Below, in pieces: positions 1 to 64,000 of a stretch of DNA of 64,000 nt; within the stretch, counting starts at the first letter, position 1, and each line of letters starts with the position of its first letter. This DNA comes from Catenulispora sp. EB89 (lineage in GTDB: Bacteria; Actinomycetota; Actinomycetes; Streptomycetales; Catenulisporaceae). A model generated the notes under the pieces. That model was not told where the DNA came from. It worked only from the letters and a program-made list of their open reading frames with translations, and made no database searches. Location: contig NZ_JBGCCU010000015.1 in NCBI RefSeq assembly GCF_041261445.1, positions 186,001-250,000 of the forward strand, read 5' to 3'. The position numbers and the translations under genes were made by a program.

Positions 1-489
1 GGTGCGGACGGTGGAGCGGATGCCGTCGGCGCCGATCAGCACGTCGGCGGTGGCGGTGGTGCCGTCGTCGAAGCGGGCCGTGATGCCGTCGGAGTGCTCC
101 TCGACGCCGACCAGGCGCTTGCCGTCGTGGACAGTGACGCCCTGCTCCTTGGCCCCGGCGCGAATGGCGTCGAAGAGGTCGGCGCGGTACACGACGCGAC
201 TCAGCGGCAGGTTCGGCAGCGCGGGCACGCGCATCAGGGTTCTGCCGCTGCCCTTCTCCATGACCATGGCGTGCAGCGGATTGCCGACGGCTTCGACCGC
301 GGCGCGCAGGCCCACGGTCTCCAGGGCGGCCAGGCCGTTCGGGGCAACGGTGAGCATGGCGCCGGAGCGGTCGGTGCGGGCGTAGGCCTCGTGGACGGTG
401 GCCTGGATCCCGGCCTTGGCCAGCGCGAGCGCGGTGACGGGGCCGGCGATGCCGCCGCCGATGACGATGGCGTTCTGGATGGCTGTCAT
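1..489 (-). CDS. FAD-dependent monooxygenase, N-terminal part (runs off the window)
   Basis: The reverse strand encodes an open frame starting at ATG 489 (MTAIQNAIVIGGGIAGPVTA) that is still open at base 1, giving 163 residues. It shows the dinucleotide-binding GGGIAGP loop at residues 11-17, an Arg/Asp region after the Rossmann fold, and the second FAD motif GADGIRSTVRT at the visible end (about residue 153). This order is that of the PHBH-type aromatic monooxygenases, which use FAD and NAD(P)H to hydroxylate small aromatics. The C-terminal substrate domain is outside the window, so the substrate cannot be inferred. A TATATT hexamer (494-499, reverse strand) lies only 4 bases before the ATG, which suggests a leaderless mRNA. 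A 27-bp palindrome lies just upstream, so the gene is probably repressed by a TetR- or MarR-type protein encoded elsewhere. Confidence 0.85.
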   Translation of the reverse strand, partial: MTAIQNAIVIGGGIAGPVTALALAKAGIQATVHEAYARTDRSGAMLTVAPNGLAALETVGLRAAVEAVGNPLHAMVMEKGSGRTLMRVPALPNLPLSRVVYRADLFDAIRAGAKEQGVTVHDGKRLVGVEEHSDGITARFDDGTTATADVLIGADGIRSTVRT

Positions 490-507
490 GCGGAATATAG
501 TCGCATG

Positions 508-534
508 GGGACTAGTTGCTGTGCAACTAGTCCC
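508..534. promoter_or_regulatory. Perfect 12-bp inverted repeat (operator) before the FAD monooxygenase
   Basis: Arms 508-519 (GGGACTAGTTGC) and 523-534 (GCAACTAGTCCC) are exact reverse complements around a 3-base spacer. The element covers the likely -35 region of the monooxygenase promoter (its -10 is at 494-499). Length and symmetry fit a TetR/MarR dimer site. The regulator is not identifiable in the window. Confidence 0.7.
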
Positions 535-650
535 GTTGCGGCGGGCCACCGGACCGCCAGCCCGCCGGCCGCGTGTCCCTGACCCCTGCGACCGTGGCGA
601 TGCACTGCGATTGTGCGCTGCTTGCGCAGTAGAGGGGCGCTGCTGACCTG

Positions 651-740
651 TGTGTGGGTGCTGGTGCTGGTGCTGGTGCTGGGTGTGGGGGGGGCGGGGG
701 CGTGGTGGGTGTGGTGGGTGCGGTGGGTGTAGTGGGTGCG
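651..740 (+). repeat. G-rich short tandem repeats
   Basis: The + strand has four consecutive CTGGTG hexamers (about 659-682), then a run of G with GTGGTGGGTG-type units up to the edge of the large inverted repeat. It is low-complexity and G/T-only on one strand, so it could fold as a G-quadruplex. There is no coding signal. The ORFs crossing it are glycine/cysteine-only translations. Confidence 0.55.
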
Positions 741-1560
741 GTTTGCTTGTAGCTTTTAAGAGCTTTTTACGGCTTCGCAGGGCTTTAAGAAGGATCCGCT
801 GGGTGGCGCAGTTCGGTGGTGCCCCGCAGGTTGCGCTGGCGGCTGGCGGTTGTTCGTGTGCACGACCGCGCGCGGGTCCGAGTCACTGCGCACGCGTTGC
901 GTGGGCGGCAATCGTCGAGCGTGGTGGGTGCCTGAAAGTCAAAGACAGGGCCTCCGGCGGCGCCTGCGCGGCGAGCGGCACTCGCTCCGGGGAGGGGGGC
1001 CGCGCTGTCTGCCGGCGGACACTGCTTGTGGTCGCCTGTGTCCCGGGTTCCCCGTCGCATCGTCGCCTCACGGAAGCAGACCGGTCCGGTGGTATCAAGT
1101 CGGACCCCTGCTACTGTGGTGCGGTTTCGTGCGACTTGACACCACCGGCCCGGCCAGCTTGGCTACGCCCGCCGACGCGACGGGGAACCCGGGACAACCC
1201 CGCCTGTGGGAAGGATTCCCGCGTCTTGAGCACGCCACGTCACCACCCGCACGTGTGGGCACCCGAGTGGACCCCGTCCACACCACAGTGGGGGTTGTCC
1301 CGGATCGTTGGGGATCCCTCAGAGTCTCGAGTGCCCCCGCCGGAGGCGCCTGCTCTTGACCTTAGGCACCCACCACGCCCGACGATTGCCGCCTACGTAA
1401 CGCATGCGCAGTGACTCGGACCGGTGCGCGGTCGTGGACACCTACTCCGCCGGCCGCCAGCGTAGCCAGTGGGGCATCACGGAACTGCGTCCCCCTGCGA
1501 GGTCACCAAACCTTAGGCGAAGCCGTAAAAAGCTCCTAAAACCCACCAACAAACCGCACC
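735..1560. repeat. ~825-bp imperfect inverted repeat filling the gap downstream of murC
   Basis: Left and right halves are reverse complements over most of their length. Clear blocks are 761-778 with 1517-1534 (18/18), 875-933 with 1364-1422 (55/59), 1041-1058 with 1177-1194 (18/18) and 1088-1101 with 1133-1146 (13/14). The inner blocks centre near 1117 and the outer near 1147, so about 60 bases were gained or lost on one side. Mismatches in the 59-base block are all transitions and are not all G-U compatible, which favours two decayed inverted DNA copies over a conserved RNA hairpin. No convincing gene was seen in 490-1633. The overlapping ORFs lack recognisable domains and mirror each other across the centre. 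It could be a repeat family, a MITE-like element or an inverted duplication. Confidence 0.8.
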
Positions 1561-1588
1561 CAACACACACCAAGCAGAAGCGCCCAAA

Positions 1589-1613
1589 AGGGCGCCCCGA
1601 AACGGGGCGCCCT
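1589..1613 (-). terminator. Rho-independent-type terminator of ftsW-murG-murC
   Basis: The 11-bp stem 1589-1599/1603-1613 (AGGGCGCCCCG with its complement) has a 3-base loop. On the reverse strand it is followed by a short T-run (CCCTTTTGGG). It lies 21 bases after the murC stop, as expected for the end of the operon. Confidence 0.75.
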
Positions 1614-1633
1614 TCTACCGTTCGCTCGTACCA

Positions 1634-3049
1634 CTACGCCAGCAGCTTCAGCAGCCGCGGACCGATCTCGGTCACGTCGCCGGCCCCGACCGTCACCACC
1701 AGGTCCCCGGGGCCCGCCAGCTCGGCCAGCCGCTGCGGCACCCGGTCGAAGTCCGGCTCGAACACGCTGGCCTCGGCCGGGAGGCCGGTCTCGGCCGCGA
1801 TGACGTCGCCGCCGACGCCGGGGATCGGCTTCTCGCCGTGCGCGTACACGTCCAGTACCACGACCACGTCGGCGGCGCCGAGGGCCGGGCCGAACTCGTG
1901 CAGGAACGTGTTGGTGCGGTAGTACCGGTGCGGCTGGAAGGCGGCGATGACGCGCCCCTCCCCCGCCAGCTCGCGCGCCGCCGACAGGACCGAGGCGATC
2001 TCGGTCGGGTGGTGGCCGTAGTCGTCGTAGACCTTCACGCCCGAGGCCTCGCCGAGCAGCTGCATCCGGCGGCGCGCACCGGTGAACCCGGCGACGCCCT
2101 CCAGGTACGGCTTGACGTCCACGCCGAGCGCCAGCGCCACGCCGAACGCGGCGGCGGCGTTGAGGGCGTTGTGCCGTGCCGGGACGGACAGGGTGATCGG
2201 TCCCAGGGTCTCGGCGGCGGTCGCCAGCTTGAAGGTGGGGAAGCCGCCGACGGTGCCGACGTCGGTGACGCGGATGTCGACGTCCTCGCCGGCCCCGTAG
2301 GTCAGCACCCGGACACCGCGCGCGGCGGTCCGCTCGGCGATGGCGCGGGCGGCCGGGTCGTCGGCGTAGCAGACCAGCGTGCCGCCGGGCTCCAGCCGGT
2401 CGGCGAAGTCCTGGAACTCGGCCCGCACCTGCACCACGTCGGCGAAGTGGTCGGGGTGGTCGAGCTCGATGTTGGTGATGACCGAGACGTCCGGCCGGTA
2501 GTGCGTGAAGGTGCCGTCGGACTCGTCGGCCTCGGCGATGAGCACGTCGCCGGAACCGGCGTGCCCGGACTCCCCGGTGGTGCCGATCTCGCCGCCGATG
2601 ACGAAGCTCGGGTCCAGGCCCGCGTGCCGCAGCGCGACGGTCACCATGGAGCTGGTGGTGGTCTTGCCATGGGTGCCGGCGATGGCCACGGAGCGGTAGC
2701 CGGGCATCAGCGCGGCCAGCGCGGAGGCGCGGTGCAGGACGCGCAGACCGCGCGCCTTCGCCTCGACGATCTCGACGTTGTCCGCCGGGATGTCGCCGGA
2801 GACCACGACGGTGTCGACGCCGTCCAGGTTCTCCGACGCCTGCCCGATCGCGATGGTCGCGCCGAGCGCCCGCAGCTCATTGACGGTCGCCGAGTCCTTG
2901 ATGTCACTGCCGCTGAGCGGGAGGCCGCGACCGAGCATCGCGCGCGCCAGCGGGGCCATGCCGACGCCGCCGATGCCGACGAGGTGGATGCGGCCGAGGT
3001 CGGCGGCGGGGATGACGTCGGCGGGGGCGGGGAAGCGGGGGGCGGTCAT
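1634..3049 (-). CDS. murC: UDP-N-acetylmuramate--L-alanine ligase
   Basis: Cytoplasmic Mur ligase that adds L-Ala to UDP-MurNAc using ATP, the first step of peptidoglycan stem-peptide synthesis. The 471 residues match MurC length. The N-terminal Rossmann-like domain has GIGGVGMAPLARAM (about residues 26-39). The ATP loop is GTHGKTTTSSM (about 129-139), followed by the ADESDGTF motif typical of MurC. The start ATG (3049) shares one base with the murG stop (TGATG), so the two genes are translationally coupled. A terminator follows directly. In most actinobacteria ftsQ and ftsZ come next, but neither is present here. Confidence 0.97.
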   Translation of the reverse strand: MTAPRFPAPADVIPAADLGRIHLVGIGGVGMAPLARAMLGRGLPLSGSDIKDSATVNELRALGATIAIGQASENLDGVDTVVVSGDIPADNVEIVEAKARGLRVLHRASALAALMPGYRSVAIAGTHGKTTTSSMVTVALRHAGLDPSFVIGGEIGTTGESGHAGSGDVLIAEADESDGTFTHYRPDVSVITNIELDHPDHFADVVQVRAEFQDFADRLEPGGTLVCYADDPAARAIAERTAARGVRVLTYGAGEDVDIRVTDVGTVGGFPTFKLATAAETLGPITLSVPARHNALNAAAAFGVALALGVDVKPYLEGVAGFTGARRRMQLLGEASGVKVYDDYGHHPTEIASVLSAARELAGEGRVIAAFQPHRYYRTNTFLHEFGPALGAADVVVVLDVYAHGEKPIPGVGGDVIAAETGLPAEASVFEPDFDRVPQRLAELAGPGDLVVTVGAGDVTEIGPRLLKLLA

Positions 3050-4311
3050 CAGCGCTCACCTGTCTGGGAGGCGGTTTCGGCCTCGGGCTCGGCGGTGGGC
3101 TCGGGCTCAGTGCTCGGCTCGGCAGCGGCAACCGGCGCAGACACGGTCTCGGCGGCCGGCTCGGCAGCAGCAACCGGCGCAGGCGCAGTCTCAACGCCCG
3201 CCACAGCCCCGACACCAGTCGCCCCCGGCCGCTTCACCCCCGCCGCCGCGAACACCAGATCAACGATCTTCTCGTCCGCGTCCCGGATCCCGAACCGCCG
3301 CGCCGCCGCGCTCATCGTGGTCAGCCGCTCGGCGTCCAGCAGCAGCGGCACCACGTTCGCCGCGAACCACTCCGGCGTCAGCGCGGAGTCGTCGATCAGC
3401 AGGCCGCCGCCGGCCTCGACCACCGGCGCCGCGTTCAGCCGCTGCTCGCCGTTGCCCACCGGCAGCGGCACGTACACCGACGGCAGTCCGACCGCCGCCA
3501 GCTCGCTGCACGTCATCATCCCGCTGCGGGTCATCGCCAGGTCGGCGGCCGCGTAGGCGAGGTCCATCCGGTCCACGTACGGCCGCGCGATGTAGGGCGG
3601 TCCCGCAGGGTCCTGCTGTATCGACACCGAGTTCTTGTCGCCGTAGGAGTGCAGGACCTGGATCCCGGCGTCGTGCAGTATCTTCACCGAGGCGACCATC
3701 GTGTCGTTCAGCCGCCGCGCGCCCTGCGAGCCGCCGGTGACCAGCAGCGTCGGGCGGTCGGGGTCCAAGCCGAAGGACCGGCGGGCCTCGGCGCGCACGG
3801 CTGCGCGGTCCAGGCCGGTGATGGCCGGGCGCAGCGGCATGCCGACGCAGGTGGCGCCGGGCATCGGGACCGCCGGGTTGCCGGTGAGCACGTGGTCGGT
3901 GAACTTCGCGCCGACGCGGTTGGCCAGGCCGGGGCGGATGTTGGCCTCGTGCACCACGATCGGCCGCTTGGCGCGGCGCGCGGCCAGGTACGCCGGGAGC
4001 GCGACGTAGCCGCCGAAGCCGATGACCACGTCCGCGTCGACGTCCATGATCACGTCCTGCGCGGCCTTGACCGTGCCGAGCAGCCGCGAGGGCAGGGTCA
4101 GCAGCGCCGCCGACGGCTTGCGCGGCAGCGGGACCGCCGGGATCAGCCGCAGCTCGTACCCGCGGGCCGGGATGAGCTTGGTGTCCAGGCCCTTCTCGGT
4201 GCCGAGCATCGTGATGCCGATCGAGGGGTCGGCGCGCCGCAGGGCGTCCGCGGTGTTCAGGGCGGGTTCGATATGCCCGGCGCTGCCGCCGCCGGCGATG
4301 ACCACATGCAC
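3049..4311 (-). CDS. murG: Undecaprenyl-PP-MurNAc-pentapeptide GlcNAc transferase (lipid II synthase)
   Basis: Peripheral membrane GT28 glycosyltransferase that converts lipid I to lipid II with UDP-GlcNAc. The N-terminal glycine loop is GGGSAGHIEPALNTADAL (residues 7-24), the actinobacterial version of the MurG signature. The C-terminal half has the sugar-nucleotide site LLVTGGSQGARRLN and the SGMMTCSELAAVGLPSVYVP segment. The 420 residues are longer than usual because of a C-terminal tail of about 60 residues rich in Ala, Pro, Glu and Thr with repeated TEPEPTAEPEAET-type units. The tail is probably disordered and not needed for catalysis. The gene lies 9 bases after ftsW and overlaps murC by 1 base. 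Confidence 0.96.
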   Translation of the reverse strand: MHVVIAGGGSAGHIEPALNTADALRRADPSIGITMLGTEKGLDTKLIPARGYELRLIPAVPLPRKPSAALLTLPSRLLGTVKAAQDVIMDVDADVVIGFGGYVALPAYLAARRAKRPIVVHEANIRPGLANRVGAKFTDHVLTGNPAVPMPGATCVGMPLRPAITGLDRAAVRAEARRSFGLDPDRPTLLVTGGSQGARRLNDTMVASVKILHDAGIQVLHSYGDKNSVSIQQDPAGPPYIARPYVDRMDLAYAAADLAMTRSGMMTCSELAAVGLPSVYVPLPVGNGEQRLNAAPVVEAGGGLLIDDSALTPEWFAANVVPLLLDAERLTTMSAAARRFGIRDADEKIVDLVFAAAGVKRPGATGVGAVAGVETAPAPVAAAEPAAETVSAPVAAAEPSTEPEPTAEPEAETASQTGER

Positions 4312-4320
4312 CCGGCCACC

Positions 4321-5595
4321 CTATCGGTCGGCGGGGGCCGAATCCGGACGCGGTGCGGTGACGGCCTGATCGCGCACGGTGCTCGGCGCCCCCTCGACCG
4401 TCGCCGGGTCCAACGGCTCCGGACGCCTTCGGGCGAAGGACATGAGCATCCCCACCGCCGTCAGCGAAGGCAACAGCGACGACCCGCCATAGGAGACGAA
4501 GGGCAACGGCACGCCCGCGATCGGCAGCACGCCGGTCACCGCCCCCAGATTGATCATCATCTGCGCGGCCAGCCACACCGTGACGGAGGCCGACACCAGC
4601 CGCACGAACGGATCCGTGGTGCGCAGCGCCAGCCGGATCCCGGCGTAGGCGAGCGTCAGGAACAGCGCGAGCACGGTCAGCGCACCGATCAGCCCCAGCT
4701 CCTCGCCGATGATCGCGAAGATCATGTCGGTCTGCACCTCCGGCAGCTGCCCCCAGCGCTGCTTGCTGGCGCCCAGCCCCTCCCCGAACCAGCCGCCGCT
4801 GGCCAGCGCCTGGAACGCGTGGATGGCCTGGTAGCCGGTGCCGCCGGGGTCGTTCTCGGGGCTGAGGAAGTTGGTGAAGCGCCGCACGCGCGAGGGCCGC
4901 ATCAGGATGGCCAGCGCTGTCAGGCCGACGGCCGAGCACAGCAGGATCGAGAACAGCCGCCCCGGCGCCCCGGCCGTGAACAGCAGGCAGAACACGATCG
5001 CGACGATGATTATCGAGGTCCCCATGTCCCCGCCCATCATCACCAGGGCGATGATCAGCACGGCGCCCGGGACCAGCGGCACCAGCAGGTGGTCCCAGGT
5101 GGTGAGCAGCTTCTCCTTGCGCACCAGCAGGTCGGCGCCCCACAGCACGAGCGCGAGCTTGGCGAACTCACTGGGCTGGACCGTCAGCGGACCGATGATC
5201 AGCCAGTTCTTGTTGCCGTTGTGCGAGGAGCCGACGGCCAGCACCAGCAGCAGCAACAGCACGGTCCCGACGAGCGCCGGATACGCGAGCGCCCGGTAGG
5301 CGCGCGGCGGCAGCCGGGACGCCCCCCACATCAGCGCCAGGCCGAGCGAAGCCGACACCGCCTGGTTGCTGATGGAGGAGAGCATCGGCCGACCGTTGAC
5401 CAGGTTGTTGACACTGGAGGCGGAGAACACCTCCAGCAGCCCGATACCGAGCAGCAGCAGAACGGCCCCGAGCAGCAGGTAGTACGACGTGAGTTCGAGG
5501 TCGAACAGGGATTTCAGGACCGCGCGACGGGCCCGCAGCGCGCGCACGGCGTTCTTCAACGGCGACGCCGGCGCGCCCGCGGCCTGTTCACTCAT
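4321..5595 (-). CDS. ftsW: SEDS peptidoglycan polymerase / cell-division protein
   Basis: Polytopic SEDS-family membrane protein that polymerises lipid II at the division septum with its partner class B PBP. The 424 residues carry about ten hydrophobic segments. Family signatures visible are GNKNWLIIGPLTVQPSEFAKL, GDMGTSIII, FAIIGEELGLIGAL and GVLPIAGVPLPFVSYGGSSLL near the end. The cytosolic N-terminus is basic (about 30 residues) and the C-terminus is a short Pro/Ala/Asp tail. The ATG at 5595 lies inside the end of the upstream EamA gene (8-base overlap), so its expression may depend on that gene. The order ftsW-murG-murC is the usual one. RodA is an alternative, but the murG/murC linkage favours FtsW. 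Confidence 0.93.
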   Translation of the reverse strand: MSEQAAGAPASPLKNAVRALRARRAVLKSLFDLELTSYYLLLGAVLLLLGIGLLEVFSASSVNNLVNGRPMLSSISNQAVSASLGLALMWGASRLPPRAYRALAYPALVGTVLLLLLVLAVGSSHNGNKNWLIIGPLTVQPSEFAKLALVLWGADLLVRKEKLLTTWDHLLVPLVPGAVLIIALVMMGGDMGTSIIIVAIVFCLLFTAGAPGRLFSILLCSAVGLTALAILMRPSRVRRFTNFLSPENDPGGTGYQAIHAFQALASGGWFGEGLGASKQRWGQLPEVQTDMIFAIIGEELGLIGALTVLALFLTLAYAGIRLALRTTDPFVRLVSASVTVWLAAQMMINLGAVTGVLPIAGVPLPFVSYGGSSLLPSLTAVGMLMSFARRRPEPLDPATVEGAPSTVRDQAVTAPRPDSAPADR

Positions 5596-6601
5596 GGTCC
5601 TTAGGGTAGCCAGCGGGCGCCGGACGGGGTGTCAGCTTGAGGCGGGACGGGGTGTCAGCCTGAGGCCGGGGGTCCGGGCCCCGGGTCGGCCGCCGTCGCC
5701 GAAGGCTGATCCGTGCACGTCCGGCGAGCGCCGCGCCGACCAGCAGGACCACGGCGCCGGCGGCTTGCAGCGCCGTGAACGACTCGTCGAGGAGGAGCGT
5801 GGCGCAGGTCGTGTTCACCGCCGGGACGAGGAACATCATCAGCGAGGCGTTGGCCGGGCCGACCACGGCGACGCCCCGGTAGTACAGGACGTTGGCGACC
5901 GCCGTCGCGCCGATCGCCAGGTAGGCGACGTTGAGCCAGACCTCTGACGGCAGCGCGCCCCACTGCACCCGGCCCAGGTCCGGGGCGGCGACCAGGGCGA
6001 GCAGGACGGCGCCGGTGCAGGTCGCGTACGCCATCGCGGTCAGCGGCTCGATCCCGGCGAGCACCTTCGGCGCGGCGAGCGTGAACGCCGCCCAGGACAC
6101 GGCGCTGAGGACGTACAGCAGGTCGCCCTCCAGGCGGTGCGACCCGCCGCCCGACCCGCCCGCGCTGTTCGCGCCGACCAGGTACACCGCCGCCCCGGCG
6201 AGCCCCAGCGCGAGGCCGGCCAGGCGCCGGGGCGAAGCCTTCTCGCGTCCGGTGACCAGCAGGAACGCGCTGGTCAGCACCGGGCTCATGACCGGGATCA
6301 GGATCCCGCCGTCCAACGACGGCGCGAGCGAGAGGCCCCAGAAGAAAAAGCCGTTGTAGGCGAAGACGCCCAGGACACCGGCCAGGCAGGCGCGGCCGGC
6401 GGCACGCATCCCGACGCGCAGGCTCCGGCCGGTCAGGGCCATCGCGATGAGCAGCGCGATCGCCCCGCCGCCGAAGCGCAGCGTGGCCGCGACCGTGTGC
6501 GGCACGTGGTTGACGACCGTTTCCGAACTGGAGAAAGCCCCGCCCCACAACATCATGGTCATCGTGAGGAGCAGGTACGGGTTCCGCTGCTGAGCTGACA
6601 T
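5588..6601 (-). CDS. EamA/DMT-family transporter
   Basis: The 337-residue drug/metabolite-transporter permease has about ten hydrophobic helices in two EamA repeats (residues ~5-140 and ~165-295). The first holds LWGGAFSSSETVV and the second has VSAVSWAAFTLAAPKVL with the closing VLLVGAALAGRA. The tail is about 40 residues, basic and Pro-rich. Substrates of this superfamily range from amino acids to drugs and cannot be named here. Its stop overlaps the ftsW start by 8 bases, an unusual neighbour for a dcw gene. It is divergent from the AraC-type regulator at 6688 with 86 bases between the starts, so that regulator may control it. Confidence 0.85.
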   Translation of the reverse strand: MSAQQRNPYLLLTMTMMLWGGAFSSSETVVNHVPHTVAATLRFGGGAIALLIAMALTGRSLRVGMRAAGRACLAGVLGVFAYNGFFFWGLSLAPSLDGGILIPVMSPVLTSAFLLVTGREKASPRRLAGLALGLAGAAVYLVGANSAGGSGGGSHRLEGDLLYVLSAVSWAAFTLAAPKVLAGIEPLTAMAYATCTGAVLLALVAAPDLGRVQWGALPSEVWLNVAYLAIGATAVANVLYYRGVAVVGPANASLMMFLVPAVNTTCATLLLDESFTALQAAGAVVLLVGAALAGRARISLRRRRPTRGPDPRPQADTPSRLKLTPRPAPAGYPKDHE

Positions 6602-6687
6602 GTGCCGAGCCTGGCGCGTGTCCCACTATTCGGTCTTGAACGCTCGTGCGGCCCGCTTCGGCCCAGCCCCGGGCCACAATGGAGAGC

Positions 6688-7740
6688 ATGGGAGGCACGG
6701 CAGACACCCGAGGCTGGGCCGAGTACTGGCGCGACGACACGCGCGGCCTGGAAGCCATGCGTGCCCGGTTCCGCGACCACGTCTACGCGCCGCACTCGCA
6801 CGACGCCTACTCCTTCGGCGTGACCGACGCCGGCGCCCAGCAGTTCCACTGCCGCGGAGCCCTGCACACCAGCGCCGCCGGCATGGTCATGGCGCTGAAC
6901 CCGGACGATCCGCACGACGGCCGCGCCGCCGCCGACCTGGGCTACCACTACCGGATCGTGCACGTGTCGCCGCAGATCGTGCGCGCGGTGCTGGCCGATG
7001 CGGCGGGTGCCGCGGACGCCACGGACTTCGCCCGGCGGGCCGAGCTCGGTCTGGCGGTCGGCGGTGCCGCTCGGACTGGTCGATCCGATCGGTCCGGGCT
7101 CGCCGATCCTTTCGCCGCCGACGCCATGGACTTCGCCGGTCAAGCCGATCTCCGCCTAGCACCCGGCGCCGCTCAGACCGCTCGATCCGGCCAGTCCGCG
7201 CTCGCCGATCCCTTCGCCGCCGCCGCTCCCCTACCCCTGTTCACCACCCCGGTCCTCGGCGACCGCCGCCTGGCCGACGCCATCGCCGGACTCCACGCCG
7301 CCCTGGCCGCCGACGCCAGCCCGCTGGCCCGCGACGAGCGCCTGCGGGCCGTGATCCTCGGCGCGCACCTGCGCGGCGCGACCCGGCCGCCGCGCATCAG
7401 GACCCTGGCCGACGGTGCGCAGCGTATGGCGGCGCGTCGGGCGCGGGATCTGATGCGCGAGGCGTACCCCGAGACGCTGTCGGTGGAGCTGCTCGCCGAG
7501 GCGGCGGGGTGCAGCAGGTTCGCGCTCTACCGAGCCTTCGCCGCCGAGTTCGGGATGTCGCCGAGCGACTACGAGCGGCAGCTGCGCCTGCGCCACGCCC
7601 GCGCGCTGCTGGCCGCCGGCAGCGCCCCGGCCGACGTCGCGGCGGCCACCGGCTTCGCCGACCAGGCGCACCTGGCGCGCTGGTTCAAACGGGCGTACGG
7701 GATCACGCCGGGAGTGTTCGTGCGCGGCGGACACGCGTGA
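6688..7740 (+). CDS. AraC-family transcriptional regulator with duplicated linker
   Basis: About 350 residues. The N-terminal AraC-binding cupin (HVYAPHSHDAYSFGVTD, about residues 30-46) senses a ligand. The C-terminal pair of helix-turn-helices (about 245-345) contains LLAEAAGCSRFALYRAF and the conserved second-helix pattern ATGFADQAHLARWFKRAYGITPG. Between them a 35-residue segment beginning DFARRAELGL is repeated as DFAGQADLRL, each copy ending in ADPFAA. I chose ATG 6688 because GGAG lies just before it; ATG 6679 is the alternative. The gene is divergent from the EamA permease, the classic layout for a regulator and its exporter target. Confidence 0.88.
   Translation: MGGTADTRGWAEYWRDDTRGLEAMRARFRDHVYAPHSHDAYSFGVTDAGAQQFHCRGALHTSAAGMVMALNPDDPHDGRAAADLGYHYRIVHVSPQIVRAVLADAAGAADATDFARRAELGLAVGGAARTGRSDRSGLADPFAADAMDFAGQADLRLAPGAAQTARSGQSALADPFAAAAPLPLFTTPVLGDRRLADAIAGLHAALAADASPLARDERLRAVILGAHLRGATRPPRIRTLADGAQRMAARRARDLMREAYPETLSVELLAEAAGCSRFALYRAFAAEFGMSPSDYERQLRLRHARALLAAGSAPADVAAATGFADQAHLARWFKRAYGITPGVFVRGGHA
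7024..7233 (+). repeat. In-frame 105-bp tandem duplication inside the AraC gene
   Basis: Two units with period 105 (starting GACTTCGCC at 7024 and 7129) encode 35 residues each, both ending in a GCCGATCC(T/C)TTCGCCGCC stretch. Being a multiple of three, the duplication keeps the frame and lengthens the linker between sensor and DNA-binding domains. Confidence 0.75.
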
Positions 7741-7823
7741 GGTGCCGTCAGAGGGCTGTCACCTAAGCGGATACCGAATCAGAGGGCTACCGTCGAACTT
7801 ACGAGCGGAATACTTTGCTCCCC

Positions 7824-8471
7824 ATGAGCTACGAGATCCCGCCCGAAGCACACCGCCTGCACGCCGAAGGCCGCTCCGCGGGTTCCCGCGGCGACTACGA
7901 CCTGGCCCTGACGCTGCTCGGCCGGGCGGCGGCGCTCGCGCCGGACTGGCCGTACCCGCCGTACGACGCGGCGTTCACGCACCTGATGCGCGGCGACACG
8001 CGCGCGGCGCAGAACCTCTACGAGCGGGTGGCGTCGCTGTCCCCGAGCGGCTTCTTCACCTGCCGCACCACCCTGGACATGCTGCGGCGGGAGCACGCCG
8101 GGCAGCTGAACCCGGGGTTCTCCAGGGCGTTCGTGCAGCTGGAGTGGCTGGAGAACCGCGAGGAGAAGAAGCGGATCCTGCGCGGGATCACGCAGCGCTT
8201 CCCCGGCTTCCCGCCGGCGTGGAAGGAGCTGTCGCTGCTGCTGGAGGATCCGCAGGACCGGCTGATCGCGATGGACAACGGGATGGCCGGGGATCCGGAC
8301 CCGGAGACCAGGACCACGCTGCTGCTGAACAAGGCGGGCCTGTTCGCCTCGCTCGGGGACGTCATCGCCGCCGAGGCGCTGTACGCGGTGATCGCCGACG
8401 ATCCGGACGTGACGCCGACCGGGGCGGCTTTCGCCAGGGCCTTCCGGGACCGGAGGATGCCGGGGCTGTAG
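7824..8471 (+). CDS. TPR-like protein of unknown function
   Basis: The 215-residue soluble protein has no signal peptide. Tetratricopeptide-type helices are visible: AHRLHAEGRSAGSRGDYDLALTLL then AAFTHLMRGDTRAAQNLYERV near the N-terminus, and LLNKAGLFASLGDVIAAEALY near the end, each with the small-residue pattern of TPRs. The middle (FPPAWKELSLLLEDPQDRLIAM) also looks TPR-like. Such proteins are scaffolds, and no enzymatic motif is seen. I chose ATG 7824; ATG 7815 is also in frame. The gene converges on murD with a 33-base gap and does not belong to the neighbouring cell-wall functions in any obvious way. Confidence 0.75.
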   Translation: MSYEIPPEAHRLHAEGRSAGSRGDYDLALTLLGRAAALAPDWPYPPYDAAFTHLMRGDTRAAQNLYERVASLSPSGFFTCRTTLDMLRREHAGQLNPGFSRAFVQLEWLENREEKKRILRGITQRFPGFPPAWKELSLLLEDPQDRLIAMDNGMAGDPDPETRTTLLLNKAGLFASLGDVIAAEALYAVIADDPDVTPTGAAFARAFRDRRMPGL

Positions 8472-8504
8472 CGGCCAAGACCGAACAGCTTCACGTCGCC
8501 TGCC

Positions 8505-10001
8505 TCAGGCGCCGTCTTCTCCCGCAGCCTGCGCCTTCTCCGCGCGCACCGCCTCCGCGAACACGTCGCCGCGCTGCCCGTACGACGTGAACATGTCCAT
8601 CGAAGCGCAGGCCGGAGCCAGCAGCACCGTGTCCCCCGACACCGCCATCGCGCGCGCGGCCGTCACCGCCTGCGCCATCACCTCGGCCGCGCCGTCCGGC
8701 CCCGGCCCGCCGAGGTCCACCACCGGCACGTCAGGGGCCCGGCGGCGCAGCGCCTCGGCGACCAGGTGGCGTTCGGCGCCGAACAGGATCGCGCCGCGCA
8801 GGCGCTTGGCGTGCCGCTCGACGAGGTCGTCGAAGTCCGCGCCCTTGGCCAGGCCGCCGGCCAGCCAGACCACGTGGTCGTAGGCGCCGATCGAAGCGGA
8901 GGCGGCGTGCGGGTTGGTGGCCTTGGAGTCGTCGACGAAGTCCACGCCGTCGATGCGCGCCACCCAGGCGATGCGGTGCGGCTCGGGGCGGAACTCGCGC
9001 AGGCCGTCGCGGACCGCCGTCGGCTCCACGCCGTAGGCGCGCACCAGCGCAGCGGCGGCCAGGGCGTTCGCGATGTTGTGCGGGGCCTGCGGCTCGACGT
9101 CGTAGATGGTGCCGAGCTCCGCGGCGCTGTTCCGGCGGTCGTCGACGAAGGCCCGGTCGGCCAGGATCCCGTCGACCACGCCGAGCATAGACAGGCCCGG
9201 CGCGCCGAGCGTGAACCCGATCGCGCGGCAGCCCTCGACGACCTCGGCCTCCTCCACCAACCGCACGGTCTCCAGGTCGGCGGCGTTGTAGACGGCCGCG
9301 ACCTGGCAGTTCTCGTAGGCGCGGCCCTTGGCGGCGACGTAGTCGGCGTAGGAGCCGTGCCAGTCGATGTGGTCCGGCGCGATGTTGAGGACGACCGAGG
9401 CCAGCGGGCTGAGCGTCGAGCTCCAGTAGAGCTGGTAGCTCGACAGCTCGATGACCAGCACCTCGAACGGCTCCCCGGCCTCCCCGCCGGCCTGCCCCCG
9501 CAGCACCGCGTCGAGCACCGGGTACCCGATGTTCCCGCACGCCACGACACCCTTACCGGCCTGCTTGAGCATCGACTCGGCCATCCGCACCGTGGTGCTC
9601 TTGCCGTTGGTCCCGGTCACGACCAGCCACGGCGCGTAGCTCCCGTCCGGCAACGGCGCCCGCAGCCGCCACGCCAGCTCGGCGTCGCCCCAGATCGGCA
9701 CCCCGGCCTCGCGCGCGGCCGCCACGATCGGCGCCGACGGCGGCATCCCGGGACTCACCACCAGCAGCTCGGTCCCGGCTGGCAACGTCTCGTCATCGCC
9801 GAGGCGCAGCGTCGCCCCCTGCTCCGCGGCCTGCGCGGCCCGAGCGGTGGTGGCCTCGTCGTCATACCGATCGACCAACGTCACCCGCGCCCCGCGCGCC
9901 AGCAAAGCCGCCGAGGCCGACAACCCGACGACCCTCGCCCCCACGACCGTGACGGCGGCGCCGTCGAACTGCACAGGACCGGAGGCGGCGAACTGGTTCA
10001 T
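8505..10001 (-). CDS. murD: UDP-N-acetylmuramoyl-L-alanine--D-glutamate ligase
   Basis: Cytoplasmic Mur ligase that adds D-Glu to UDP-MurNAc-L-Ala. It has 498 residues. The N-terminal Rossmann domain carries VTVVGARVVGLSASAALLA (the usual G-x-G-x-x-G is here GARVVG). The ATP loop is TGTNGKSTTVRMAESML (about residues 129-145), then LNIAPDHIDWHGS and the C-terminal DDSKATNPHAASASIGAY motif, which are diagnostic for MurD. The start lies 10 bases after the stop of an ADP-ribosylglycohydrolase gene on the same strand. murD normally sits between mraY and ftsW. Here it is about 2.9 kb away from ftsW, with two forward-strand genes and the EamA gene in between. Confidence 0.96.
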   Translation of the reverse strand: MNQFAASGPVQFDGAAVTVVGARVVGLSASAALLARGARVTLVDRYDDEATTARAAQAAEQGATLRLGDDETLPAGTELLVVSPGMPPSAPIVAAAREAGVPIWGDAELAWRLRAPLPDGSYAPWLVVTGTNGKSTTVRMAESMLKQAGKGVVACGNIGYPVLDAVLRGQAGGEAGEPFEVLVIELSSYQLYWSSTLSPLASVVLNIAPDHIDWHGSYADYVAAKGRAYENCQVAAVYNAADLETVRLVEEAEVVEGCRAIGFTLGAPGLSMLGVVDGILADRAFVDDRRNSAAELGTIYDVEPQAPHNIANALAAAALVRAYGVEPTAVRDGLREFRPEPHRIAWVARIDGVDFVDDSKATNPHAASASIGAYDHVVWLAGGLAKGADFDDLVERHAKRLRGAILFGAERHLVAEALRRRAPDVPVVDLGGPGPDGAAEVMAQAVTAARAMAVSGDTVLLAPACASMDMFTSYGQRGDVFAEAVRAEKAQAAGEDGA

Positions 10002-10011
10002 GCGGCCAAGC

Positions 10012-11013
10012 CTATTGGGTGGCGGCCCCCACCAGCCGCTCGGCCATGACGACCAGGTCCGGATACCGCAGGACCCGGTCTCCCCAGCCGGGGACGGGGA
10101 CGTGGAGCGCTTCGGTCCAGCGCGCCGGGATGGCGTCGAAGCCGTGGACGGCGCCGGCCAGACCGCCGGTCACGGCCGCCACAGTGTCCGTATCGCCGCC
10201 GAGGTCCACGGCCGCACGAACGGCGGCCTCGTAGTCTGGCGTAGTCCGCACGGCCCAGACCGCCGAGGCCAGGCACGGCCAGACCGCGCCGTTGAACTCC
10301 GTGGCCATGCTCGGATGCCAGTCCGGCGCCAGGATCGCGGCGTACCGCTCGCGATGATCCGGGTGGATCAGCTCGACGACCTCGGGCAGCGCGGCGATCG
10401 GGTCCTCTCCCGCGAGCGCGAGGCGCACCAGCTCGTGGAAGACCGCAGTACCCTCCCACGCCGCGCGGTCGCCGTGGGTCAGGGCCGCGATGCGCCGCGC
10501 CGCGTCCATCGTCGCCTCGCGACCGGCCGCCGCGAAGTACACCGCCGACGTGGAGGCCCGCATCAGCGAGCCGTTGCCCGCCGCGTGTCCGGTGATCCAG
10601 AAGTGCAGGCCGGCCGCGCTGTCCCAGGGATCGCCGCTGGTCAGGACGGACTCGGTCTGCGTCCCGATGTCCTTGGGATCGGAGGCGGCCCAGCGCCGGA
10701 ACCGCTCGAAGATGTCGGCCGGGTCCAGGCCCCCGCGCTCCAGCAGCGAGTCCGCGACCAGCACCGCCATCTGGGTGTCGTCGGTCGCCTCGCCGGGATC
10801 CCAGCCGCCACCGCCGCCCATCTCAGAGGTCGTCGATCCCGGCGCCGGGTACTTCGCCGAGAACGCCCCAGCCGGACCGAACTCGAACGGCGCCCCCAGC
10901 GCGTCGCCGACCGCCGAACCGACGACGGCTCCGATCGCGCGCGCCACCCGCGCCGTCCGTATCGCTTGTGCCGCCTGTGCCGCCTGCCGCACCTCATCCG
11001 TCACCCTCCGCAT
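10012..11013 (-). CDS. ADP-ribosylglycohydrolase-family protein
   Basis: The 333 residues match the ADP-ribosyl-glycohydrolase (DraG/ARH) fold, which removes ADP-ribose from proteins or cleaves related conjugates with a dinuclear Mg site. Family signatures are AIGAVVGSAVGDALGAPFEF near residues 27-46, the metal-binding ATDDTQMAVLVADSL (about 76-90), GNGSLMR in the middle and VDLGGDTDTVAAVTGGLAGAVHG near the C-terminus (second metal-ligand Asp pair). It reads toward murD with only a 10-base gap, so the two are probably co-transcribed, which is not a standard dcw arrangement. Substrate unknown. Confidence 0.9.
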   Translation of the reverse strand: MRRVTDEVRQAAQAAQAIRTARVARAIGAVVGSAVGDALGAPFEFGPAGAFSAKYPAPGSTTSEMGGGGGWDPGEATDDTQMAVLVADSLLERGGLDPADIFERFRRWAASDPKDIGTQTESVLTSGDPWDSAAGLHFWITGHAAGNGSLMRASTSAVYFAAAGREATMDAARRIAALTHGDRAAWEGTAVFHELVRLALAGEDPIAALPEVVELIHPDHRERYAAILAPDWHPSMATEFNGAVWPCLASAVWAVRTTPDYEAAVRAAVDLGGDTDTVAAVTGGLAGAVHGFDAIPARWTEALHVPVPGWGDRVLRYPDLVVMAERLVGAATQ

Positions 11014-11086
11014 CCTAAACGCCTGTTCACACCCCCTTCGCCAACCCCGGTGGACCAGCGGACCAACACCGGCGGATCATCGACAC

Positions 11087-11692
11087 ATGACCGATATCAG
11101 AGACCTGAACGCGCGAGCGGTGCGCGACAGCATGGACATCGTCAGGCAGGTGCAGGTCACGGACCTGGGGCGGGAGACTCCGTGTGCGGGCTGGACGCTC
11201 GCGGATCTGCTGGGCCACATGACCGTGCAGCACCACGGCTTCGCGGCGGCGGCGCGGGGTGACGGCGCCGACATGAAGCACTGGGAGTTCGCGCCGGCCG
11301 GGGCCGACGCCGTGCAGCAGTACCTCGCCGCGTCGGAGGAGGTGCTGGCGGCGTTCGCCGAGCTCGGCGAGGAGTTGGACACCGTGGTCGACCTGCCCGA
11401 GTTCTCGATCAGGCCGCCGCGCTTCCCGGCGCGGGTGGCGATCGGCTTCCACTTCATCGACTACGTCGTGCACGCCTGGGACGTCGCAGTCACCCTTGGG
11501 CTGCCGTTCGAGCTGCGGCCGGAGATGGACGAGGCGGCGGTGCGGATCACGCTGGCGGTGCCGAACGGCGACAACCGGACCGCCGACGGCGCGGCGTTCG
11601 TCCCGGCGCTGGAGATTCCTGAGGGCGCCTCCGCGCTCGACCAGGTGCTGCTGCATCTCGGCCGCACGCCCGGCTGGCGCGCCGCGTCCTGA
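11087..11692 (+). CDS. TIGR03086-type protein with mycothiol maleylpyruvate isomerase N-terminal domain
   Basis: The 201 residues form a DinB-like four-helix bundle. WTLADLLGHMTVQHHGFAAA (about residues 35-54) carries one metal-ligand His, and FHFIDYVVHAWDVAVTLG further on supplies the His-x3-Asp-type ligands. Members of this actinobacterial superfamily use mycothiol or act as metal-dependent thiol transferases. The reaction of this one is not deducible. ATG 11087 follows a 73-base gap from the divergent ADP-ribosylglycohydrolase gene. The longer upstream frame is a shadow of that gene. Confidence 0.85.
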   Translation: MTDIRDLNARAVRDSMDIVRQVQVTDLGRETPCAGWTLADLLGHMTVQHHGFAAAARGDGADMKHWEFAPAGADAVQQYLAASEEVLAAFAELGEELDTVVDLPEFSIRPPRFPARVAIGFHFIDYVVHAWDVAVTLGLPFELRPEMDEAAVRITLAVPNGDNRTADGAAFVPALEIPEGASALDQVLLHLGRTPGWRAAS

Positions 11693-11702
11693 AAAAGGCG
11701 AT

Positions 11703-11728
11703 GCAACCCCGGTTCCGCCGCCGGCGTC
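11703..11728 (+). promoter_or_regulatory. Candidate ECF-dependent promoter of the sigma gene
   Basis: GCAAC (11703-11707) is followed after 17 bases by CGTC (11725-11728), 45 bases before the GTG start of the ECF sigma gene. This resembles the GCAAC-N16/17-CGTC promoters recalled for Streptomyces SigE, so the gene may be autoregulated. The similarity is short, and chance occurrence in GC-rich DNA is possible. Confidence 0.4.
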
Positions 11729-11772
11729 GTGGTGGGGTGACGAGCCAGTCACGGCCACGGTGAGGGGAACCG

Positions 11773-12399
11773 GTGGGAGCGGAGCAGGATTTCGACGAGT
11801 TCTATCTCGGCACGGTACGCAGGGTCACGGCGCAGATCGTCGCGCTGCTCGGGGACGCCTCCTCGGAGGCCGAGGACGCCGTCCAGGAGGCCTACGCCCG
11901 GGCCTGGCAGCGCTGGGACACCGTGTCGAAGACGGACGACCCGGCCGCCTGGGTCCGGGTCGTCGCCTATCGCATCAAGGTGTCGGCGTGGCGCTCGGCG
12001 GTCCGGCGGGTCGCCGCGCACCGGCGGCACGGACCGCCCGGCGACGTCCCCGAGCACAGCCCCGACTCCGTGGTGCTGGTCGCCGCGCTCCGGCGGATCC
12101 CGGAGAAGCAGCGGCGGGCGATCGTGCTGTTCCACATCGCCGGGCTGACCGTCGAGCAGGTCGCCGCCGAGGTCGGTGCCCCGACCGGGACGGTCAAGGC
12201 ACGGCTTTCGCGGGGACGCGCCGCGCTGGCGACGCTGCTGGCCGACCCGGCTGCCGACGGCCGGGCGGCCCGGCCGCTGACCGCGGTGCTCGACCAACGA
12301 CACATCGACCAGCGGCTCGACCAGCACCTCGACCCGCACCTCGACCAGCGGCTCGCCAAGGCACTCGACAAGGAAAGCGAGAGGTCCAGCCATGCCTGA
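11773..12399 (+). CDS. ECF RNA polymerase sigma factor (SigE-type)
   Basis: The 208-residue sigma-70-family factor has only regions 2 and 4. Region 2 starts FDEFYLGTVRRVTAQIVALLGD with EDAVQEAYARAWQRWD (residues ~36-51, the -10-binding helix). Region 4 is IPEKQRRAIVLFHIAGLTVEQVAAEVGAPTGTVKARLSRGR (~115-155). A C-terminal tail of about 35 residues repeats DQRLDQHLD/DPHLDQRL. GTG 11773 follows GAGGGGAACCG. The last 8 bases overlap the start of the next gene, a single-pass membrane protein, which is the usual layout of an ECF factor and its anti-sigma factor. Confidence 0.92.
   Translation: MGAEQDFDEFYLGTVRRVTAQIVALLGDASSEAEDAVQEAYARAWQRWDTVSKTDDPAAWVRVVAYRIKVSAWRSAVRRVAAHRRHGPPGDVPEHSPDSVVLVAALRRIPEKQRRAIVLFHIAGLTVEQVAAEVGAPTGTVKARLSRGRAALATLLADPAADGRAARPLTAVLDQRHIDQRLDQHLDPHLDQRLAKALDKESERSSHA
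12290..12365 (+). repeat. 12-bp coding repeats in the sigma factor tail
   Basis: Units related to CTCGACCAGCGG recur about five times and encode the His/Asp/Gln/Leu-rich repeat at the C-terminus of the sigma factor, probably a coiled or disordered tail. Slippage would alter the tail in 4-residue steps without a frameshift. Confidence 0.6.
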
Positions 12400-13075
12400 G
12401 AACTTCGACGTGCCCGGCACCTTCGACGAGCGCCTGACCGCCGGCGCCGCACGCCTGGAACAGGAAGCCGCGGTCCGGTCCCCGGCCGGCGTGCGGGCCC
12501 GGGGCGACCAGCGGCGCCGACGCCACACCACGACACTGGCCGTGGCACCGGTGCTGGTCCTGGCGATCGCCGGCGCCGCCGGACTGACGTTGCGTCCGTC
12601 CGGCGGGTCGCGGCACGACGTGTCGGGTTCACCGCCCGCGTCCAGCAGCGTCCGGACATCGACAAGCGGCGCGACGCCAAGCACGTCGGCCGAGGCGCCG
12701 CCAACTGCCACCGTCGATCTGGGTCAGCACTCAATGACCATCCGCGACGCGCAGGGCAAGGTCATCAAGACCCTGCCGATCACGGCCGGCATTCCGGCGT
12801 ACCCGACCAAGACCGGGACCTTCACCGTCGTCGGCAAGAAGCAGTCAAAGCCACTTACCTCGGTAGACGGGGACTACAACATCTCCGTCTCCTACTACAT
12901 CGACTTCGGTCCGCAAGCACCAGCCATCTTCGCCGCGCCCTGGCAGCAACCCAATGTCGGCAAGACGAATGCCACGCACGGTGACATCGAGCTCTTCATC
13001 GGCGACGCGGTCTGGCTCTACGACCACCTGGCCGTCGGAGACACGATCCAGATCGAGTCCGGCATGGCGCCCTAG
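12392..13075 (+). CDS. Single-pass membrane protein with degenerate YkuD (L,D-transpeptidase-like) domain, putative anti-sigma factor
   Basis: 227 residues. A cytosolic N-terminus of about 48 residues (FDERLTAGAARLEQEAAVRS, then RRRRH) precedes one membrane helix (about 49-66), a Ser/Thr/Pro linker (~67-105) and a YkuD fold (~108-225). The fold begins TVDLGQHSMTIRD, then PTKTGTFTVVGK, ending VWLYDHLAVGDTIQI. YkuD enzymes need His, about 15 residues, then (S/T)HGC. Here the His is Phe180 (IFAAPW) and the Cys is Asp198 (THGD), so no transpeptidase chemistry is expected. The gene overlaps the upstream ECF sigma gene by 8 bases. My inference is that the N-terminus holds the sigma factor and the dead domain senses peptidoglycan or its fragments. 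No zinc-finger (ZAS) motif is present, so this would be an atypical anti-sigma factor. Confidence 0.75.
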   Translation: MPENFDVPGTFDERLTAGAARLEQEAAVRSPAGVRARGDQRRRRHTTTLAVAPVLVLAIAGAAGLTLRPSGGSRHDVSGSPPASSSVRTSTSGATPSTSAEAPPTATVDLGQHSMTIRDAQGKVIKTLPITAGIPAYPTKTGTFTVVGKKQSKPLTSVDGDYNISVSYYIDFGPQAPAIFAAPWQQPNVGKTNATHGDIELFIGDAVWLYDHLAVGDTIQIESGMAP

Positions 13076-13133
13076 GCCGTCATCCCGGCCAAACCGCCGC
13101 CATGCCGCCATAGCCGCCATCACCGCCTCGCCG

Positions 13134-14921
13134 CTACCGTCCCACCGCGTACCCCTGCATCCCCCGAGGATTGGCCGCCCCCCGCACCAACCCGCGCTCC
13201 GGATCCCGCCCGACCACGCACATCCGCCCGAGCGCCCACTCCCCCGCCACCACGACGTCGTGCCCCCGGCGCCGCAGCCCGTCCAGGACCGCGGCGCCGA
13301 GCCGCGCCTCGGCCACCATCCGCCCCGGGTACGCCGGCCGCGGGTAGAACGACTCCGGGAAGTGCGAGGTGTGGAACGTCGGCGTGTCGATCGCCGCCTG
13401 CAGGTCCATCCCGCCGAGCACATGGTTCAGCACGAACAGCAGCTGCCACTGGTCCTGCTGGTCCCCGCCGGGCGAGCCGAACGCCAGCACCGACTCCTCC
13501 CCGCGCAGCGCCAGCGTCGGCGACAGCGTGGTCCGGGGCCGCAGCCCGGGTGTCAGGGTGCTGGCAAGCCCGTCCTGCAGCCACGTCATCTGCATCCGCG
13601 TCCCCAAGCAGAACCCGAGCGCGGGAATCACCGGGGACGAGTGCAGCCACCCGCCGCTCGGCATCGCCGCGACCATGTTCCCCCACCGGTCGACGACGTC
13701 CACGTGAACCGTGTCCCCGCGCGCCTCGCCACGCCCCGCACCCGACGCGACCGGCTCCCCGGTCGACGCGTCGACGGGTATCGGCAGCTCAGGACGGATC
13801 GGCAGCACCGGCACGCGCCCCTGCGGCGACCCCGGACGCAGCTCCAGCGACGCCACCTCACCGATCAGCGCGCGACGTTCGGCGTTGTACGCCGGCGAGA
13901 GCAACGCCTCCAGCGGCGTGTCGAAGCCGTCGCCGTACCAGGCCTCACGATCGGCGAAGGCGAGCTTGGCACCCTCCACCACCCGATGGATGAAGTCCAC
14001 CGACCCCGGCTCGCCGAGCTCCTGCCCCTGAAGCAACGCCAACTGCTGCAACAGAACCGGCCCCTGACCCCAGGAGCCGGTCTTGCAGAACGTATAGCCG
14101 CCGAAGTCGTAACGGACCGGCTCTTCATAAGAAGGCTGCCATGCCGCCATATCAGCACCCGTAATAACACCGGCATGATCGGACCCCGAGGAATCCCGCC
14201 AAGCGGTGCGCGCGAAAGCATCGATCGCCTCAGCGACGAACCCCTGGTTCCACGCGTCCAACGCGGCGTCGATCCGCGCCTCGCGGGTCGCTCCCGACGC
14301 CCCGGACGCGTCGGCCAAACGCTGGTACGTGGCAGCCAGCGCCGGGTTCCGGAACACCGAACCCGCAGCCGGAACCCCGCCGCCAGAAAGGTAAACGTCG
14401 GCGGACGGCGTCCAGTGTTCCCGGAACATCGGCTCGATATCCGCAATGCACTGCGATATCGCCGGCGTGACCGGATACCCGTCGCGCGCATAGCCGATCG
14501 CGTACCCGAGCACGTCGGCGAGCTCCATCGTCCCGTGGTCGCGCAGCAGCGTCAGCCACGCCGGCACCGCCCCCGGAACCGCCGCCGCCAGCAACCCCGA
14601 GCCTGGCACGAGCGCCAGACCAAGGTCGCGAAAGTGCTCCACAGTCGCCCCGGCCGGCGCCACGCCCTGCCCGCACAACACGGTCGGCCGCTTGTCGTCC
14701 CCGCGCGCGAACACCACCGGAAGGTCGCCGCCGGCGCCGTTCTGATGCGGTTCCACGACGTGCAGCACGAACCCCGCGGCCACCGCGGCGTCGAACGCGT
14801 TCCCGCCGCGCTCCAGCAACGCCATGCCCGCCGACGAGGCGAGCCAGTGCGTGCTCGACACCATGCCGAACGTGCCGCTCAGCTCCGGACGTGTGGTGAA
14901 TGCCTGGTCAGTAGTCATCAT
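13134..14921 (-). CDS. Gamma-glutamyltransferase-family Ntn hydrolase
   Basis: 595 residues resembling gamma-glutamyltranspeptidase/cephalosporin acylase proenzymes, which self-cleave before a Thr that becomes the nucleophile. N-terminal signatures are GMVSSTHWLASSAGMALLE, GGNAFDAAVAAGFVLHVVEP and NGAGGDLPVVF. The expected processing site is GDTVHVDVVDRWGNMVAAMP, with Thr at about residue 411, followed by the oxyanion-region PSGGWLHSSPVIP. The end has GSPGGDQQDQWQLLFVLN. No signal peptide is seen, so the protein is probably cytosolic and acts on glutathione-like or other gamma-glutamyl amides; mycothiol actinobacteria use such enzymes for varied amides. It converges on the pseudo-YkuD gene and is followed upstream by a TetR gene on the same strand (69-base gap). 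Confidence 0.9.
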   Translation of the reverse strand: MMTTDQAFTTRPELSGTFGMVSSTHWLASSAGMALLERGGNAFDAAVAAGFVLHVVEPHQNGAGGDLPVVFARGDDKRPTVLCGQGVAPAGATVEHFRDLGLALVPGSGLLAAAVPGAVPAWLTLLRDHGTMELADVLGYAIGYARDGYPVTPAISQCIADIEPMFREHWTPSADVYLSGGGVPAAGSVFRNPALAATYQRLADASGASGATREARIDAALDAWNQGFVAEAIDAFARTAWRDSSGSDHAGVITGADMAAWQPSYEEPVRYDFGGYTFCKTGSWGQGPVLLQQLALLQGQELGEPGSVDFIHRVVEGAKLAFADREAWYGDGFDTPLEALLSPAYNAERRALIGEVASLELRPGSPQGRVPVLPIRPELPIPVDASTGEPVASGAGRGEARGDTVHVDVVDRWGNMVAAMPSGGWLHSSPVIPALGFCLGTRMQMTWLQDGLASTLTPGLRPRTTLSPTLALRGEESVLAFGSPGGDQQDQWQLLFVLNHVLGGMDLQAAIDTPTFHTSHFPESFYPRPAYPGRMVAEARLGAAVLDGLRRRGHDVVVAGEWALGRMCVVGRDPERGLVRGAANPRGMQGYAVGR

Positions 14922-14990
14922 CGCACCCTCCTGCCAGCCATTACCCTAGGCGCCGGACCGGCGGCGGCCAAGGCTCACCGGGCCATCGGC

Positions 14991-15605
14991 TCAGCTGTCG
15001 GGACGCGGCCGCAACCCGTCGGCCACCAACCCCGCCACGCGCGGCACATCGTCCGACGACGCGGCTCGCGCGGCGGCGATCGCGCCGATCACCAGCGCGT
15101 GCAGGTCCTCGACGCTCACATCGGAACGGACCGCGCCGGCTTCCTGAGCCCGCCGCAGCAGATCGGCCAGCGCCCCTTTCAGCGCACCGGCGATGTCGCC
15201 GACCGCGGCACGGATGTCCACGCCGTGGCTCATCAACGCCTCGGCGAGGTCCATCTTGTCCTGGGCGTCGACGGTCATGGTGACGAAGAAGCCGTAGAAC
15301 GCCAGCCCCGGATCCGGCGCCGCCAGCGCGCTGCGCACCTCGGCCAGCATCGTCTCCATCCGTGCGATGAGCACGGCCGCCAGCAGCTCCTCCTTCGTCG
15401 GGAAGTGCCGGTAGACCGTGCCCGCGCCGACGCCGGCGCGGCGCGCGATCTCGTCCAGCGGCACCGCCGGCCCTTCGGCGGCGAACGCCTCGGCCGCCGC
15501 CGCCAGAACGCGCGCGCGGTTGCGGCGCGCGTCGGCGCGCAGCGGGCGTTCGGCGGTCGACTGCGCGGCGCCGCCGGTCACATCGGCATCAACGGACCCG
15601 TTCAC
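14991..15605 (-). CDS. TetR-family transcriptional regulator
   Basis: 204 residues. The N-terminal HTH region reads RRNRARVLAAAAEAFAAEG, then LDEIARRAGVGAGTVYRHFPTKEELLAAVL (about residues 23-75), a textbook TetR domain. The C-terminal helical ligand domain has the TetR_C (SCO1917-like) pattern FFVTMTVDAQDKMDLAEAL. GTG 15605 was chosen, because the longer frame to 15692 runs through the palindromic operator and promoter. It is divergent from a SnoaL-like gene and an inverted repeat lies between them, so it probably represses both genes. Confidence 0.88.
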   Translation of the reverse strand: MNGSVDADVTGGAAQSTAERPLRADARRNRARVLAAAAEAFAAEGPAVPLDEIARRAGVGAGTVYRHFPTKEELLAAVLIARMETMLAEVRSALAAPDPGLAFYGFFVTMTVDAQDKMDLAEALMSHGVDIRAAVGDIAGALKGALADLLRRAQEAGAVRSDVSVEDLHALVIGAIAAARAASSDDVPRVAGLVADGLRPRPDS

Positions 15606-15641
15606 AGCGCCAGCGTAACCCCCCTCGACAACCGGGGCGGA

Positions 15642-15675
15642 CGCCCCGTATCGTTCCGGACAGCGAAACGGGGCG
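15642..15675. promoter_or_regulatory. Operator of the TetR/SnoaL divergent pair
   Basis: Arms CGCCCCGTATCG (15642-15653) and CGAAACGGGGCG (15664-15675) are complementary at 11 of 12 positions around a 10-base spacer. The site lies 36 bases before the tetR start and 34 bases before the SnoaL start, where one bound dimer pair could block both promoters. Confidence 0.65.
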
Positions 15676-15709
15676 CTCGCCCCACTTGGCATCCGTCGAG
15701 GAGATCCGC

Positions 15710-16141
15710 ATGTCCGAGCACGTCCGCACCACCCGCGAAACCGTCGAACTGATGCTGCGCACCGTCATCGAGGGCAGCCGCGACGACCTCGCCGACCTCT
15801 ACGCCGAGGACGTCGTGGTCACGAACCCGTTCGCCCCGCGGGAGTTCCAGGAGTCGCGCGGCAACGCCGCGCTGCGCGCCCGGATGACCGGCTTCGCGCA
15901 GTACCTGCACTACAGCGAGGTCAAGAACGTCACCATCCACGAAACTGCCGACCCGCAGGTCGCGGTCGTGGAGTTCACCGTCGTCGGCACACTGGCCCCC
16001 ACCGGGGAGGGCTTCGAGCTGCCCTCGATCAACGTGATCCAGGTCGTCGACGGCCTGATCGCCGAGTCCCGCGACCACAGCGACGGCCTGCGCACGGCCA
16101 AGCTGCTGGAGTCGCTCAAGGCCGCTGGTGCGGTGAGCTGA
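15710..16141 (+). CDS. SnoaL-like / NTF2-fold protein
   Basis: The 143-residue cone-shaped alpha+beta (NTF2/SnoaL) protein carries RDDLADLYAEDVVVTNPFAP, where helix 1 leads into the pocket, and a core of VEFTVVGTLAPTGEGFELPSINVIQVVDG, then IAESRDHSD. Members include ketosteroid-isomerase-like and polyketide cyclases, but the pocket chemistry cannot be assigned. ATG 15710 has CGAGGAGA before it. It is divergent from and probably controlled by the TetR protein at 14991-15605 through the palindrome between them. Confidence 0.85.
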   Translation: MSEHVRTTRETVELMLRTVIEGSRDDLADLYAEDVVVTNPFAPREFQESRGNAALRARMTGFAQYLHYSEVKNVTIHETADPQVAVVEFTVVGTLAPTGEGFELPSINVIQVVDGLIAESRDHSDGLRTAKLLESLKAAGAVS

Positions 16142-16161
16142 CGCGGTGAGCTGACGGCGGT

Positions 16162-16953
16162 TCAGTCCCGCACCAGCTCCCACAACCGGGCCCAGTCCTC
16201 GGCCGCCAGGTCCTTGGGCAGGGCCCGGGCCGGGATCCGGCTCCACCGGACCCACTCCCGCAGCTCCGCGCGCCGCACCCGCCCGGTGCGGCCGATCATG
16301 TCCTCCAGCCCGCGCCCCGGCGCCTGGAAGACCTGCTTCACAAAGGCCTGATACCCCTGGCGGCCGTCGACCAGCGGCACGGCCCGCCGGTGCATCAGCA
16401 GCAGCCCGGCGTCCACCGACGGCACCGGCCGGAACGCGGAAGCCGGGATCCGCCGCACCAGGCGGAAGTCGTACCACGGCCACCACGCGGCGGTGAGCAT
16501 GCTCGCCCCGCCGACCCCGGCCCGGCGCCGTGCCACCTCCCACTGCACGATCAGCACCGCGCTGCTCCATCCGCGCTCGGACAGCAGCTTCCTGATGATC
16601 GCCGTCGTGAGGTGGAACGGCACGTTGCCGACGATCATGTGCGGCGCGGCCGGGAAGCGGTGGCGCAGGACGTCGGCCTGCCTGACGTCCACGCTGTCCA
16701 CGCCGTCGTCGCCGAAGTGCCGCTGGAGCCGCCGCACCCGCCGCGGATCGATCTCCAGCGCCGTGACCGGCCGGTTCAGCCGCGACAACGGTCCGGTGAG
16801 GGCGCCGTCGCCGGCCCCGAGCTCGATGATCGGGCCCCGCGTCTCGTCCCGGACCAGCCGTTGGATGGCGGCGATCAGCGCGGGATCGGCCAGGAAGTTC
16901 TGGCCGAGTTCGTGGCGTCCACCAAGGAATTCAGAAGTCTTCTGGTACTGCAT
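16162..16953 (-). CDS. erm: Erm-type 23S rRNA adenine N6-methyltransferase
   Basis: 263 residues of the KsgA/Erm family. The N-terminal HELGQNFLADPALIAAIQRLV, SAM motif I IIELGAGDGALTGPLSRL (about residues 41-58), acidic loop LEIDPRRVRRLQRHF and catalytic GNVPFHLTTAIIRKLL (N-V-P-F, with adenine-stacking Phe) favour Erm over KsgA, which has NLPY. Erm enzymes dimethylate A2058 of 23S rRNA and give resistance to macrolides, lincosamides and streptogramin B. I chose ATG 16953, preceded by CGGAG. GTG 16995 is in frame but lies in the hairpin that masks this RBS. A 12-codon leader ORF upstream suggests attenuation control. The gene stands alone after the cobN terminator. No antibiotic biosynthesis gene is nearby. 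Confidence 0.9.
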   Translation of the reverse strand: MQYQKTSEFLGGRHELGQNFLADPALIAAIQRLVRDETRGPIIELGAGDGALTGPLSRLNRPVTALEIDPRRVRRLQRHFGDDGVDSVDVRQADVLRHRFPAAPHMIVGNVPFHLTTAIIRKLLSERGWSSAVLIVQWEVARRRAGVGGASMLTAAWWPWYDFRLVRRIPASAFRPVPSVDAGLLLMHRRAVPLVDGRQGYQAFVKQVFQAPGRGLEDMIGRTGRVRRAELREWVRWSRIPARALPKDLAAEDWARLWELVRD

Positions 16954-16995
16954 GTGCTGCTCCGCGGCTCGCTCGCGATCGAAGCCGGGCAGCAC
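16954..16995 (-). promoter_or_regulatory. RBS-masking hairpin in the erm leader
   Basis: On the reverse strand GTGCTGC (16995-16989) pairs perfectly with GCAGCAC (16960-16954), the bases directly before the erm ATG. The inner CGGCTTCG and CGAGCCG also pair with one bulge. The arm between them contains the CGGAG ribosome-binding site. When folded, the structure should hide the erm start. An upstream alternative pairing (GGCGGG near 17060 with CCCGCC near 17035) begins at the leader stop codon, as in translational attenuators. Confidence 0.6.
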
Positions 16996-17062
16996 TGAGC
17001 GGCCGCACCGGCAGGGACTCGGATGCGGCGGGAATCGCAGATCAGGGGATCGCTACCCGCCG

Positions 17063-17101
17063 TCAGAGGCGGATGCGAATGAACAGCGCGTTGCAACACA
17101 T
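17063..17101 (-). CDS. erm leader peptide, 12 residues (MCCNALFIRIRL)
   Basis: A small ORF from ATG 17101 to TGA 17063, 109 bases before the erm ATG, encodes MCCNALFIRIRL. Residues 9-11 are Arg-Ile-Arg, the plus-x-plus pattern at which macrolide-bound ribosomes are known to stall in several erm leader peptides. Stalling here would cover the first arm of the downstream hairpins and free the erm RBS. Its own RBS is weak (CTAGG/GGCTCC), and GTG 17107 is an alternative start. The peptide is inferred from position, motif and RNA folding, not from similarity to a named leader. Confidence 0.55.
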   Translation of the reverse strand: MCCNALFIRIRL

Positions 17102-17122
17102 GGTCACGGAGCCTAGCAAGCA

Positions 17123-17157
17123 CCCCGCCGGATCTTCCTGTCATTTATCCGGCGGGG
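17123..17157 (-). terminator. Terminator after cobN
   Basis: An 11-bp perfect stem, CCCCGCCGGAT (17123-17133) with ATCCGGCGGGG (17147-17157), has a 13-base loop. It starts 10 bases after the cobN stop on the reverse strand and lies before the erm leader peptide, separating the two transcription units. Confidence 0.7.
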
Positions 17158-17166
17158 AAGGTGGCG

Positions 17167-20100
17167 TCACTCCCCTTCGAGCTCGCCTTCCAGCTCCAGG
17201 AACACCTGGCGCAGCCCGTCCAGCGTCTGCTCCTCCGGCTCGGCCCACAGCCCGCGCTCGGCGGCCTCCAACAGCCGTTCGGAGATCCCGCGCAGCGCCC
17301 ACGGGTTCGAGCGCTCCATGAACGCGCGGTTCGTCTCGTCGAAGACGTAGGTCTGCGCCAACTGCTCGTACATCCAGTCGTCCACGACCCCGGCGGTGGC
17401 GTCGTAGCCGAACAGGTAGTCGACCGTCGCGGCCAGTTCGAAGGCGCCCTTGTAGCCGTGCCGCTGCATCGCCGCCACCCACCGCGGGTTCACCACGCGG
17501 GCCCGGAACACCCGGTGCGTCTCCTCGGCCAGCGTCCGGGTCCGGACGGCCTCCGGCACCGCCGAGTCGCCGACGTACGCCGCCGGCGAGGTGCCGGTCA
17601 GCGAACGCACCATCGCCACCATGCCGCCGTGGTACTGGAAGTAGTCGTCGGAGTCGACGATGTCGTGCTCGCGGTTGTCCTGGTTCTTCGCCGCGACCTG
17701 GATGCGCCGGAAGGAGTTCTCCATGTCGCCGCGCGCCTCGCGGCCGTCCAGGCCCCGGCCGTAGGCGTAGCCGCCCCAGACCGCGTAGACCTCGGCGAGG
17801 TCGGCGTCGGTGCGCCAGTCGCGGGCGTCGATCAGCGGCAGCAGGCCGGCCCCGTACGCCCCGGGCTTGGAGCCGAACACGCGCGTGGTGGCGCGGCGGC
17901 GGTCGCCGTGCGCGGCGGTGTCGGCGTCGGCGTGCGCCCGGACGTAGTTGTCCGCGGCGGTTTCGTCGAGCTCTGCGACAGCCTGGACGGCGTCATCAAT
18001 GAGCGCGATGACGTGCGGGAAGGCGTCACGGAAGAATCCTGAGATACGAACCGTGACATCGATGCGCGGCCGGCCCAGCTCGGCGACCGGCACCACTTCG
18101 AAGCCGGTGACCCGGCGCGAGGCCTCGTCCCACACCGGACGGCAGCCGAGCAGGTGCAGGATCTCGGCGATGTCGTCGCCCTGGGTCCGCATCGCCGAGG
18201 TGCCCCAGACGGTCAGGCCGACCGAGCGCGGGTACTCGCCGGTGTCGGCGAGGTGGCGCGCGATCAGCGACTCAGCGAGGGCCACGCCGACGTCCCAGGC
18301 GTTGCGCGAGGGGATGGCCTTCGGGTCGACGGAGTAGAAGTTGCGGCCGGTCGGCAGAACACTGACAAGCCCCCGAGTCGGGGCGCCGGAGGGGCCGGCC
18401 GCGATGTAGCGGCCGTCGAGGGCGCGCATTACGTTGGCGATCTCGTCGGTGGTGCGGGCCAGGCGCGGGACGAGTTCGGTGGCGGCGAAGCGCAGGACGG
18501 CCGCGATCTCCGATGCCTCCGATGCCGGCTCTTCTTCCGCTGCCGGCGCTACTGCCGACCCCGCCGCGCGGGCCTGCGCCGCAGCGCCGAGCACCGCATC
18601 GCAGACCCCTGGCACCGCCGCCGGATCCCAGCCCTGTGCGGCCAGCGCGTCCACCAGCCGCCGGGCCAGTTTCTCCAGCAGGTCCACGGCATCGGACGCG
18701 GACCGGGCCGGCGCCCCGTCGTCGCCGGCCAGTTCCGCCAGCAGCTCCGGCACCTTCACCGCCGCCCCCGGCTCGGCGAGCAGCACCTGCTCGTCGAGCC
18801 CGACGTACGCCGCCAACGCCTGCCGCAACCCGGTGACCGCGCCGTTCACCCCGCCGAAGACCTGCTTGGCGCGCAGGATCGCCAGCACGTCGGCGACCAG
18901 CTCCTCGCCCTCCGGTGCGCGCCCGAGGATGTGCAGCCCGTCGCGGATCTGCACGTCCTTGATCTCGCACAGGTACCCGTCCAGGTGCAGCACGAAGTCG
19001 TCGAAGTCGCCGTCGTCGGGCTGCCGGTCGACGTCCCCGTGCAGGATCGCGGCCAGGTCGTGGTGCAGCTGCGCGGCGCGGATCAGGGTCCAGATCTGCG
19101 CGCGCACCGCCGGCGTCTTGTCCGGGTCCAGCGCCTGCACGGTCGCGTACTCGTCGAGCAGCTGCTCCAGCTTGGCCAGGTCGCCGTAGGTGTCGGCGCG
19201 GGCCATCGGCGGCATCAGGTGGTCCACGACGGTGGCGTGCCCGCGCCGCTTGGCCTGCGTGCCCTCGCCGGGATCGTTGACGATGAACGGGTACACCAGC
19301 GGCAGCTCGCCGAGGACGGCGTCCGGGGCGCAGGACTCTGACAAGCCCAGTCCCTTGCCGGGGAGCCATTCCAGCGTGCCGTGCTTGCCCAGGTGCACCA
19401 CGGCGTCCGCGCCGAAGCTGTGCTCCAGCCAGCGGTAGGCGGCCAGGTAGTGGTGGCTCGGCGGCAGGTCGGGGTCGTGGTAGATGGCGATCGGGTTCTC
19501 GCCGAAGCCGCGCGGGGGCTGGATCATCAGCAGGATGTTGTCGAACTGGAGCGAGGCCAGGACGATGTCGTCGCCGTCCACGTAGAGCGCGCCGGGCGGC
19601 TCGCCCCAGTGCCGGCGGATGCCCTCGCGCAGGTCCTCGGGGAGCGAGGCGAACCAGGACTCGTAGTCACGCAGCGGGACGCGCGCGGGCGCCGCGGCCA
19701 GCTGCTCCTCGGTGAGCCATTCGACGTCGTGGCCGCCGGCCGCGATCAGGCGGTGGATGAGCTGGTCGCCGTCGTCGGGGAAGTCGCCCACGGTGTAGCC
19801 GGCCGCGCGCAGCGCGTGCAGCAGGCGGACGGCGCTGGCCGGGGTGTCGAGGCCGACGGCGTTGCCGACGCGCGCGTGCTTGGTCGGGTAGGAGGACAGG
19901 ACGAGCGCGAGCTTCTTGTCGCGGTTGGGGATGCCGCGCAGGGCGGCGTGCCGGTAGGCGATGCCGGCCAGGCGTGCGGCGCGTTCTTCGTCGGCGACGT
20001 AGACCGGGATGTCCGCCTCTGAGTCCTGGCCCCGGCCGGTCTCCTTGAAGGAGAAGGGGACGGCGATCAGGCGGCCGTCGAATTCCGGGATGGCGACCTG

Positions 20101-20937
20101 CATCGCGGCGTCCATCGGCGTGAGGGCCGCGTCAGAGTCCTGCCATGCCTGGCGGGAGGAGGTGAGACAGAGCCCTTGGATGACCGGGACGTCCAGGGCG
20201 GCCAGCGCGCCGACGTCCCAGGCGTCCTCGTCGCCGCCGGCGCTGGCGTCCGCGGCGGTGGCGCCGCCTCCGGCCAGGACGGTGACCACGAGCGTGTCGC
20301 AGCGGCCGAGGAGTTCAACGAGGCCCTTGCCGGCGTCGTCGGACAGGCCGCGCAGGGAGCCGCAGTAGACGGGGAGGGCGTTGGCGCCGCGGATTTCGAG
20401 TGCCTCGGCGAGGGTGTCGACGAAAGCCGTGTTGCCGGAGAGCTCGTGGGCCCGGTAGAAGACGATGCCGACCGTGGGCCGTCCCTCGCGCTGCTCGCGG
20501 TCGCCGTGGACGCCGAATTCCGGCATGGCCTGCGGCGCCTCGAAGCCCTCGCCGCCGCCCAGGACCGTGTCGGTGAGGAAGTTCGCGAGCTGTTCGAGAT
20601 TGCCCGGGCCGCCGGCGGTGAGGTACTTGAGCGCGTCGGTCACCACGCCGCCGGGCACCGTCGAGAGCGCCATGAGCTCGGCGTCCGGCTCGGCCTCGCC
20701 GCCGAGGACGACCGCCGGCAGGCCGCTGGCGGTGATCGCCTCGACCAGCCAGCGCCACGGCCGGTGGCCGCCGAGGAGCCGGAGGACGGCGACGTCAGCC
20801 CCGGCCTCGCCCAGCAGGCGCGCGAGGGCGTCGGGGTCGAGGCGCGCCGGGTTGGCGGTGCGGTAGGGGGCGCCGCAGGCATGGGCGGCCAGGAGTTCGG
20901 TGTCGGCTGTCGACAACAACAGAACGCGCGCGGGCAT
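17167..20937 (-). CDS. cobN: Cobaltochelatase large subunit CobN
   Basis: The 1256-residue ATP-dependent chelatase subunit (CobN/BchH family) inserts cobalt into hydrogenobyrinate a,c-diamide in aerobic B12 synthesis. The N-terminus (MPARVLLLSTADTELLAAHA) is the usual tetrapyrrole-binding start. The core shows RPTVGIVFYRAHELSGNTAF, DTLVVTVLAGGG, LALVLSSYPTKHARVGNAVG, HLGKHGTLEWLPGKGLGLS and YPFIVNDPGEGTQAKRRGHA, all conserved in CobN. The C-terminal half has SLIARHLADTGEYPRSVGLTVWGTSAMRT and the closing region ending EQTLDGLRQVFLELEGE. A short Ala/Glu-rich insert (about residues 795-815, AAEEEPASEASE) is probably disordered. The AAA+ partners (CobS/T or ChlI/D-like) are not in the window. A cobalamin riboswitch precedes it, so expression should fall when B12 is plentiful. 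Confidence 0.97.
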   Translation of the reverse strand: MPARVLLLSTADTELLAAHACGAPYRTANPARLDPDALARLLGEAGADVAVLRLLGGHRPWRWLVEAITASGLPAVVLGGEAEPDAELMALSTVPGGVVTDALKYLTAGGPGNLEQLANFLTDTVLGGGEGFEAPQAMPEFGVHGDREQREGRPTVGIVFYRAHELSGNTAFVDTLAEALEIRGANALPVYCGSLRGLSDDAGKGLVELLGRCDTLVVTVLAGGGATAADASAGGDEDAWDVGALAALDVPVIQGLCLTSSRQAWQDSDAALTPMDAAMQVAIPEFDGRLIAVPFSFKETGRGQDSEADIPVYVADEERAARLAGIAYRHAALRGIPNRDKKLALVLSSYPTKHARVGNAVGLDTPASAVRLLHALRAAGYTVGDFPDDGDQLIHRLIAAGGHDVEWLTEEQLAAAPARVPLRDYESWFASLPEDLREGIRRHWGEPPGALYVDGDDIVLASLQFDNILLMIQPPRGFGENPIAIYHDPDLPPSHHYLAAYRWLEHSFGADAVVHLGKHGTLEWLPGKGLGLSESCAPDAVLGELPLVYPFIVNDPGEGTQAKRRGHATVVDHLMPPMARADTYGDLAKLEQLLDEYATVQALDPDKTPAVRAQIWTLIRAAQLHHDLAAILHGDVDRQPDDGDFDDFVLHLDGYLCEIKDVQIRDGLHILGRAPEGEELVADVLAILRAKQVFGGVNGAVTGLRQALAAYVGLDEQVLLAEPGAAVKVPELLAELAGDDGAPARSASDAVDLLEKLARRLVDALAAQGWDPAAVPGVCDAVLGAAAQARAAGSAVAPAAEEEPASEASEIAAVLRFAATELVPRLARTTDEIANVMRALDGRYIAAGPSGAPTRGLVSVLPTGRNFYSVDPKAIPSRNAWDVGVALAESLIARHLADTGEYPRSVGLTVWGTSAMRTQGDDIAEILHLLGCRPVWDEASRRVTGFEVVPVAELGRPRIDVTVRISGFFRDAFPHVIALIDDAVQAVAELDETAADNYVRAHADADTAAHGDRRRATTRVFGSKPGAYGAGLLPLIDARDWRTDADLAEVYAVWGGYAYGRGLDGREARGDMENSFRRIQVAAKNQDNREHDIVDSDDYFQYHGGMVAMVRSLTGTSPAAYVGDSAVPEAVRTRTLAEETHRVFRARVVNPRWVAAMQRHGYKGAFELAATVDYLFGYDATAGVVDDWMYEQLAQTYVFDETNRAFMERSNPWALRGISERLLEAAERGLWAEPEEQTLDGLRQVFLELEGELEGE

Positions 20938-20946
20938 GCGACGGCA

Positions 20947-20973
20947 CTTCCTCTCGCGGAGTCCGCGCTCCGC
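20947..20973 (-). promoter_or_regulatory. Hairpin and RBS just before cobN
   Basis: On the reverse strand GCGGAG (20973-20968) pairs with CTCCGC (20961-20956), directly followed by the AGAGGAAG ribosome-binding site (20954-20947). Its position between the riboswitch and the start suggests it takes part in switching RBS access (translational control), not termination. No T-run follows. Confidence 0.45.
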
Positions 20974-20989
20974 CTCGGGCTGATGTGGG

Positions 20990-21120
20990 GTGCGGACGGC
21001 AGGCAGTTCCTGGCTCGCGGGGGTGGGCCGCTCACAGTTGCGGGACAGCGCCCGATTCGCACGGGCTTCCTGGACTGTCGTCTTGGTGGACAGTGTGCCA
21101 GATCCGCGGTGCTGCGAAGT
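20990..21120 (-). ncRNA. Cobalamin (B12) riboswitch controlling cobN
   Basis: On the reverse strand, in order, are a GGAAGCCCGTGCGAATCGGGC stem-loop (21070-21050), the CTGTCCCGCAACTGT core (about 21048-21034) and the B12 box GAGCCAGGAACTGCCTGCCG (21017-20998). These are the conserved elements of class-I cobalamin aptamers, in the correct order and spacing. It lies about 50 bases before the cobN ATG and after the cbiB stop (21156), so it controls cobN alone and not cbiB. Outer P1 boundaries are approximate. Confidence 0.92.
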
Positions 21121-21155
21121 CCGGGTGGTGGGTGGCAGCTCAGCGGCTCAGCGGC

Positions 21156-22109
21156 TCAGCGGCCGGGCCGTCGACGCGCCGTGACGACGTTCGCCAGACG
21201 TGCCGCGGCGGCGACCGAGGCGAGCCCGACTGTGGCGGACAACACTGCGGCCCGCCGAATGTCTGCGACGCGCGGCGCACGACCGCTCCCCATGACCGGC
21301 CGATCCTCGACGACATCGCCGTACGTATTCATCCCCCCGAGCCGCACTCCCAGCGCCCCGGCCGCAGAAGCCTCGCACCGCCCGGCATTCGGACTGGGAT
21401 GCCGCGCCCCATCGCGTCGCAGAACACTGAGCGTGCGCGACGGGCTGCCGCCGACGACCGGCGCCACCGCGACCGTCACGGCACCGGTGAAGCGTGCGGG
21501 AACCCAGTTGAGGACGTCGTCGAGGCGCGCGGAGGCCCACCCGAAGTTGCGGTACTTGGTGTTGCGGTAGCCGACCATCGCATCGAGCGTGTTCGACGCC
21601 CGATACGCCAGCAACCCCGGAATCCCCGCCACCGCACCCCAGAACAGCGGCGCCACCACGGCATCAGACGTGTTCTCAGCCACCGACTCCACAACAGCCC
21701 GCGCAATCTGATCGGCATCGAGCCCCCGCGGATCGCGCCCACACAGATGCGGCAACCGCTCCCGAGCCGCCGCAAGGTCGCCGGCCTCCAACGACTCCCC
21801 GATCGCCGCCGCCTCCCGCCGCAACGACGTGCCACCAAGCACGGTCCAGGTAGCAGCGGCGGTCAACACGGTCCCCGCCACCGGCCCCCGCCCAACACGC
21901 TCCGCCGCAACCCCCAAGGCACCCGCCCCGGCCACAAGCACGCCCGCGTAGGCGACGCCGGCAACGCGCGAATCGGCATACAGCACCCGCCGCACCCCCG
22001 AAGCCACCCGCCCGAACCCCGCCACAGGATGCCCCCGCCGCGGATCGCCGAAGTACCAATCGGCGGCGAAACCGAGTGCCAGCCCGACCGCGCGGGAGGA
22101 AGATCGCAT
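21156..22109 (-). CDS. cobD: Adenosylcobinamide-phosphate synthase CbiB/CobD
   Basis: The 317-residue integral membrane enzyme attaches (R)-1-amino-2-propanol (or its phosphate) to adenosylcobyric acid. It shows the family N-terminal motif ADWYFGDPRRGHPVAGFGRV (about residues 16-35), RAVVESVAENTSDAVVAPLFWGAVAGIPG with the conserved ENTSDA, then NTLDAMVGYRNTKYRNFGWASARLDDVLNWVPARFT and the C-terminal SPNAGRCEASAAGALGVRLGG. All are typical. About four to five hydrophobic segments are visible. The gene is upstream of cobN on the same strand, 218 bases away with the riboswitch between. Its own upstream region is the repeat-rich non-coding stretch, and I found no second riboswitch there. Confidence 0.95.
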   Translation of the reverse strand: MRSSSRAVGLALGFAADWYFGDPRRGHPVAGFGRVASGVRRVLYADSRVAGVAYAGVLVAGAGALGVAAERVGRGPVAGTVLTAAATWTVLGGTSLRREAAAIGESLEAGDLAAARERLPHLCGRDPRGLDADQIARAVVESVAENTSDAVVAPLFWGAVAGIPGLLAYRASNTLDAMVGYRNTKYRNFGWASARLDDVLNWVPARFTGAVTVAVAPVVGGSPSRTLSVLRRDGARHPSPNAGRCEASAAGALGVRLGGMNTYGDVVEDRPVMGSGRAPRVADIRRAAVLSATVGLASVAAAARLANVVTARRRPGR

Positions 22110-22315
22110 GGCGCCAATCTAGCGAGGGCGCTGGGCGATGGACCGACCGGTGCGCGCGGACCGCCGGATCCACACCGCTCGCACGGCACAGCCAGCCCGC
22201 CAGCGCCGCACCGCCGCAACTGGTGCCCGCCGACCGCCAGCCACCAATGCACCCCTGCGCCACCGCATCACCGCATCACCGCATCACCGCATTTGGTGCC
22301 CGCCTGCCCGCACGC

Positions 22316-22745
22316 GCCACCGCATTTACCTTCGCGATCCGCATCGCACCACGGCGCCGCTCGCCAGCTGCCCCGCCGCAACCCGCCGGACTACCGAGAC
22401 TTCGCGCCCATCCGCTGCACCCCTGCGCCGCCGCTCTCGCAATATGCCCACCCCGCCGCACTCGGCATCCCGCCGCCTGCGCCCGCCAGCAGCCCTCCGC
22501 ACTCAACCTGTGCACCGCCGCGCACAGCCGCCGCACGAAATGCCACCGCATTTGCCTTCGCGATCCGCATCGCACCACGGCGCCGCCCGCCAGCAGCCCT
22601 CCGCGCCCAGCCTATGCACCGCCGCGCACAGCCACCCCGCGAAATGCCACCACATTTGCCTTCGCGATCCGCAACTCACCGCAACGCCGCCCGCCAGCAG
22701 CCCACCGCGCTCAACCTATGCACCGCCGCGCAAAAGGCCACCGCC
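22316..22745. repeat. 104-bp tandem repeat array (three units plus a diverged one)
   Basis: The core GCCAGCAGCCC(T/A)CCGC occurs at 22485, 22589 and 22693, an exact 104-base period. Each is followed by a CTCAACCTGTGCACCGCCGCGCA-like stretch (GCCCAGCCTATG in one unit). TTCGCGATCCGCA recurs at 22557 and 22661 and, in a diverged first unit 122 bases earlier than the next core, at 22331. Because 104 is not a multiple of three, the array cannot encode a regular peptide repeat. Function unknown. Confidence 0.75.
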
Positions 22746-22947
22746 GCCTGCCCGCGCTGCCGAGCCTTCGCGCTCTGCCACTGACTCGCAGCCCACCGCC
22801 GTCGTTCTTCGCACCGGCCGCCGCTCTCGACTGTGGGCCTGATATCTGCTGGCCAGCTGCGACACCGCAGCCCTGCCCGCCGCCACGCAACCGCCCGCCG
22901 CGCGAACCCGCAACCCCCACCACCCCGAATCCCCCACCAACCCGCGT

Positions 22948-22953
22948 TACATT
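22948..22953 (+). promoter_or_regulatory. -10 hexamer (TACATT) of a probable leaderless transcript
   Basis: TACATT ends 6 bases before the GTG at 22960 and no Shine-Dalgarno sequence precedes that GTG. This spacing places transcription start at or next to the start codon, as in the many leaderless actinobacterial mRNAs. Confidence 0.45.
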
Positions 22954-22959
22954 AAGCAC

Positions 22960-23700
22960 GTGGGCACCGCCTTCCTCCTCCTGTCCGTCTTCCTGGCCTG
23001 CGCCGTCGAAGCCGTGGAAGCGCTCACCATCGTGCTCGCCGTCGGCCTGACGCGGGGCTGGCGCTCCGCGCTCCAGGGCGTCGCGGCCGGCCTTCTCCTG
23101 CTCGCGGTGGTCGTCGCCGCGCTCGGGCCGGCGCTCACCGTGTTGCCGCTCAAGACGCTGCGGCTCGTCGTCGGCGGGCTGTTGCTCACCTTCGGGCTCC
23201 AGTGGCTGCGCAAGGCGATCCTGCGCGCGTCCGGGTACAAGGACCTGCGCGACGAGGCCGCCGCCTACCAGCGCGAGATCAAGGCGGCGCAGGAGGCCGT
23301 CGCCTCGAAGAAGTCGCTCGTCGAGGACTGGTACGCCTTCACCCTCAGCTTCAAGGGCGTCGTCCTGGAGGGCCTGGAGGTGGCCTTCATCGCCCTCACC
23401 TTCGGCGCCAACCAGCACGACATCCCGCTCGCCGCGGTCGCGGCCGTGGCCGCGGTGCTCGCGGTGTGCGCGGCGGGGATCGCGATCAAGGCGCCGTTGG
23501 CCCGGGTGCCGGAGAACACCATGAAGTTCGCCGTCGGCGTGATGCTCACCGGCTTCGGCCTCTTCTGGGGTGCCGAAGGTGCCAGCGCCCACTGGCCCGG
23601 CAACGACGCCGCGCTCCCCCTCGTCCTCGCCTACATCCTGCTCGTCGCGCTCGGCGCCGTCTGGGCCCTGAAGAGAAGGCGCGCCGCGTGGGCAAACTGA
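22960..23700 (+). CDS. COG4280-like polytopic membrane protein
   Basis: 246 residues with about six hydrophobic helices arranged as two similar halves. The first begins VFLACAVEAVEALTIVLAVG, with paired acidic residues in a membrane helix (EAVEALT), and the second has GVVLEGLEVAFIALTFGAN, the same pattern (LEGLEV). The paired helices with buried Glu resemble cation-transport families of the TMEM165/FTR1 kind. I recognise it as the uncharacterised COG4280 type, and ion transport is only an inference. A charged cytosolic loop lies between the halves (DEAAAYQREIKAAQEAVASKK). It is probably leaderless. Its last 13 bases overlap a tiny membrane protein gene. Confidence 0.8.
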   Translation: MGTAFLLLSVFLACAVEAVEALTIVLAVGLTRGWRSALQGVAAGLLLLAVVVAALGPALTVLPLKTLRLVVGGLLLTFGLQWLRKAILRASGYKDLRDEAAAYQREIKAAQEAVASKKSLVEDWYAFTLSFKGVVLEGLEVAFIALTFGANQHDIPLAAVAAVAAVLAVCAAGIAIKAPLARVPENTMKFAVGVMLTGFGLFWGAEGASAHWPGNDAALPLVLAYILLVALGAVWALKRRRAAWAN

Positions 23701-23888
23701 AGTCCTTCGGGCTGTTCTGGTACGACTTCGTCGTCGGCGACGACCCGCTCGTCGCCGTCCTCGTCATCGCCGCCCTCGCCGGCACCGCCGCGCTCAGCAC
23801 GCAGACCACCGCGTCCTGGTGGCTCCTCCCGGTGATCGTCACCCTCGCGCTGGCGGCCACGCTCGCTCGCGCCGTGCGCAAGAAGTAA
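23688..23888 (+). CDS. Small two-helix membrane protein
   Basis: 66 residues from GTG 23688, overlapping the end of the COG4280 gene by 13 bases. The sequence begins GKLKSFGLFWYDFVVGDDP and has two hydrophobic stretches (about residues 21-37 and 43-60) and a basic end (ARAVRKK). An alternative ATG-initiated frame through the same bases exists upstream but overlaps the COG4280 gene fully. The overlap implies translational coupling and a role as a subunit or partner of the COG4280 protein. I do not know its function. Confidence 0.7.
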   Translation: MGKLKSFGLFWYDFVVGDDPLVAVLVIAALAGTAALSTQTTASWWLLPVIVTLALAATLARAVRKK

Positions 23889-23905
23889 GGCTCCTGCGAC
23901 GGGCT

Positions 23906-26347
23906 CTACGACGCCGCCATCTCCACCCGCGTCCGCAGCCGCGCGTCCCACGCCGACCGCGCCGCGATCAGCTCTCGCACGCCGCCGCGCGAGCACCACG
24001 CGCCGCGCGAGGCGTCCCAGCACGCCAGCACCCGCGCCGGGATCGTGATCGGCACGGTCGCGATCTCGTTCGGCGCGGCCAGCGTCGAGCCGAACCCGAC
24101 CAGCCGCCGCGGCTCCGGCCGGTCCCCGCAGTCGGCCAGGTAGATCTGCACCACCTCGCGCCCGATCCGCGCCCCGGTGTTGCGCACCCGCACCGCGAGC
24201 TCGACGTCGCCGGCCGCCGTCACCGCGGCCGTGATGTCCTCGTACTCCCACGTCGTGTACCCGAGGCCGTGCCCGAACGGGTACGCCGGAAGGATGCCGG
24301 CCTTCTCGTACCCGCGGTACCCGAACATCGTGCCCTCGGCGTACACGATCTTCCCGTCCACCGGCCGCGTCGACAGCACCGGCACCTCCTCCGCGCTCGT
24401 CGGGAACGTCGTGGGCAGCCGCCCGCCGGGCTCGACCGCGCCGGTCACCGCGTCGGCGATCGCGAAGCCGCCCTCCTGCCCGGGGAACCACGCCCACAAC
24501 ACCGCCGGAACCGACGCCCGCCACGGCATCTCCACCGGCGCCCCGGCGTTCACCACCACGATCGTCCGCGGATTGACGGCGACCACCGCCGCGACCAGCT
24601 CGTCCTGCCGCCCGGGCAGCAACAGATCCGTCCGGTCGAAGCCCTCACTCTCCACCTCGTCCGTCGTCCCGACCACCACGATCGCCACGTCCGCGGCCCG
24701 CGCCGACGCCACCGCCGCGGCGAACAGCTCGTCCTCGCTCGGTCCCGGCGCGGCGTGGTTGAGCCCGAACATCGCGACCGGCAGGTCCGGATCGATCTGC
24801 GCGACCACCTCGATCCGCACGGTCCCGGGCTCGATCTCCACGTCGACGCGGTGCTCCGGCGGCCGGACCAGCCCCTCGGCCAGATCGCCGCCGACGCTCG
24901 GGGACAGCGTGATCTTCATCGGCGCGTTGTCGCCGATCACCAGCCGGAACGCGCCGACCCCGGAAACAGAGAACTGATGATTGCCCGCAGCTGCGATGGC
25001 GACGTCGGCGCGCACCCGGATCCCGGCGGTCCCGGCCGGCAGCCCGCCCATGAACACGAACCGCGACGCCTGCCGCACCTCGCTGCCGAGCACGTCGCCC
25101 GCCGGGTCGATGAAGTCCACCCGCAGCCCGGCGTGCCCGGTGTCCGGGTCGCTCGCGGTCCCCGGCGACAGCGGCGGCAGAAGTCGTTGCGTGACAACAC
25201 CTTGCGCGTACTCGACCGTCACCATCGAACCCAGGGCCTTGGTCAATCCTGTCAGAGGGCTGACAACGTGGGCCGGGTTCACGTGAGCGGAGCCGCCACC
25301 CTGAGCGGTCAGGTGCTCGGCGTTCGGCCCGATGACCGCCACCCGCTGCACCGACCAGGGGTCCAGCGGCAGCAACGGCCCGCCGTCGACCTCCTCGTTG
25401 CGCAGCACCACCATGGCGCGCGCCGCGATCTCGCGGAGCTGCGCGGCGGCGTCGTCCGGGGTCGTCACCGGCGGCAGCGGCTCGGAACCGTCGAGCGATC
25501 CGGTGCGATCGGCCAGCCTCAGGACTCGCAGCACCTTGTCATCGATCACTGATTCGTCGACCTCGCCCTTGCGCACCGCCGCCGCCAGCGCCTCGCCCCA
25601 CGGCCCCTGCGGCCCCGGCATCACCACGTCCAGCCCGGCGTTCGCCGAGGCGGCCGTCGACCGCGTGGCGAACCAGTCGGACACCACGACGCCGTCGAAG
25701 CCGTAGCCGTCCTTGAGCACGCCGTCGATCAGCGCGCCGTTGTCGGTCATGCTGACGCCGTCGACCGCGTTGTACGCGGCCATCACCGACCACGCGCCGG
25801 CCCGCACCGCGGCCTCGAACGGCGGCAGGTACACCTCCCGCAGCGTCGTCTCGTCGATCTCGGCGTCGTACGTCATGCGCTCGGTCTCGGACTCGTTGCC
25901 GATGTAGTGCTTGACCGTCGAGGCCACGCCCGCGCTCTGCACGCCGTCGACGAAGGCGGCGGCGATCGTCGCGGTCAGCACCGGGTCCTCGGAATAGCAC
26001 TCGAAATGCCTGCCGCCCAAGGGACTGCGATGCAGATTGACGTTCGGCGCCAGGTGCCACGCGACGCCCTTGTCCCGCGCCTGCGCTCCCATCAGGGCCC
26101 CGGCCCGGCGCACGGGCCCTACGTCCCACGTCGCGGCGAGCGCCGTCGGGTTCGGGAACAGCAATGACGGGTCGCGCTCGTCCCAGGTGGTCCCGCGCAC
26201 GCCGGCGGGGCCGTCCGACAGCACGATCCGGCGCAGCCCGATCTCCGGGACGGCCGGCAGCGACCAGAAATCCTCGCCGGTCAGCAGCGCGGCCTTCTGG
26301 TCGAGGGTGAGGCGTCCGACCAGCTCGACCAGGGCCTTCTCATCCAT
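23906..26347 (-). CDS. Family GH3 beta-glucosidase-like glycoside hydrolase
   Basis: 813 residues without a signal peptide, so intracellular. The N-terminal GH3 barrel shows VRGTTWDERDPSLLFPNPTAL, VKHYIGNESETERMTYDAEI (residues ~140-159) and the nucleophile motif GVVVSDWFATRS, with Asp at about 224. A PA14-like insert follows (about 390-510, FVFMGGLPAGTAGIRVRADV). The second GH3 domain has DVAIVVVGTTDEVESEGFDR and WFPGQEGGFAIADAVTGAVEPGGRLPTTFP. It ends with a C-terminal Fn3-like domain (ELAVRVRNTGARIGREVVQIYL). It probably hydrolyses beta-glucosides or related glycosides imported by a sugar ABC system. A TGAAACGTTCGA motif (26360-26371, reverse strand) close to the start resembles half-conserved LacI-family operators. 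Confidence 0.93.
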   Translation of the reverse strand: MDEKALVELVGRLTLDQKAALLTGEDFWSLPAVPEIGLRRIVLSDGPAGVRGTTWDERDPSLLFPNPTALAATWDVGPVRRAGALMGAQARDKGVAWHLAPNVNLHRSPLGGRHFECYSEDPVLTATIAAAFVDGVQSAGVASTVKHYIGNESETERMTYDAEIDETTLREVYLPPFEAAVRAGAWSVMAAYNAVDGVSMTDNGALIDGVLKDGYGFDGVVVSDWFATRSTAASANAGLDVVMPGPQGPWGEALAAAVRKGEVDESVIDDKVLRVLRLADRTGSLDGSEPLPPVTTPDDAAAQLREIAARAMVVLRNEEVDGGPLLPLDPWSVQRVAVIGPNAEHLTAQGGGSAHVNPAHVVSPLTGLTKALGSMVTVEYAQGVVTQRLLPPLSPGTASDPDTGHAGLRVDFIDPAGDVLGSEVRQASRFVFMGGLPAGTAGIRVRADVAIAAAGNHQFSVSGVGAFRLVIGDNAPMKITLSPSVGGDLAEGLVRPPEHRVDVEIEPGTVRIEVVAQIDPDLPVAMFGLNHAAPGPSEDELFAAAVASARAADVAIVVVGTTDEVESEGFDRTDLLLPGRQDELVAAVVAVNPRTIVVVNAGAPVEMPWRASVPAVLWAWFPGQEGGFAIADAVTGAVEPGGRLPTTFPTSAEEVPVLSTRPVDGKIVYAEGTMFGYRGYEKAGILPAYPFGHGLGYTTWEYEDITAAVTAAGDVELAVRVRNTGARIGREVVQIYLADCGDRPEPRRLVGFGSTLAAPNEIATVPITIPARVLACWDASRGAWCSRGGVRELIAARSAWDARLRTRVEMAAS

Positions 26348-26607
26348 CGCCGATTCCCTTCGAACGTTTCAGCGACACCGCGTGGGGCGCCGGCCGCGCC
26401 GCCGCACCACACGGGCATCACCGCCGATCATCCGGCGCAGGCGTGCGAACGCAACCCTTACCCCTCCTACCCGCGCATCCGGGTGGATCGCCGCCCGGGC
26501 GAAACCCGCCCAAGATTCTTCGCCGAACCCGCGTTATGAAATCTCCCAAACCCCGTCTCTTCTGGCGAGGGGTCTTAGCACTGGGGCCCCGCGTGAGGGA
26601 GGCGACG

Positions 26608-27081
26608 ATGGTGACCGAGAACGGCCGGGCCGAGTTGCGGGGTCTCTACATCGACCCCGCCCAACCGCTGACGATCGCGGTGGGACAGGCCTTCGACCTG
26701 GTGAGCATGCCGGCGGCCGTCGGGCACGCGGCGTTGACAGCGCTGCGGGCCCGCAGAGTGCGGCTCGGTCCCGTCGTCGCCGACTCGCGGCGATCCGTGA
26801 TGCGGGTGGGGTTCCTGGTGGCGCCGACACCCGACCTGCGTTTCGAGGACGGCGCCGGCCACGCCGAGAGCGCCGCGCTGCGCGACTGGGCCGGCCGATT
26901 AGGCGGGGCCCTCGGCGTCCGCGTCGGGGGCCGGGGCTCGACGGCCACCCTGCCGCCGCTGCTGCCGTGGCGCGGCTGGCTGCACTGGCTGGTGCCGCCG
27001 GGCGCCGGCGCGGTCCTGTGGACGCCGGCCGACGCGCTGCTGGCCGTGCTCTCGGAGCCGGCCGGCGCGCGCCTGCTGTGA
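26608..27081 (+). CDS. Conserved actinobacterial hypothetical protein
   Basis: 157 residues, soluble, no signal peptide. It shows FDLVSMPAAVGHAALTALRARRVRLGPVVADSRRSVMRVGFLVAP followed by LPPLLPWRGWLHWLVPPGAG and TPADALLAVL. The pattern FD(L/V)-x-P, LGPV, GFLV and WLVPP recalls, from memory, a group of Streptomyces hypothetical proteins, some annotated as primase/polymerase-like. I cannot confirm this and assign no function. ATG 26608 was chosen (GAGGCGACG before it), and a longer frame reaches 26443. It lies 188 bases before the fused sigma factor gene on the same strand. Confidence 0.6.
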   Translation: MVTENGRAELRGLYIDPAQPLTIAVGQAFDLVSMPAAVGHAALTALRARRVRLGPVVADSRRSVMRVGFLVAPTPDLRFEDGAGHAESAALRDWAGRLGGALGVRVGGRGSTATLPPLLPWRGWLHWLVPPGAGAVLWTPADALLAVLSEPAGARLL

Positions 27082-27223
27082 CGGCGGGCTACTGAGAGAG
27101 TCAACATCCTGCGTTCATCCGGTCGGGTACATCGCACTCGGATAAGCACACGAGCGACCGCGGGAAGGTCCAAGCTGTCCCCGGTCGCGCACCGGGCGTC
27201 ACCGCCTCGGTGTCGCGCGCCCG

Positions 27224-27243
27224 CTCACGTGGAAGTACGTGAG
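27224..27243 (+). promoter_or_regulatory. Short perfect inverted repeat before the fused sigma gene
   Basis: CTCACGT (27224-27230) and ACGTGAG (27237-27243) are exact reverse complements around GGAAGT, 27 bases before the GTG of the sigma factor gene. It could be an operator or a 5'-UTR hairpin, and nothing distinguishes the two. Confidence 0.4.
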
Positions 27244-27269
27244 ACGACGCCGACGCTAGGAGGCCGCCC

Positions 27270-28895
27270 GTGCCCGTCCCCGGGGAGCAGCAGCACCCAC
27301 CCACCGACGCCGAGCTGATCGCCATGGTGCGGGCCGGCGACCGGCGCGCGTACGGACCGCTCTACGAGCGGCACCGGCGCGCGGCGCTGCGCGTGGCACG
27401 CCATCTGGCGCGGGACGAGGCGGCCGCGGACGACCTCGCGGCCGAGGCCTTCACCCGGGTGCTGGCCGCGATCGACCGCGGGAACGGCCCGGACGAGGCG
27501 TTCCGCGCGTATCTGTACACGACGTTGCGCCGCACCGCCTTCGACTGGGCCGAGTCGGACAAGCGCGTGCGGCTGGTGGAGAACATCGCCGAGCTGGAGG
27601 TGACGGCGGCGCCGGTGACCGGCGCGGACCGGGACCCGCTGGACGAGGCCTTCGACCGGCAGATCACCTCCCGCGCCTTCCACTCGCTGCCGGAGCGCTG
27701 GCAGATCGTGTTGTGGCACCTGGAGGTCGAGGGCGAGACGCCGGCCGAGGTGGCGCCGCTGCTGGACCTGTCGCCGTCGGCGGTGTCGGCGCTGGCGTAC
27801 CGGGCGCGGGAGGGCTTGCGGCAGGCGTTCTTACAGGAGCACTTAGCCGAGACGGTCAACGACGCGTGCCGTCCCTTCGCGCAACGGCTGGCGCCGTTCG
27901 TCCGCGGCAAGTTGGGGACGCGGGAGCACACGAAGGTCGAGCGGCACCTGGATACGTGTGCTGATTGCACCGGGCTGTATCTGGAGCTGCTGAAATTCAA
28001 CGAGGCGCTGCCGGAGGTGCTCTCGCCCCTGGTGTTCGGGTCCGCGGCGGCTGCGAAGATCATCGGCGGGCTGGCGCTCGGCGCGGCGGCGGCCACCGGC
28101 CTGGTGGCGACGTCGGTCGGCACGACCGCGACAGTGGCCGGCGGAGGTGCCGCGGCCGGAACCGCCGCGGGCGCCGCCGCCGACGGCACGGCGAAGTCCG
28201 GCGCGCTGCTGGCGCGCTGGCTGATGCAGCTGCGCAAGAGCCGGACGCAGGTCATGACGATGACGGCGGTCGCGGTGGTGGCGTGCGCGATCCTGGCGTG
28301 GGGCATGTCGGGAGGCGGGAAGGGGGCCCCGCCGCTGGGCGAGCCGTCGTCCAGCGCACCGGCCGTCGCCCTGCCCGCACCGACGCGGGTGGCCAGCGCC
28401 GCGCCGACGCCGAAGCCCCCGGCTCCGAAGCCGACGAGTGCTCCGCCGGTGGTACCGCCACCGGTGCGGCACACGACGATCGCCAAGCCGCCGGCGCCCC
28501 GGCCGACCCCCACGCCGACGCCGACGCCGCCCAAGCCGACGCCCACCCCGACCCCGACGCAGTCCGTGCCGACGCCCACGACTCCCCCGCCGCCGCCTCC
28601 GACGAGCACCCCGATGCCGACGCCGACCTCGTCGCCCGAGGAGCCGACGATCTGCGAGTTGGCGTTGCAGGCTCTGAAGGATCCGACGCCGGAGAACATC
28701 GGCTTGATCCTCGCGGCCCGGTGGGATCCGTTCTGTGTCGACCTGCCGTGGGTGCCCTGGCCGCCGCTGCCGCAGTGGCCGCCGACGCTGCCCCCGCTGC
28801 CGTCGCTGTCGCTGCCGTCATTGCCACCGTTGCCGTCGCTGCCCCCGTGGCCGCTGCACAGCTCGCACCACAGCCTGCACACCGCGGACTCGTAG
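27270..28895 (+). CDS. ECF sigma factor fused to zinc-finger anti-sigma, membrane helix and Pro-rich extracellular tail
   Basis: 541 residues. Region 2 (about 10-80, DAELIAMVRAGDRRAYGPLYERH, then LAAEAFTRVLAAI) and region 4 (about 130-190, LPERWQIVLWHLEVEGETPAEVAPLLDLSPSAVSALAYRAREGLR) form an ECF factor. A zf-HC2-like H-x3-C-x2-C (HLDTCADC, about 227-234) follows, then Ala/Gly-rich hydrophobic stretches (~255-310) and a clear membrane helix (MTAVAVVACAILAWGM, ~328-343). The remaining ~200 residues are Pro/Thr/Ser repeats (PTPTPTPP), with a small Cys-containing segment and a Pro/Leu/Trp-rich end. The sigma factor is thus tethered to its own anti-sigma and probably faces the wall with the tail, as in ECF groups with C-terminal extensions. 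Release would need proteolysis. GTG 27270 has TAGGAGG before it. Confidence 0.85.
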   Translation: MPVPGEQQHPPTDAELIAMVRAGDRRAYGPLYERHRRAALRVARHLARDEAAADDLAAEAFTRVLAAIDRGNGPDEAFRAYLYTTLRRTAFDWAESDKRVRLVENIAELEVTAAPVTGADRDPLDEAFDRQITSRAFHSLPERWQIVLWHLEVEGETPAEVAPLLDLSPSAVSALAYRAREGLRQAFLQEHLAETVNDACRPFAQRLAPFVRGKLGTREHTKVERHLDTCADCTGLYLELLKFNEALPEVLSPLVFGSAAAAKIIGGLALGAAAATGLVATSVGTTATVAGGGAAAGTAAGAAADGTAKSGALLARWLMQLRKSRTQVMTMTAVAVVACAILAWGMSGGGKGAPPLGEPSSSAPAVALPAPTRVASAAPTPKPPAPKPTSAPPVVPPPVRHTTIAKPPAPRPTPTPTPTPPKPTPTPTPTQSVPTPTTPPPPPPTSTPMPTPTSSPEEPTICELALQALKDPTPENIGLILAARWDPFCVDLPWVPWPPLPQWPPTLPPLPSLSLPSLPPLPSLPPWPLHSSHHSLHTADS

Positions 28896-28911
28896 CCGAC
28901 AGCCGAACCGG

Positions 28912-28950
28912 CGCGGTCGGCTGATGCCTGTCGAACATCAGCCGACCGCG
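28912..28950. terminator. Bidirectional terminator between the sigma gene and the SDR gene
   Basis: A perfect 15-bp stem (28912-28926 with 28936-28950, CGCGGTCGGCTGATG and its complement) has a 9-base loop. It lies between two convergent stop codons (28895 and 28994). Confidence 0.75.
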
Positions 28951-28993
28951 ACCCAGCGCCCCCGTTACCCGATTCGGTCCCGCCCTATCGTTC

Positions 28994-29842
28994 TCACGCG
29001 GCCTGTTCGCCGTCGGGGAAGTCAGTGGACTTCGACACCTCGCTCCAGGAGGCCGTCTCGGCGTCGAAGGCGGAGCGGGCGTCGGCAACCAGCCGGAGGG
29101 CGTCGCTGCCGAGGATGAGGTGCGTCGGCGGCTTCTCGGCGGCCACGACGGCGAGCAGGGCGGCGCCGGCCAGGGCCGGATCGCCGGGCTGGTGGCCGCT
29201 CATTTCGATCCGACGTTCGCGACCCGGGCGGAAGACCGGGTCGTAGTCGGCGATGGCGTGCTCCACCCGGTTCATGGAACGGCCGGCCCAGTCGGTGCGG
29301 AAGGAACCGGGCTCGATCGCCGTGACATGGATGCCCAGCGGTTCGACCTCCAGGGCGAGCGTGGCCGCGATGCCCTCCACGGCGAACTTCGAACCGTGAT
29401 ACGCGGCCAGGCCGGGGAACGCGCGCAGACCCCCCATGGAGGTCACGAACACGATGTGCCCGGCCCGGCGCTCCCGCATCCTGGGCAGAACGGCCTGGGT
29501 GACCGCGATGACGCCGAAGACGTTGACGTCGAACTGCTGCCGGAAGGTGTCGAGCGGGGTTTCCTCGAAGGTGCCCTCGACCCCGTAGCCGGCGTTGTTG
29601 ACCAGGACGTCGATCGGGCCGACCTGCTCCTCGACCGCCGCGACGGCCGGCGCGACCGCGTCGGTGTCGGTGACGTCCAGCACGCGGGCGTGCGCGCGGC
29701 CCGGCGCGAGCCGCTCGAAGGCGGCGATCTGGTCCGGGTCCCGAACGGTGCCGACGACGGTGTGGCCGGCCTCGAGGGCGGCGGCGGCGAAGGCGCGGCC
29801 GAGGCCGCCGCTCACGCCGGTGATGAGAAACGTGCGAGACAT
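28994..29842 (-). CDS. Short-chain dehydrogenase/reductase
   Basis: 282 residues, classical SDR. The nucleotide motif is TGVSGGLGRAFAAAAL (about residues 8-23), with VLDVTDTDAV for the adenine ring, NNAGYG (about 87-92), catalytic Ser in FVTSMGG and the YHGSK Tyr-Lys pair (about 156-160), then IEPGSFRTDWAGRS. NADP(H) preference and substrate are unknown. It lies 27 bases behind an MFS transporter gene on the same strand, and the pair is probably controlled by the divergent TetR protein at 31418. A role in modifying or detoxifying the transported compound is an inference. Confidence 0.93.
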   Translation of the reverse strand: MSRTFLITGVSGGLGRAFAAAALEAGHTVVGTVRDPDQIAAFERLAPGRAHARVLDVTDTDAVAPAVAAVEEQVGPIDVLVNNAGYGVEGTFEETPLDTFRQQFDVNVFGVIAVTQAVLPRMRERRAGHIVFVTSMGGLRAFPGLAAYHGSKFAVEGIAATLALEVEPLGIHVTAIEPGSFRTDWAGRSMNRVEHAIADYDPVFRPGRERRIEMSGHQPGDPALAGAALLAVVAAEKPPTHLILGSDALRLVADARSAFDAETASWSEVSKSTDFPDGEQAA

Positions 29843-29869
29843 GTGTCGCTCCAGGTGAGTCGAAGTCGA

Positions 29870-31318
29870 TTAGCGTGAACGGCTCGGCGCGGCCGAGTCT
29901 TCCGCCGGCTCGGACCGCGCCAGCCACAGCCCGGTGAGTACAGCGGTGGCCAGCGTGACGCCGCCGGCCACGACGAAAGCGCTGTCGAGACCGGCCTCGA
30001 AGGACGCGCCGCCGGATTGCCGAGCCCGGACAACGGCTCCCAGCACCGCCACGCCGAGCACCGCGCCGATCTGCCGCGTGGTGCTGCTGATGCCGGAGGC
30101 GAGGCCGCCTTCGCGCGGACTGACGGCCTGGATGGCCGCTCCCGTCAGCGGCGACATGGTCAGCGCGAAGCCGATGCCGACCACCATGAGCCGCCACCAC
30201 ACGTTCGCGTAGCCGGTGCCGGCGTGCACCGTCCCGAGCGCCAGCAGGCCCAGGCCAGCCAGGGCCAGGCCGGTGGTGACCACCATCCGGAAGCCGTACC
30301 GGACCGCGAGCCGGCCCGCGACCGGGCTGACGACCACCATGGCCGCCGTCAGCGGCAGCGTCTGCAACCCGGCGCGCAGGATCGAGACGCCCTGGACGTC
30401 CACGAAGAACTGGGAGAAGAAGAACGACGACCCCATCAGCGCGAACCCCACGACGACCATGGCGGTGTTGGACACGGTGAACAACCGCTGCCGGAACAGC
30501 CGCAGCGGCAGCATCGGCGCCGAACGACGCGCCTCGACCGCGATGAACGCGGCGAGCAGGACCACCGCGGCGGCGAAGCTGCCCAGGATCACCGGCGACG
30601 TCCAGCCGCGGGCGCCGCCCTCGATCAGCCCGTACGTCATCGTCCCGACCCCCGCGACGGACAACGCCGTCCCCGGCACGTCGATCGCCGGAGCGCTCGG
30701 GTTGCGCGACTCTTCAAGACTGCGCAGCCCGACCAGCAGAAGCACCACGCCGATCGGCAGATTGACCAGGAAGATGGCCGGCCATCCGAAGGCTGATATC
30801 AGCACACCGCCGACCACCGGCCCGGCCGCCAGGCCGATCCCGCTGAACCCGGCCCACAGCCCGATCGCCTTGACCCGTTCCTGGGGCACGGGATAGGCGG
30901 CGGCGAGCAGCGCCAGCGAGGCCGGGCTCAACGCCGCGGCCCCGACACCTTGCAGCACCCGGCCGGAGACCAACCAGCCGACCGAAGGCGCGAGGCTGCA
31001 CAACGCCGAGGCGACAGTGAACACCGCCACGCCGGTCAGGTACACGCGCTTGCGGCCGAACCGGTCGGCGAACACGCCGCCGGACAGCAGGAGCATGGCG
31101 ACCAGCAGTACGTAGGCGTCGACGATCCACTGCAACCCGGTCAGCTGCGTGTGCAGGCGGCGCTGCATGTCGGGCAGCGCCGCGCCGACGATCGTGTTGT
31201 CGAGCAGCACCATGAACTGGCCGAGGCAGGTCACCGTGAGCAGGACGGCCCGGTTCGGCCGGCTGTCCACGGCTGCGGCTGCGGCCGCCAGTGAAGCGGT
31301 GACGGGCGAAGCAGTCAT
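29870..31318 (-). CDS. MFS drug-efflux transporter (DHA2-type, 14 helices)
   Basis: 482 residues. Signatures of the EmrB/QacA branch include LDNTIVGAALPDMQRRL in helix 1, LTGLQWIVDAYVLLVAMLLLSGGVFADRFGRKRVYLTG (motif A, GVFADRFGRKR), GRVLQGVGAAALSPASLALL (motif B) and AIGLWAGFSGIGLAAGPVVGGVL (motif C, antiporter motif). About fourteen hydrophobic segments fit DHA2 proton antiporters. The start is preceded by AAGGAGGGG. It is upstream of the SDR gene and divergent from a TetR regulator with two palindromic sites in the 99-base gap, the standard drug-inducible layout. Confidence 0.94.
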   Translation of the reverse strand: MTASPVTASLAAAAAAVDSRPNRAVLLTVTCLGQFMVLLDNTIVGAALPDMQRRLHTQLTGLQWIVDAYVLLVAMLLLSGGVFADRFGRKRVYLTGVAVFTVASALCSLAPSVGWLVSGRVLQGVGAAALSPASLALLAAAYPVPQERVKAIGLWAGFSGIGLAAGPVVGGVLISAFGWPAIFLVNLPIGVVLLLVGLRSLEESRNPSAPAIDVPGTALSVAGVGTMTYGLIEGGARGWTSPVILGSFAAAVVLLAAFIAVEARRSAPMLPLRLFRQRLFTVSNTAMVVVGFALMGSSFFFSQFFVDVQGVSILRAGLQTLPLTAAMVVVSPVAGRLAVRYGFRMVVTTGLALAGLGLLALGTVHAGTGYANVWWRLMVVGIGFALTMSPLTGAAIQAVSPREGGLASGISSTTRQIGAVLGVAVLGAVVRARQSGGASFEAGLDSAFVVAGGVTLATAVLTGLWLARSEPAEDSAAPSRSR

Positions 31319-31331
31319 GGGATCCCCTCCT

Positions 31332-31354
31332 TAAAGCAGTCATCGACTGCGTTA
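31332..31354. promoter_or_regulatory. TetR operator 1 (MFS side)
   Basis: AAGCAGT (31334-31340) and ACTGCGTT (31346-31353) form an imperfect palindrome with spacer CATCG. The sequence recurs as operator 2 nearer the tetR start. It lies 14 bases from the MFS ATG and would block that gene. Confidence 0.7.
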
Positions 31355-31384
31355 GTGAGGGAACTGTACGGAGGTGCGCGCAGC

Positions 31385-31407
31385 AAACGCAAGTCATTAC
31401 TGCGTTA
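31385..31407. promoter_or_regulatory. TetR operator 2 (tetR side)
   Basis: AACGCAAGT and ACTGCGTT around CATT repeat the half-sites of operator 1, with the same (A)ACGCAGT consensus. It ends 10 bases before the ATG of the TetR gene, which indicates autorepression. Confidence 0.7.
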
Positions 31408-31417
31408 AGGTGAGCGC

Positions 31418-32050
31418 ATGGACGAGCACCAGCCGGCATCTCCAGCACCTCAAGCACCTCCAGCACCGCTGTCACAACCGGCCCGCAGGCCCGGCGGCCG
31501 GGCAGCCCGCGTCGGCGCGGCGGTACACCAGGCCGTCACCGACCTGATCAGCGAACGCGGCTACGGCACGTTCTCCGTCGCCGACGTCGCGGCCCGCGCC
31601 GGAGTGGCCGACAGCAGCATCTACCGCCGATGGGGCAGCCTGGAGAAGCTGCTCGCCGACGTGGCACTGAATCGCCTCAACGCGCGCTCACCGATGCCGG
31701 ACACCGGCAGCCTGGCCGGGGACCTGCGCGCCTACACGGCCGCCGTGGCCCGCGAGATCACCGGCCCCGAGGGCCTGGCGTTGCTGCGTCTGGCCATCGC
31801 GCTGGAGAGCAGCGGCGAACAAGGCCTGCAAGCACGCGACGATCTCCTCGCCGAACGCGCCCGGCAGCTGGACTCCATGCTCGATCGCGCCCGGGAACGC
31901 GGCGAGCCGGCACCCGACGCCTTCGGCGTGCTGGACCACCTGATGGCGCCGATGTACATCCGGGTCTTGTTCGGCCTGGGCCCGCTCACACCGGAGTACG
32001 TCGACGGGCTGGTCGACCGGTTGCTGGCCTTCGACCGCCAAGGACCCTGA
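31418..32050 (+). CDS. TetR-family regulator of the MFS/SDR operon
   Basis: 210 residues. After a Pro/Ala-rich lead of about 30 residues comes the HTH (AVTDLISERGYGTFSVADVAARAGVADSSIYRRWGSLEKLLADV, about 36-80), then a helical ligand domain of the TetR_C_16/AcrR kind (LMAPMYIRVLFGLGPLTPEYVDGLVDRLLAF). It is divergent from the MFS transporter and two copies of one palindrome lie in the gap, so repression of both directions with release by the transporter's substrate is likely. Confidence 0.92.
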   Translation: MDEHQPASPAPQAPPAPLSQPARRPGGRAARVGAAVHQAVTDLISERGYGTFSVADVAARAGVADSSIYRRWGSLEKLLADVALNRLNARSPMPDTGSLAGDLRAYTAAVAREITGPEGLALLRLAIALESSGEQGLQARDDLLAERARQLDSMLDRARERGEPAPDAFGVLDHLMAPMYIRVLFGLGPLTPEYVDGLVDRLLAFDRQGP

Positions 32051-32113
32051 CTCGCCGCGCCCCACCCCCGCCGCGACCCGCCGGATCACCACAGCCGCGG
32101 GTAGCCTCTAGCC

Positions 32114-32536
32114 ATGCACAAGGACCTCCTCAACTCGCCGCCGCCGACCCTGCTCCCCGACGACGCCCCGGTGCGCGACGCCCTGGCCGCCGGCACCGCC
32201 CCGGCCGAGGTGGCCGCCGTGAACCCGGCGGTGCCGGCCGCCTGGGCCGCGCTCGCGGAGGCCGCGCTGGCCACCGACGACTCCACCGCCGGCTCGGTCA
32301 CCGCCTACGCCTACGCGCGCACCGGCTACCACCGCGGCCTGGACCTGCTCCGCCGCGCCGGCTGGAAGGGACACGGCCCGGTCCCGTGGTCGCACGAGTC
32401 CAACCGCGGCTTCCTGCGCGCCCTGAACGCCCTGGGCCTGGCCGCCGAGCGCATCGGCGAGACCGAGGAGGCCAAGCGCTGCGCGACGTTCCTCGGCGAC
32501 AGCGACCCCGAGGCTTTCAAGGCGCTGCGCGGCTGA
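32114..32536 (+). CDS. DUF3151 family protein
   Basis: 140 residues and recognisable over its full length: MHKDLLNSPPPTLLPDDAP, AAVNPAVPAAWAALAEAAL, AYAYARTGYHRGLDLLRRAGWKGHGPVPWSHESNRGFLRAL and AKRCATFLGDSDPEAFKAL. It is highly conserved in actinobacteria, often near fructose-bisphosphate aldolase or adenylosuccinate synthetase genes, but the function is unknown and that context is absent here. Helical and soluble. Confidence 0.93.
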   Translation: MHKDLLNSPPPTLLPDDAPVRDALAAGTAPAEVAAVNPAVPAAWAALAEAALATDDSTAGSVTAYAYARTGYHRGLDLLRRAGWKGHGPVPWSHESNRGFLRALNALGLAAERIGETEEAKRCATFLGDSDPEAFKALRG

Positions 32537-32574
32537 TCCCGCGACCTGACGGCCCGCGACCCACGGCACGACAA

Positions 32575-32608
32575 AGCCCGGAACCGCAGTGGCACACGGT
32601 TCCGGGCT
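32575..32608. terminator. Bidirectional terminator between DUF3151 and the first chitinase
   Basis: A 12-bp perfect stem (32575-32586 with 32597-32608, AGCCCGGAACCG and its complement) has a 10-base loop. It is placed between convergent stops. Confidence 0.75.
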
Positions 32609-32673
32609 CTGCGCCATCGGCTAGGACCGCCTAGCCGACGCGGTCACCACTGCTCGATACTGCTCACCACCGA

Positions 32674-34758
32674 TCAGCTCAGCGCGAAGTCGTCGGCGTA
32701 GTACGCGCTCTGCCCGTACCAGCCGTGAATCCACACCGTCACCGAAGTCACCGACGCTCCCGTGGTGAACTTCGTCGACAGCTGGGACCACGAGCTCCCC
32801 GTGGTCCACGTCGAGCTGTCAGCGCCGGATCCGGTCACCCCGATGTACGTGTAGGGCCCGTTCACCCACGCGGACAGCGTGTACGTGGTGTTCGGTTTGA
32901 CCGTGACCGTCTGCGAACACTGCGCGTCGTCGCTGCTGCTCGGCGATGCCTGCAGTGCGTGCGATCCGCTGTGTACGGTCGCGCTCTGGACCACTCCCAG
33001 GTTGCTCGTGCACGTCCACGGGGACAGCGAACCGCTCTCGAAGCCCGCGTTCTGGATCCCGCTGCCGCCGCCGGAGGACGACGAGGGCGAGGTGCTCGGG
33101 GTCGTGCTGGGCGTCGTGCTGGGGGTGGTGCTCGGCGTGGTGCTGGGCGTGGTGCTCGGGGTCGTCGGCGGCGTGGTCGGCGACGACGACGAGGACGAGC
33201 CCGAGGTCGGCGGTCCGGTCGGGCACGAGGCCGCCGAGCCGTTGACGTCGTTCACCGCGTCGTTGAACAGCGTGTTCGCCGAGTCCAGGTCGTACAGCGA
33301 GAACATCATCGCCCCGCCGAGGCCGTTGCAGTGCAGGTAGTCGGCCTTGGCCTGGATGGACTGCGCGTCCTCGCCGGACCAGAAGTTGGTCCCGTCGTAG
33401 AAGTACGCGGCCTCGGCCACCGGGTCCCAGTAGGTGTCAGCGGCGTTGTTCACGATCCCGTTGAGTTCCTTGTACATCTGGATGCCCGGCACGTTCCCGG
33501 AGTCCGCCGCTCCCGCCGCGGGCCCGGTCGCCGGCTGGAACAAACCGTGGGCCGATCCGGCACTCACCCCCGTCCAGCCCCGGTAGTAGAACGGGATGCC
33601 GACGTTCAGCTTGCCGGCCGGGAACCCGCCCGGGATCCCGTACGAGGAGTCGCCGACGGTGTACGCCTTGATCGCCTCGTCGAGGTTGTACTTGGCGTTG
33701 CCCGGCGGAACGTTGCTCATCGGGTCGTTCGGGTCGCTGTAGATCGGGGCCTGGTGGTTCGTCGGTCCCGTGGCGTCCCAGCCGCCGTGCATGTCGTACG
33801 TCATCGCGTCGCCGAACGTCAGGTACTGCCCGATGTTCTGCGTCTCGATGCCGGCCGCGATCTTCTCCTGGCCGGAGGGCAGGGCCGCGGACAGTGCGTA
33901 GGTCTTTCCGTCAGCTGACCCCTGAGCGTTCAGCTCGGTCCGGAACTCCTGCAGCAGCGCCGTGTAGTTGGCCTTGTCGGCGGCGGACTCGTGGTTGCCC
34001 AGGTGGCCGGCGGAGGACGCCGGGTACTCCCAGTCGATGTCGAACCCGTCGAAGATGCCGGCCGCGGTGCCCGGGCCGCCGTAGCCGCCGGACGCCGGGA
34101 TGTTGCCCTTGATGAACATGTCGATGCAGCTCGACACGAACTTCTGCCGCGAGGCCTGAGTGGCGGCCACGTCGGAGAAGTACTTGGAGTAGGTCCAGCC
34201 GCCGATCGACAGCATGACCTTGAGGTTCGGGTTCTTCTTCTTCAGCTCCTGCAGCTGGTGGAAGTTCCCGGCGATGGGCTGGTTGTAGACGTCCGAGGTC
34301 CCGTCGACGCTGATCGAGGAGTCGAAGGACTTCTGGTAGTCGGCGAACTGGTCCTCGGCGCCGTCACCGGCGTTCGGGTCGCTCTCGCCGGCCGGGTCCG
34401 GGTCCGTGGCCTTGGTGGCCTCGAAACAGGTCAGGTTGGTCGGGTCGATGTTCTCGAAGTCGTAGATCAGGTAGTTGAGGCTGCTCGCGGCCCCGGACTG
34501 CTCCACGTTCTTCAGGTAGTAGGCGTTCTGGTAGATGGACCACTGGTCGTAGTAGGCCACCTTCAGGCCGCCGGACGTCGACGCGGCACCCGTGGTGTTG
34601 TTGCTCCGCATCGCGGCATGAGTGGAGGGACCGGCGCCGATGGCGGCGGACGCACCCGCGACGATGACCGCGGAGGCGAGCACCGCGGTCAGAGCCGATC
34701 TGTGTTTGTTGGTTATAGAGCTTCGTTTGTTGCTTATTGAGCTTCGTGACGCTCTCAT
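32674..34758 (-). CDS. Secreted GH18 chitinase with Thr-rich linker and C-terminal carbohydrate-binding domain
   Basis: 694 residues with a Sec signal (basic N-terminus with SSISNKRSSITNKH, then LTAVLASAVIVAGASAAIG, cut near residue 45). The GH18 barrel (about 65-500) has KVMLSIGGWTYS and an intact catalytic motif FDGFDIDWEYP, with proton-donor Glu at about 253, plus AMTYDMHGGWD. After the barrel comes a linker of repeated PSTT units (about 530-560) and a jelly-roll module of about 125 residues (IQNAGFESGSLSPWTC to the end), CBM4/9-like, expected to bind chitin or other glycans. It hydrolyses chitin outside the cell. It is divergent from a second chitinase, with DasR-type sites between. Confidence 0.93.
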   Translation of the reverse strand: MRASRSSISNKRSSITNKHRSALTAVLASAVIVAGASAAIGAGPSTHAAMRSNNTTGAASTSGGLKVAYYDQWSIYQNAYYLKNVEQSGAASSLNYLIYDFENIDPTNLTCFEATKATDPDPAGESDPNAGDGAEDQFADYQKSFDSSISVDGTSDVYNQPIAGNFHQLQELKKKNPNLKVMLSIGGWTYSKYFSDVAATQASRQKFVSSCIDMFIKGNIPASGGYGGPGTAAGIFDGFDIDWEYPASSAGHLGNHESAADKANYTALLQEFRTELNAQGSADGKTYALSAALPSGQEKIAAGIETQNIGQYLTFGDAMTYDMHGGWDATGPTNHQAPIYSDPNDPMSNVPPGNAKYNLDEAIKAYTVGDSSYGIPGGFPAGKLNVGIPFYYRGWTGVSAGSAHGLFQPATGPAAGAADSGNVPGIQMYKELNGIVNNAADTYWDPVAEAAYFYDGTNFWSGEDAQSIQAKADYLHCNGLGGAMMFSLYDLDSANTLFNDAVNDVNGSAASCPTGPPTSGSSSSSSPTTPPTTPSTTPSTTPSTTPSTTPSTTPSTSPSSSSGGGSGIQNAGFESGSLSPWTCTSNLGVVQSATVHSGSHALQASPSSSDDAQCSQTVTVKPNTTYTLSAWVNGPYTYIGVTGSGADSSTWTTGSSWSQLSTKFTTGASVTSVTVWIHGWYGQSAYYADDFALS
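33090..33165 (-). repeat. 12-bp repeats coding the PSTT linker
   Basis: Repeats of a GTGGTGCTGGG(C/G)-like unit on the + strand encode tandem Pro-Ser-Thr-Thr on the reverse strand, the interdomain linker of the chitinase. Copy number could vary by slippage without a frameshift. Confidence 0.65.
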
Positions 34759-34898
34759 TCGTTACGCACGCTCCTGTGGCGGGAGGGAAACCGTTCGGGA
34801 AGAAACTGCGCATGGAGCTGATCCGACAGAGCGGCGCCGCAAAAACGGATCGGGTCGTAGGGAAGAAGTACCGCCGACCTCGGGCACTGTCAAGGGTG

Positions 34899-34922
34899 AG
34901 GTCTAGACCAAGGTCTAGACCT
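34899..34922. promoter_or_regulatory. Two adjacent DasR-type palindromes (dre)
   Basis: AGGTCTAGACCA (34899-34910) and AGGTCTAGACCT (34911-34922) stand head to tail. Both contain the palindrome GGTCTAGACC, the core of the DasR-responsive element (TGGTCTAGACCA) and of the 12-bp chitinase promoter repeats recalled from Streptomyces. They lie about 140 bases before each of the divergent chitinase starts. A GntR-family DasR repressor released by GlcN-6-P or chitin products is expected to bind. Confidence 0.8.
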
Positions 34923-35030
34923 ACTGGCATCGACCATGGTCATCCCGGTGCAGGTCAGCGAAAGGCAAAGAAGGCCTTACGAGGGCTTGACCACAGGGTC
35001 GGCGGCGAGGAGCATGGCGCTCGCCACCGC

Positions 35031-35042
35031 TGGTCTAGACAT
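35031..35042. promoter_or_regulatory. Third DasR-type site, next to the second chitinase
   Basis: TGGTCTAGACAT (35031-35042) matches the same core at 9 of 10 positions and ends 24 bases before the ATG at 35067, where binding would block transcription of the forward-strand chitinase. Confidence 0.7.
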
Positions 35043-35066
35043 CTTCGTCTCACTTCGAGGAGCCTC

Positions 35067-36422
35067 ATGAGCCGCCCCTCCCAGCCCCACCGGACGCGCC
35101 GCACCGCTCTTGCCGCGGCCGCCGTCCTGAGTCTGGCGATCATGCCGATCGCCGCCGCCTCCCCGGCACTGGCCACCCCCGGCAGCGCCGCGAAATCCGC
35201 ACAGTCCTTTGACAACAACGGGAAAGTCTCAGTCGGATACTTCACCCAGTGGGGGATCTACTCAGGGTTCTACGAGAAGAACCTGATCACCTCCGGCGCG
35301 GTGAACAAGCTCACTGAGATCGACTACGCGTTCTCCAACATCGCCCCGGACGGCACCTGCGCCAGCGCCGACTCCTGGGCGGACTGGCAGAAGCCGGTCG
35401 ACGCGACGAACTCCGTGGACGGCACCGCCGACACCGGCGCGCAGAGCATCGCAGGGAACTTCAACCAGCTGCGCGAGCTGAAGAAGGCCTACCCGAAGCT
35501 GAAGATCGTGATGTCGATCGGCGGCTGGTCGGAGTCCACCAACTTCTCCGCCGCCGCGGCGACCCCGGCCTCGCGGGCGAAGTTCGCGCAGTCCTGCATC
35601 GACATGTACATCAAGGGGAACCTGCCGGGCGCCGCTCAGGGCGCGGCGGCGGGGATCTTCGACGGCATCGCCATCGACTGGGAGTACCCGGACGAGGTCG
35701 GCAACAACAACCCGCACGGTCCGCAGGACACACACAACTTCACGTTGCTGCTGCAGGAGTTCCGCAACCAGCTGAACGCTCAGGGATCAGCTGACGGCAA
35801 GCACTACCTGCTCACCGCCGACACCCCGTCCGGCCCGGAGAAGGTCTCGCACATCGAGGTCGGCCCGGTGTCGCGGATCGTGGACTGGATGAACGTGATG
35901 ACGTTCGACTTCAACGGGCCCTGGGAGACCACCGGCCCGACGGAGTCCCAGTCGAACCTGTTCCCGTCCCCGTTCGACCCGGCCCCGCGGCCGACCCCGG
36001 GCGACCCGTACCCGAACAACGGCGAGATCTCGACGGTGGAGGTCGTGGCCAACTACCTCAAGCAGGGCGCGAGCCCGAACAAGATCGCCATCTCGATCCC
36101 CTTCTACGCGCACGGCTGGACCGGCGTCGCGCCGGGGCCGCACGGCGACGGCGAGTTCCAGCCGGCCACCGGGGTGGCGGCGGACATCCAGTACAACCAG
36201 GTCGCGGCGCAGCCCGGAACCGTGTACCACGACCCGTTCTCCGGCGCCGCGTACAAGTACGACCCGGCGAGCAAGACCTTCTGGACGTTCGACGACCCGC
36301 AGAGCATCCAGGAGAAGGTCTGGTTCATCAAGGCCCTGGGACTGCGCGGCGACATGACGTGGTCGCTGGACGGCGACACGGCCGACGGACAGCTGGTGAA
36401 CGCGTTCGGGCTCGCGAAGTAG
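35067..36422 (+). CDS. Secreted GH18 chitinase-like protein with altered catalytic motif
   Basis: 451 residues. The Sec signal peptide (RRTALAAAAVLSLAIMPIAAASPALA) is cut near residue 36. A single GH18 barrel fills the rest, with KVSVGYFTQWGIY at the start, KLKIVMSIGGWSE, the catalytic segment FDGIAIDWEYP and VMTFDFNGPWE. In DxxDxDxE the middle Asp is Ala (codon 35670-35672) while the last Asp and the proton-donor Glu are present. In characterised GH18 enzymes that Asp helps orient the catalytic pair, so activity may be reduced or the protein may mainly bind. No CBM is present. ATG 35067 has CGAGGA before it, and the longer upstream frame crosses the DasR sites. Confidence 0.9.
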   Translation: MSRPSQPHRTRRTALAAAAVLSLAIMPIAAASPALATPGSAAKSAQSFDNNGKVSVGYFTQWGIYSGFYEKNLITSGAVNKLTEIDYAFSNIAPDGTCASADSWADWQKPVDATNSVDGTADTGAQSIAGNFNQLRELKKAYPKLKIVMSIGGWSESTNFSAAAATPASRAKFAQSCIDMYIKGNLPGAAQGAAAGIFDGIAIDWEYPDEVGNNNPHGPQDTHNFTLLLQEFRNQLNAQGSADGKHYLLTADTPSGPEKVSHIEVGPVSRIVDWMNVMTFDFNGPWETTGPTESQSNLFPSPFDPAPRPTPGDPYPNNGEISTVEVVANYLKQGASPNKIAISIPFYAHGWTGVAPGPHGDGEFQPATGVAADIQYNQVAAQPGTVYHDPFSGAAYKYDPASKTFWTFDDPQSIQEKVWFIKALGLRGDMTWSLDGDTADGQLVNAFGLAK

Positions 36423-36573
36423 CGCGCTCGCGGCACGCCGGGTAACGCACTCACGGTGCGCCGAGTGACACACGTCACAGAGTCGTTCGGCGCACTCCGA
36501 GGGAACGAATAGACCGGGTGGCTCCTCTTCAGCTCGACAGCATCCACCGCAGTCGAACCGGCAGGAGCCACCC

Positions 36574-37458
36574 GTGTCCGTTTTCCCGTTGCCCACGATC
36601 GACGAAGCCACTCACCGAGTCGGCCACCGATATGTGACCGCGCGCGGCGTCCGATTCCACGTCGCCGAATCAGGGCCCGCAGACGGCGCACCTTTGGTGC
36701 TGCTGCACGGCTTCCCGCAGCACTGGTACGTGTGGCGGCAGGTGCTGCCGCAGCTCGCCGCCACGCACCGGGTCCTGGCCCTGGACCTGCGCGGATCGGG
36801 CTGGACGGAGGCGCCGAAGCACGGCTACGGCACGCCGAACCTGGCCGAGGACGTGATCGCGGTGCTCGACGAGCTCGGGATCGGCCAGGCGGCGATCGTC
36901 GGGCACGACTGGGGCGGCTGGGTCGGATTCGTGGCGGCGCTGCGGCATCCGGAGCGAGTCAGCGCCCTGGTATCGGTGAACATGACGCACCTGTGGCCGC
37001 CGGCCCGGCCCGTGCTGCCGAACCTGTGGCGGATGTGGCACACGGCGTTCATCGAGCACCCGCCGATCGGGCGGCTGATGCTGCGCCGGACCGGCTTCGC
37101 GGGGTTCCTGCTGCGGCACTGGAGCGGGGACGAGACGCTGTGGGAGCGCGAGGACATCCGGGTGTACACGGATCTGCTGCGCGATCCGGCGCGGGCGCGG
37201 GCCGTGGAGCAGGTGAACGCGGCTTATGTGTGGCAGGAGATCTTCGGGCACCCGCTCGGGCGGTACCGGAAGGCGCGGCTGACGGTGCCGACGCTGATCA
37301 TCGGCGGGGAGCGCGACGTGGTGATCCCGCCGGCGGTGCTGGCAGGCGGGGAGCGGCATGCGGACGAGCTGCGGGTCGTGGTGCTGCCCGGCGGGCACTT
37401 GCTGCCGGAGGAGCAGCCTTCGGCGGTGGCGGCGGAGGTGCTTAGGTTCCTGGGGTGA
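36574..37458 (+). CDS. Epoxide-hydrolase-like alpha/beta hydrolase
   Basis: 294 residues, cytosolic. The oxyanion-hole HGFP (VLLHGFPQHWYVWRQVL, about residues 44-60) and nucleophile elbow GHDWGGWVGF (Asp at about 113) are those of epoxide hydrolases and fluoroacetate/haloalkane dehalogenases. The acid is in GGERDVVIP and the His in LPGGHLLPEEQP. The cap region has LWREREDIRVYTD-like helices. Epoxide hydrolysis is more likely than dehalogenation because of the HGFP context. Substrate unknown. GTG 36574 follows CAGGAG. It lies 151 bases after the chitinase and is probably independent of it. Confidence 0.85.
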   Translation: MSVFPLPTIDEATHRVGHRYVTARGVRFHVAESGPADGAPLVLLHGFPQHWYVWRQVLPQLAATHRVLALDLRGSGWTEAPKHGYGTPNLAEDVIAVLDELGIGQAAIVGHDWGGWVGFVAALRHPERVSALVSVNMTHLWPPARPVLPNLWRMWHTAFIEHPPIGRLMLRRTGFAGFLLRHWSGDETLWEREDIRVYTDLLRDPARARAVEQVNAAYVWQEIFGHPLGRYRKARLTVPTLIIGGERDVVIPPAVLAGGERHADELRVVVLPGGHLLPEEQPSAVAAEVLRFLG

Positions 37459-37565
37459 TCCTCACGTCTCGGTCGTAAGGCCTCCCTCGAGCGGATGAGG
37501 GGTCGGCGCCGATTTCCGTCGCTCGGGTGATACGCCGACTGATCAGCGGCTTCTATCGTAAGACC

Positions 37566-39095
37566 ATGATCCATGGTAAAGCTTTGCGACCGGCCTTCGT
37601 GGGCGTGGCGTGTCTGGCCCTGATCGCTGTGATCGGGTCCACCGCCTCGGCCGCACCCAGGACCCGGGCCGATCCGGTCAACCCATATGGTGCGCTCGGT
37701 GCGCAGCATCTGGACTGGCGGGTGTGCGACTGGTACCAGAACCCGCCGCCCGGCGGCACCGACTGGCATCAGTACCCGGTCACCTACTGCGCCGACGTCA
37801 CCGTCCCGATGGACTGGTACGACCCGTCGAAGGGCACGATCAGCGTCCGCGTCACGAAGGTCGCGAGCACCGGCGGCGCGGCGCGGCGCGGCATCCTGAT
37901 GGTCGACCCGGGAGGTCCCGGCAGCGACGGCTCGACCCTGGCGACCAAGACCGCCGAGTCCGAGCCGTCCCTGCTGAGCGCGTACGACATCATCGGCTTC
38001 GCGCCGCGCGGCGTGGCGCCGTCCACCGCGCTGAACTGCGACATCGACTGGTCCCGCTACACGCCGATCGCCGACGAGCGCGACCGCTCCGCCGCGAACA
38101 CCGCGCAGCAGCTGGCGAACGCGCGCCTGGTCGGGCAGAGCTGCGGCGCGGCGCCGCTGGCCCCGTACATCACCACCGACCAGACGATCCGAGACATGGA
38201 CCTGATCCGCGCACTGTTGGGCGAGCCGAAGGTCAACTACCTGGGGTTCTCCTACGGCACATGGCTCGGGGCCTGGTACGCCGCGACGTTCCGCGCCCGC
38301 GCCGACCGCTTCGTCCTGGACTCGAACATGGACTGGCGCACGACGATCAAGGACGACTACGTCGACTCCTGGGCCCGCGGCTTCGACCGCCGCTTCGAGG
38401 CGCAGTTCCTGCCGTGGCTCGCACGCCACGACGACATCTACGGCTTCGGCACGACCGCCGACCAGGCGCAGGCGTCGTTCGACGCACTGCGCGCGGCGGT
38501 GGCGGCCCAGGGCCGTGGCAGCTCACTGGACGTGCTGCAGGCGCAGGCACTGTACAACTCGGACGGCTGGCCGCAGTGGGCCGGGCTTCTCAAGACCCTG
38601 CGAGCCGACCCGACGCAGGCCACAAAGCTGCTGCCGGCAGTACGGGTGCCGACCGGCAAGGCGAACAGCGGCGCGTACTGGGCCGTGACGTGCGCGGACA
38701 CACCGTGGTCGCACGATCCCGGCTACTGGGTCGCCGAGGGGAACCGGCTCGGCGCCGCGTATCCACTGGCCGGCGCGGAGTCGACGGAGGAGCCGTGCGC
38801 CTACTACCCGTACACCTCGCAGCATCCGGTACTCCCGGGCGCGGACAACCTGCCGCGAATGCTGATGGTGCAGGACGAGCTCGACCCGGCGACGCCGGTC
38901 GAGGGCGCGCTCGAGGACGCGCAGGAGTCAAATCAGGCCATGGTGTTCGTGCAGGACGGCGGCAACCACATCGCGTATGACACGGGCAACGCCTGCGTGG
39001 ACGCGCATGTGAACGACTACCTGGTCAACGGCGGCACTCCGACATCAGCAGTCTGTGAAGCTATGCCGCTGCCACTGGACAACAGGGTCTACTGA
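37566..39095 (+). CDS. Secreted alpha/beta hydrolase of the tripeptidyl aminopeptidase (TAP) type
   Basis: 509 residues. The signal peptide (ALRPAFVGVACLALIAVIGSTASA) is cut near residue 29. Family signs are MVDPGGPGSDGSTLA (oxyanion region), the nucleophile NYLGFSYGTWLGAWYA (Ser at about residue 232), a cap domain, LMVQDELDPATPVEGA (Asp) and FVQDGGNHIAYDTGNACVDAHVNDYLVNG (His). The usual DPRG is here FAPRGV. Such Streptomyces-type enzymes release tripeptides or other small N-terminal units from peptides outside the cell. GTG 37527 is an alternative start but leaves an atypical signal peptide. It converges with the next gene, overlapping it by 7 bases at the stops. Confidence 0.87.
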   Translation: MIHGKALRPAFVGVACLALIAVIGSTASAAPRTRADPVNPYGALGAQHLDWRVCDWYQNPPPGGTDWHQYPVTYCADVTVPMDWYDPSKGTISVRVTKVASTGGAARRGILMVDPGGPGSDGSTLATKTAESEPSLLSAYDIIGFAPRGVAPSTALNCDIDWSRYTPIADERDRSAANTAQQLANARLVGQSCGAAPLAPYITTDQTIRDMDLIRALLGEPKVNYLGFSYGTWLGAWYAATFRARADRFVLDSNMDWRTTIKDDYVDSWARGFDRRFEAQFLPWLARHDDIYGFGTTADQAQASFDALRAAVAAQGRGSSLDVLQAQALYNSDGWPQWAGLLKTLRADPTQATKLLPAVRVPTGKANSGAYWAVTCADTPWSHDPGYWVAEGNRLGAAYPLAGAESTEEPCAYYPYTSQHPVLPGADNLPRMLMVQDELDPATPVEGALEDAQESNQAMVFVQDGGNHIAYDTGNACVDAHVNDYLVNGGTPTSAVCEAMPLPLDNRVY

Positions 39096-39898
39096 CGGCC
39101 AGGACCCTCGACGCGCCTGCGCACCTTGCCGAGGGTGCGCAGCACGGCGCGTTCGCCGACCAGGAGCGGCGCGACCTTGCGGATCCCGACGGTCCGAACA
39201 GCACCGCAGCCGGCCACAAGAGTGCCCTCGCCATCCGCGACCGCCGCGAACCCACCGACCACGAACCGGTCTTGCATCACGCACCACCCCTCCCGCAACT
39301 CCACAACAAAGCGCCCCCGGTTGCCGACCAGCCCGGTGGCAACCGCCGAGCCATCGGCACGCAGTTCGAAGCGCCGGATGAACCCGATCAGCTCAGGAAT
39401 GCTGCGCTCCATGTCAGCGAGGTAGCCCCAGACGCACTCGAAGGGGGCGTCAACGCGCAGCTCGGCATAAGCGCCGGAGGGGAGCGCCGAGGCCAGGACC
39501 CGCATGCGACGGACGGGGTCGAGGTCCGCGACCGGCCAGCCACCCGCGCCACCGATGCCGCTCACGCCACCGCCGCCGACCTGACCGCCACCACCCGCGC
39601 CGCCGCCGCTCATGCCACTGCTACCGACCTGACCGCCGCCACGCACGCCGCCGCCGCCCGACCCACCCGGCCCACCACCGACGCCCGGGCCGCCAGCGCC
39701 AGCCGGCCCACCACCGCCGCTCGCGCCGCCGACGCCAGCCGGAGTGCCGTCGCCCGGACCACCGATGCGAGCCGGACCACTGCCGCCTGCGCCACCCATG
39801 CCGCCCGGGCCGCCGCCATCCGCGCCGCCGCCCATGCCGCCAGCACCCGCGCCGCCGCCGGCCTCAGAGTCGCGAATCTCGCCCCTCATGCCGTCCAC
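39089..39898 (-). CDS. Glycine-rich protein with C-terminal SRPBCC/polyketide-cyclase-like domain
   Basis: 269 residues in two parts. Residues ~10-125 are almost only Gly, Ala, Pro, Ser and Val in GGAGG/GGVGG-type repeats (PGRS-like). Residues ~130-269 look like a START/SRPBCC fold, with YAELRVDAPFECVWGYLADMERSIPELIG (the typical first strand and helices), then GRFVVELREGWCVMQDRFVV. The start ATG (39898) overlaps the ECF sigma stop by 13 bases, so the two are coupled. Whether it regulates the sigma factor is unknown, and no membrane segment is present. A shorter product starting near residue 127 (MRVLASALP) is possible. Confidence 0.65.
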   Translation of the reverse strand: MDGMRGEIRDSEAGGGAGAGGMGGGADGGGPGGMGGAGGSGPARIGGPGDGTPAGVGGASGGGGPAGAGGPGVGGGPGGSGGGGVRGGGQVGSSGMSGGGAGGGGQVGGGGVSGIGGAGGWPVADLDPVRRMRVLASALPSGAYAELRVDAPFECVWGYLADMERSIPELIGFIRRFELRADGSAVATGLVGNRGRFVVELREGWCVMQDRFVVGGFAAVADGEGTLVAGCGAVRTVGIRKVAPLLVGERAVLRTLGKVRRRVEGPGRQ

Positions 39899-40407
39899 TG
39901 CTTCCGAAACGCCGCCTTGGCCCGGCTCAACCGCGACTTCGCCGTCCCCGCCGACACGTCGAGCACCTCCGCCGCCGCTTGCTCGTCCAAACCTTCCACC
40001 TCGCGCAACATCAGGATCGCACGGTGCTCCGGCGAGAGCCGGTCCAGTACGTCGCGGATGTCCACCGCCAGTTCGGGGCTGCCTGGTGCGGGGAGCTCGG
40101 TGAGCTCCGCCGGCTGCTGGCGGGCGGCGCGTTGCGCGACGCGAATCGCCTCGCGGACCGCGATGCGCCGTACCCAGCCGTAGAGTGCCGCCGGCTCGCG
40201 GAGTGACCGCAGGTTCTGGAAGACCGCGATCAGCGCCTCCTGTGCGGCGTCCGGTCCGTCGGCGAGGGCGATCGGGGCGCAGAGGCGGCCGACGTAGGGG
40301 GTCAGGTCGTCCAGGAGGTGGCTCATCGCCAGTGCGTCGCCGCGTTGGGCGGCGTGGACCCAGCGGACCGCGTCCTGCGCGCCACCGGCCGGCTCACCTG
40401 CGCTCAC
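39886..40407 (-). CDS. ECF RNA polymerase sigma factor
   Basis: 173 residues from GTG 40407. Region 2 runs from AVRWVHAAQRGDALAMSHLLDDLTPYVGRLCAPIAL to PDAAQEALIAVFQNLRSLREPAALYGWVRRIAVREAIR. Region 4 is LDRLSPEHRAILMLREVEGLDEQAAAEVLDVSAGTAKSRLSRAKAAFRKQW. A TACGAT hexamer (reverse strand, 40418-40413) lies 5 bases before this GTG and suggests a leaderless message. ATG 40476 would add 23 residues that do not look like sigma sequence. It is coupled to the glycine-rich SRPBCC gene, and no classical anti-sigma gene is next to it. Confidence 0.88.
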   Translation of the reverse strand: MSAGEPAGGAQDAVRWVHAAQRGDALAMSHLLDDLTPYVGRLCAPIALADGPDAAQEALIAVFQNLRSLREPAALYGWVRRIAVREAIRVAQRAARQQPAELTELPAPGSPELAVDIRDVLDRLSPEHRAILMLREVEGLDEQAAAEVLDVSAGTAKSRLSRAKAAFRKQWTA

Positions 40408-40527
40408 GCTTCGATCGTACCGGCGCACGAATAATCGGTTGCGCCCTGTCGGCGGGCGTGCGAGGGTCGTGCGCATCGCCGATCGCAGCGGTCGTCGAGC
40501 ACGTTCTCCTGGAAGGAGGTGGGGACA

Positions 40528-40626
40528 GTGACGTTTGCCGTCATTGCCGCACGCGCGGAATCCCGAATCATTTCCCTCCTTTTCACATGGAGAACACCAC
40601 AGTGCCCAAGCACTCGCAGTACCTGA
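40528..40626 (+). CDS. Possible upstream ORF overlapping the RIO kinase start
   Basis: GTG 40528 sits 8 bases after a very strong GGAAGGAGGTG Shine-Dalgarno and opens a 32-codon frame (VTFAVIAARAESRIISLLFT, continuing to TGA 40626) that covers the RIO kinase start at 40587 in another frame. The kinase ATG itself has no good RBS. The ORF could be a regulatory leader that feeds ribosomes to the kinase gene, or its SD may be coincidental. There is no homology evidence. Confidence 0.35.
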   Translation: MTFAVIAARAESRIISLLFTWRTPQCPSTRST

Positions 40627-41591
40627 ACGACGGCTTCGACAGCTCCGACGACCAGGACGACTACGCCGAGTTCGGTGACACCTCCGCGCGTCCGCAGCGC
40701 ATGCGCCGCCGTGTCGACGACTCCGTCGCCAACCCGAACCGCAAAGGCCGCCTCACCCTCGAGGAGCGGGCACGCCTCGCCATCGAGCGCGAGAACCAGG
40801 ACATGGCGCCGCCCGAGGGCGACCGCTGGTCCAACTGGGTCGATGCCGGCCACGGCCCCGAGCCCCGGCCCGAATGGGTCATCACCGAGCAGGGTGCCTG
40901 CGACCACGAGCTCGGCGTTCTGAAGACCGGCAAGGAAGCGGACGTCTTCCTGCTGCGTCGCGTCTTTCCCGACACCGGCGCCGAGGTCACCATGGCCGCC
41001 AAGCGCTACCGCTCCAACGAACACCGCAACTTCCAGCGCGACGCCGGCTACCTCGAAGGCCGCCGCCTGCGCCGGACCCGCGACATGCGCGCCATCGAGG
41101 GCCGTACCTCCTTCGGCATGAACCTGATCGCTCAGCAGTGGGCGATCGCGGAGTTCGGCGCGCTGTCCGAGCTCTGGCAGGCCGGCGTGCCGGTGCCGTA
41201 TCCGGTGCAGCTGTACGGCACCGAGCTGCTGATGGAGTTCATCGGCGAGGCCGACGGCACGGCCGCGCCCCGGCTGGCGCAGATGCGCCCGGATCCCGAC
41301 GAGCTGCTGGACCTGTGGGAGCAGCTGGTCTCCGCACTGCTGGCGCTGGCCGAGCGCGGGCAGACGCACGGCGACCTGTCGCCGTACAACCTCCTGGTGC
41401 ACCACGGCCGGCTGGTCCTCATCGACCTGCCGCAGGTGGTGGACGTGGTGGTGAACCCGAAGGGGCGCGAGTACATGACCCGGGACGTGCACAACGTCGC
41501 CAAGTGGTTCCTGGCGCGCGGCCTGCCCGAGCGCTTCGCCGATCCCGAGGCGCTGCTGGAGATGCTCGCCAGCGAAGCGCGTCTGATCTGA
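40587..41591 (+). CDS. RIO-type serine/threonine protein kinase
   Basis: 334 residues, soluble. After an acidic N-terminus (DGFDSSDDQDDYAEFGD) and a basic stretch comes the RIO1-like kinase fold: LGVLKTGKEADVFLLRR (nucleotide loop, about residues 108-124), AAKRYR (Lys), the catalytic loop HGDLSPYNLLVHHGRLVLIDLPQVVDVV (Asp and Asn at about 261 and 266, metal-binding Asp in LIDLPQ) and YMTRDVHNVAKWFLARGL. Eukaryotic and archaeal relatives act in ribosome maturation; the bacterial role is not known. ATG 40587 and GTG 40602 are both possible starts. It is divergent from the ECF gene, separated by 179 bases. Confidence 0.9.
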   Translation: MENTTVPKHSQYLNDGFDSSDDQDDYAEFGDTSARPQRMRRRVDDSVANPNRKGRLTLEERARLAIERENQDMAPPEGDRWSNWVDAGHGPEPRPEWVITEQGACDHELGVLKTGKEADVFLLRRVFPDTGAEVTMAAKRYRSNEHRNFQRDAGYLEGRRLRRTRDMRAIEGRTSFGMNLIAQQWAIAEFGALSELWQAGVPVPYPVQLYGTELLMEFIGEADGTAAPRLAQMRPDPDELLDLWEQLVSALLALAERGQTHGDLSPYNLLVHHGRLVLIDLPQVVDVVVNPKGREYMTRDVHNVAKWFLARGLPERFADPEALLEMLASEARLI

Positions 41592-41616
41592 AAACCCTTA
41601 CAGAACAAGGCCGCCG

Positions 41617-41645
41617 GCCGAGGTCCGCAGCACGCGGGCCTCGGC
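41617..41645 (+). terminator. Hairpin after the RIO kinase gene
   Basis: GCCGAGGTCCGC (41617-41628) pairs with GCGGGCCTCGGC (41634-41645) at 11 of 12 positions with a 5-base loop, 26 bases after the stop at 41591. It is probably the terminator. No T-run follows, as is common in actinobacteria. Confidence 0.6.
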
Positions 41646-41693
41646 TACAGTCGCTTCCCACGACATCGCCACGGCACGACGGGGAGGACCGCG

Positions 41694-42371
41694 ATGGCCG
41701 AGCAGACCGAGCAGACCGAGCAGACCTGGGATCCCTTCGAAACGCTGCGTCGCACGCTCTGGATCGGCGGCGCACAGTGGGCCGGCAAGTCGACGGTCGC
41801 GCGCATCCTCGCGCACCGGCACGGCCTGACCGCGTACCACTACGACTACCACGACGCCCGCGGCCACCACGACCGGCGGATCGTGCAGCGCGTCGCACTC
41901 GGGCAGCCGCCGGAAGATCCATCCCCTGACACAGTCTGGGTCGAGACGACGCCGGAGCGCATGGCCGAGCAGACGCTGGCCGGCTTCCCGGCACGCTTCG
42001 AGTGGGCACTAGACGACCTGCGCGCCCTGTATTCGCCGCGGCCGATCATCGCCGAGGGCTGGGGCCTGCGGCCGGAACTGGTGCTGCCGCTGCTGGAAGC
42101 GCCGACGCGGATGGTGGTGATGGTGCCGACAGAAGACTTCCGGCAGCACCAACTCAGGACCCTGCCGCGCGCCGCCGCGACGGGCAACCGGACGAGCGAT
42201 CCGGCGCGTGCGCAGGCCAACCGCGTCGCGCGCGACCGGCTGGTGGCGGCGGACGCGGTGCGGCGGGCGAAGGAGTGCGGCGTGCCGGTGATCGAGGTGG
42301 ACGGAACGCGGGACGCTTTCGCGATCGCCGACGAGGTCGCCGAGCATTTCGGCGCCGCGCTGGTGGGGTGA
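41694..42371 (+). CDS. P-loop NTPase/kinase-like protein
   Basis: 225 residues. The Walker A loop IGGAQWAGKSTVARIL (about residues 23-38) is followed by a short lid-bearing core: AYHYDYHDARGHHDRR, FPARFEWALDDLRAL, PIIAEGWGLRPELVLPLL (a Walker-B-like strand) and MVVMVPTEDFRQHQLRTLPR. It resembles nucleoside- or shikimate-kinase-type small-molecule kinases, but the acceptor substrate cannot be told. The N-terminus has three EQT repeats (AEQTEQTEQT). It lies alone between the RIO kinase and pyrE on the same strand, with 100-base gaps. Confidence 0.8.
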   Translation: MAEQTEQTEQTWDPFETLRRTLWIGGAQWAGKSTVARILAHRHGLTAYHYDYHDARGHHDRRIVQRVALGQPPEDPSPDTVWVETTPERMAEQTLAGFPARFEWALDDLRALYSPRPIIAEGWGLRPELVLPLLEAPTRMVVMVPTEDFRQHQLRTLPRAAATGNRTSDPARAQANRVARDRLVAADAVRRAKECGVPVIEVDGTRDAFAIADEVAEHFGAALVG

Positions 42372-42472
42372 GACGGCCGCGAGCACTTCGGCGCGGCCGG
42401 CCGCTCGTCAAACAAAGTCGCCCAACGCCTCAGCACGCCGCTCGTCAGACCAGGCTGCGATAGTGGCTGTCC

Positions 42473-42994
42473 GTGACGCACTCAGACCTGGCCGCCCGCA
42501 TCCACGCCGCCGCGCACCTGACCGGCGAGTTCACCCTCCGCTCCGGACGCACCGCCACCGAGTACTTCGACAAGTACCGCTTCGAGGCCGACCCCGTGCT
42601 GCTCGACGAGATCGCCGAGCGCATGGCCCCGCTCGTCCCGGCGGGCACGCAGGTCCTCGCCGGCCTCGAAATGGGCGGCATCCCGGTGGTCACGGCCCTC
42701 GGTCGGCACACCGGGCTGCCCTGCGCCTTCGTCCGCAAGACGGCCAAGGCCTACGGCACCCGCCGCCTCGCCGAGGGCGCGGAGATCGCGGGCCGCCGCG
42801 TCCTGATCGTCGAGGACGTGGTCACCACCGGCGGCCAGATCGCCCTGTCCACCGAGGAGCTGCGCACGCTCGGCGCCGACGTGCGCGAGGCGCTGTGTGT
42901 CATCGACCGGGAGCAGGGCGGCAGCGAAGCGCTTGCCACGCAAGGGATCCAGCTTCTGTCTCTCCTTACCGCCGCAGATCTGCGTGTCGGCTGA
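42473..42994 (+). CDS. pyrE: Orotate phosphoribosyltransferase
   Basis: The 173-residue cytosolic enzyme converts orotate and PRPP to OMP in pyrimidine synthesis. Signatures are FTLRSGRTATEYFDKYRFEADP at the N-terminus, GLEMGGIPVVTALG, FVRKTAKAYGTRRLAEGAEIAG (flexible loop) and the PRPP-binding VLIVEDVVTTGGQI (about residues 109-122). The start is GTG 42473. A TAGTGGCT-like -10 within 15 bases of it suggests a short or absent leader. The usual pyrimidine-operon neighbours (pyrB, pyrC, carAB) are not present. It converges on apbE with an 8-base gap. Confidence 0.95.
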   Translation: MTHSDLAARIHAAAHLTGEFTLRSGRTATEYFDKYRFEADPVLLDEIAERMAPLVPAGTQVLAGLEMGGIPVVTALGRHTGLPCAFVRKTAKAYGTRRLAEGAEIAGRRVLIVEDVVTTGGQIALSTEELRTLGADVREALCVIDREQGGSEALATQGIQLLSLLTAADLRVG

Positions 42995-43002
42995 GGCACC
43001 GC

Positions 43003-43743
43003 TCACCCCGCCAAATACCGCGCGAACCCCGCCGTCTCCACCGTCGTCCCATCCGGCAGCACCGCGTAGGCCTCGAACCCCTGCCGTTCCTCGACCCACT
43101 CAAGCCCGCGCTCCGGTCCCATCGCGAACACCGCCGTCGCGTACGCGTCCGCGCGCGCGATCCGCGCCCCGATCAGCGTCACCGCCAGGAAGCCGGTCGC
43201 GGGGCGCGCGGTCGCCGGGTCGATGATGTGCGCGCCGCGCTCGGTGGTGCCGGAGGTCGCGACCGCGAAGTCGCGGCCGGAGACCAGCGCCGCGTAGCGC
43301 TCGGGGTGGCGGGGGTCGGCGATGCCGACGGTCCAGGGGCGGCCCAGGTCCGCCTCGCCGCGGGCCTGGACGTCGCCGCCGCCGACGATCAGGTGGTTGC
43401 GGGAGCCGGCGGCGGTCAGCAGCCGGTCCACCTCCTCGATGGCCCAGCCCTTCACCCAGCCGCTGGGGTCCAGGCGGCCCGCCGGATACGCGCTGAACGC
43501 GCCGGCGGTGTCGGCCTCGACCTCGGCGCAGCGGCGCAGGACCTCGGCGATCTCCGGGTCTCGCTCGATCGCCTCGCCGCGGGCCATCCGGCTGATCGCG
43601 CTGTCCTCGCGGTACGTCGAGAACTTCGCGTCGATCGCGTGCAGGCGGTCCACCGCGGCCGGGATGCCGTCGCCGACGTCGGCCACGATGGAGAACACCG
43701 TCCCCATGACCGGCTCGACGTATCGGACCTTCCCGTCGGTCAC
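43003..43743 (-). CDS. apbE: FAD:protein FMN transferase ApbE
   Basis: 246 residues. The Mg-dependent enzyme attaches FMN from FAD through a phosphodiester to a Ser/Thr of FMN-binding domains. Signatures are VMGTVFSIVADVGD at the start, DPSGWVKGWAIEEVDRLL (residues ~92-109), NHLIVGGGDVQARG (GGD motif) and TSGTTERGAHIIDPATARP, with the metal-ligand Asp and Thr in the ARADAYATAVFAMG segment. No signal peptide or lipobox is seen, so it works in the cytosol before export or is exported unconventionally. The ATG overlaps the stop of the FMN-binding protein gene by 4 bases (ATGA); the neighbour is its obvious substrate. Confidence 0.95.
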   Translation of the reverse strand: MTDGKVRYVEPVMGTVFSIVADVGDGIPAAVDRLHAIDAKFSTYREDSAISRMARGEAIERDPEIAEVLRRCAEVEADTAGAFSAYPAGRLDPSGWVKGWAIEEVDRLLTAAGSRNHLIVGGGDVQARGEADLGRPWTVGIADPRHPERYAALVSGRDFAVATSGTTERGAHIIDPATARPATGFLAVTLIGARIARADAYATAVFAMGPERGLEWVEERQGFEAYAVLPDGTTVETAGFARYLAG

Positions 43744-44312
43744 GCGGCCGCCTTGTCTATCGCGCTCTGCAGCGACTGCTGGTACCCCTCACTGGTGTAG
43801 GTCGCGCCCGAGACGCCGTCGATGTTCGCACTCTGCGCGCTCATCGCCTGCTGGTTCAGCTGCGGTATCGCGTAGCTGTTGATCTCCTGGTCGCGGCCGG
43901 TCTCGGTGGGATACTGGAGCACCTGGATCTGGGTGATCTTCTTCCCGCTGAAGGTGACAGCCAGCTGCACCGGCCCGTAGCGGGTGTCCGCGGCGTCGCC
44001 GGTGATCGTCTTGGTCGTGCTCGCCGGGGCCGCGGGACTCGACGACGCTCCCGACTTCGGCGCGGACGAACTCGGCGCCGACCCGGGCTGCGATGTAGAA
44101 CCCGACGAGCCAGAGGAGCCCGTAGACCCGGACGACCCCGAAGAACTCGACCCCGAACTCGGCTGGGAACCACCCGAACCGCTCGACTGGGTGATCGTGA
44201 AGTTGTTGTTGACACCCTTGGCAGCAAGCGGCGTGTTGCTGTGCGGCTTCAGACCGAGCAGCAGTACGACCCCCGAAACGGTCGCGGTGCCGGTGACGAT
44301 CGCGCGTCGCAT
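43740..44312 (-). CDS. FMN-binding-domain protein, ApbE substrate
   Basis: 190 residues. An N-terminal hydrophobic anchor or signal (MRRAIVTGTATVSGVVLLLGL) is followed by a Ser/Gly/Pro-rich spacer (about residues 42-97) and an FMN_bind domain (about 105-188). It contains YGPVQLAVTFSGKKITQIQVLQYP and the flavinylation motif DGVSGATYTSEGY, where ApbE should attach FMN to the Thr of SGAT. Covalent FMN on an extracytoplasmic domain carries single electrons. It is flanked by the flavocytochrome reductase gene (12-base gap) and apbE (overlap), forming a three-gene redox unit. Confidence 0.92.
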   Translation of the reverse strand: MRRAIVTGTATVSGVVLLLGLKPHSNTPLAAKGVNNNFTITQSSGSGGSQPSSGSSSSGSSGSTGSSGSSGSTSQPGSAPSSSAPKSGASSSPAAPASTTKTITGDAADTRYGPVQLAVTFSGKKITQIQVLQYPTETGRDQEINSYAIPQLNQQAMSAQSANIDGVSGATYTSEGYQQSLQSAIDKAAA

Positions 44313-44324
44313 GGAACAGCCTCT

Positions 44325-45677
44325 CTAGAACTCGAACGACTCGTGGTGGATATGGGAGTTGGGCACCCCGGCCCCTCGCAGCGCGGCGATCACCGCCTGC
44401 TGCATCGGCTCCGGCCCGCACAGGTACACGTCGTGCGCCTTCAGATCCGGCACCAGATTCATCAGCCCGCGCGGGGTGAGCGTCTTGCCGTGCCGCCGTC
44501 GGCTGCCGACCAAGTACACCAGCCGGGCGCCCCGGGTGCGGGCGATATCCTCCAGTTCGTTACGGAAGATGATCTCCCGATCGCTGCCCGCCCGATACAA
44601 CAAGGTCAGCCGGCCCGGCAGCGTCTCGAACAGCGCCCGGATCGGCGTGATCCCGACCCCGGCCGCGATCAGCAGCACCTGCGGCGAGCGCGCCTTGTCC
44701 TCCGTGAAGGCGCCGTAGGGCCCCTCGGCGCGGACCCGCGTCCCGGGCCGCAGCCGCGACACCGCCGCGCTGTGGTCGCCGAGGTTCTTGATCGTGAACC
44801 GCAGGTAGCTCGGGTGCGGCGCGGCCGACAGCGAGTACGGGTTCGCCACCCAGCGCAGGCTCCGGGTCTGGAACTGAAGCCGGAAGAACTGCCCGGGCCG
44901 GGCGTTCAGATCGTCCAGCCGCTCACCCTTGAGGATGACCGAGTAGACCCCCGGCCCCTCCTGCACGACCGAGTGCACCCGCAGCTTGTGCCGCCGGTCC
45001 CGCACGTACGGCATCCACAGCCGGTACCAGCCGAGCGTCAGCGCCGCCAGCACGTAGTACGCGCTCCACAGCGTCTGCTCGGGCTGGATCGACAGGTCGG
45101 CACCGTTGACTATCTGATGACTGAACGCCAGCGCGATCGCCAGGTAGGTCGCCAGGTGCAGGTAGTACCAGGTCTCGTAGCGAAGCTTGCGCCGCGCCAC
45201 CCGCGCCGAGACGATGCCGGTCCCGAACAGCAGCAGCGTGCCCAGCGACCCCTTGATCATCTCCGGGTAGTGGAACACGATGTCCACACCCTCGGCGACC
45301 ACGCCCTTGCCGTCGGTCAGGGCGTAGCCCCAGATGATCGTGACGATGTGCGCGCTGACCAGGAAGACCATGTACCGCCCGCACAGCGCGTGCCAGCGCG
45401 CCAGCCGGTCGCTGCCCACGCGGTGCTCCAGGACCGGGATCCGGGCCATGAGCAGCAGCAGGACCGGGGCCGTGTAGCCGGCCAGCAGGCCGGTGATGCG
45501 GCCGGCGCCGTCCAGCCAGCCGGCGGCGCCCACGACCGCGGGGGTGGCGTGCCACCAGGCGGCCAGCACCGCCGCGGCGCCGGCCGCCATCAGGGTCAGG
45601 GCCAGCCGCGGGACGGTCTCCGGGGACGCTTTCGCGCCGGGCGGCGCGGTGTCGCGGGGTAGTGCGGTCGTGCTCAT
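44325..45677 (-). CDS. Ferric-reductase-like flavocytochrome (membrane heme b plus FAD/NAD(P)H domain)
   Basis: 450 residues. About six membrane helices (25-225) carry His residues suited to heme b (ARWHALCGRYMVFLVSAHIV, WYYLHLATYLAIALAFSHQIV). An FNR-like half (about 230-450) follows, with the FAD site WVANPYSLSAAPHP, GDHSAAVSRLRPGTRVRAEGPYGAF, NAD(P) loop LIAAGVGITPIRALFETL and the closing CGPEPMQQAVIAAL and HHESFEF. No ferredoxin centre is present. It should move electrons from cytosolic NAD(P)H across the membrane to the FMN-binding protein encoded next. ATG 45677 was chosen because the frame above it enters the promoter region. It is divergent from a two-component system. Confidence 0.92.
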   Translation of the reverse strand: MSTTALPRDTAPPGAKASPETVPRLALTLMAAGAAAVLAAWWHATPAVVGAAGWLDGAGRITGLLAGYTAPVLLLLMARIPVLEHRVGSDRLARWHALCGRYMVFLVSAHIVTIIWGYALTDGKGVVAEGVDIVFHYPEMIKGSLGTLLLFGTGIVSARVARRKLRYETWYYLHLATYLAIALAFSHQIVNGADLSIQPEQTLWSAYYVLAALTLGWYRLWMPYVRDRRHKLRVHSVVQEGPGVYSVILKGERLDDLNARPGQFFRLQFQTRSLRWVANPYSLSAAPHPSYLRFTIKNLGDHSAAVSRLRPGTRVRAEGPYGAFTEDKARSPQVLLIAAGVGITPIRALFETLPGRLTLLYRAGSDREIIFRNELEDIARTRGARLVYLVGSRRRHGKTLTPRGLMNLVPDLKAHDVYLCGPEPMQQAVIAALRGAGVPNSHIHHESFEF

Positions 45678-45745
45678 GGGACCGAGGTAAACAGCACTAC
45701 CTTTGAGTTTCCTCAGAATCGTGTCCGCAAAGCCGCTGATCGAGG

Positions 45746-45761
45746 CAATCCTTAGCCAATC
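45746..45761. promoter_or_regulatory. Direct repeat CAATC-N6-CAATC, candidate response-regulator site
   Basis: CAATC at 45746 and 45757 are 11 bases apart, one helical turn, as in OmpR-family tandem half-sites. They lie 20 bases before the response regulator ATG and within the 103-base divergent promoter region with the flavocytochrome gene. Confidence 0.35.
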
Positions 45762-45780
45762 TTCACGCTGGATGTGGACG

Positions 45781-46515
45781 ATGACCGCCATGCTTGCGAA
45801 CATCGCGAACCCGACCGAACCCTGGCGCTTTTTGGTCGTCGACGACGAGCCGGACCTGGTGGAGGTGGTCTGCGGCGCGCTGCGCCACGAGGGCTGGGAC
45901 GCCGTCGGCGCGCACGACGGCCGCGAGGCGGTCTCGGCCGCGGCGACCTACCAGCCGGACGCCGTGGTGCTGGACATGATGCTCCCGGACATGGACGGCA
46001 TGGAGGTCATGCGCCGGATCCACACCTCCCGTCCGGAGGTCCGGGTACTGTTCCTCACGGCGCGCGACGCGGTGGAGGACCGGATCGCCGGGATCGCGGC
46101 CGGCGGCGACGACTACGTGGCCAAGCCGTTCAGCCTGGACGAGGTCGTGGTGCGGCTGCGCAGCCTGGTGCGGCGCACCGCGCGCGGCCGGGCCGGCCGG
46201 GTGGCGAGCCCGGACTGCCTGGTGGTCGGCGATCTAGTGTTGGACGAGGCCGCGCGGGAGGTGACCCGGGGCGGCGAACCGATCGAGCTGAGCCCGAAGG
46301 AGTTCGCGCTGCTGTGGTTCCTGATGCGGCACCCCCGCCAGGTGCTGAGCAAGTCCCAGATCCTGTCCGAGGTGTGGTCCTACGACTACGGCGGGCAGGC
46401 CCACGTCGTGGAGCTCTACATCAGCTACCTGCGCAAGAAGATCGACGCCGGCCGCCCGGCGATGATCCACACGGTGCGCGGCGCGGGATACGTCATCAAG
46501 GCCGCCGCTCCGTGA
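45781..46515 (+). CDS. OmpR-family response regulator
   Basis: 244 residues. The receiver domain has the acidic pair FLVVDDEPDLVEVV, phospho-acceptor Asp in AVVLDMMLPDMDGMEV (about residue 64), Thr in LFLTARDA and Lys in GGDDYVAKPFSLDE. The winged-helix output domain has ELSPKEFALLWFLMRHPRQVLSKSQILSEVWSYDYGG and YISYLRKKIDAGRPAMIHTVRGAGYVIK. ATG 45781 is used, and 45790 is possible. Its end overlaps the histidine kinase start (GTGA). Divergence from the flavocytochrome/FMN/ApbE genes suggests it controls that redox unit. Confidence 0.94.
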   Translation: MTAMLANIANPTEPWRFLVVDDEPDLVEVVCGALRHEGWDAVGAHDGREAVSAAATYQPDAVVLDMMLPDMDGMEVMRRIHTSRPEVRVLFLTARDAVEDRIAGIAAGGDDYVAKPFSLDEVVVRLRSLVRRTARGRAGRVASPDCLVVGDLVLDEAAREVTRGGEPIELSPKEFALLWFLMRHPRQVLSKSQILSEVWSYDYGGQAHVVELYISYLRKKIDAGRPAMIHTVRGAGYVIKAAAP

Positions 46516-48008
46516 TCCGGCTCCGGCCGCGGACGCTGCGAGGGCAGCTGACGCTCGGGCTGGTGGTGCTGCTGGCGGCGATCTTCGCCGGCGTCGGGTT
46601 CGGCACCACGGCCCTGCTGCGCGGGTTCCTCGTGTCGCGGCTGGACCAGCAGTTGTCGGCGGCCGGGCCGCGCTACGCGCAGAGCCTGGAGCACGAACTC
46701 GCCGCGGCCGACACCCGCGGCCAGGCGCAGGGCACGTTTGGGGCCCGCGCACTGAACAGCGTGGTGACGCAGGCCGGCGTGGTCGACGGAACCAGCGCGA
46801 CCGGCGACAACACCCGGCAGATCCGCCTGACGGCGGCCGATTCCCGGGACCTGCTGTCGCTGCCGACCGACGGCTCCGCGCACACCGTCCGCCTGTCGGG
46901 GCTCAAGGCCTACCGCATGCGCGCGGTCGCCGGCGCCGACGGCGACGTCCTGGTCACCGGCCTGCCGCTGTCCCAGGTCTCCAGCACGGTCCGGGAGCTG
47001 GCGACGGCCGAGATCGCGCTGTTCGGCGGCGCGGTGGTGGTGGCCGCGCTCGGCGGCGCGGCGTGGGTCCGGCTGGCGCTGCGGCCGCTGGAGCGCGTGA
47101 CCCGGACCGCCGAGCGGGTCAGCACCCTGTCGCTGGCCAGCGGCGAGGTGGCGCTGGACGTCCGGGTCCCGGACGCGGACCGGAACGACGAAGTGGGCCG
47201 GGTCGGCGCCTCCCTGAACCGGATGCTCGGCCACGTCGAGGACGCCCTGGCACGCCGGCAGTCCGTCGAGCGCCGGCTGCGCGACTTCGCCGCCGACGCC
47301 GGCCACGAGCTGCGCACTCCCCTGGCCGCCGTCCGCGGCCACGCCGAACTGGTGCTGCGGCGCGGTGGGGAGCTGCCCGACGACGCGCGCCACGGGCTGA
47401 TCCGCATCGAGGCCGAGTCGCGACGGATGGGGACGATCGTCGACGACCTGCTGCTATTGGCGCGGCTGGACGCCGGGCGGCCGCTGGAGTCGAAGGAGGT
47501 GGACCTGACGCTGCTGGTGCTGGACGCGGTGGACAACGCTCAGGCCGCCGACCATGCGGCCGAGGGGGACGGCGACACCACGGCGGCCGGCGGCGTGACC
47601 CCGACGCGTCACGAATGGCGCCTGGACCTGCCGACCGACCCGGTGACGGTGATCGGCGACCCGCACCGGCTGGCGCAGGCGGTGGCGAACTTCGTGACCA
47701 ACGCGCGCGTGCACACCCCGGCCGGGACCCGGGTCACGGTCGGGATCACGGTGCATGCCGACCGGGTCCGCCTCGCCGTCGAGGACACCGGCCCGGGACT
47801 GGCGCCGGACCTCGCGGACCGGGCCTTCGACCGGTTCACCCGCGGCGACCCAGCGCGCTCGCGGACCTCGGGGAGCACCGGGCTGGGACTGGCGATCACT
47901 CGCGCGGTCGCCGAGGCGCACGGCGGCCGGGTCGGAGTGGTGTCCGAGCCCGGTCGGACAGTGTTCGAGCTCGTACTGCCGTTGGAGCGGCAACACTCAT
48001 CCGAGTGA
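46512..48008 (+). CDS. Sensor histidine kinase of the two-component system
   Basis: 498 residues from GTG 46512. TM1 (LTLGLVVLLAAIFAGVGFG) is followed by an extracytoplasmic sensor of about 120 residues, TM2 (ALFGGAVVVAALGGAAWVRLAL), a HAMP domain, the H-box FAADAGHELRTPLAAVRGH (His at about 262), the N-box VANFVTNARVHT and the ATP lids DTGPGLAPDL and GSTGLGLAITRAVAEAHGG. The kinase phosphorylates the coupled OmpR regulator. Signal unknown; a redox or metal cue is plausible from the neighbouring flavocytochrome. It converges on an ABC ATPase gene with an 18-base gap. Confidence 0.94.
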   Translation: MIRLRPRTLRGQLTLGLVVLLAAIFAGVGFGTTALLRGFLVSRLDQQLSAAGPRYAQSLEHELAAADTRGQAQGTFGARALNSVVTQAGVVDGTSATGDNTRQIRLTAADSRDLLSLPTDGSAHTVRLSGLKAYRMRAVAGADGDVLVTGLPLSQVSSTVRELATAEIALFGGAVVVAALGGAAWVRLALRPLERVTRTAERVSTLSLASGEVALDVRVPDADRNDEVGRVGASLNRMLGHVEDALARRQSVERRLRDFAADAGHELRTPLAAVRGHAELVLRRGGELPDDARHGLIRIEAESRRMGTIVDDLLLLARLDAGRPLESKEVDLTLLVLDAVDNAQAADHAAEGDGDTTAAGGVTPTRHEWRLDLPTDPVTVIGDPHRLAQAVANFVTNARVHTPAGTRVTVGITVHADRVRLAVEDTGPGLAPDLADRAFDRFTRGDPARSRTSGSTGLGLAITRAVAEAHGGRVGVVSEPGRTVFELVLPLERQHSSE

Positions 48009-48026
48009 ATCAGATCTCCGCGTACA

Positions 48027-49013
48027 TCAGGCCGCAGATATCTCGCTCTCCCGCGCAGGGTCATTTCCAGCACTCTCCCGCCCCGGATCGGCGTAGTGCC
48101 GCAGGAACAACTCCTCCAACGTCGGCGGCCGGCTCGTCATCGACCGGACCCCCTGCGTCCCGAGCAGCACCATCAGCGCCGACAGGTGCTCGGTGTCGAC
48201 CGAGCACTCCACCCGCACTCCCCCGCCGGCCGCGGTTCCCAGCTCCGTGACCCGCACCTGGTGCGGCCCGTCGAAGCCCGCGAAGTCCTCGAATCCGTCC
48301 GGCAGCCGCTGGAGCTCCGCGCTGACCAGCGTGCGCGTCAGGTGCCGCAGCTCGGCCAGCGTCCCGGACTCCGCCACCCGCCCGCGACGCACGATGCTGA
48401 CCCGGTCGCAGACCTCTTCGACCTCCGACAGGATGTGGCTGGACAGCAGCACCGTGCGGCCGGCCGCCTTCTCCTGGCTCAGGCAGGACCGGAACTCGGC
48501 CTCCATCAGCGGGTCCAGGCCGCTGGTCGGCTCGTCCAGGACCAGCAGCTCAGCCTCGGAGGCGAACGCGGCGACCAGCATCACCTTCTGCCGGTTGCCC
48601 TTGCTGTAGGCGCGCCCCTTCTTGCTCGGGTCCAGGTCGAAGCGTTCCAGCAGCTCGGCCATGCGCTTGGCGCCGGTCGTGCGGCCGCGCAGCTTGGACA
48701 GCATCGCCAGCACCTGGCCGCCGGAAAGGTCCGGCCACAGAGCGACGTCGCCGGGGACGTAGGCCAGACGGCGGTGCAGGGCCACGGCGTCGCGGCGGGC
48801 GTCGCGGCCGAACAGGCGGACCTCGCCGGCGTCCGGACGGAGCAGGCTCAACAGGATTCTGAGGGTGGTGGACTTGCCGGCGCCGTTCGGGCCGAGCAGG
48901 GCGTGCACCTCGCCGGGGGCCACGGACAGGTCCAGACCATCGAGCGCGCGGGTGGCAGCGGATCCCCGGCCGAAGGTCTTCACCAGTCCGGTGAGGGAGA
49001 TCACATCCGTCAC
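48027..49013 (-). CDS. ABC transporter ATP-binding protein (DrrA-like), no permease adjacent
   Basis: 328 residues from GTG 49013. Walker A LLGPNGAGKSTTLRILLSLL (about residues 40-59), Q-loop region RLAYVPGDVALWPDLSGGQVLAML, signature region KGRAYSKGNRQKVMLVAAFA (the canonical LSGGQ is YSKGNRQ here), Walker B LLVLDEPTSGLDPLMEAEF and an H-loop in LLSSHILSEVEE. A C-terminal domain of about 100 residues (HLTRTLVSAELQRLPDGFEDF) is typical of drug-exporting ABC-2 ATPases. The downstream gene is the convergent kinase, so the membrane partner must lie elsewhere. The start is divergent from citrate synthase. Confidence 0.88.
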   Translation of the reverse strand: MTDVISLTGLVKTFGRGSAATRALDGLDLSVAPGEVHALLGPNGAGKSTTLRILLSLLRPDAGEVRLFGRDARRDAVALHRRLAYVPGDVALWPDLSGGQVLAMLSKLRGRTTGAKRMAELLERFDLDPSKKGRAYSKGNRQKVMLVAAFASEAELLVLDEPTSGLDPLMEAEFRSCLSQEKAAGRTVLLSSHILSEVEEVCDRVSIVRRGRVAESGTLAELRHLTRTLVSAELQRLPDGFEDFAGFDGPHQVRVTELGTAAGGGVRVECSVDTEHLSALMVLLGTQGVRSMTSRPPTLEELFLRHYADPGRESAGNDPARESEISAA

Positions 49014-49127
49014 AGTGCCAGCGTACACCCCATGATCATCACATATCACCAATGGCGCCGATTGACGGGCATCGCGCGGATCACACAAGATCGGGGTGAC
49101 GACACAATCACACAAGGAGGCACGACG

Positions 49128-50303
49128 ATGCTCGAATCCGAGCAGCCTCGCCCCACGCGGAGCGTCACCACAGTCGAGGTTCCGCGCGGTCTGGCCGGCG
49201 TCATCGTCACCGACACTGAAGTCGGCGACGTGCGCGGCGAGGAAGGCTTCTACCACTACCGCCAGTACAACGCGGTGGAGCTGGCCGAGAAGCGGACCCT
49301 GGAGGACGTCTGGGTCCTGATGATCGACGGCCACCTGCCGGACGCGGAGCAGCGGGCGGCGTTCATCGCCGAGACCACGCCGCTGCGGCACGTCCCGGAC
49401 AAGGTCAAGGCGCTGCTGCCGGCCATCGCCGAGGCGGTGCACGGCGAGCCGATGAACGGTCTGCGGGCGGCCCTGCCGCTGCTGGCCGGACAGCGCGGCA
49501 TGCGGCCGATCTACGACATCGACGAGCAGACCCGCCGGGCGGACGCGCTGTACATCAGCGCCCTGGCCCCGACGGTCCTGACCGCGATCCACCGGCTCGG
49601 CAAGGGCCTGGAGATGGTGGAGCCGCGCGACGACCTGTCGTACGCGGCGAACTACCTCTACATGCTCAACGGCACCGAGCCCACCCCGGAGCAGGCCCGC
49701 GCGATCGAGCAGTACCTGATCTCGACCGTGGACCACGGCTTCAACAACTCCACCTTCACCGCCCGCGTCATCGCCTCCACCGGCGCCGACCTGGCCGCGG
49801 CCGTGACCGGGGCGCTGGGCTCGCTGTCCGGCCCGCTGCACGGCGGAGCCCCCTCGCGCGCCCTGGACACCCTCGACGAGATCGGCACCCCCGACAAGGC
49901 CGAGGACTGGGTCCGCCAGCAGGTGGAGGCCGGCGCCCGCATCATGGGCTTCGGCCATCCGGTCTACCGCACGGACGACCCGCGCTCGATCATGCTCCGC
50001 GGCGTCGCCCAGCGCCTCGGCGGCCCCCTGGTGGACTTCGCCGTGGCGGTCGAGCAGCACGTGATCAAGGCCCTCGCCGAACTCAAGCCGGGCCGCCAGC
50101 TCTACACCAACGTCGAGTTCTACGCCGGCGTGGTGATGGAACTCTCCGGCGTCCCCCGCGACATGTTCACCCCGACGTTCGCCACCTCCCGCGTGATCGG
50201 CTGGTGCGCGAACATCCTCGAACAGGCCAAGGACTCGAAGATCATCCGGCCCGCGGCGCACTACGCCGGCGTGCCGGCGCCGCAGCCGCTGCCGGAGGGC
50301 TGA
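49128..50303 (+). CDS. Citrate synthase (or 2-methylcitrate synthase)
   Basis: The 391-residue cytosolic enzyme condenses acetyl-CoA (or propionyl-CoA) with oxaloacetate. It shows TVEVPRGLAGVIVTDTEVGDVRGEEGFYHYRQYNAVELAE, the catalytic His in SGPLHGGAPSRALDTL (about residues 237-252), GFGHPVYRTDDPRSIM and FYAGVVMELSGVPRDMFTPTFATSRVIGWCANILEQ, which holds the catalytic Asp equivalent and acyl-CoA Arg. The length fits the short (type I) actinobacterial form. Annotation between citrate and methylcitrate synthase is not decidable from motifs, and no prpB/prpD is nearby. ATG 49128 has AAGGAGG 7 bases before it; longer frames are shadows. Confidence 0.92.
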   Translation: MLESEQPRPTRSVTTVEVPRGLAGVIVTDTEVGDVRGEEGFYHYRQYNAVELAEKRTLEDVWVLMIDGHLPDAEQRAAFIAETTPLRHVPDKVKALLPAIAEAVHGEPMNGLRAALPLLAGQRGMRPIYDIDEQTRRADALYISALAPTVLTAIHRLGKGLEMVEPRDDLSYAANYLYMLNGTEPTPEQARAIEQYLISTVDHGFNNSTFTARVIASTGADLAAAVTGALGSLSGPLHGGAPSRALDTLDEIGTPDKAEDWVRQQVEAGARIMGFGHPVYRTDDPRSIMLRGVAQRLGGPLVDFAVAVEQHVIKALAELKPGRQLYTNVEFYAGVVMELSGVPRDMFTPTFATSRVIGWCANILEQAKDSKIIRPAAHYAGVPAPQPLPEG

Positions 50304-50418
50304 GGTTCTGAAGCTGTGAAGCATTGAGGCTCCGAAGCTCCGGGATCCGGGGCGGTTGGGCCACCTGGAGTAATCGTCAGGGTTCGGATTCCGAGGGGAT
50401 CCGGGCCCTGATCGCGTC

Positions 50419-50772
50419 TCAGCCCGCTTCCCACAGCTCGATCCGGTTCCCCTCCGGATCCGTCACCCAGCCGAATTTCCCGATGCCGTCCATCTCCTGC
50501 GTCTCCGCGTCGACGTCGGCGCCCTTCTCCCGCAGCTGCCGGAGCATCGCGTCGAGGTCGCGGACCCGGAAGTTGAGCATCACCTGCTGCTCGCGCGAGC
50601 CGAAGTAGTCCGTGTCGGCCTCGAAGGCGGCGAACACCGTCGGGCCGGCCTCCTGCTGCCACATGCCGTGTTCGTCGATGTCCAGGCCGAGGCTGTCGCG
50701 GTACCAGGCGGTCAGGGCCGCCGGGTCGGTGGCGCGGAGGAAGTGGCCGCCGAGGCCGAGTACTCGTTCCAT
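50419..50772 (-). CDS. VOC/glyoxalase-fold protein
   Basis: 117 residues from ATG 50772. Two beta-alpha-beta3 modules are visible: VLGLGGHFLRATDPAALTAWYRDSLGLDIDEHG and VMLNFRVRDLDAMLRQLREKGADVD, ending FGWVTDPEGNRIELWEAG with the metal-ligand Glu. Such proteins bind a divalent metal and act as isomerases, dioxygenases or antibiotic-binding proteins, and the specific role is unknown. It converges on citrate synthase. Confidence 0.85.
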   Translation of the reverse strand: MERVLGLGGHFLRATDPAALTAWYRDSLGLDIDEHGMWQQEAGPTVFAAFEADTDYFGSREQQVMLNFRVRDLDAMLRQLREKGADVDAETQEMDGIGKFGWVTDPEGNRIELWEAG

Positions 50773-51004
50773 GGCGCCATCCTGCCAGGGCCGTACCGAC
50801 ACGTACCCGCAGGCGGCGGCTTCCGGCATAAACACAGCAGATGGAGGCTGATTCGATCTCATCCTCGCGCGGTGACGATCCGGTACAAACAGAATTCCCT
50901 CTACCTCGTTATAGGAAATCCTGCGCGCTACTGGCCCGCCAGGGGGTACCCCGCGAGTAAAGTCACGGGGAGAACTCGGTTCACACTGAGAGGGAGTTCG
51001 TGAA

Positions 51005-52789
51005 GTGAACACCCAAGTCCCGCCCCGGCGCCCGGTACTGATCGCCAACTCATCCGGGTTCTACGGCGACCGCCTGTCCGCGGCCAGGGAGATGGTGGAC
51101 GGGGGTCCGATCGACGTCCTGACCGGCGACTACCTCGCCGAGCTGACTCCGCTGCTGCTCCATAAAGCGCGTGAGCGCGGCGGTCCCGGCTACGCGCGCT
51201 CCTTCCTGGCGCAGATGAACCAGGTGCTCGGCGCCTGCCAGGAGAAGGGCGTCAAGATCGTCACCAACGCCGGCGGGCTGGAGCCCGCGCGGCTGGCCGA
51301 CGACCTCAGGGCCCTCATCACGCACCTGAACCTGCGTCTGAAGGTCGCGCACATCGAAGGCGACGACCTGCTCCCGCGCCTGGCCGAGCTGCGCGACAGA
51401 GGGGTCCCGTTCGAGAACCTGGACACCGGCGAGCCGTTCTCCGACGCCGCCGAACCGGTCTCGGCGCACGCCTACCTGGGCGCCTGGGGCATCGCCGCGG
51501 CTTTAGCCGGCGGCGCGGACATCGTCGTCTGCGGCCGGGTCACCGACGCATCACTGGTCGTGGGCCCGGCCGCTTGGTGGCACGGCTGGAACGGCGACGA
51601 CTGGGACGCCCTGGCCGGCGCGGTCGTCGCCGGACACGTCATCGAGTGCGGCCCGCAGTGCACCGGCGGCAACTACTCCTTCCTGGACGAGCTCCCCGAC
51701 ACCCGCGTCCCCGGCTTCCCCATCGCCGAGGTCGCCCACGACGGCTCCGCGGTGATCACCAAGCACCCGGGCACCGGCGGCGTGGTCTCGGTCGGCACGG
51801 TCACCGCGCAGCTGCTCTACGACATCGAGGGCCCGGCCTATACGAACCCTGACGTCACCGCGCACTTCGACACCCTGCGCGTGACGCAGCAGGCCCCGGA
51901 CCGCGTCGAGATCCGCGGCGCCAAGGGCATGACCGGCCCGCACAAGCTCAAGGTCGCCTTCAACTACCGCGGCGGCTACCGCAACTCGATCACGCTCGGC
52001 GTCACCGGCCTGGACATAGAGGCCAAGGCCGGGCTGGCCGAGGCGCAGATCTTCGACACGCTCGGCGGCCGCGGCCGCTTCGCCTCCGTGGACGTGCGGC
52101 TGCAACGCAGCGACAAGCCCGCCGAGCAGGCGCGCACCGACGAGGAAGCCACCGCCTACCTGCACATCACGGTCAAGGACCCGGATCCGGACAAGGTCGG
52201 CCAGGCCTTCACCGGCGCGGTGACCAGCCTGGCGCTGGCCGGCTACTCCGGCTACCACCCGACCGCGCCGCCCACGCGCGAGGTCGAGTACGGCGTGTAC
52301 TGGCCGACGTTGATCCAGGACCGGCACGTCGCGCACATCGCCGTGCTGCCCACCGGCGAGCGCCTGGAGATCCGGCCCTGCCGCCGGCCGATGGGCATGC
52401 CGCTGCACCTGGGCGCGCCGCGTCCGCCGGAGCCGTTCTTCTCCGACGGGATGAAGCGGCTGGCTCCGCTCGGCCTGGTCTGCGGAGCCCGTTCCGGGGA
52501 CAAGGGCGGGAACGCCAACGTCGGGCTGTGGACGCGCACCGACCGCGCCTACGCCTGGCTGCGCGAGACGCTGGACGTGGACACGTTCCAGAAGCTCGTC
52601 CCGGAGTGCTGCGACCTGCGGGTGGAGCGCTTCGAGCTGCCGAACCTGCGGGCGCTGAACTTCGTCGTCTACGGCATGCTCGGCGAAGGGGTGGCGGCCT
52701 CGACGCGCGCCGATCCGCAGGCCAAGGGCCTCGGCGAGTTCGTCCGGTCGCGGCTGGTCATGGTCCCCGTGGAGTTCCTGAACGGCTAG
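51005..52789 (+). CDS. AtuA/DUF1446-family acyclic terpene utilisation-like protein
   Basis: 594 residues, soluble. The DUF1446 (AtuA) domain covers about residues 10-450: VLIANSSGFYGDRLSAAREMVDGGPIDVLTGDYLAELT, KGVKIVTNAGGLEPARLADDL, CGRVTDASLVVGPAAWWHGW and ECGPQCTGGNYSFLDELPD. The C-terminal AtuA-like ferredoxin-fold part has ARSGDKGGNANVGLWTRTDRAYAWLRETL. In Pseudomonas AtuA belongs to citronellol/geraniol catabolism, but its exact reaction is not established. GTG 51005 follows GAGGGAG. It is followed by an aldo/keto reductase gene after 28 bases, probably one operon for an alicyclic or branched-chain compound. Confidence 0.9.
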   Translation: MNTQVPPRRPVLIANSSGFYGDRLSAAREMVDGGPIDVLTGDYLAELTPLLLHKARERGGPGYARSFLAQMNQVLGACQEKGVKIVTNAGGLEPARLADDLRALITHLNLRLKVAHIEGDDLLPRLAELRDRGVPFENLDTGEPFSDAAEPVSAHAYLGAWGIAAALAGGADIVVCGRVTDASLVVGPAAWWHGWNGDDWDALAGAVVAGHVIECGPQCTGGNYSFLDELPDTRVPGFPIAEVAHDGSAVITKHPGTGGVVSVGTVTAQLLYDIEGPAYTNPDVTAHFDTLRVTQQAPDRVEIRGAKGMTGPHKLKVAFNYRGGYRNSITLGVTGLDIEAKAGLAEAQIFDTLGGRGRFASVDVRLQRSDKPAEQARTDEEATAYLHITVKDPDPDKVGQAFTGAVTSLALAGYSGYHPTAPPTREVEYGVYWPTLIQDRHVAHIAVLPTGERLEIRPCRRPMGMPLHLGAPRPPEPFFSDGMKRLAPLGLVCGARSGDKGGNANVGLWTRTDRAYAWLRETLDVDTFQKLVPECCDLRVERFELPNLRALNFVVYGMLGEGVAASTRADPQAKGLGEFVRSRLVMVPVEFLNG

Positions 52790-52817
52790 CCTTACTTAGC
52801 GGGACTAAAATCGTGCC

Positions 52818-53768
52818 ATGCGCTATCGTCACCTCGGTAATTCCGGCCTGCTCGTCTCCGTCGTGGGCCTGGGCTGCAACAACTTCGGCAGCCGGCTGGA
52901 CGTGGCCGGCACCCGGCGCGTCGTGGACGCCGCGATCGACGCCGGCATCACCCTGCTGGACACCGCCGACATGTACGGCCAGTCCCAGTCCGAGTCGTTC
53001 CTCGGCGAGGTCCTGAAAGGCCGCCGGGACCAGGTGGTGCTGGCCACCAAGTTTGGACATCAGAGCTTTGACATGCACTACCCGCGCGCGACCGGCGCCA
53101 AGGGCGGCCGGTCCTACATCCGGTACGCGGTCGAGCACTCGCTCAAGCGGCTGCAGACCGACTACATCGACCTGTACCAGCTGCACACCCCGGACCCGGC
53201 CACGCCGATCGCCGAGACCGTCGCCGCCCTGGACGACCTGGTCCGCGAGGGCAAGGTCCGCTACCTGGGCAACTCCAACTTCGCGGGCTGGCAGATCGCC
53301 GAGGCGCACTACGTCGCGCAGCAGCTGAACGCCACCCCCTTCGTCTCGGCCCAGAACCACTGGTCGCTGCTGGTCCGCGAGGCCGAGACCGAGGTGGTGC
53401 CGGCCGCGCGGTACTTCGGCCTGGGCGTGCTGCCCTACTTCCCGCTGGCCAACGGCCTGCTCACCGGCAAGGTCCGGCGCGCCACCGGTATCCCGGCCGA
53501 CGCCCGCCTGGCCGGCCGCACGCACTGGGTCACCGAGGACCGCCTGGACAAGGTCGAGGCGCTGATCGCCTGGGCCGAGAAGCACGGCCGCAGCATCCTG
53601 GAGGTCGGCATCGCGGGCCTGGCCGCGCAGCCTGGCTGCACCTCGGTGATCTCCGGCGCGATGTCGCCGGAGCAGGTGCAGGCCAACGCCGCCGCCGGCG
53701 ACTGGGAGCCGACCGCCGAGGAGCTGGCGGAGATCGACGCGATCGTGCCGGCGCCGGCGCAGCCGTAG
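52818..53768 (+). CDS. Aldo/keto reductase
   Basis: 316-residue TIM barrel. The catalytic tetrad is visible as Asp (DAGITLLDTADMYG, about residues 40-53, giving Asp and Tyr), Lys (VVLATKFGHQS) and the His-equivalent region DYIDLYQLHTPDP. The cofactor end has GVLPYFPLANGLLTGKVRR and TSVISGAMSPEQVQANAAA. NADPH-dependent reduction of an aldehyde or ketone is expected. A leader gap of 28 bases from the AtuA-like gene implies shared transcription. A large hairpin follows the stop. Confidence 0.93.
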   Translation: MRYRHLGNSGLLVSVVGLGCNNFGSRLDVAGTRRVVDAAIDAGITLLDTADMYGQSQSESFLGEVLKGRRDQVVLATKFGHQSFDMHYPRATGAKGGRSYIRYAVEHSLKRLQTDYIDLYQLHTPDPATPIAETVAALDDLVREGKVRYLGNSNFAGWQIAEAHYVAQQLNATPFVSAQNHWSLLVREAETEVVPAARYFGLGVLPYFPLANGLLTGKVRRATGIPADARLAGRTHWVTEDRLDKVEALIAWAEKHGRSILEVGIAGLAAQPGCTSVISGAMSPEQVQANAAAGDWEPTAEELAEIDAIVPAPAQP

Positions 53769-53874
53769 GAGCGACGGCAGGCGACGCACACCGCACGACC
53801 AGACGAGGCACGACGCGACACGAGGCACGACCCGACCGCACCACCGCACGACCGCAATACGCAACACGAGACAC

Positions 53875-53914
53875 ATCCGCACATCCGCACAACCGCACAT
53901 CCGCACAGCCGCAC
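53875..53914 (+). repeat. Five tandem 8-bp repeats (NNCCGCAC)
   Basis: Units ATCCGCAC, ATCCGCAC, AACCGCAC, ATCCGCAC and AGCCGCAC run without gaps, with further degenerate copies upstream. They are non-coding and lie directly before the hairpin that ends the aldo/keto reductase transcript. Confidence 0.7.
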
Positions 53915-53920
53915 AACCCA

Positions 53921-53983
53921 ACGCCGCGACCGCACCGCGCCGGAGCACGCACCACCGCCCCGGCCCGGCTGCGGTCGCGGCGT
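53921..53983 (+). terminator. Long-loop hairpin after the aldo/keto reductase operon
   Basis: ACGCCGCGACCGCA (53921-53934) and TGCGGTCGCGGCGT (53970-53983) are exact 14-bp complements with a 35-base loop, followed by GTTTTCG. This is the probable terminator. Part of the right arm plus its T-run (CTGCGGTCGCGG..GTTTTC) is repeated at 54069-54090. Confidence 0.6.
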
Positions 53984-54307
53984 GTTTTCGACAGCGGGCC
54001 ACCATCTGCTCCACCACCCCGATCGCCGTGCTCCCCGCGGGCTGCGGCGCCGGCGATGTCGCGGCGGCTGCGGTCGCGGTGCGTTTTCATCCGAACCTCG
54101 GGCATCCCGCACAAGCCGCCCTCTTGTCAGGTCGCTGAGAATCCTGGCCCTGACAGGATCAGACTCCCGCACCGTCCCCCGGCACCTCTCCCCGTCGTCC
54201 GGGCGCCCTCCCGCGTTCCTTGAACATTCAGCAGTTTCGCGGGTGAGCGCCAAGTACCAGGGGTAGGTTCCTCCGGAATCGGTCACCACCGGCAGAGGGA
54301 GGAGCGG

Positions 54308-55372
54308 ATGGATACGACCGTCGCAGTCAGGGGCCGCGGCATCACCAAGGTCTTCGGTGATGTCGTCGCGCTCGATCACGTGGACGTGAGCATGGCGAAA
54401 GGTCAGATCCACGGCTTGGTCGGTCCGAACGGGGCCGGCAAGACCACGCTCCTGGGCCTGTTGCTGGGCCTGGCCGTCGCCGACGAGGGGGGTCTGGAGA
54501 TCTTCGGCACGCCGGTCGGGCGGACGCTGGCCGCGCCCGAGGGCGTCTCAGGGTTCGTCGACGGTCCCGGTCTGTACCCCACGCTGACCGCGCAGCAGAA
54601 CCTCGCCGCGCTCATCGCGCTGCGGCACCGCCGGCCGCGTCCGGACGACGTCCAGGAGGCGCTGGCGCAGGTCGGGCTGAGCGAGGTCGCGGACGACAAG
54701 GTCCGCGGCTTCTCGCTGGGCATGCGCCAGCGCCTCGGCCTGGCCGCCGCGCTGCTGACCAAGCCCCGGCTGCTGGTGCTCGACGAGCCCGCCAACGGCC
54801 TGGACCCGGCGGGCAAGAAGCACGTGCACGGCGTGCTGAACCGCCTGGTCGCCGACGGCGCCACGGTCATCCTGTCCAGCCACCGCATGGACGACCTGGA
54901 AGCCCTGTGCTCCGAGGTCACCATCCTGAACACCGGTCGCGTGGTGTTCTCCGGCCCGCTGAACAAGCTCTCCGACGAGAACCGCGACCTGGACTACCGG
55001 CTGCGCGTCTCGGACGCCGCCCAGGCCCGCACCATCGCCGGCGACACCCCGGGCATCACCGTCGTCGAGGGCTCCGACGCCGCGGCGCTGGGCGATCCCG
55101 AAGTGCTCATCGTGCGCGCGCAGGTGGCGGCGATGGACGAGCTCGTGGCGCGGATCGTGCGCGCGGACGTCGCGCTGCGCGAGCTGGCCCCGGTGGTCTC
55201 GCCGCTGGAAGCCGCGTTCCTCGCGCTCACCGACCAGCCGGTCGACGTCCCGCAGCAGTCCACCGGCGAGAAGACCGCCGAACCCACCGCCGAACCCAAC
55301 GCCGAAGCCCCCGAAGCCACCACCCCCACCGCCCCCACGACCGAAGAGCAGCAGCAGGAGGCCGGCCGATGA
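54308..55372 (+). CDS. ABC-2 exporter ATP-binding protein
   Basis: 354 residues. Walker A LVGPNGAGKTTLLGLLLGLA (about residues 38-57), Q-loop region VSGFVDGPGLYPTLTAQQN, signature FSLGMRQRLGLAAALLTK, Walker B LLVLDEPANGLDPAGKKH and H-loop LSSHRMDDLEALCSEV. The C-terminal regulatory domain ends in a Pro/Glu/Ala/Thr tail (TAEPTAEPNAEAPEATT). Start ATG 54308 has GGGAGGAGCG before it. The stop overlaps the permease start (ATGA), so the two subunits are coupled. Substrate unknown; this class exports drugs, lipids or peptides. Confidence 0.93.
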   Translation: MDTTVAVRGRGITKVFGDVVALDHVDVSMAKGQIHGLVGPNGAGKTTLLGLLLGLAVADEGGLEIFGTPVGRTLAAPEGVSGFVDGPGLYPTLTAQQNLAALIALRHRRPRPDDVQEALAQVGLSEVADDKVRGFSLGMRQRLGLAAALLTKPRLLVLDEPANGLDPAGKKHVHGVLNRLVADGATVILSSHRMDDLEALCSEVTILNTGRVVFSGPLNKLSDENRDLDYRLRVSDAAQARTIAGDTPGITVVEGSDAAALGDPEVLIVRAQVAAMDELVARIVRADVALRELAPVVSPLEAAFLALTDQPVDVPQQSTGEKTAEPTAEPNAEAPEATTPTAPTTEEQQQEAGR

Positions 55373-56730
55373 CCACGACCGTCACCGAAACCCCCGCGCC
55401 GGAAGCCGCGCCGCCGGCCGCCGCCGCGGTCCCGGTGTCCCGGGTCCTCCGCTTCGAGCTGATCAAGCAGTTCTCCGCCTGGCGCGTCCGCCTGCTGATC
55501 CTGCTGTGCTGGATCGGTCCGGCGCTTCTGGTCTTCGCAATCGACCAGCAGAGCACCCTGCCCTCGGACACCCTGTTCGGCCGCTGGATGCACGCCACCG
55601 GCTGGGCCGGTTCCCTGGTCGCGCTCGGCTTCTGCGGCACCTGGGGGCTCCCCCTGATCACCTCGGTGGTGGCCGGCGACGTCTTCGCCTCCGAGGACCG
55701 CCTCGGCACCTGGCGCCACCTGCTGATCGCGGTCCGCTCGCACCGGCGCATCTTCGTCGCCAAGGCGATCGCCAGCCTCACCGTGATCCTGCTGCTGATC
55801 GCCGGCCTGACCTTCTCCAGCATCCTCGGCGGCCTGCTCGCCGAGGGCAACAACCCGCTGGTCGGCCTGGACGGCCACAGCCTGGCCGGGGGCGAGGCCG
55901 GCACCAGGGTGCTGCTCGCCTGGCTCTGCGTCCTGGCGCCGACGCTCGCGCTGGCCGCCATCGGCCTGCTCGGGTCCATCGCCCTGGGCCGCTCCCCGAT
56001 GGGCCTGCTGCTGCCGACCATCGTCGCCCTGGGCATGCAGGCCGCGCAGATGCTGCCGCTGCCGGTCGCCGTCCGCCTGGCGCTGCCCGGCTACGCCTTC
56101 ATCTCCTGGAACGGCCTGTTCACCGACCCGGCGCAGCTCAAGCCGCTGCTGATCGGCATCACCGTCAGCCTGGTGTGGGCGATCGTGGCGACCGCGCTGG
56201 CCTACATGGTCTTCGTCCGCCGCGACTTCACCAACCTCACCAACGACGGCGCCGGTCGCAGGGTCCTGACGGTGGGCGTGCTGCCGCTGGCCGGCGTGCT
56301 GGCCGTGACCGTCGGCCTGGTCGCCGCCACCACCTCCGGAGCCGGCAGCTCGGGCATCGACCAGAACAAGGTGCAGAAGTCGGTGGCCACCGCCTTCGCC
56401 CACCTCTACAAGCTCCAGGAAGACGAGATGCGCAGGCCCCCGCTCACCGAGGCGCAGCTGCACACCTCCGCCTCGTGCCTGAAGAGCGAAGGGCTCGGCA
56501 CGCAGGAAGGACCGGGCACCGACTGGCGCTGCACGGTCTCCTGGAGCGTCCCCGGCGACAACGTCACGGCGCAGGCCATCTACCAGCTCGACGTCACCGC
56601 GAACGGCCGCTACATCGCCGACGGCGACGGCCCGCAGGAGGTCAACGGCTACTTCCTGATCGTCCTCAACGGCAAGACGATCTCGAACCCGCTGTGGCAG
56701 TTCGACGGCAACGTCGACCTGCTCTCCTAG
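55369..56730 (+). CDS. ABC-2 exporter permease with extra C-terminal soluble domain
   Basis: 453 residues. After a Pro/Ala N-terminus, about six membrane helices fill residues 45-335 (LLILLCWIGPALLVFAI, ASLTVILLLIAGLTFSSILGGLL, LLAWLCVLAPTLALAAIGLLGSIAL, LIGITVSLVWAIVATALAYMVFV, GVLPLAGVLAVTVGLVAAT). The final ~110 residues form an extracytoplasmic domain (DEMRRPPLTEAQLHTSASCLKSEG, then TDWRCTVSWSVPG) with paired Cys, which resembles DUF4333-like secreted domains. The start overlaps the ATPase gene by 4 bases. A strong bidirectional terminator follows. Confidence 0.88.
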   Translation: MTTTVTETPAPEAAPPAAAAVPVSRVLRFELIKQFSAWRVRLLILLCWIGPALLVFAIDQQSTLPSDTLFGRWMHATGWAGSLVALGFCGTWGLPLITSVVAGDVFASEDRLGTWRHLLIAVRSHRRIFVAKAIASLTVILLLIAGLTFSSILGGLLAEGNNPLVGLDGHSLAGGEAGTRVLLAWLCVLAPTLALAAIGLLGSIALGRSPMGLLLPTIVALGMQAAQMLPLPVAVRLALPGYAFISWNGLFTDPAQLKPLLIGITVSLVWAIVATALAYMVFVRRDFTNLTNDGAGRRVLTVGVLPLAGVLAVTVGLVAATTSGAGSSGIDQNKVQKSVATAFAHLYKLQEDEMRRPPLTEAQLHTSASCLKSEGLGTQEGPGTDWRCTVSWSVPGDNVTAQAIYQLDVTANGRYIADGDGPQEVNGYFLIVLNGKTISNPLWQFDGNVDLLS

Positions 56731-56761
56731 AACCGGTCGGAACACATAGTCGGAACACACA

Positions 56762-56794
56762 GAACGGGCCCGGCGCGTCGCGCCGGGCCCGTTC
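56762..56794. terminator. Bidirectional terminator between the ABC exporter and the phosphoesterase
   Basis: A perfect 15-bp stem (56762-56776 with 56780-56794, GAACGGGCCCGGCGC and its complement) has a 3-base loop, followed by TGTGTTTCTG on the + strand. The flanking stops converge (56730, 56829). Confidence 0.9.
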
Positions 56795-56828
56795 TGTGTT
56801 TCTGTCCGTCCGAACGTGTGCTAGGACA

Positions 56829-59588
56829 TCAGCTCACGTTGACCGACGTGTCGTCGATGACGAAGGACGTCTGGTACTCGGAGTCCTCCTTGCCGGTGAA
56901 CTTGAGCGTCACCGTCTGCCCGCCGTAGCCCGACAGGTCGAACGTGTGCAGCGAGTATCCGCTGTTCGCGTTCAGGTTCGAGTACGTGTACATGTTCTTC
57001 AGCACCGAACCCGAGCTGCTGAGAAGCTGCAGCTGCAACGTGTCGTACTTGGTCGAGGTCGTGGTCTCCGCGGTGTCGATGTGCATGTAGAAGTTGAACT
57101 TGTAGTTCGTGCACCCGGCGGGCAACGTCACCGTCTGCGCCAGGGTGTCCGTGGTGGTCTTGCCCCAGCCGTCGAGCCACGCGTCGTACGTCCCGCTGTG
57201 CGGCGGCTCGGAGCTGCTGCTGTTGATCACCGAGAGCGGGGTGTGGGTCGAGGTGACGGCCCACGGTGCCGCGTTGGAGGCGCCGTTCTCGAAGCCCGCG
57301 TTGCCCAGCAGCTGCCCGGCCGTGCAGCCGCCGGAGCCGCCGGTCGGGGTCGCGCTGACCTCGTTGCTCTGCCCGCTCTCGCCGACAGGGTTGGACGCGG
57401 TCACCCGGTAGTAGTACGTCGTCCCACTGGTTAGCCCAGTATCCGTGCACGTCAAAGTCGTGCCGCTCAGGCCGCTGCAACCGCCCGAGGTGACCAGCGA
57501 CTCGGTACCGCTGGAGGTGCCGCGGTAGACGCTGTACTTCGTGAGGTTCTCGCCGCCTGTGCTGCTCGGCGCCTGCCAGTTCAGCGTCACCTGGTTGGTG
57601 CCGCCGGACGCGGTCAGGTTCTGCGGCGCGCTGGGCGGCACGCTGGCGATCGGATCCGCCGTGACGCTGACCGTCGACGTCGCCGTGTTCGCCGGCGAGG
57701 CGCTGTCGGTCACCGTCAACGTCGCCGTGTAGGTCCCGACGGTCGAGTAGGTGTGGCTCGGGTTCTGCGCCGTGCTGGTCGCGGAGCCGTCACCGAAGTT
57801 CCAGCTGTAGTTGTAGCCCGGCGTGCCACCCGTCGCGGTCCCCGTGAAGTTCACAGCCAAGGGGATCTGTCCGGATGTCGGGCTGCCGGAGGCCGAGGCC
57901 GCCAGCGGATTGCCGACCGCGCTGACGTTGACCGCGACCTGGGAGGTCGCCGTCTTCGCCGGCGAGGAGCTGTCGGTCACCGTCAGCGTCGCGGTGTAGT
58001 TGCCCGAGGAGCTGTAGGTGTGGCTGGGGTTCTGCGAGGTGCTCGTCGAGCCGTCGCCGAAGTTCCAGCTGTAGCTGTACGGCGACGTGCCGCCCTGGGC
58101 CGAGCCGGTGAAGTTCACCGCGAGCGGGGCGTTGCCGGTGGTCGGGGAGGCCGAGGCCGAAGCGGACAGCGGAGTCGAGCCCTGCACCCAGAAGTCCTCC
58201 AGCGGGTCGCCGAGGGCGGCCTGGTCGTTGGTGGTCATCGGGAAGGTGTTCAGGCCGATGTTGTCGTTCGGGTCGATGATGCCCGCTTTGACGTTCTGCA
58301 TCGTGCGCTCCATCGCCGCGATCACGTTGTTGGTCGTGTACGCGACGTGGCTGAGGTACCCCTGCTTGACGTACTGCGACGGACCGATGACCACCAGCGG
58401 CACCCGGTAGGTGTTGCTGACGTGGTCGGCGCCGTTGTTGCCGTTCTGGGTGTCGTCCTCGGTGATGACGATCAGGGTGTTGTTCTTGTAGGTGGCATTG
58501 TTCTCGATCGCGTTGACCACGTTGTTGGTCGCCGTGTCGTTGCCCGGGATGTCCTGGTAGGTGCCCGGGTGGTCGTTGAACAGCTCGACGTAGCTGTAGA
58601 CCGGCAGGCCGTTGGTGTTCACGAAGCTGATGTAGTCGTTCGCGATGGTGCTGTCCGGCAGGCTCTGGTTGGAGCAGGTGTACTCGTTGTAGTGCAGCTC
58701 CTCCGGGATGCTGGTGCCCGGGCGGTTCGGCGGCAGGACTTCGAGCTTGCCGTCGGCCGGGTTCTTCCAGTAGCCCGAGCCGCTGCTGAGCATCCAGTAG
58801 AAGTCACCGTTCATCACGAACGTGTACGGGCTGCTGCCGCTGCCCGAGCCCGTCGGCGCGGTGCACGCGTTGGTGCCCTCGTCGGTCGGACCGTTCGTGT
58901 TGCTCAGGAAGCGGTCGAACTGCGTCCCGGTGGACGGGTACGACTGCTGCTGCGAGCTGGACTGCGACTGGGCCGAGAACAGCCACCAGTGGTTGGGGCC
59001 CGAGGGCGGCTGCGTGCCGGTGCTGTAGGAGTCCGACAGCGCGTAGGTCTTGGCCAGGTTGTGCAGGTCCGGCACCGAGCTGATGTGGTTGGTGCTCTCC
59101 ACCTGGCCGTTGCAGCCGGTGTGGACGGTGGTCGCACAGTCGCCGAGGTAGTCGTCGAACGTGTGGTTCTCGCGGTAGATGATGACGAAGTGCTGGAACG
59201 GCGGGAAGTACGGTGCCAGCGGGTTCACCGCCGCCACCGGCTGCTGCACCGCCGTGGCCGCCTTGCCGGAGCCGGCCGGTTCGTAGGTGATGCGGTTGTT
59301 GACGGCGAAGTTGTGGGGCTGCGGGAACTTGTTGAACTCCGCGCCCAGCGCCGCGAACTTCGCGCTGGAGCAGTCGAAGTTGTCCGGCTTGTACGTCTGG
59401 GGCCGCTGGCCGACCGGCAGGTTCTTCGCGTTCGTCGGGTCGGTGCTCGGGTTCCAGCCGATGAGGGTGCACGAGCCGGGGCCGGATGTCGGCCTCTTGC
59501 TCGCCAGACCCTGCGCGGCACCCGTTATCCCGCCCACGATGAGGGCTAGGAACGCAGCGCCTGCGATCCAACGTTTCCGTCTGATCAT
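56829..59588 (-). CDS. Secreted phosphoesterase with two PKD domains, a Fn3 domain and a C-terminal binding domain
   Basis: 919 residues. The signal peptide ([22 protein letters not shown]) is cut near residue 28. A phosphoesterase domain of the phospholipase C/acid phosphatase family (about 125-470) carries [17 protein letters not shown], with metal and nucleophile residues in [26 protein letters not shown] and [21 protein letters not shown]. It is followed by PKD repeat 1 and PKD repeat 2 (both with YSWNFGDGS), a Fn3 domain ([23 protein letters not shown]) and a C-terminal jelly-roll-like module ([17 protein letters not shown] to the end). It probably cleaves phosphate esters outside the cell while bound to a polymer. 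It is monocistronic between two hairpins or promoters. Confidence 0.92.
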
Positions 59589-59732
59589 TTAAGCTCCCTG
59601 ATTGGGGGATGTGGGGAAGGCGCGAAAGTGGCGACGGTATTGTCTAGGCGAATAAGGGCCCGGACAAGTGGTATCGAGGCACAAGACCCGCTGATAGCAG
59701 AGGCTTTCATTCGTCGTTCGTGCACAGTTGGT

Positions 59733-59771
59733 CTGACGCCGCGTCAGCGGGACAACGCGACATATCGCGTT
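59733..59771. promoter_or_regulatory. Two short perfect palindromes upstream of the DUF1707 gene
   Basis: CTGACGC-C-GCGTCAG (59733-59747) and AACGCGA-CATA-TCGCGTT (59754-59771) are separate exact inverted repeats with 7-base arms. They lie 17-55 bases before the -10 of the DUF1707 gene, where repressors or activators would bind. Confidence 0.45.
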
Positions 59772-59787
59772 CGGGGCGGTTTCCGGC

Positions 59788-59793
59788 TACACT
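59788..59793 (+). promoter_or_regulatory. -10 hexamer (TACACT) of a leaderless message
   Basis: TACACT ends 6 bases before the ATG at 59800, and there is no ribosome-binding site in between. Transcription is expected to begin at the start codon. Confidence 0.5.
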
Positions 59794-59799
59794 GCTCGC

Positions 59800-60498
59800 A
59801 TGACTTCCGCGCCCGAAGAGAGCCAGTTCGTCCCGGTCGTCGTGCCCGCCGAGCAGGCTGCTGGACAGCTTCCGGCCGGGCAGCTTCCGGCCGGGCAGGT
59901 CCGGGCCTCCGACGCCGAGCGCGACGAAGTGGCGGCCGTGCTCTCCGAGGCGCTGGCACAGGGCCGGCTGACCAGCACCGAACTGGCCGAACGGATCGAC
60001 GCGACGTACGCCGCCAAGACCCGCGCCGAGCTGGTCCCGCTCACCGCCGACCTGCCCGACGACCTGCGCAAGACCCAGGTCAGCCCGCTGTCCGCGGTCG
60101 AGCACCAGGAGCTGAGCGCGACGTTCAGCAAGGTGATCCGCTCCGGCCGCTGGGTCGCCGGCCGGCACACCTCGGCGAACGCGCGGTTCGGGGCACTGAT
60201 CGTGAACCTGGCCGACGCGGTGCTGCCGGGGCGGGAGATCACGCTGGACATCAACACGTTCTGCGGCAAGGCCATCATCACGGTCCCGGAGAACGCGCGG
60301 GTCATCGACGAGGGCGGCGCGCTGTTCGGCAAGCGCTCGGTCACCGGTTCGACGCCGGAGGGGCAGGAGGACGGGCCGCTGATCCGGATCACCGGCAAGT
60401 CCACTTTCGGCAAGATCGTGGTGCACCGGAGCACCGGCAACGGCGACGGCGCGTTCAATCCCGCCGTGTGGTGGTGGGAGAACCGGCACCAACGCTGA
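59800..60498 (+). CDS. DUF1707 and LiaF-like domain protein
   Basis: 232 residues, no membrane helix. A repeated GQLPAGQLPAGQVRASDAERD lead is followed by the DUF1707 motif (about residues 40-95, VLSEALAQGRLTSTELAERIDATYAAKTRAELVPLTADLP) and a LiaF/DUF2154-type beta domain (about 110-225, SGRWVAGRHTSANARFGALIVNLADAVL, then VPENARVIDEGGALFGKRS). The pair is common in actinobacterial envelope-stress proteins, but the partner kinase or membrane component is missing here. It probably begins at the first base of its mRNA. A 12-bp repeat codes for the QLPAG units. Confidence 0.87.
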   Translation: MTSAPEESQFVPVVVPAEQAAGQLPAGQLPAGQVRASDAERDEVAAVLSEALAQGRLTSTELAERIDATYAAKTRAELVPLTADLPDDLRKTQVSPLSAVEHQELSATFSKVIRSGRWVAGRHTSANARFGALIVNLADAVLPGREITLDINTFCGKAIITVPENARVIDEGGALFGKRSVTGSTPEGQEDGPLIRITGKSTFGKIVVHRSTGNGDGAFNPAVWWWENRHQR

Positions 60499-60571
60499 GT
60501 CCTGATATTCGCGGGCGCCGGCCAGGCTTGTGCGCGACACTCCCCTGAGCAATGAGAACGGGGGAGCCTCC

Positions 60572-61192
60572 ATGGCCAACACGAACAACCTTCCGCTGCA
60601 CCAGGTACGCGCGGACTACGACCGCGACACGATCGTCGTGTACCAGGCGTACCGTGCGGAGATCGCCGAGCCGGCGGTGCGTGCGCAGCGCTTCGTCGAG
60701 CCGTTCTCGCTGAACCGGATGACGTGGATCAAGCCCTCGTTCCTGTGGATGATGGGCCGCAGCAACTGGGCCCGCAAGCCGGGGCAGGAACACGTGCTGG
60801 CGGTCCGGATCACGCGGGAGGGCTGGGAGACCGCGCTGTCGCAGGCGGTGCTGACCGGTTACGAGCGCGGCGTGTACGCCGACCGCGCGGACTGGGAGCG
60901 CCAGATGAAGAGCGCGACGGTGCACGTCCAGTGGGACCCGGAGCGGACGCTGGCCGGTGCCGTGCTGGACGCGCGGGCGATCCAGGTCGGGCTGAGCCGG
61001 CACGTCATCGCGGACTACGTGAACGCCTGGACCACCGAGATCCGGGACGTCACGCCGACCGTGCGCAAGATGGCCGACCTGCTCAAAGAGGGCCGTAAGG
61101 ACCGCGCCGCGCAGCATCTGCCGAGGGAGCGGCCCTACGAGCTGCCGCCGCACATCGCGCGGCGGCTGTACCGTCCGGGCGCCGAGAACTAA
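60572..61192 (+). CDS. DUF4291 family protein
   Basis: 206 residues. Family signs are RADYDRDTIVVYQAYRAEIAEPAV, RMTWIKPSFLWMMGRSNWA, VLAVRITREGWETALSQAVL and SRHVIADYVNAWTTEIRDVTPTVRKMADLL. Members occur across bacteria and fungi without a known role, and no catalytic motif is obvious. ATG 60572 has GGGGGAG before it. It converges on the nitroreductase-like gene with a 42-base gap. Confidence 0.88.
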   Translation: MANTNNLPLHQVRADYDRDTIVVYQAYRAEIAEPAVRAQRFVEPFSLNRMTWIKPSFLWMMGRSNWARKPGQEHVLAVRITREGWETALSQAVLTGYERGVYADRADWERQMKSATVHVQWDPERTLAGAVLDARAIQVGLSRHVIADYVNAWTTEIRDVTPTVRKMADLLKEGRKDRAAQHLPRERPYELPPHIARRLYRPGAEN

Positions 61193-61234
61193 CGGACTGG
61201 CCGCGACGCCCGGACACCGGTGGTCGGCCTACCG

Positions 61235-61669
61235 TCAGGCGGCCGGCTCCAGCACCACGACCGGGATCTTGCGCGTGGTGCCCTTCTCGTACTCCGCGAA
61301 CTGCGGGGCGCGGGCGACCATCTGGGCGAAGTAGCGGTCGCGCTCGGCGTCGTCGGCGACCCGCGCGGACAGCTCGAGGGTGGCCACCGCGTCGTCGCCG
61401 GGCACCTCCAGGCGCACCTCGGGGTGGGCCTGGACGTTGTGGAACCACGCCGGGTGGTTGTCCTTGCCGGCATTGGAGGCCACGATCACCCAGGCGCCGC
61501 CGTCCGCGGCGATCCCGGCGAGCGGGGAGACGTAGGAGGCGCCGGACTTGGCGCCGGTGTGGTGCAGGATGACCAGGCCCTTGCCGCCGAACTGGGCGAC
61601 GCTGCCGGCGTTGGCGCGGAACTCTTCGATGATTTGCTCGTTCCAGGAACGAGCCTCTTCGTTGCTCAT
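61235..61669 (-). CDS. F420-dependent (deazaflavin) nitroreductase-family protein
   Basis: 144-residue split beta-barrel of the Ddn/DUF385 family: LVILHHTGAKSGASYVSPLAGIAADGGAWVIVASNAGKDNHPAWFHNVQAHPEVRLEV matches the cofactor-binding core of mycobacterial and Streptomyces F420 proteins. The rest (DDAERDRYFAQMVARAPQFAEYEK, then KIPVVVLEP) is the family end. It uses F420H2 or binds related flavins. The substrate is unknown. Confidence 0.9.
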   Translation of the reverse strand: MSNEEARSWNEQIIEEFRANAGSVAQFGGKGLVILHHTGAKSGASYVSPLAGIAADGGAWVIVASNAGKDNHPAWFHNVQAHPEVRLEVPGDDAVATLELSARVADDAERDRYFAQMVARAPQFAEYEKGTTRKIPVVVLEPAA

Positions 61670-61788
61670 ATCCGCGCCCAGCTTCCCGTCGAAGGGGTTT
61701 TATTCCCGGCTGCTCAGCAGGCTCACCCAGATGGCCCGTCCGGACCCGCCGGCGAGCACCGCGACCTCCCCGATGTCAGGCTGAAGGC

Positions 61789-62403
61789 ATGGTGCGACCG
61801 ACCCCTCCCCCGCCCCCGGGAGCCGCCGGAACTGCCGGAACCGCCGGGGCCGCCGGGGCCACGCCGCCGGTGGTGGTGGTCACCGGCGTCTCCGGCAGCG
61901 GCAAGTCGACCGTCGGGGCCGCCCTGGCCGGCCGCCTGGGCTGGGACTGGGCCGACGGCGACGCCTTCCACCCGGGCAGCAACATCGCCAAGATGGCGGC
62001 CCACGAACCGCTCACCGACGCCGACCGCATCCCCTGGCTCGACGAGATCGGCCGCTGGATCGACAAGGCGGCGGCCGCCGACCGCCCCGCCGTCATCGCC
62101 TGCTCGGCCCTCAAGCGCTCCTACCGCGACCGCCTGCGCGCCGGGAGGCCGCAGGTCCGGATGGTGTACCTGGTCGTCGACCTCAAGACCCTGCACCAAC
62201 GGCTGACCGACCGCCGCGGCCACATGTTCCACGCCGACATGCTGGGGAGCCAGCTGAGCGCGCTGGAGCCGCCGACGGCGGACGAGAACGTGCTGATGGT
62301 GCAGTCCGCGGGCACTCCCGACCAGACCGTGGACCGCATCATCGCCGGGGAGCGCCTGGAGGCCTATGTGCCGGCCGAGCCGGGGCGGCAGGCACCGGAA
62401 TAG
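61789..62403 (+). CDS. gntK: Gluconokinase
   Basis: 204 residues. After a Pro/Ala/Gly lead of about 25 residues comes the GntK fold, with Walker A VTGVSGSGKSTVGAALAGRL (about residues 31-50), DGDAFHPGSNIAKMAAHEPLTDADRIPWLDEIGRWID, CSALKRSYRDRLR and RRGHMFHADMLGSQLSALEPP. The enzyme phosphorylates D-gluconate with ATP to 6-phosphogluconate, feeding the pentose phosphate pathway. No gluconate permease or regulator is adjacent. It converges on the EEP-family gene (4-base gap). Confidence 0.95.
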   Translation: MVRPTPPPPPGAAGTAGTAGAAGATPPVVVVTGVSGSGKSTVGAALAGRLGWDWADGDAFHPGSNIAKMAAHEPLTDADRIPWLDEIGRWIDKAAAADRPAVIACSALKRSYRDRLRAGRPQVRMVYLVVDLKTLHQRLTDRRGHMFHADMLGSQLSALEPPTADENVLMVQSAGTPDQTVDRIIAGERLEAYVPAEPGRQAPE

Positions 62404-62407
62404 CGGG

Positions 62408-63166
62408 TCACCCCACCGTCGCGGCCACCCCATAGTGGTCCGACAGGAACCGCTCCCGGCCGTCGGCCATCAGCACCTTCTCCCGCAGCACCACCTCGGC
62501 CCCGGCCGCCAGCCCCGGCGTCACCAGCACCTGGTCCAGCGCCGCGCCGTCCCACCCCGGCACCGGGCGGTAGGTGGTGGCGGCGTCGCCGTCGAAGGCG
62601 TCGCGCAGGCCCGAGGCCGCCTCGAAGCCCTCGAAGAGCCAGGAGTCGCGGGGGACGTTGAAGTCGCCGACCGCGATCACCGGTTCGCCGGAGTCGATGC
62701 GGCGGACCACCTTCGCCAGGCGCGCCAGTTCCGTCTGCTGCACGCGGGTGAACGGCGCCGCCTTCGACCAGTCCGCCGCGCGGTTCGCCGACAGGTGGGT
62801 GTTGGCGACGGTGAAGAACTCGCCGTCGACGTTGAAGCGGGTCAGCAGGACGCCCTTGCGCATCACCAGCTCGCGGCGCCACTTCGCGCGGGCGGCCAGG
62901 ACCTGGTAGCGGTGGCCGACCAGCGGGATGCGGGACAGCGTCAGCAGGCCGCCGGCCACGATAGGCAGGCGGGGGCCGTGCGCCGCGTAGGGGAACGCCG
63001 CCCTGGTCAGCGAGCGGAGCAGGGCGAAGTTCGGCGGGATGAGCAGCTCCTGCAGGCAGACCACGTCGTAGTCGGAGTCCGCCAACACCTCGGCCAGCGC
63101 GCGCAGGCGCACCCTGGGCTCGTCCTTGTAGAGCGTGTTGAACGACAGCACCCGGACCTTCGGCAC
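62408..63166 (-). CDS. Endonuclease/exonuclease/phosphatase-fold phosphodiesterase
   Basis: 252 residues from GTG 63166. EEP-fold signs are VLSFNTLY at the start, VVCLQELLI (metal Glu), GGLLTLSRIPLV, FFTVANTHLSAN, VIAVGDFNVPRDSWLFEGFE and LSDHYGVAATVG at the end (Asp-His pair). The closest general match is to secreted sphingomyelinase-like or unassigned EEP hydrolases, but no signal peptide is visible from this start. It is 1 base after the stop of the ABC permease (TAG C GTG), with the RBS GGAGG inside the end of that gene, so the two are translationally coupled. Confidence 0.88.
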   Translation of the reverse strand: MPKVRVLSFNTLYKDEPRVRLRALAEVLADSDYDVVCLQELLIPPNFALLRSLTRAAFPYAAHGPRLPIVAGGLLTLSRIPLVGHRYQVLAARAKWRRELVMRKGVLLTRFNVDGEFFTVANTHLSANRAADWSKAAPFTRVQQTELARLAKVVRRIDSGEPVIAVGDFNVPRDSWLFEGFEAASGLRDAFDGDAATTYRPVPGWDGAALDQVLVTPGLAAGAEVVLREKVLMADGRERFLSDHYGVAATVG

Positions 63167-63167
63167 G

Positions 63168-64000
63168 CTACGCCCTCCTCCCCGCGGTCCAGGCGACCCG
63201 CATCGGGACCTTGGACCCGAACCGCAACACAGAGTTCTCATACACCCGGGCGCCGGCCGCGACGATGCCGACCGTCACCACGGCCATCAACCCGATCGCC
63301 ACCACCGGCTCCCACCACGACGCGTCCCCGCCGGCGATCCGCACCGGCTGGATCAGCACCGAGAACGGCGGGATCAGCGACAGCACCCGCACCCAGACCG
63401 CGTCCGGATTGCTCAGCGCCGCGAACGCCGCGAAGTACGGCACCATCAGCACCAGGTTCAGCGGCTGCACCGCGGTCTGCATCTCCTCCTGGCGCGACAC
63501 CCGCGCGGCCACCGCGGCGTAGGCCGAGGCATAGAAGATGTAGCCGAGCACGAACCAGACCGCCACGATGCCCACGGTCTGCCAGATCTGCCCGGTCATG
63601 TGCAGCGCCCCGGTCGCCGCCCCGGCGCCGATCCCGACCGCGGCGGTGGCCGCCAGCTGCAGCAGCCCCAGCGCCCCGATCCCGATGATCTTCCCGGTCA
63701 GCAGCACCCGCGCCGACGTGCTGGACAGCAGCACCTCGATGACCCGGCTCGCCTTCTCCTCCACCACACCGGTGGCGACCCACATGCAGTACGCGATCAT
63801 CTGGCTGAACAGCATGATCTCGGCGACCAGCGCGACCGTCTTGCGCTGCCCGGCGTCGGGATCCTTGGGCGCCAACTTGACCGTGGTCTGCCCCTGTAGC
63901 TGGTCCACGTCCGGAATCTGCGCGGCCAGGTTCGCCCCGGCCAGCACCGGCGCCAACTTGGGGTCGACCGAGTCCTGCACGTAGATCTGCCCGCCGTCCA
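63168..64000 (-). CDS. ABC-2 type permease (NatB/YhaP-like), C-terminal part
   Basis: The last 277 codons of a gene that begins beyond the right edge. The visible part starts with an extracytoplasmic segment (GGQIYVQDSVDPKLAPVLAG, then DVDQLQGQTTVKLAP) and continues with about six helices. MLFSQMIAYCMWVATGVVEEKASRVIEVLLSSTSARVLLTGKIIGIG is the signature region of sodium/multidrug ABC2_membrane_3 permeases, followed by LLQLAATAAVGIGAGAATG and VWFVLGYIFYASAYAAVAARVSRQEEMQ. It exports sodium, drugs or other unknown solutes. The ATPase gene should lie upstream, outside the window. The stop is one base before the EEP gene start. Confidence 0.88.
   Translation of the reverse strand, partial: DGGQIYVQDSVDPKLAPVLAGANLAAQIPDVDQLQGQTTVKLAPKDPDAGQRKTVALVAEIMLFSQMIAYCMWVATGVVEEKASRVIEVLLSSTSARVLLTGKIIGIGALGLLQLAATAAVGIGAGAATGALHMTGQIWQTVGIVAVWFVLGYIFYASAYAAVAARVSRQEEMQTAVQPLNLVLMVPYFAAFAALSNPDAVWVRVLSLIPPFSVLIQPVRIAGGDASWWEPVVAIGLMAVVTVGIVAAGARVYENSVLRFGSKVPMRVAWTAGRRA

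Follow-up and report, generated by a model that had tools for sequence, protein, structure and literature searches.

A probable drug-responsive attenuator upstream of erm in Catenulispora sp. EB89 and its scaffold relatives before other actinomycete resistance genes

The erm locus and its leader ORF

The window is the whole 64,000-nucleotide stretch of Catenulispora sp. EB89 DNA that was analysed, and the features described here all lie on its minus strand. The erm gene (16162–16953) encodes a 23S rRNA (A2058) methyltransferase of 263 amino acids that is placed in the Erm(38/46/55) group by its NCBIfam matches. The ORF containing this gene (16995–16162) scored 255.6 bits against the NCBIfam model Erm23S_rRNA_broad (cut-off 212), and its top-scoring match was Erm(46) with 298 bits. 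An erm match was found in nine of the ten Catenulispora genomes examined, with identities between the window Erm and the other Catenulispora Erm proteins of 97 to 81%; the named genomes nearest to the source genome are C. rubra and C. pinisilvae. From the sequence, the likely start codon of erm is the ATG at 16953, preceded by the Shine-Dalgarno (SD) sequence GGAG (16963–16960). The GTG at 16995 that had been listed as the erm start was rejected, as it is the first base of RNA segment 5 described below and the relatives begin at the ATG.

Upstream of erm, the cobN gene ends at 17167 and is followed by an inverted repeat (CCCCGCCGGAT...ATCCGGCGGGG, 17157–17123) that looks like the cobN terminator. 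This likely terminator hairpin overlaps the A box and the -35 region of the erm promoter, and the same overlap of terminator and erm promoter is seen in some relatives, for example L009.

The original prediction of a 12-codon ORF ahead of the Erm methylase gene was borne out by an upstream ORF (uORF) at 17101–17063 that is co-directional with erm and encodes MCCNALFIRIRL (ATG TGT TGC AAC GCG CTG TTC ATT CGC ATC CGC CTC TGA). Its +X+ motif, Arg9-Ile10-Arg11 (17077–17069), had also been predicted, and it proved to be conserved as RxR in the nine Catenulispora loci and in 60 of 70 actinomycete Erm loci. These 60 loci satisfy a joint criterion of a TANNNT element 6–9 nt before the start codon, a length of 6–30 codons and an RxR within three residues of the stop codon. 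The chance control for this criterion consisted of dinucleotide shuffles, of which 20/7000 (0.29%) matched, and the shuffle and permutation controls used here leave part of the shared ancestry in place. Across the class, an Erm match at E<=1e-30 was found in 57 of 395 genomes.

In the window promoter, the -10 element TAGGCT (17110–17115) lies 8 nt upstream of the uORF ATG. The corresponding distance from TANNNT is 6–8 nt in each of the 60 loci, which would place the transcription start on the start codon or no more than about three bases from it. This spacing suggests that the window leader is probably translated leaderless. An A/T-rich box, ATAAAT (17143–17148), occupies a WhiB7-like position upstream of the -35 region, and no recognisable -35 hexamer is present in the window promoter. 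An A-rich box at -31 to -35 from the start of the -10 element, which we take to be the place of the WhiB7 site, occurs in 30 of the 60 Erm loci compared to 6.6% of shuffles. The source genome encodes a WhiB7 ortholog (L118) featuring the AT hook RPRGRPRK, and this protein may bind and control the window promoter.

The six-segment RNA and the proposed switch

The leader RNA can be divided into six segments with alternative partners, assigned to a proposed ON or OFF state. Segment 1 (CCGCC, 17068–17072) is found within the RIRL codons and pairs with segment 2 (GGCGGG, 17056–17061), which directly follows the uORF stop codon and pairs with segment 1 (OFF) or 3 (ON). Segment 3 (CCCGCCGCAUCC, 17021–17032) pairs with segment 2 (ON) or 4 (OFF), and segment 4 (GCCGGUGCGGC, 17002–17012) pairs with segment 3 (OFF) or 5 (ON). 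Segment 5 (GUGCUGCCCGGCU, 16995–16983), which holds the GTG mis-listed as an ORF start, pairs with segment 4 or 6, and segment 6 (AGCCGCGGAGCAGCAC, 16969–16954) carries the erm SD and pairs with segment 5. The 5:6 pairing corresponds to the hairpin that had been predicted over the erm ribosome-binding site. The hairpin is real and its stem covers the SD, but it is perfect only in the outer 7 bp, with a bulged inner part, and it is merely one helix of a six-segment switch. Folding of the whole window leader gave a z-score of -2.9 against shuffles, with 2/200 shuffles as good. A long-range pairing between AUGUGUUGC at the beginning of the leader and GCAGCACAU at the beginning of erm appears in the minimum free energy structure; it was rejected as a family feature, since it decays in the relatives L008 and L016.

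The family consensus features a post-stop CGGCGG as segment 2, whose alternative partners are the Arg codons and the CCGCCGC of segment 3, followed by GCCGGUGCGGC or GCCGGGCGGC as segment 4, which pairs with segment 3 or with segment 5 (GUGCUGCCCGG). Segments 4 and 5 are nearly invariant in alignments A1 and A2. Four Catenulispora loci (L005, L008, L009 and L010) contain approximately 15–20 extra bases (GTGCTTGAATCAAAAGCATGG-like) between these two segments.

Support for the individual helices was provided by an own-versus-cross test, which asks whether the segments of one locus form a better duplex with each other than with the partner segments of other loci. The test was applied to 18 deduplicated erm loci and, as an independent repeat, to 14 deduplicated non-erm loci. 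Co-variation was observed in the erm and non-erm sets respectively for helix 1:2 (P=0.026 and P<1e-4), helix 2:3 (P<1e-4 and P=0.0035), helix 3:4 (P<1e-4 in both) and helix 5:6 (P=0.0009 and P=0.0048). For 4:5 the values were P=0.32 and 0.03, the near-invariance of these segments making co-variation a poor test of this pairing. The control pairings 1:4, 2:4, 2:6, 1:6, 4:6 and 1:5 gave P>0.12 in the 18 erm loci and P>0.22 in the 14 non-erm loci. Segment 3 also co-varies with segment 6 (P=0.002 and 0.016), so that part of the OFF state could consist of 3:6 in place of 5:6. Compensation within 5:6 is visible across genera as CCCGGGA/UCCCGG (L034), CCCGGGU/ACCCGG (L035), CCCGGGC/GCCCGG (L032), GGCUC/GAGCC (L028) and GGCUU/AAGCC (L025). 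The structure favoured by RNAalifold combines 2:3 and 4:5 with a short pairing of segments 1 and 6 and lacks 5:6, and the consensus contains little co-variation because the core segments each serve two partners.

In the proposed mechanism, a WhiB7-type promoter would produce an RNA whose 5' end coincides with the uORF start or lies no more than about 3 nt from it, and ribosomes would initiate there leaderless. Without drug, the ribosome would reach the stop codon and mask segment 2, allowing 3:4 and 5:6 to form so that the erm SD is hidden by 5:6. An untranslated leader would form 1:2, 3:4 and 5:6 and would likewise be OFF. A macrolide- or ketolide-bound ribosome is predicted to stall when the middle residue of RxR occupies its P site; in most members termination is then three codons away, and in Catenulispora two. 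The stalled ribosome would then mask segment 1 and leave segment 2 free to form 2:3, after which 4:5 would form, segment 6 would be released and Erm would be made.

Computed SD accessibility across the family agrees in direction with this scheme. Stalling at RxR gave a mean SD opening energy of 5.64 kcal/mol, compared with 7.27 kcal/mol for the ribosome at the stop codon and 7.36 kcal/mol for untranslated leaders. Compared with the ribosome at the stop codon, stalling made opening cheaper in 41 of 58 loci and dearer in 9 (Wilcoxon p=5e-7). This difference arises because the RxR-(R)-x-stop distance is near-fixed, so that the masking of segment 2 depends on nine nucleotides. By footprint, the probability of an unpaired SD was about 0.20 at +4 versus 0.12 at +8 to +25, a weak effect in the same direction. 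For the window copy, equilibrium folding gave an SD opening energy of 5.4 kcal/mol both for the stalled ribosome and for the ribosome at the stop codon, and 11.5 kcal/mol for the untranslated leader. The Catenulispora leaders have one codon fewer between RxR and stop, and part of their segment 2 would therefore lie under a ribosome footprint of 16 nt. In the model, the strong 5:6 stem of the window copy would need co-transcriptional folding to stay open.

An unlikely alternative is transcription attenuation, with 3:4 as a premature terminator and 2:3 as the antiterminator formed upon RxR stalling, so that RNA length and not SD access would be regulated. LmrC in Streptomyces uses a terminator (PMC8546547), and a U run follows the 3:4 stem in some relatives (L020 GCGGCTTTTTC, L016 GGCGCCCTTTTCC, L062 GCGGCTTTTCG), but it is absent from the window copy (CCGCTCAGTG) and from most members. 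The co-variation of 5:6 over the SD also counts against this alternative, as a pure terminator model has no need of that helix. The window leader can be regarded with good confidence as a member of a conserved actinomycete attenuator family that works by the stalling switch set out above. The computed support consists of the homology, the leaderless spacing, the conservation of RxR at the protein level and the co-variation of 1:2, 2:3, 3:4 and 5:6; translation of the leader, stalling by the drug, the direction of the switch and control by WhiB7 are inferred.

The leader peptide across Erm loci

Comparison of the regions upstream of the erm orthologues identified MCC...RIR/RTR leaders in all nine Catenulispora erm loci. 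The C. rubra uORF is the same as that of the window, and those of the other Catenulispora loci are MCCTAMIIRTRL, MCCFNAIFIRTRA, MCCNAISIRIRL, MCCNAMIIRIRL, MCCNAIFIRTRV, MCCCMMITRTRA and MCCCSPMTRIRRL. Outside the genus, the erm gene of Microbispora corallina is preceded by MFCACFTRIRRS, and the nearer Erm loci feature MCCFACFTRIRRS, MGICAFYIRIRRS, MGSGAFFVAFFVRLRRA and leaders ending in FRDRRA. Among named plasmid genes, erm(36) has the leader MGSPSIAVTRFRRF, erm(55) has MGITSVAVIRIRRF and erm(X) has MLISGTAFLRLRSNR. The idea of a macrolide-responsive leader thus survived comparison with relatives, in which both the short ORF and the hairpin are conserved, and the motif and RNA scaffold extend beyond the genus through the class. 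The earlier reading of the leader and its likely purpose is supported, with three additions: a probably leaderless translation, the WhiB7-like A-rich box and the presence of the module before non-erm genes as well.

The exceptions to the joint criterion include erm(46) (VTEFRRF), L063 (TRPW), L019, in which a deletion has occurred, and erm(50) and erm(51), where RLR is found mid-way in a longer leader. In the erm(46) leader of a Prescottella equi plasmid (L069), Glu replaces the first Arg and the RNA scaffold is intact. This plasmid also carries an ABC-F gene upstream of erm(46).

The codon for the first Arg of RxR is CGG in 21 loci, AGG in 19, CGC in 15 and CGT in 2, indicating that the residue is conserved and not the bases. 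The middle residue is mostly Ile, Leu, Pro, Thr or Asp, and the second and third Arg codons are almost always CGC. With a varied first Arg codon and a near-fixed CGC later, constraints on both the peptide and the RNA are visible. Among the residues before RxR in the 60 uORFs, Cys accounts for 14.5% and Lys is absent.

This Cys content and the MCC start of all nine Catenulispora leaders would suit a cysteine-responsive attenuator with the Cys codons as its sensor, similar to the poly-Cys leaderless ORFs of mycobacteria, which are known as attenuators according to work cited in PMC13236596. The two systems have a leaderless uORF, Cys codons and attenuation in common, but the poly-Cys attenuators serve cysteine genes, and the genes downstream of the RxR leaders confer resistance to ribosome-targeting drugs and are not sulfur genes. 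Cys is not conserved in the RxR scaffold family, being absent from the Erm(X), Erm(36) and Erm(55) leaders and from most MFS leaders, in which RxR is kept, and a cysteine sensor is accordingly very improbable. Equally little probability is given to conservation of the RNA alone, with the ORF arising incidentally from a structured GC stem rich in Arg codons and being neither translated nor sensed. The near-constant CGC at Arg11 and the next Arg is what the 1:2 helix demands, but the four codons used for the first Arg and the varied middle codon speak against this explanation, as do the start and stop codons of the uORF, which keep frame and promoter spacing. Least probable of all is a shortage of Arg-tRNA stalling the leader ribosome by trp-operon logic, since the two or three Arg codons at the stall position required by the switch form an R-x-R that fits the known drug-arrest motif (PMC8298421) and the regulated genes are of the Erm, ABC-F, efflux and Lnu types rather than arginine genes.

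Distribution of the scaffold and its relation to known leaders

Covariance model R3, built from 26 erm leaders with no Catenulispora sequence, matched the window at 16959–17077 with E=3.6e-9, the next best match in the 64 kb having a value of 0.11. Rfam 15 gave nothing better than chance-level matches in window positions 16500–17500 and none over the attenuator in six relatives. A scan of the source genome for further copies identified only the erm copy as significant (next E=0.62 and 1.07). In 38 of the 395 genomes of the class that were scanned, model R1, made from erm leaders alone, gave a total of 40 matches at E<=1e-3. By reading of the neighbour genes, these were assigned to 16 erm genes, 10 DHA2 MFS pumps, 8 LmrA-like MFS pumps and 5 TlrC/CarA-type ABC-F genes, with one match (L171) lacking an identified gene. 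Model R2, run over 200 genomes of one family, provided 72 matches in 63 genomes, located before 33 erm, 15 DHA2 MFS, 13 LmrA-like, 10 ABC-F and 1 Lnu(F)-like gene, some of them degraded. The Lnu(F)-like nucleotidyltransferase scored 157 bits, and its RNA match is weak (E=9e-5). The non-erm loci that carry the scaffold are L087, L089, L091, L093–L097, L099–L106, L127, L134, L136, L139 and L141–L170.

Each gene class has its own type of leader peptide: MPxSDRxRRP for MFS, MSGASxAAACAAVTRTLR for LmrA-like pumps, MYTGTAFMRPRLRA, ...AMRPWTRA or MFTASLRLRPRA for ABC-F and MCAIAVTDLRLS for Lnu. Some MFS leaders have kept the scaffold without RxR (MPESVDVAA, MPLAKELAAL and MPESDDAAA in L091, L093, L095 and L097), and the Ala near their end might, as a guess, reflect another drug class with a chloramphenicol/oxazolidinone-type context. 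The scaffold would accordingly appear to be a module and the peptide an exchangeable sensor. The family probably switches resistance genes on when a drug jams the ribosome. On balance, the matches favour an undescribed modular family of antibiotic-sensing RNAs across Actinomycetes, in which one leaderless-uORF, six-segment scaffold stands before at least five unrelated resistance families (Erm, TlrC/CarA-type ABC-F, LmrA-like MFS, DHA2 MFS and Lnu(F)-like). The C-terminal sensor peptide would be particular to each of these families, a few codons setting the drug that is sensed.

It is established that erythromycin and telithromycin arrest the ribosome at the +X+ motif of ErmDL (PMC8298421). 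In common with the RxR leaders, the ErmDL leader of ermD and the rest of the +X+ (RLR) class place a short Arg-x-Arg uORF before erm, with RNA structure that disfavours erm translation; the actinomycete scaffold differs from the ErmDL type in having six segments, in being common to several gene families and in its near-fixed distance between RxR and stop. To our knowledge, a leaderless start has not previously been noted for +X+ erm leaders. For erm(X), PMC3350403 proposed a leader peptide. The erm(X) leader has TATAAT 7 nt before its ATG and matches the RNA model weakly (E=0.007). The erm(55), erm(46) and erm(36) genes of mycobacteria, Prescottella and Micrococcus share the uORF class and the RNA scaffold, with the RIR motif of the window leader itself present in erm(55) and the Glu substitution setting erm(46) apart. 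R3 matched erm(55) with E=4.8e-15, where an identical sequence (L032) is in the training set, and erm(46) with 7.9e-12. Inducible clarithromycin resistance has been reported for erm(55) (PMC11878018, PMC13044508), and in the papers found on erm(55), erm(46) and erm(36) the leader is undescribed.

Attenuation by uORFs is also known for ABC-F genes and whiB7 (PMC8546547, PMC10201436, PMC12421871, PMC13236596). The ABC-F systems (lmrC, tiaA, are5sc, cplR, vmlR) likewise combine a uORF with alternative RNA structures before the ABC-F gene. Their uORFs are very short (MLV, MRI, MVGDDDISG), and lincosamides, pleuromutilins and streptogramin A drugs stall the ribosome there at or near the start (PMC12421871, PMC10201436), whereas those of the scaffold family have about 11–18 codons and Arg motifs near the end. 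The whiB7/wblC leader is another actinobacterial uORF attenuator responsive to ribosome drugs, but it regulates the activator gene itself and is reported as transcriptional attenuation (PMC13236596).

In the open-licence papers searched, leaderless RxR leaders on a scaffold common to Erm, ABC-F, MFS and Lnu genes were not described. The novelty of the shared scaffold is regarded as provisional, and the surprising part is the shared modular family. One leader type and one scaffold across many actinomycete families contrasts with a survey in which erm leaders lacked universal conservation, had independent origins and derived from an ancestral state without leaders (PMC11264731). Among the genes with this leader type are erm(55), erm(46) and erm(36), which are encountered in the clinic. 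The shared leader makes the origin of inducible macrolide resistance testable, and the covariance model can flag unannotated inducible resistance genes. With the scaffold held constant, the naturally varied sensor peptides also offer a way to probe what ribosomes stalled by each drug recognise.

Several individual copies depart from the common arrangement. In genome G184 (L019, region G184:C1:3521607-3522350), a 62-nt deletion relative to the close relative L051 removes the RxR codons, the stop codon, segment 2 and most of segment 3, joining the leaderless start in frame to erm (MGAFAASGSHAGAAPHAARLHLPRGATPMSSPSRHGG...). This fusion has the look predicted for a constitutive derivative of a leaderless attenuator. 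The copies L163 and L152 are decayed, with leaders before remnants of LmrA-like and ABC-F genes, and the orphan copy L171 (G202:C21:1149-1260) carries a full leader, MGICVVFIRDRRF.
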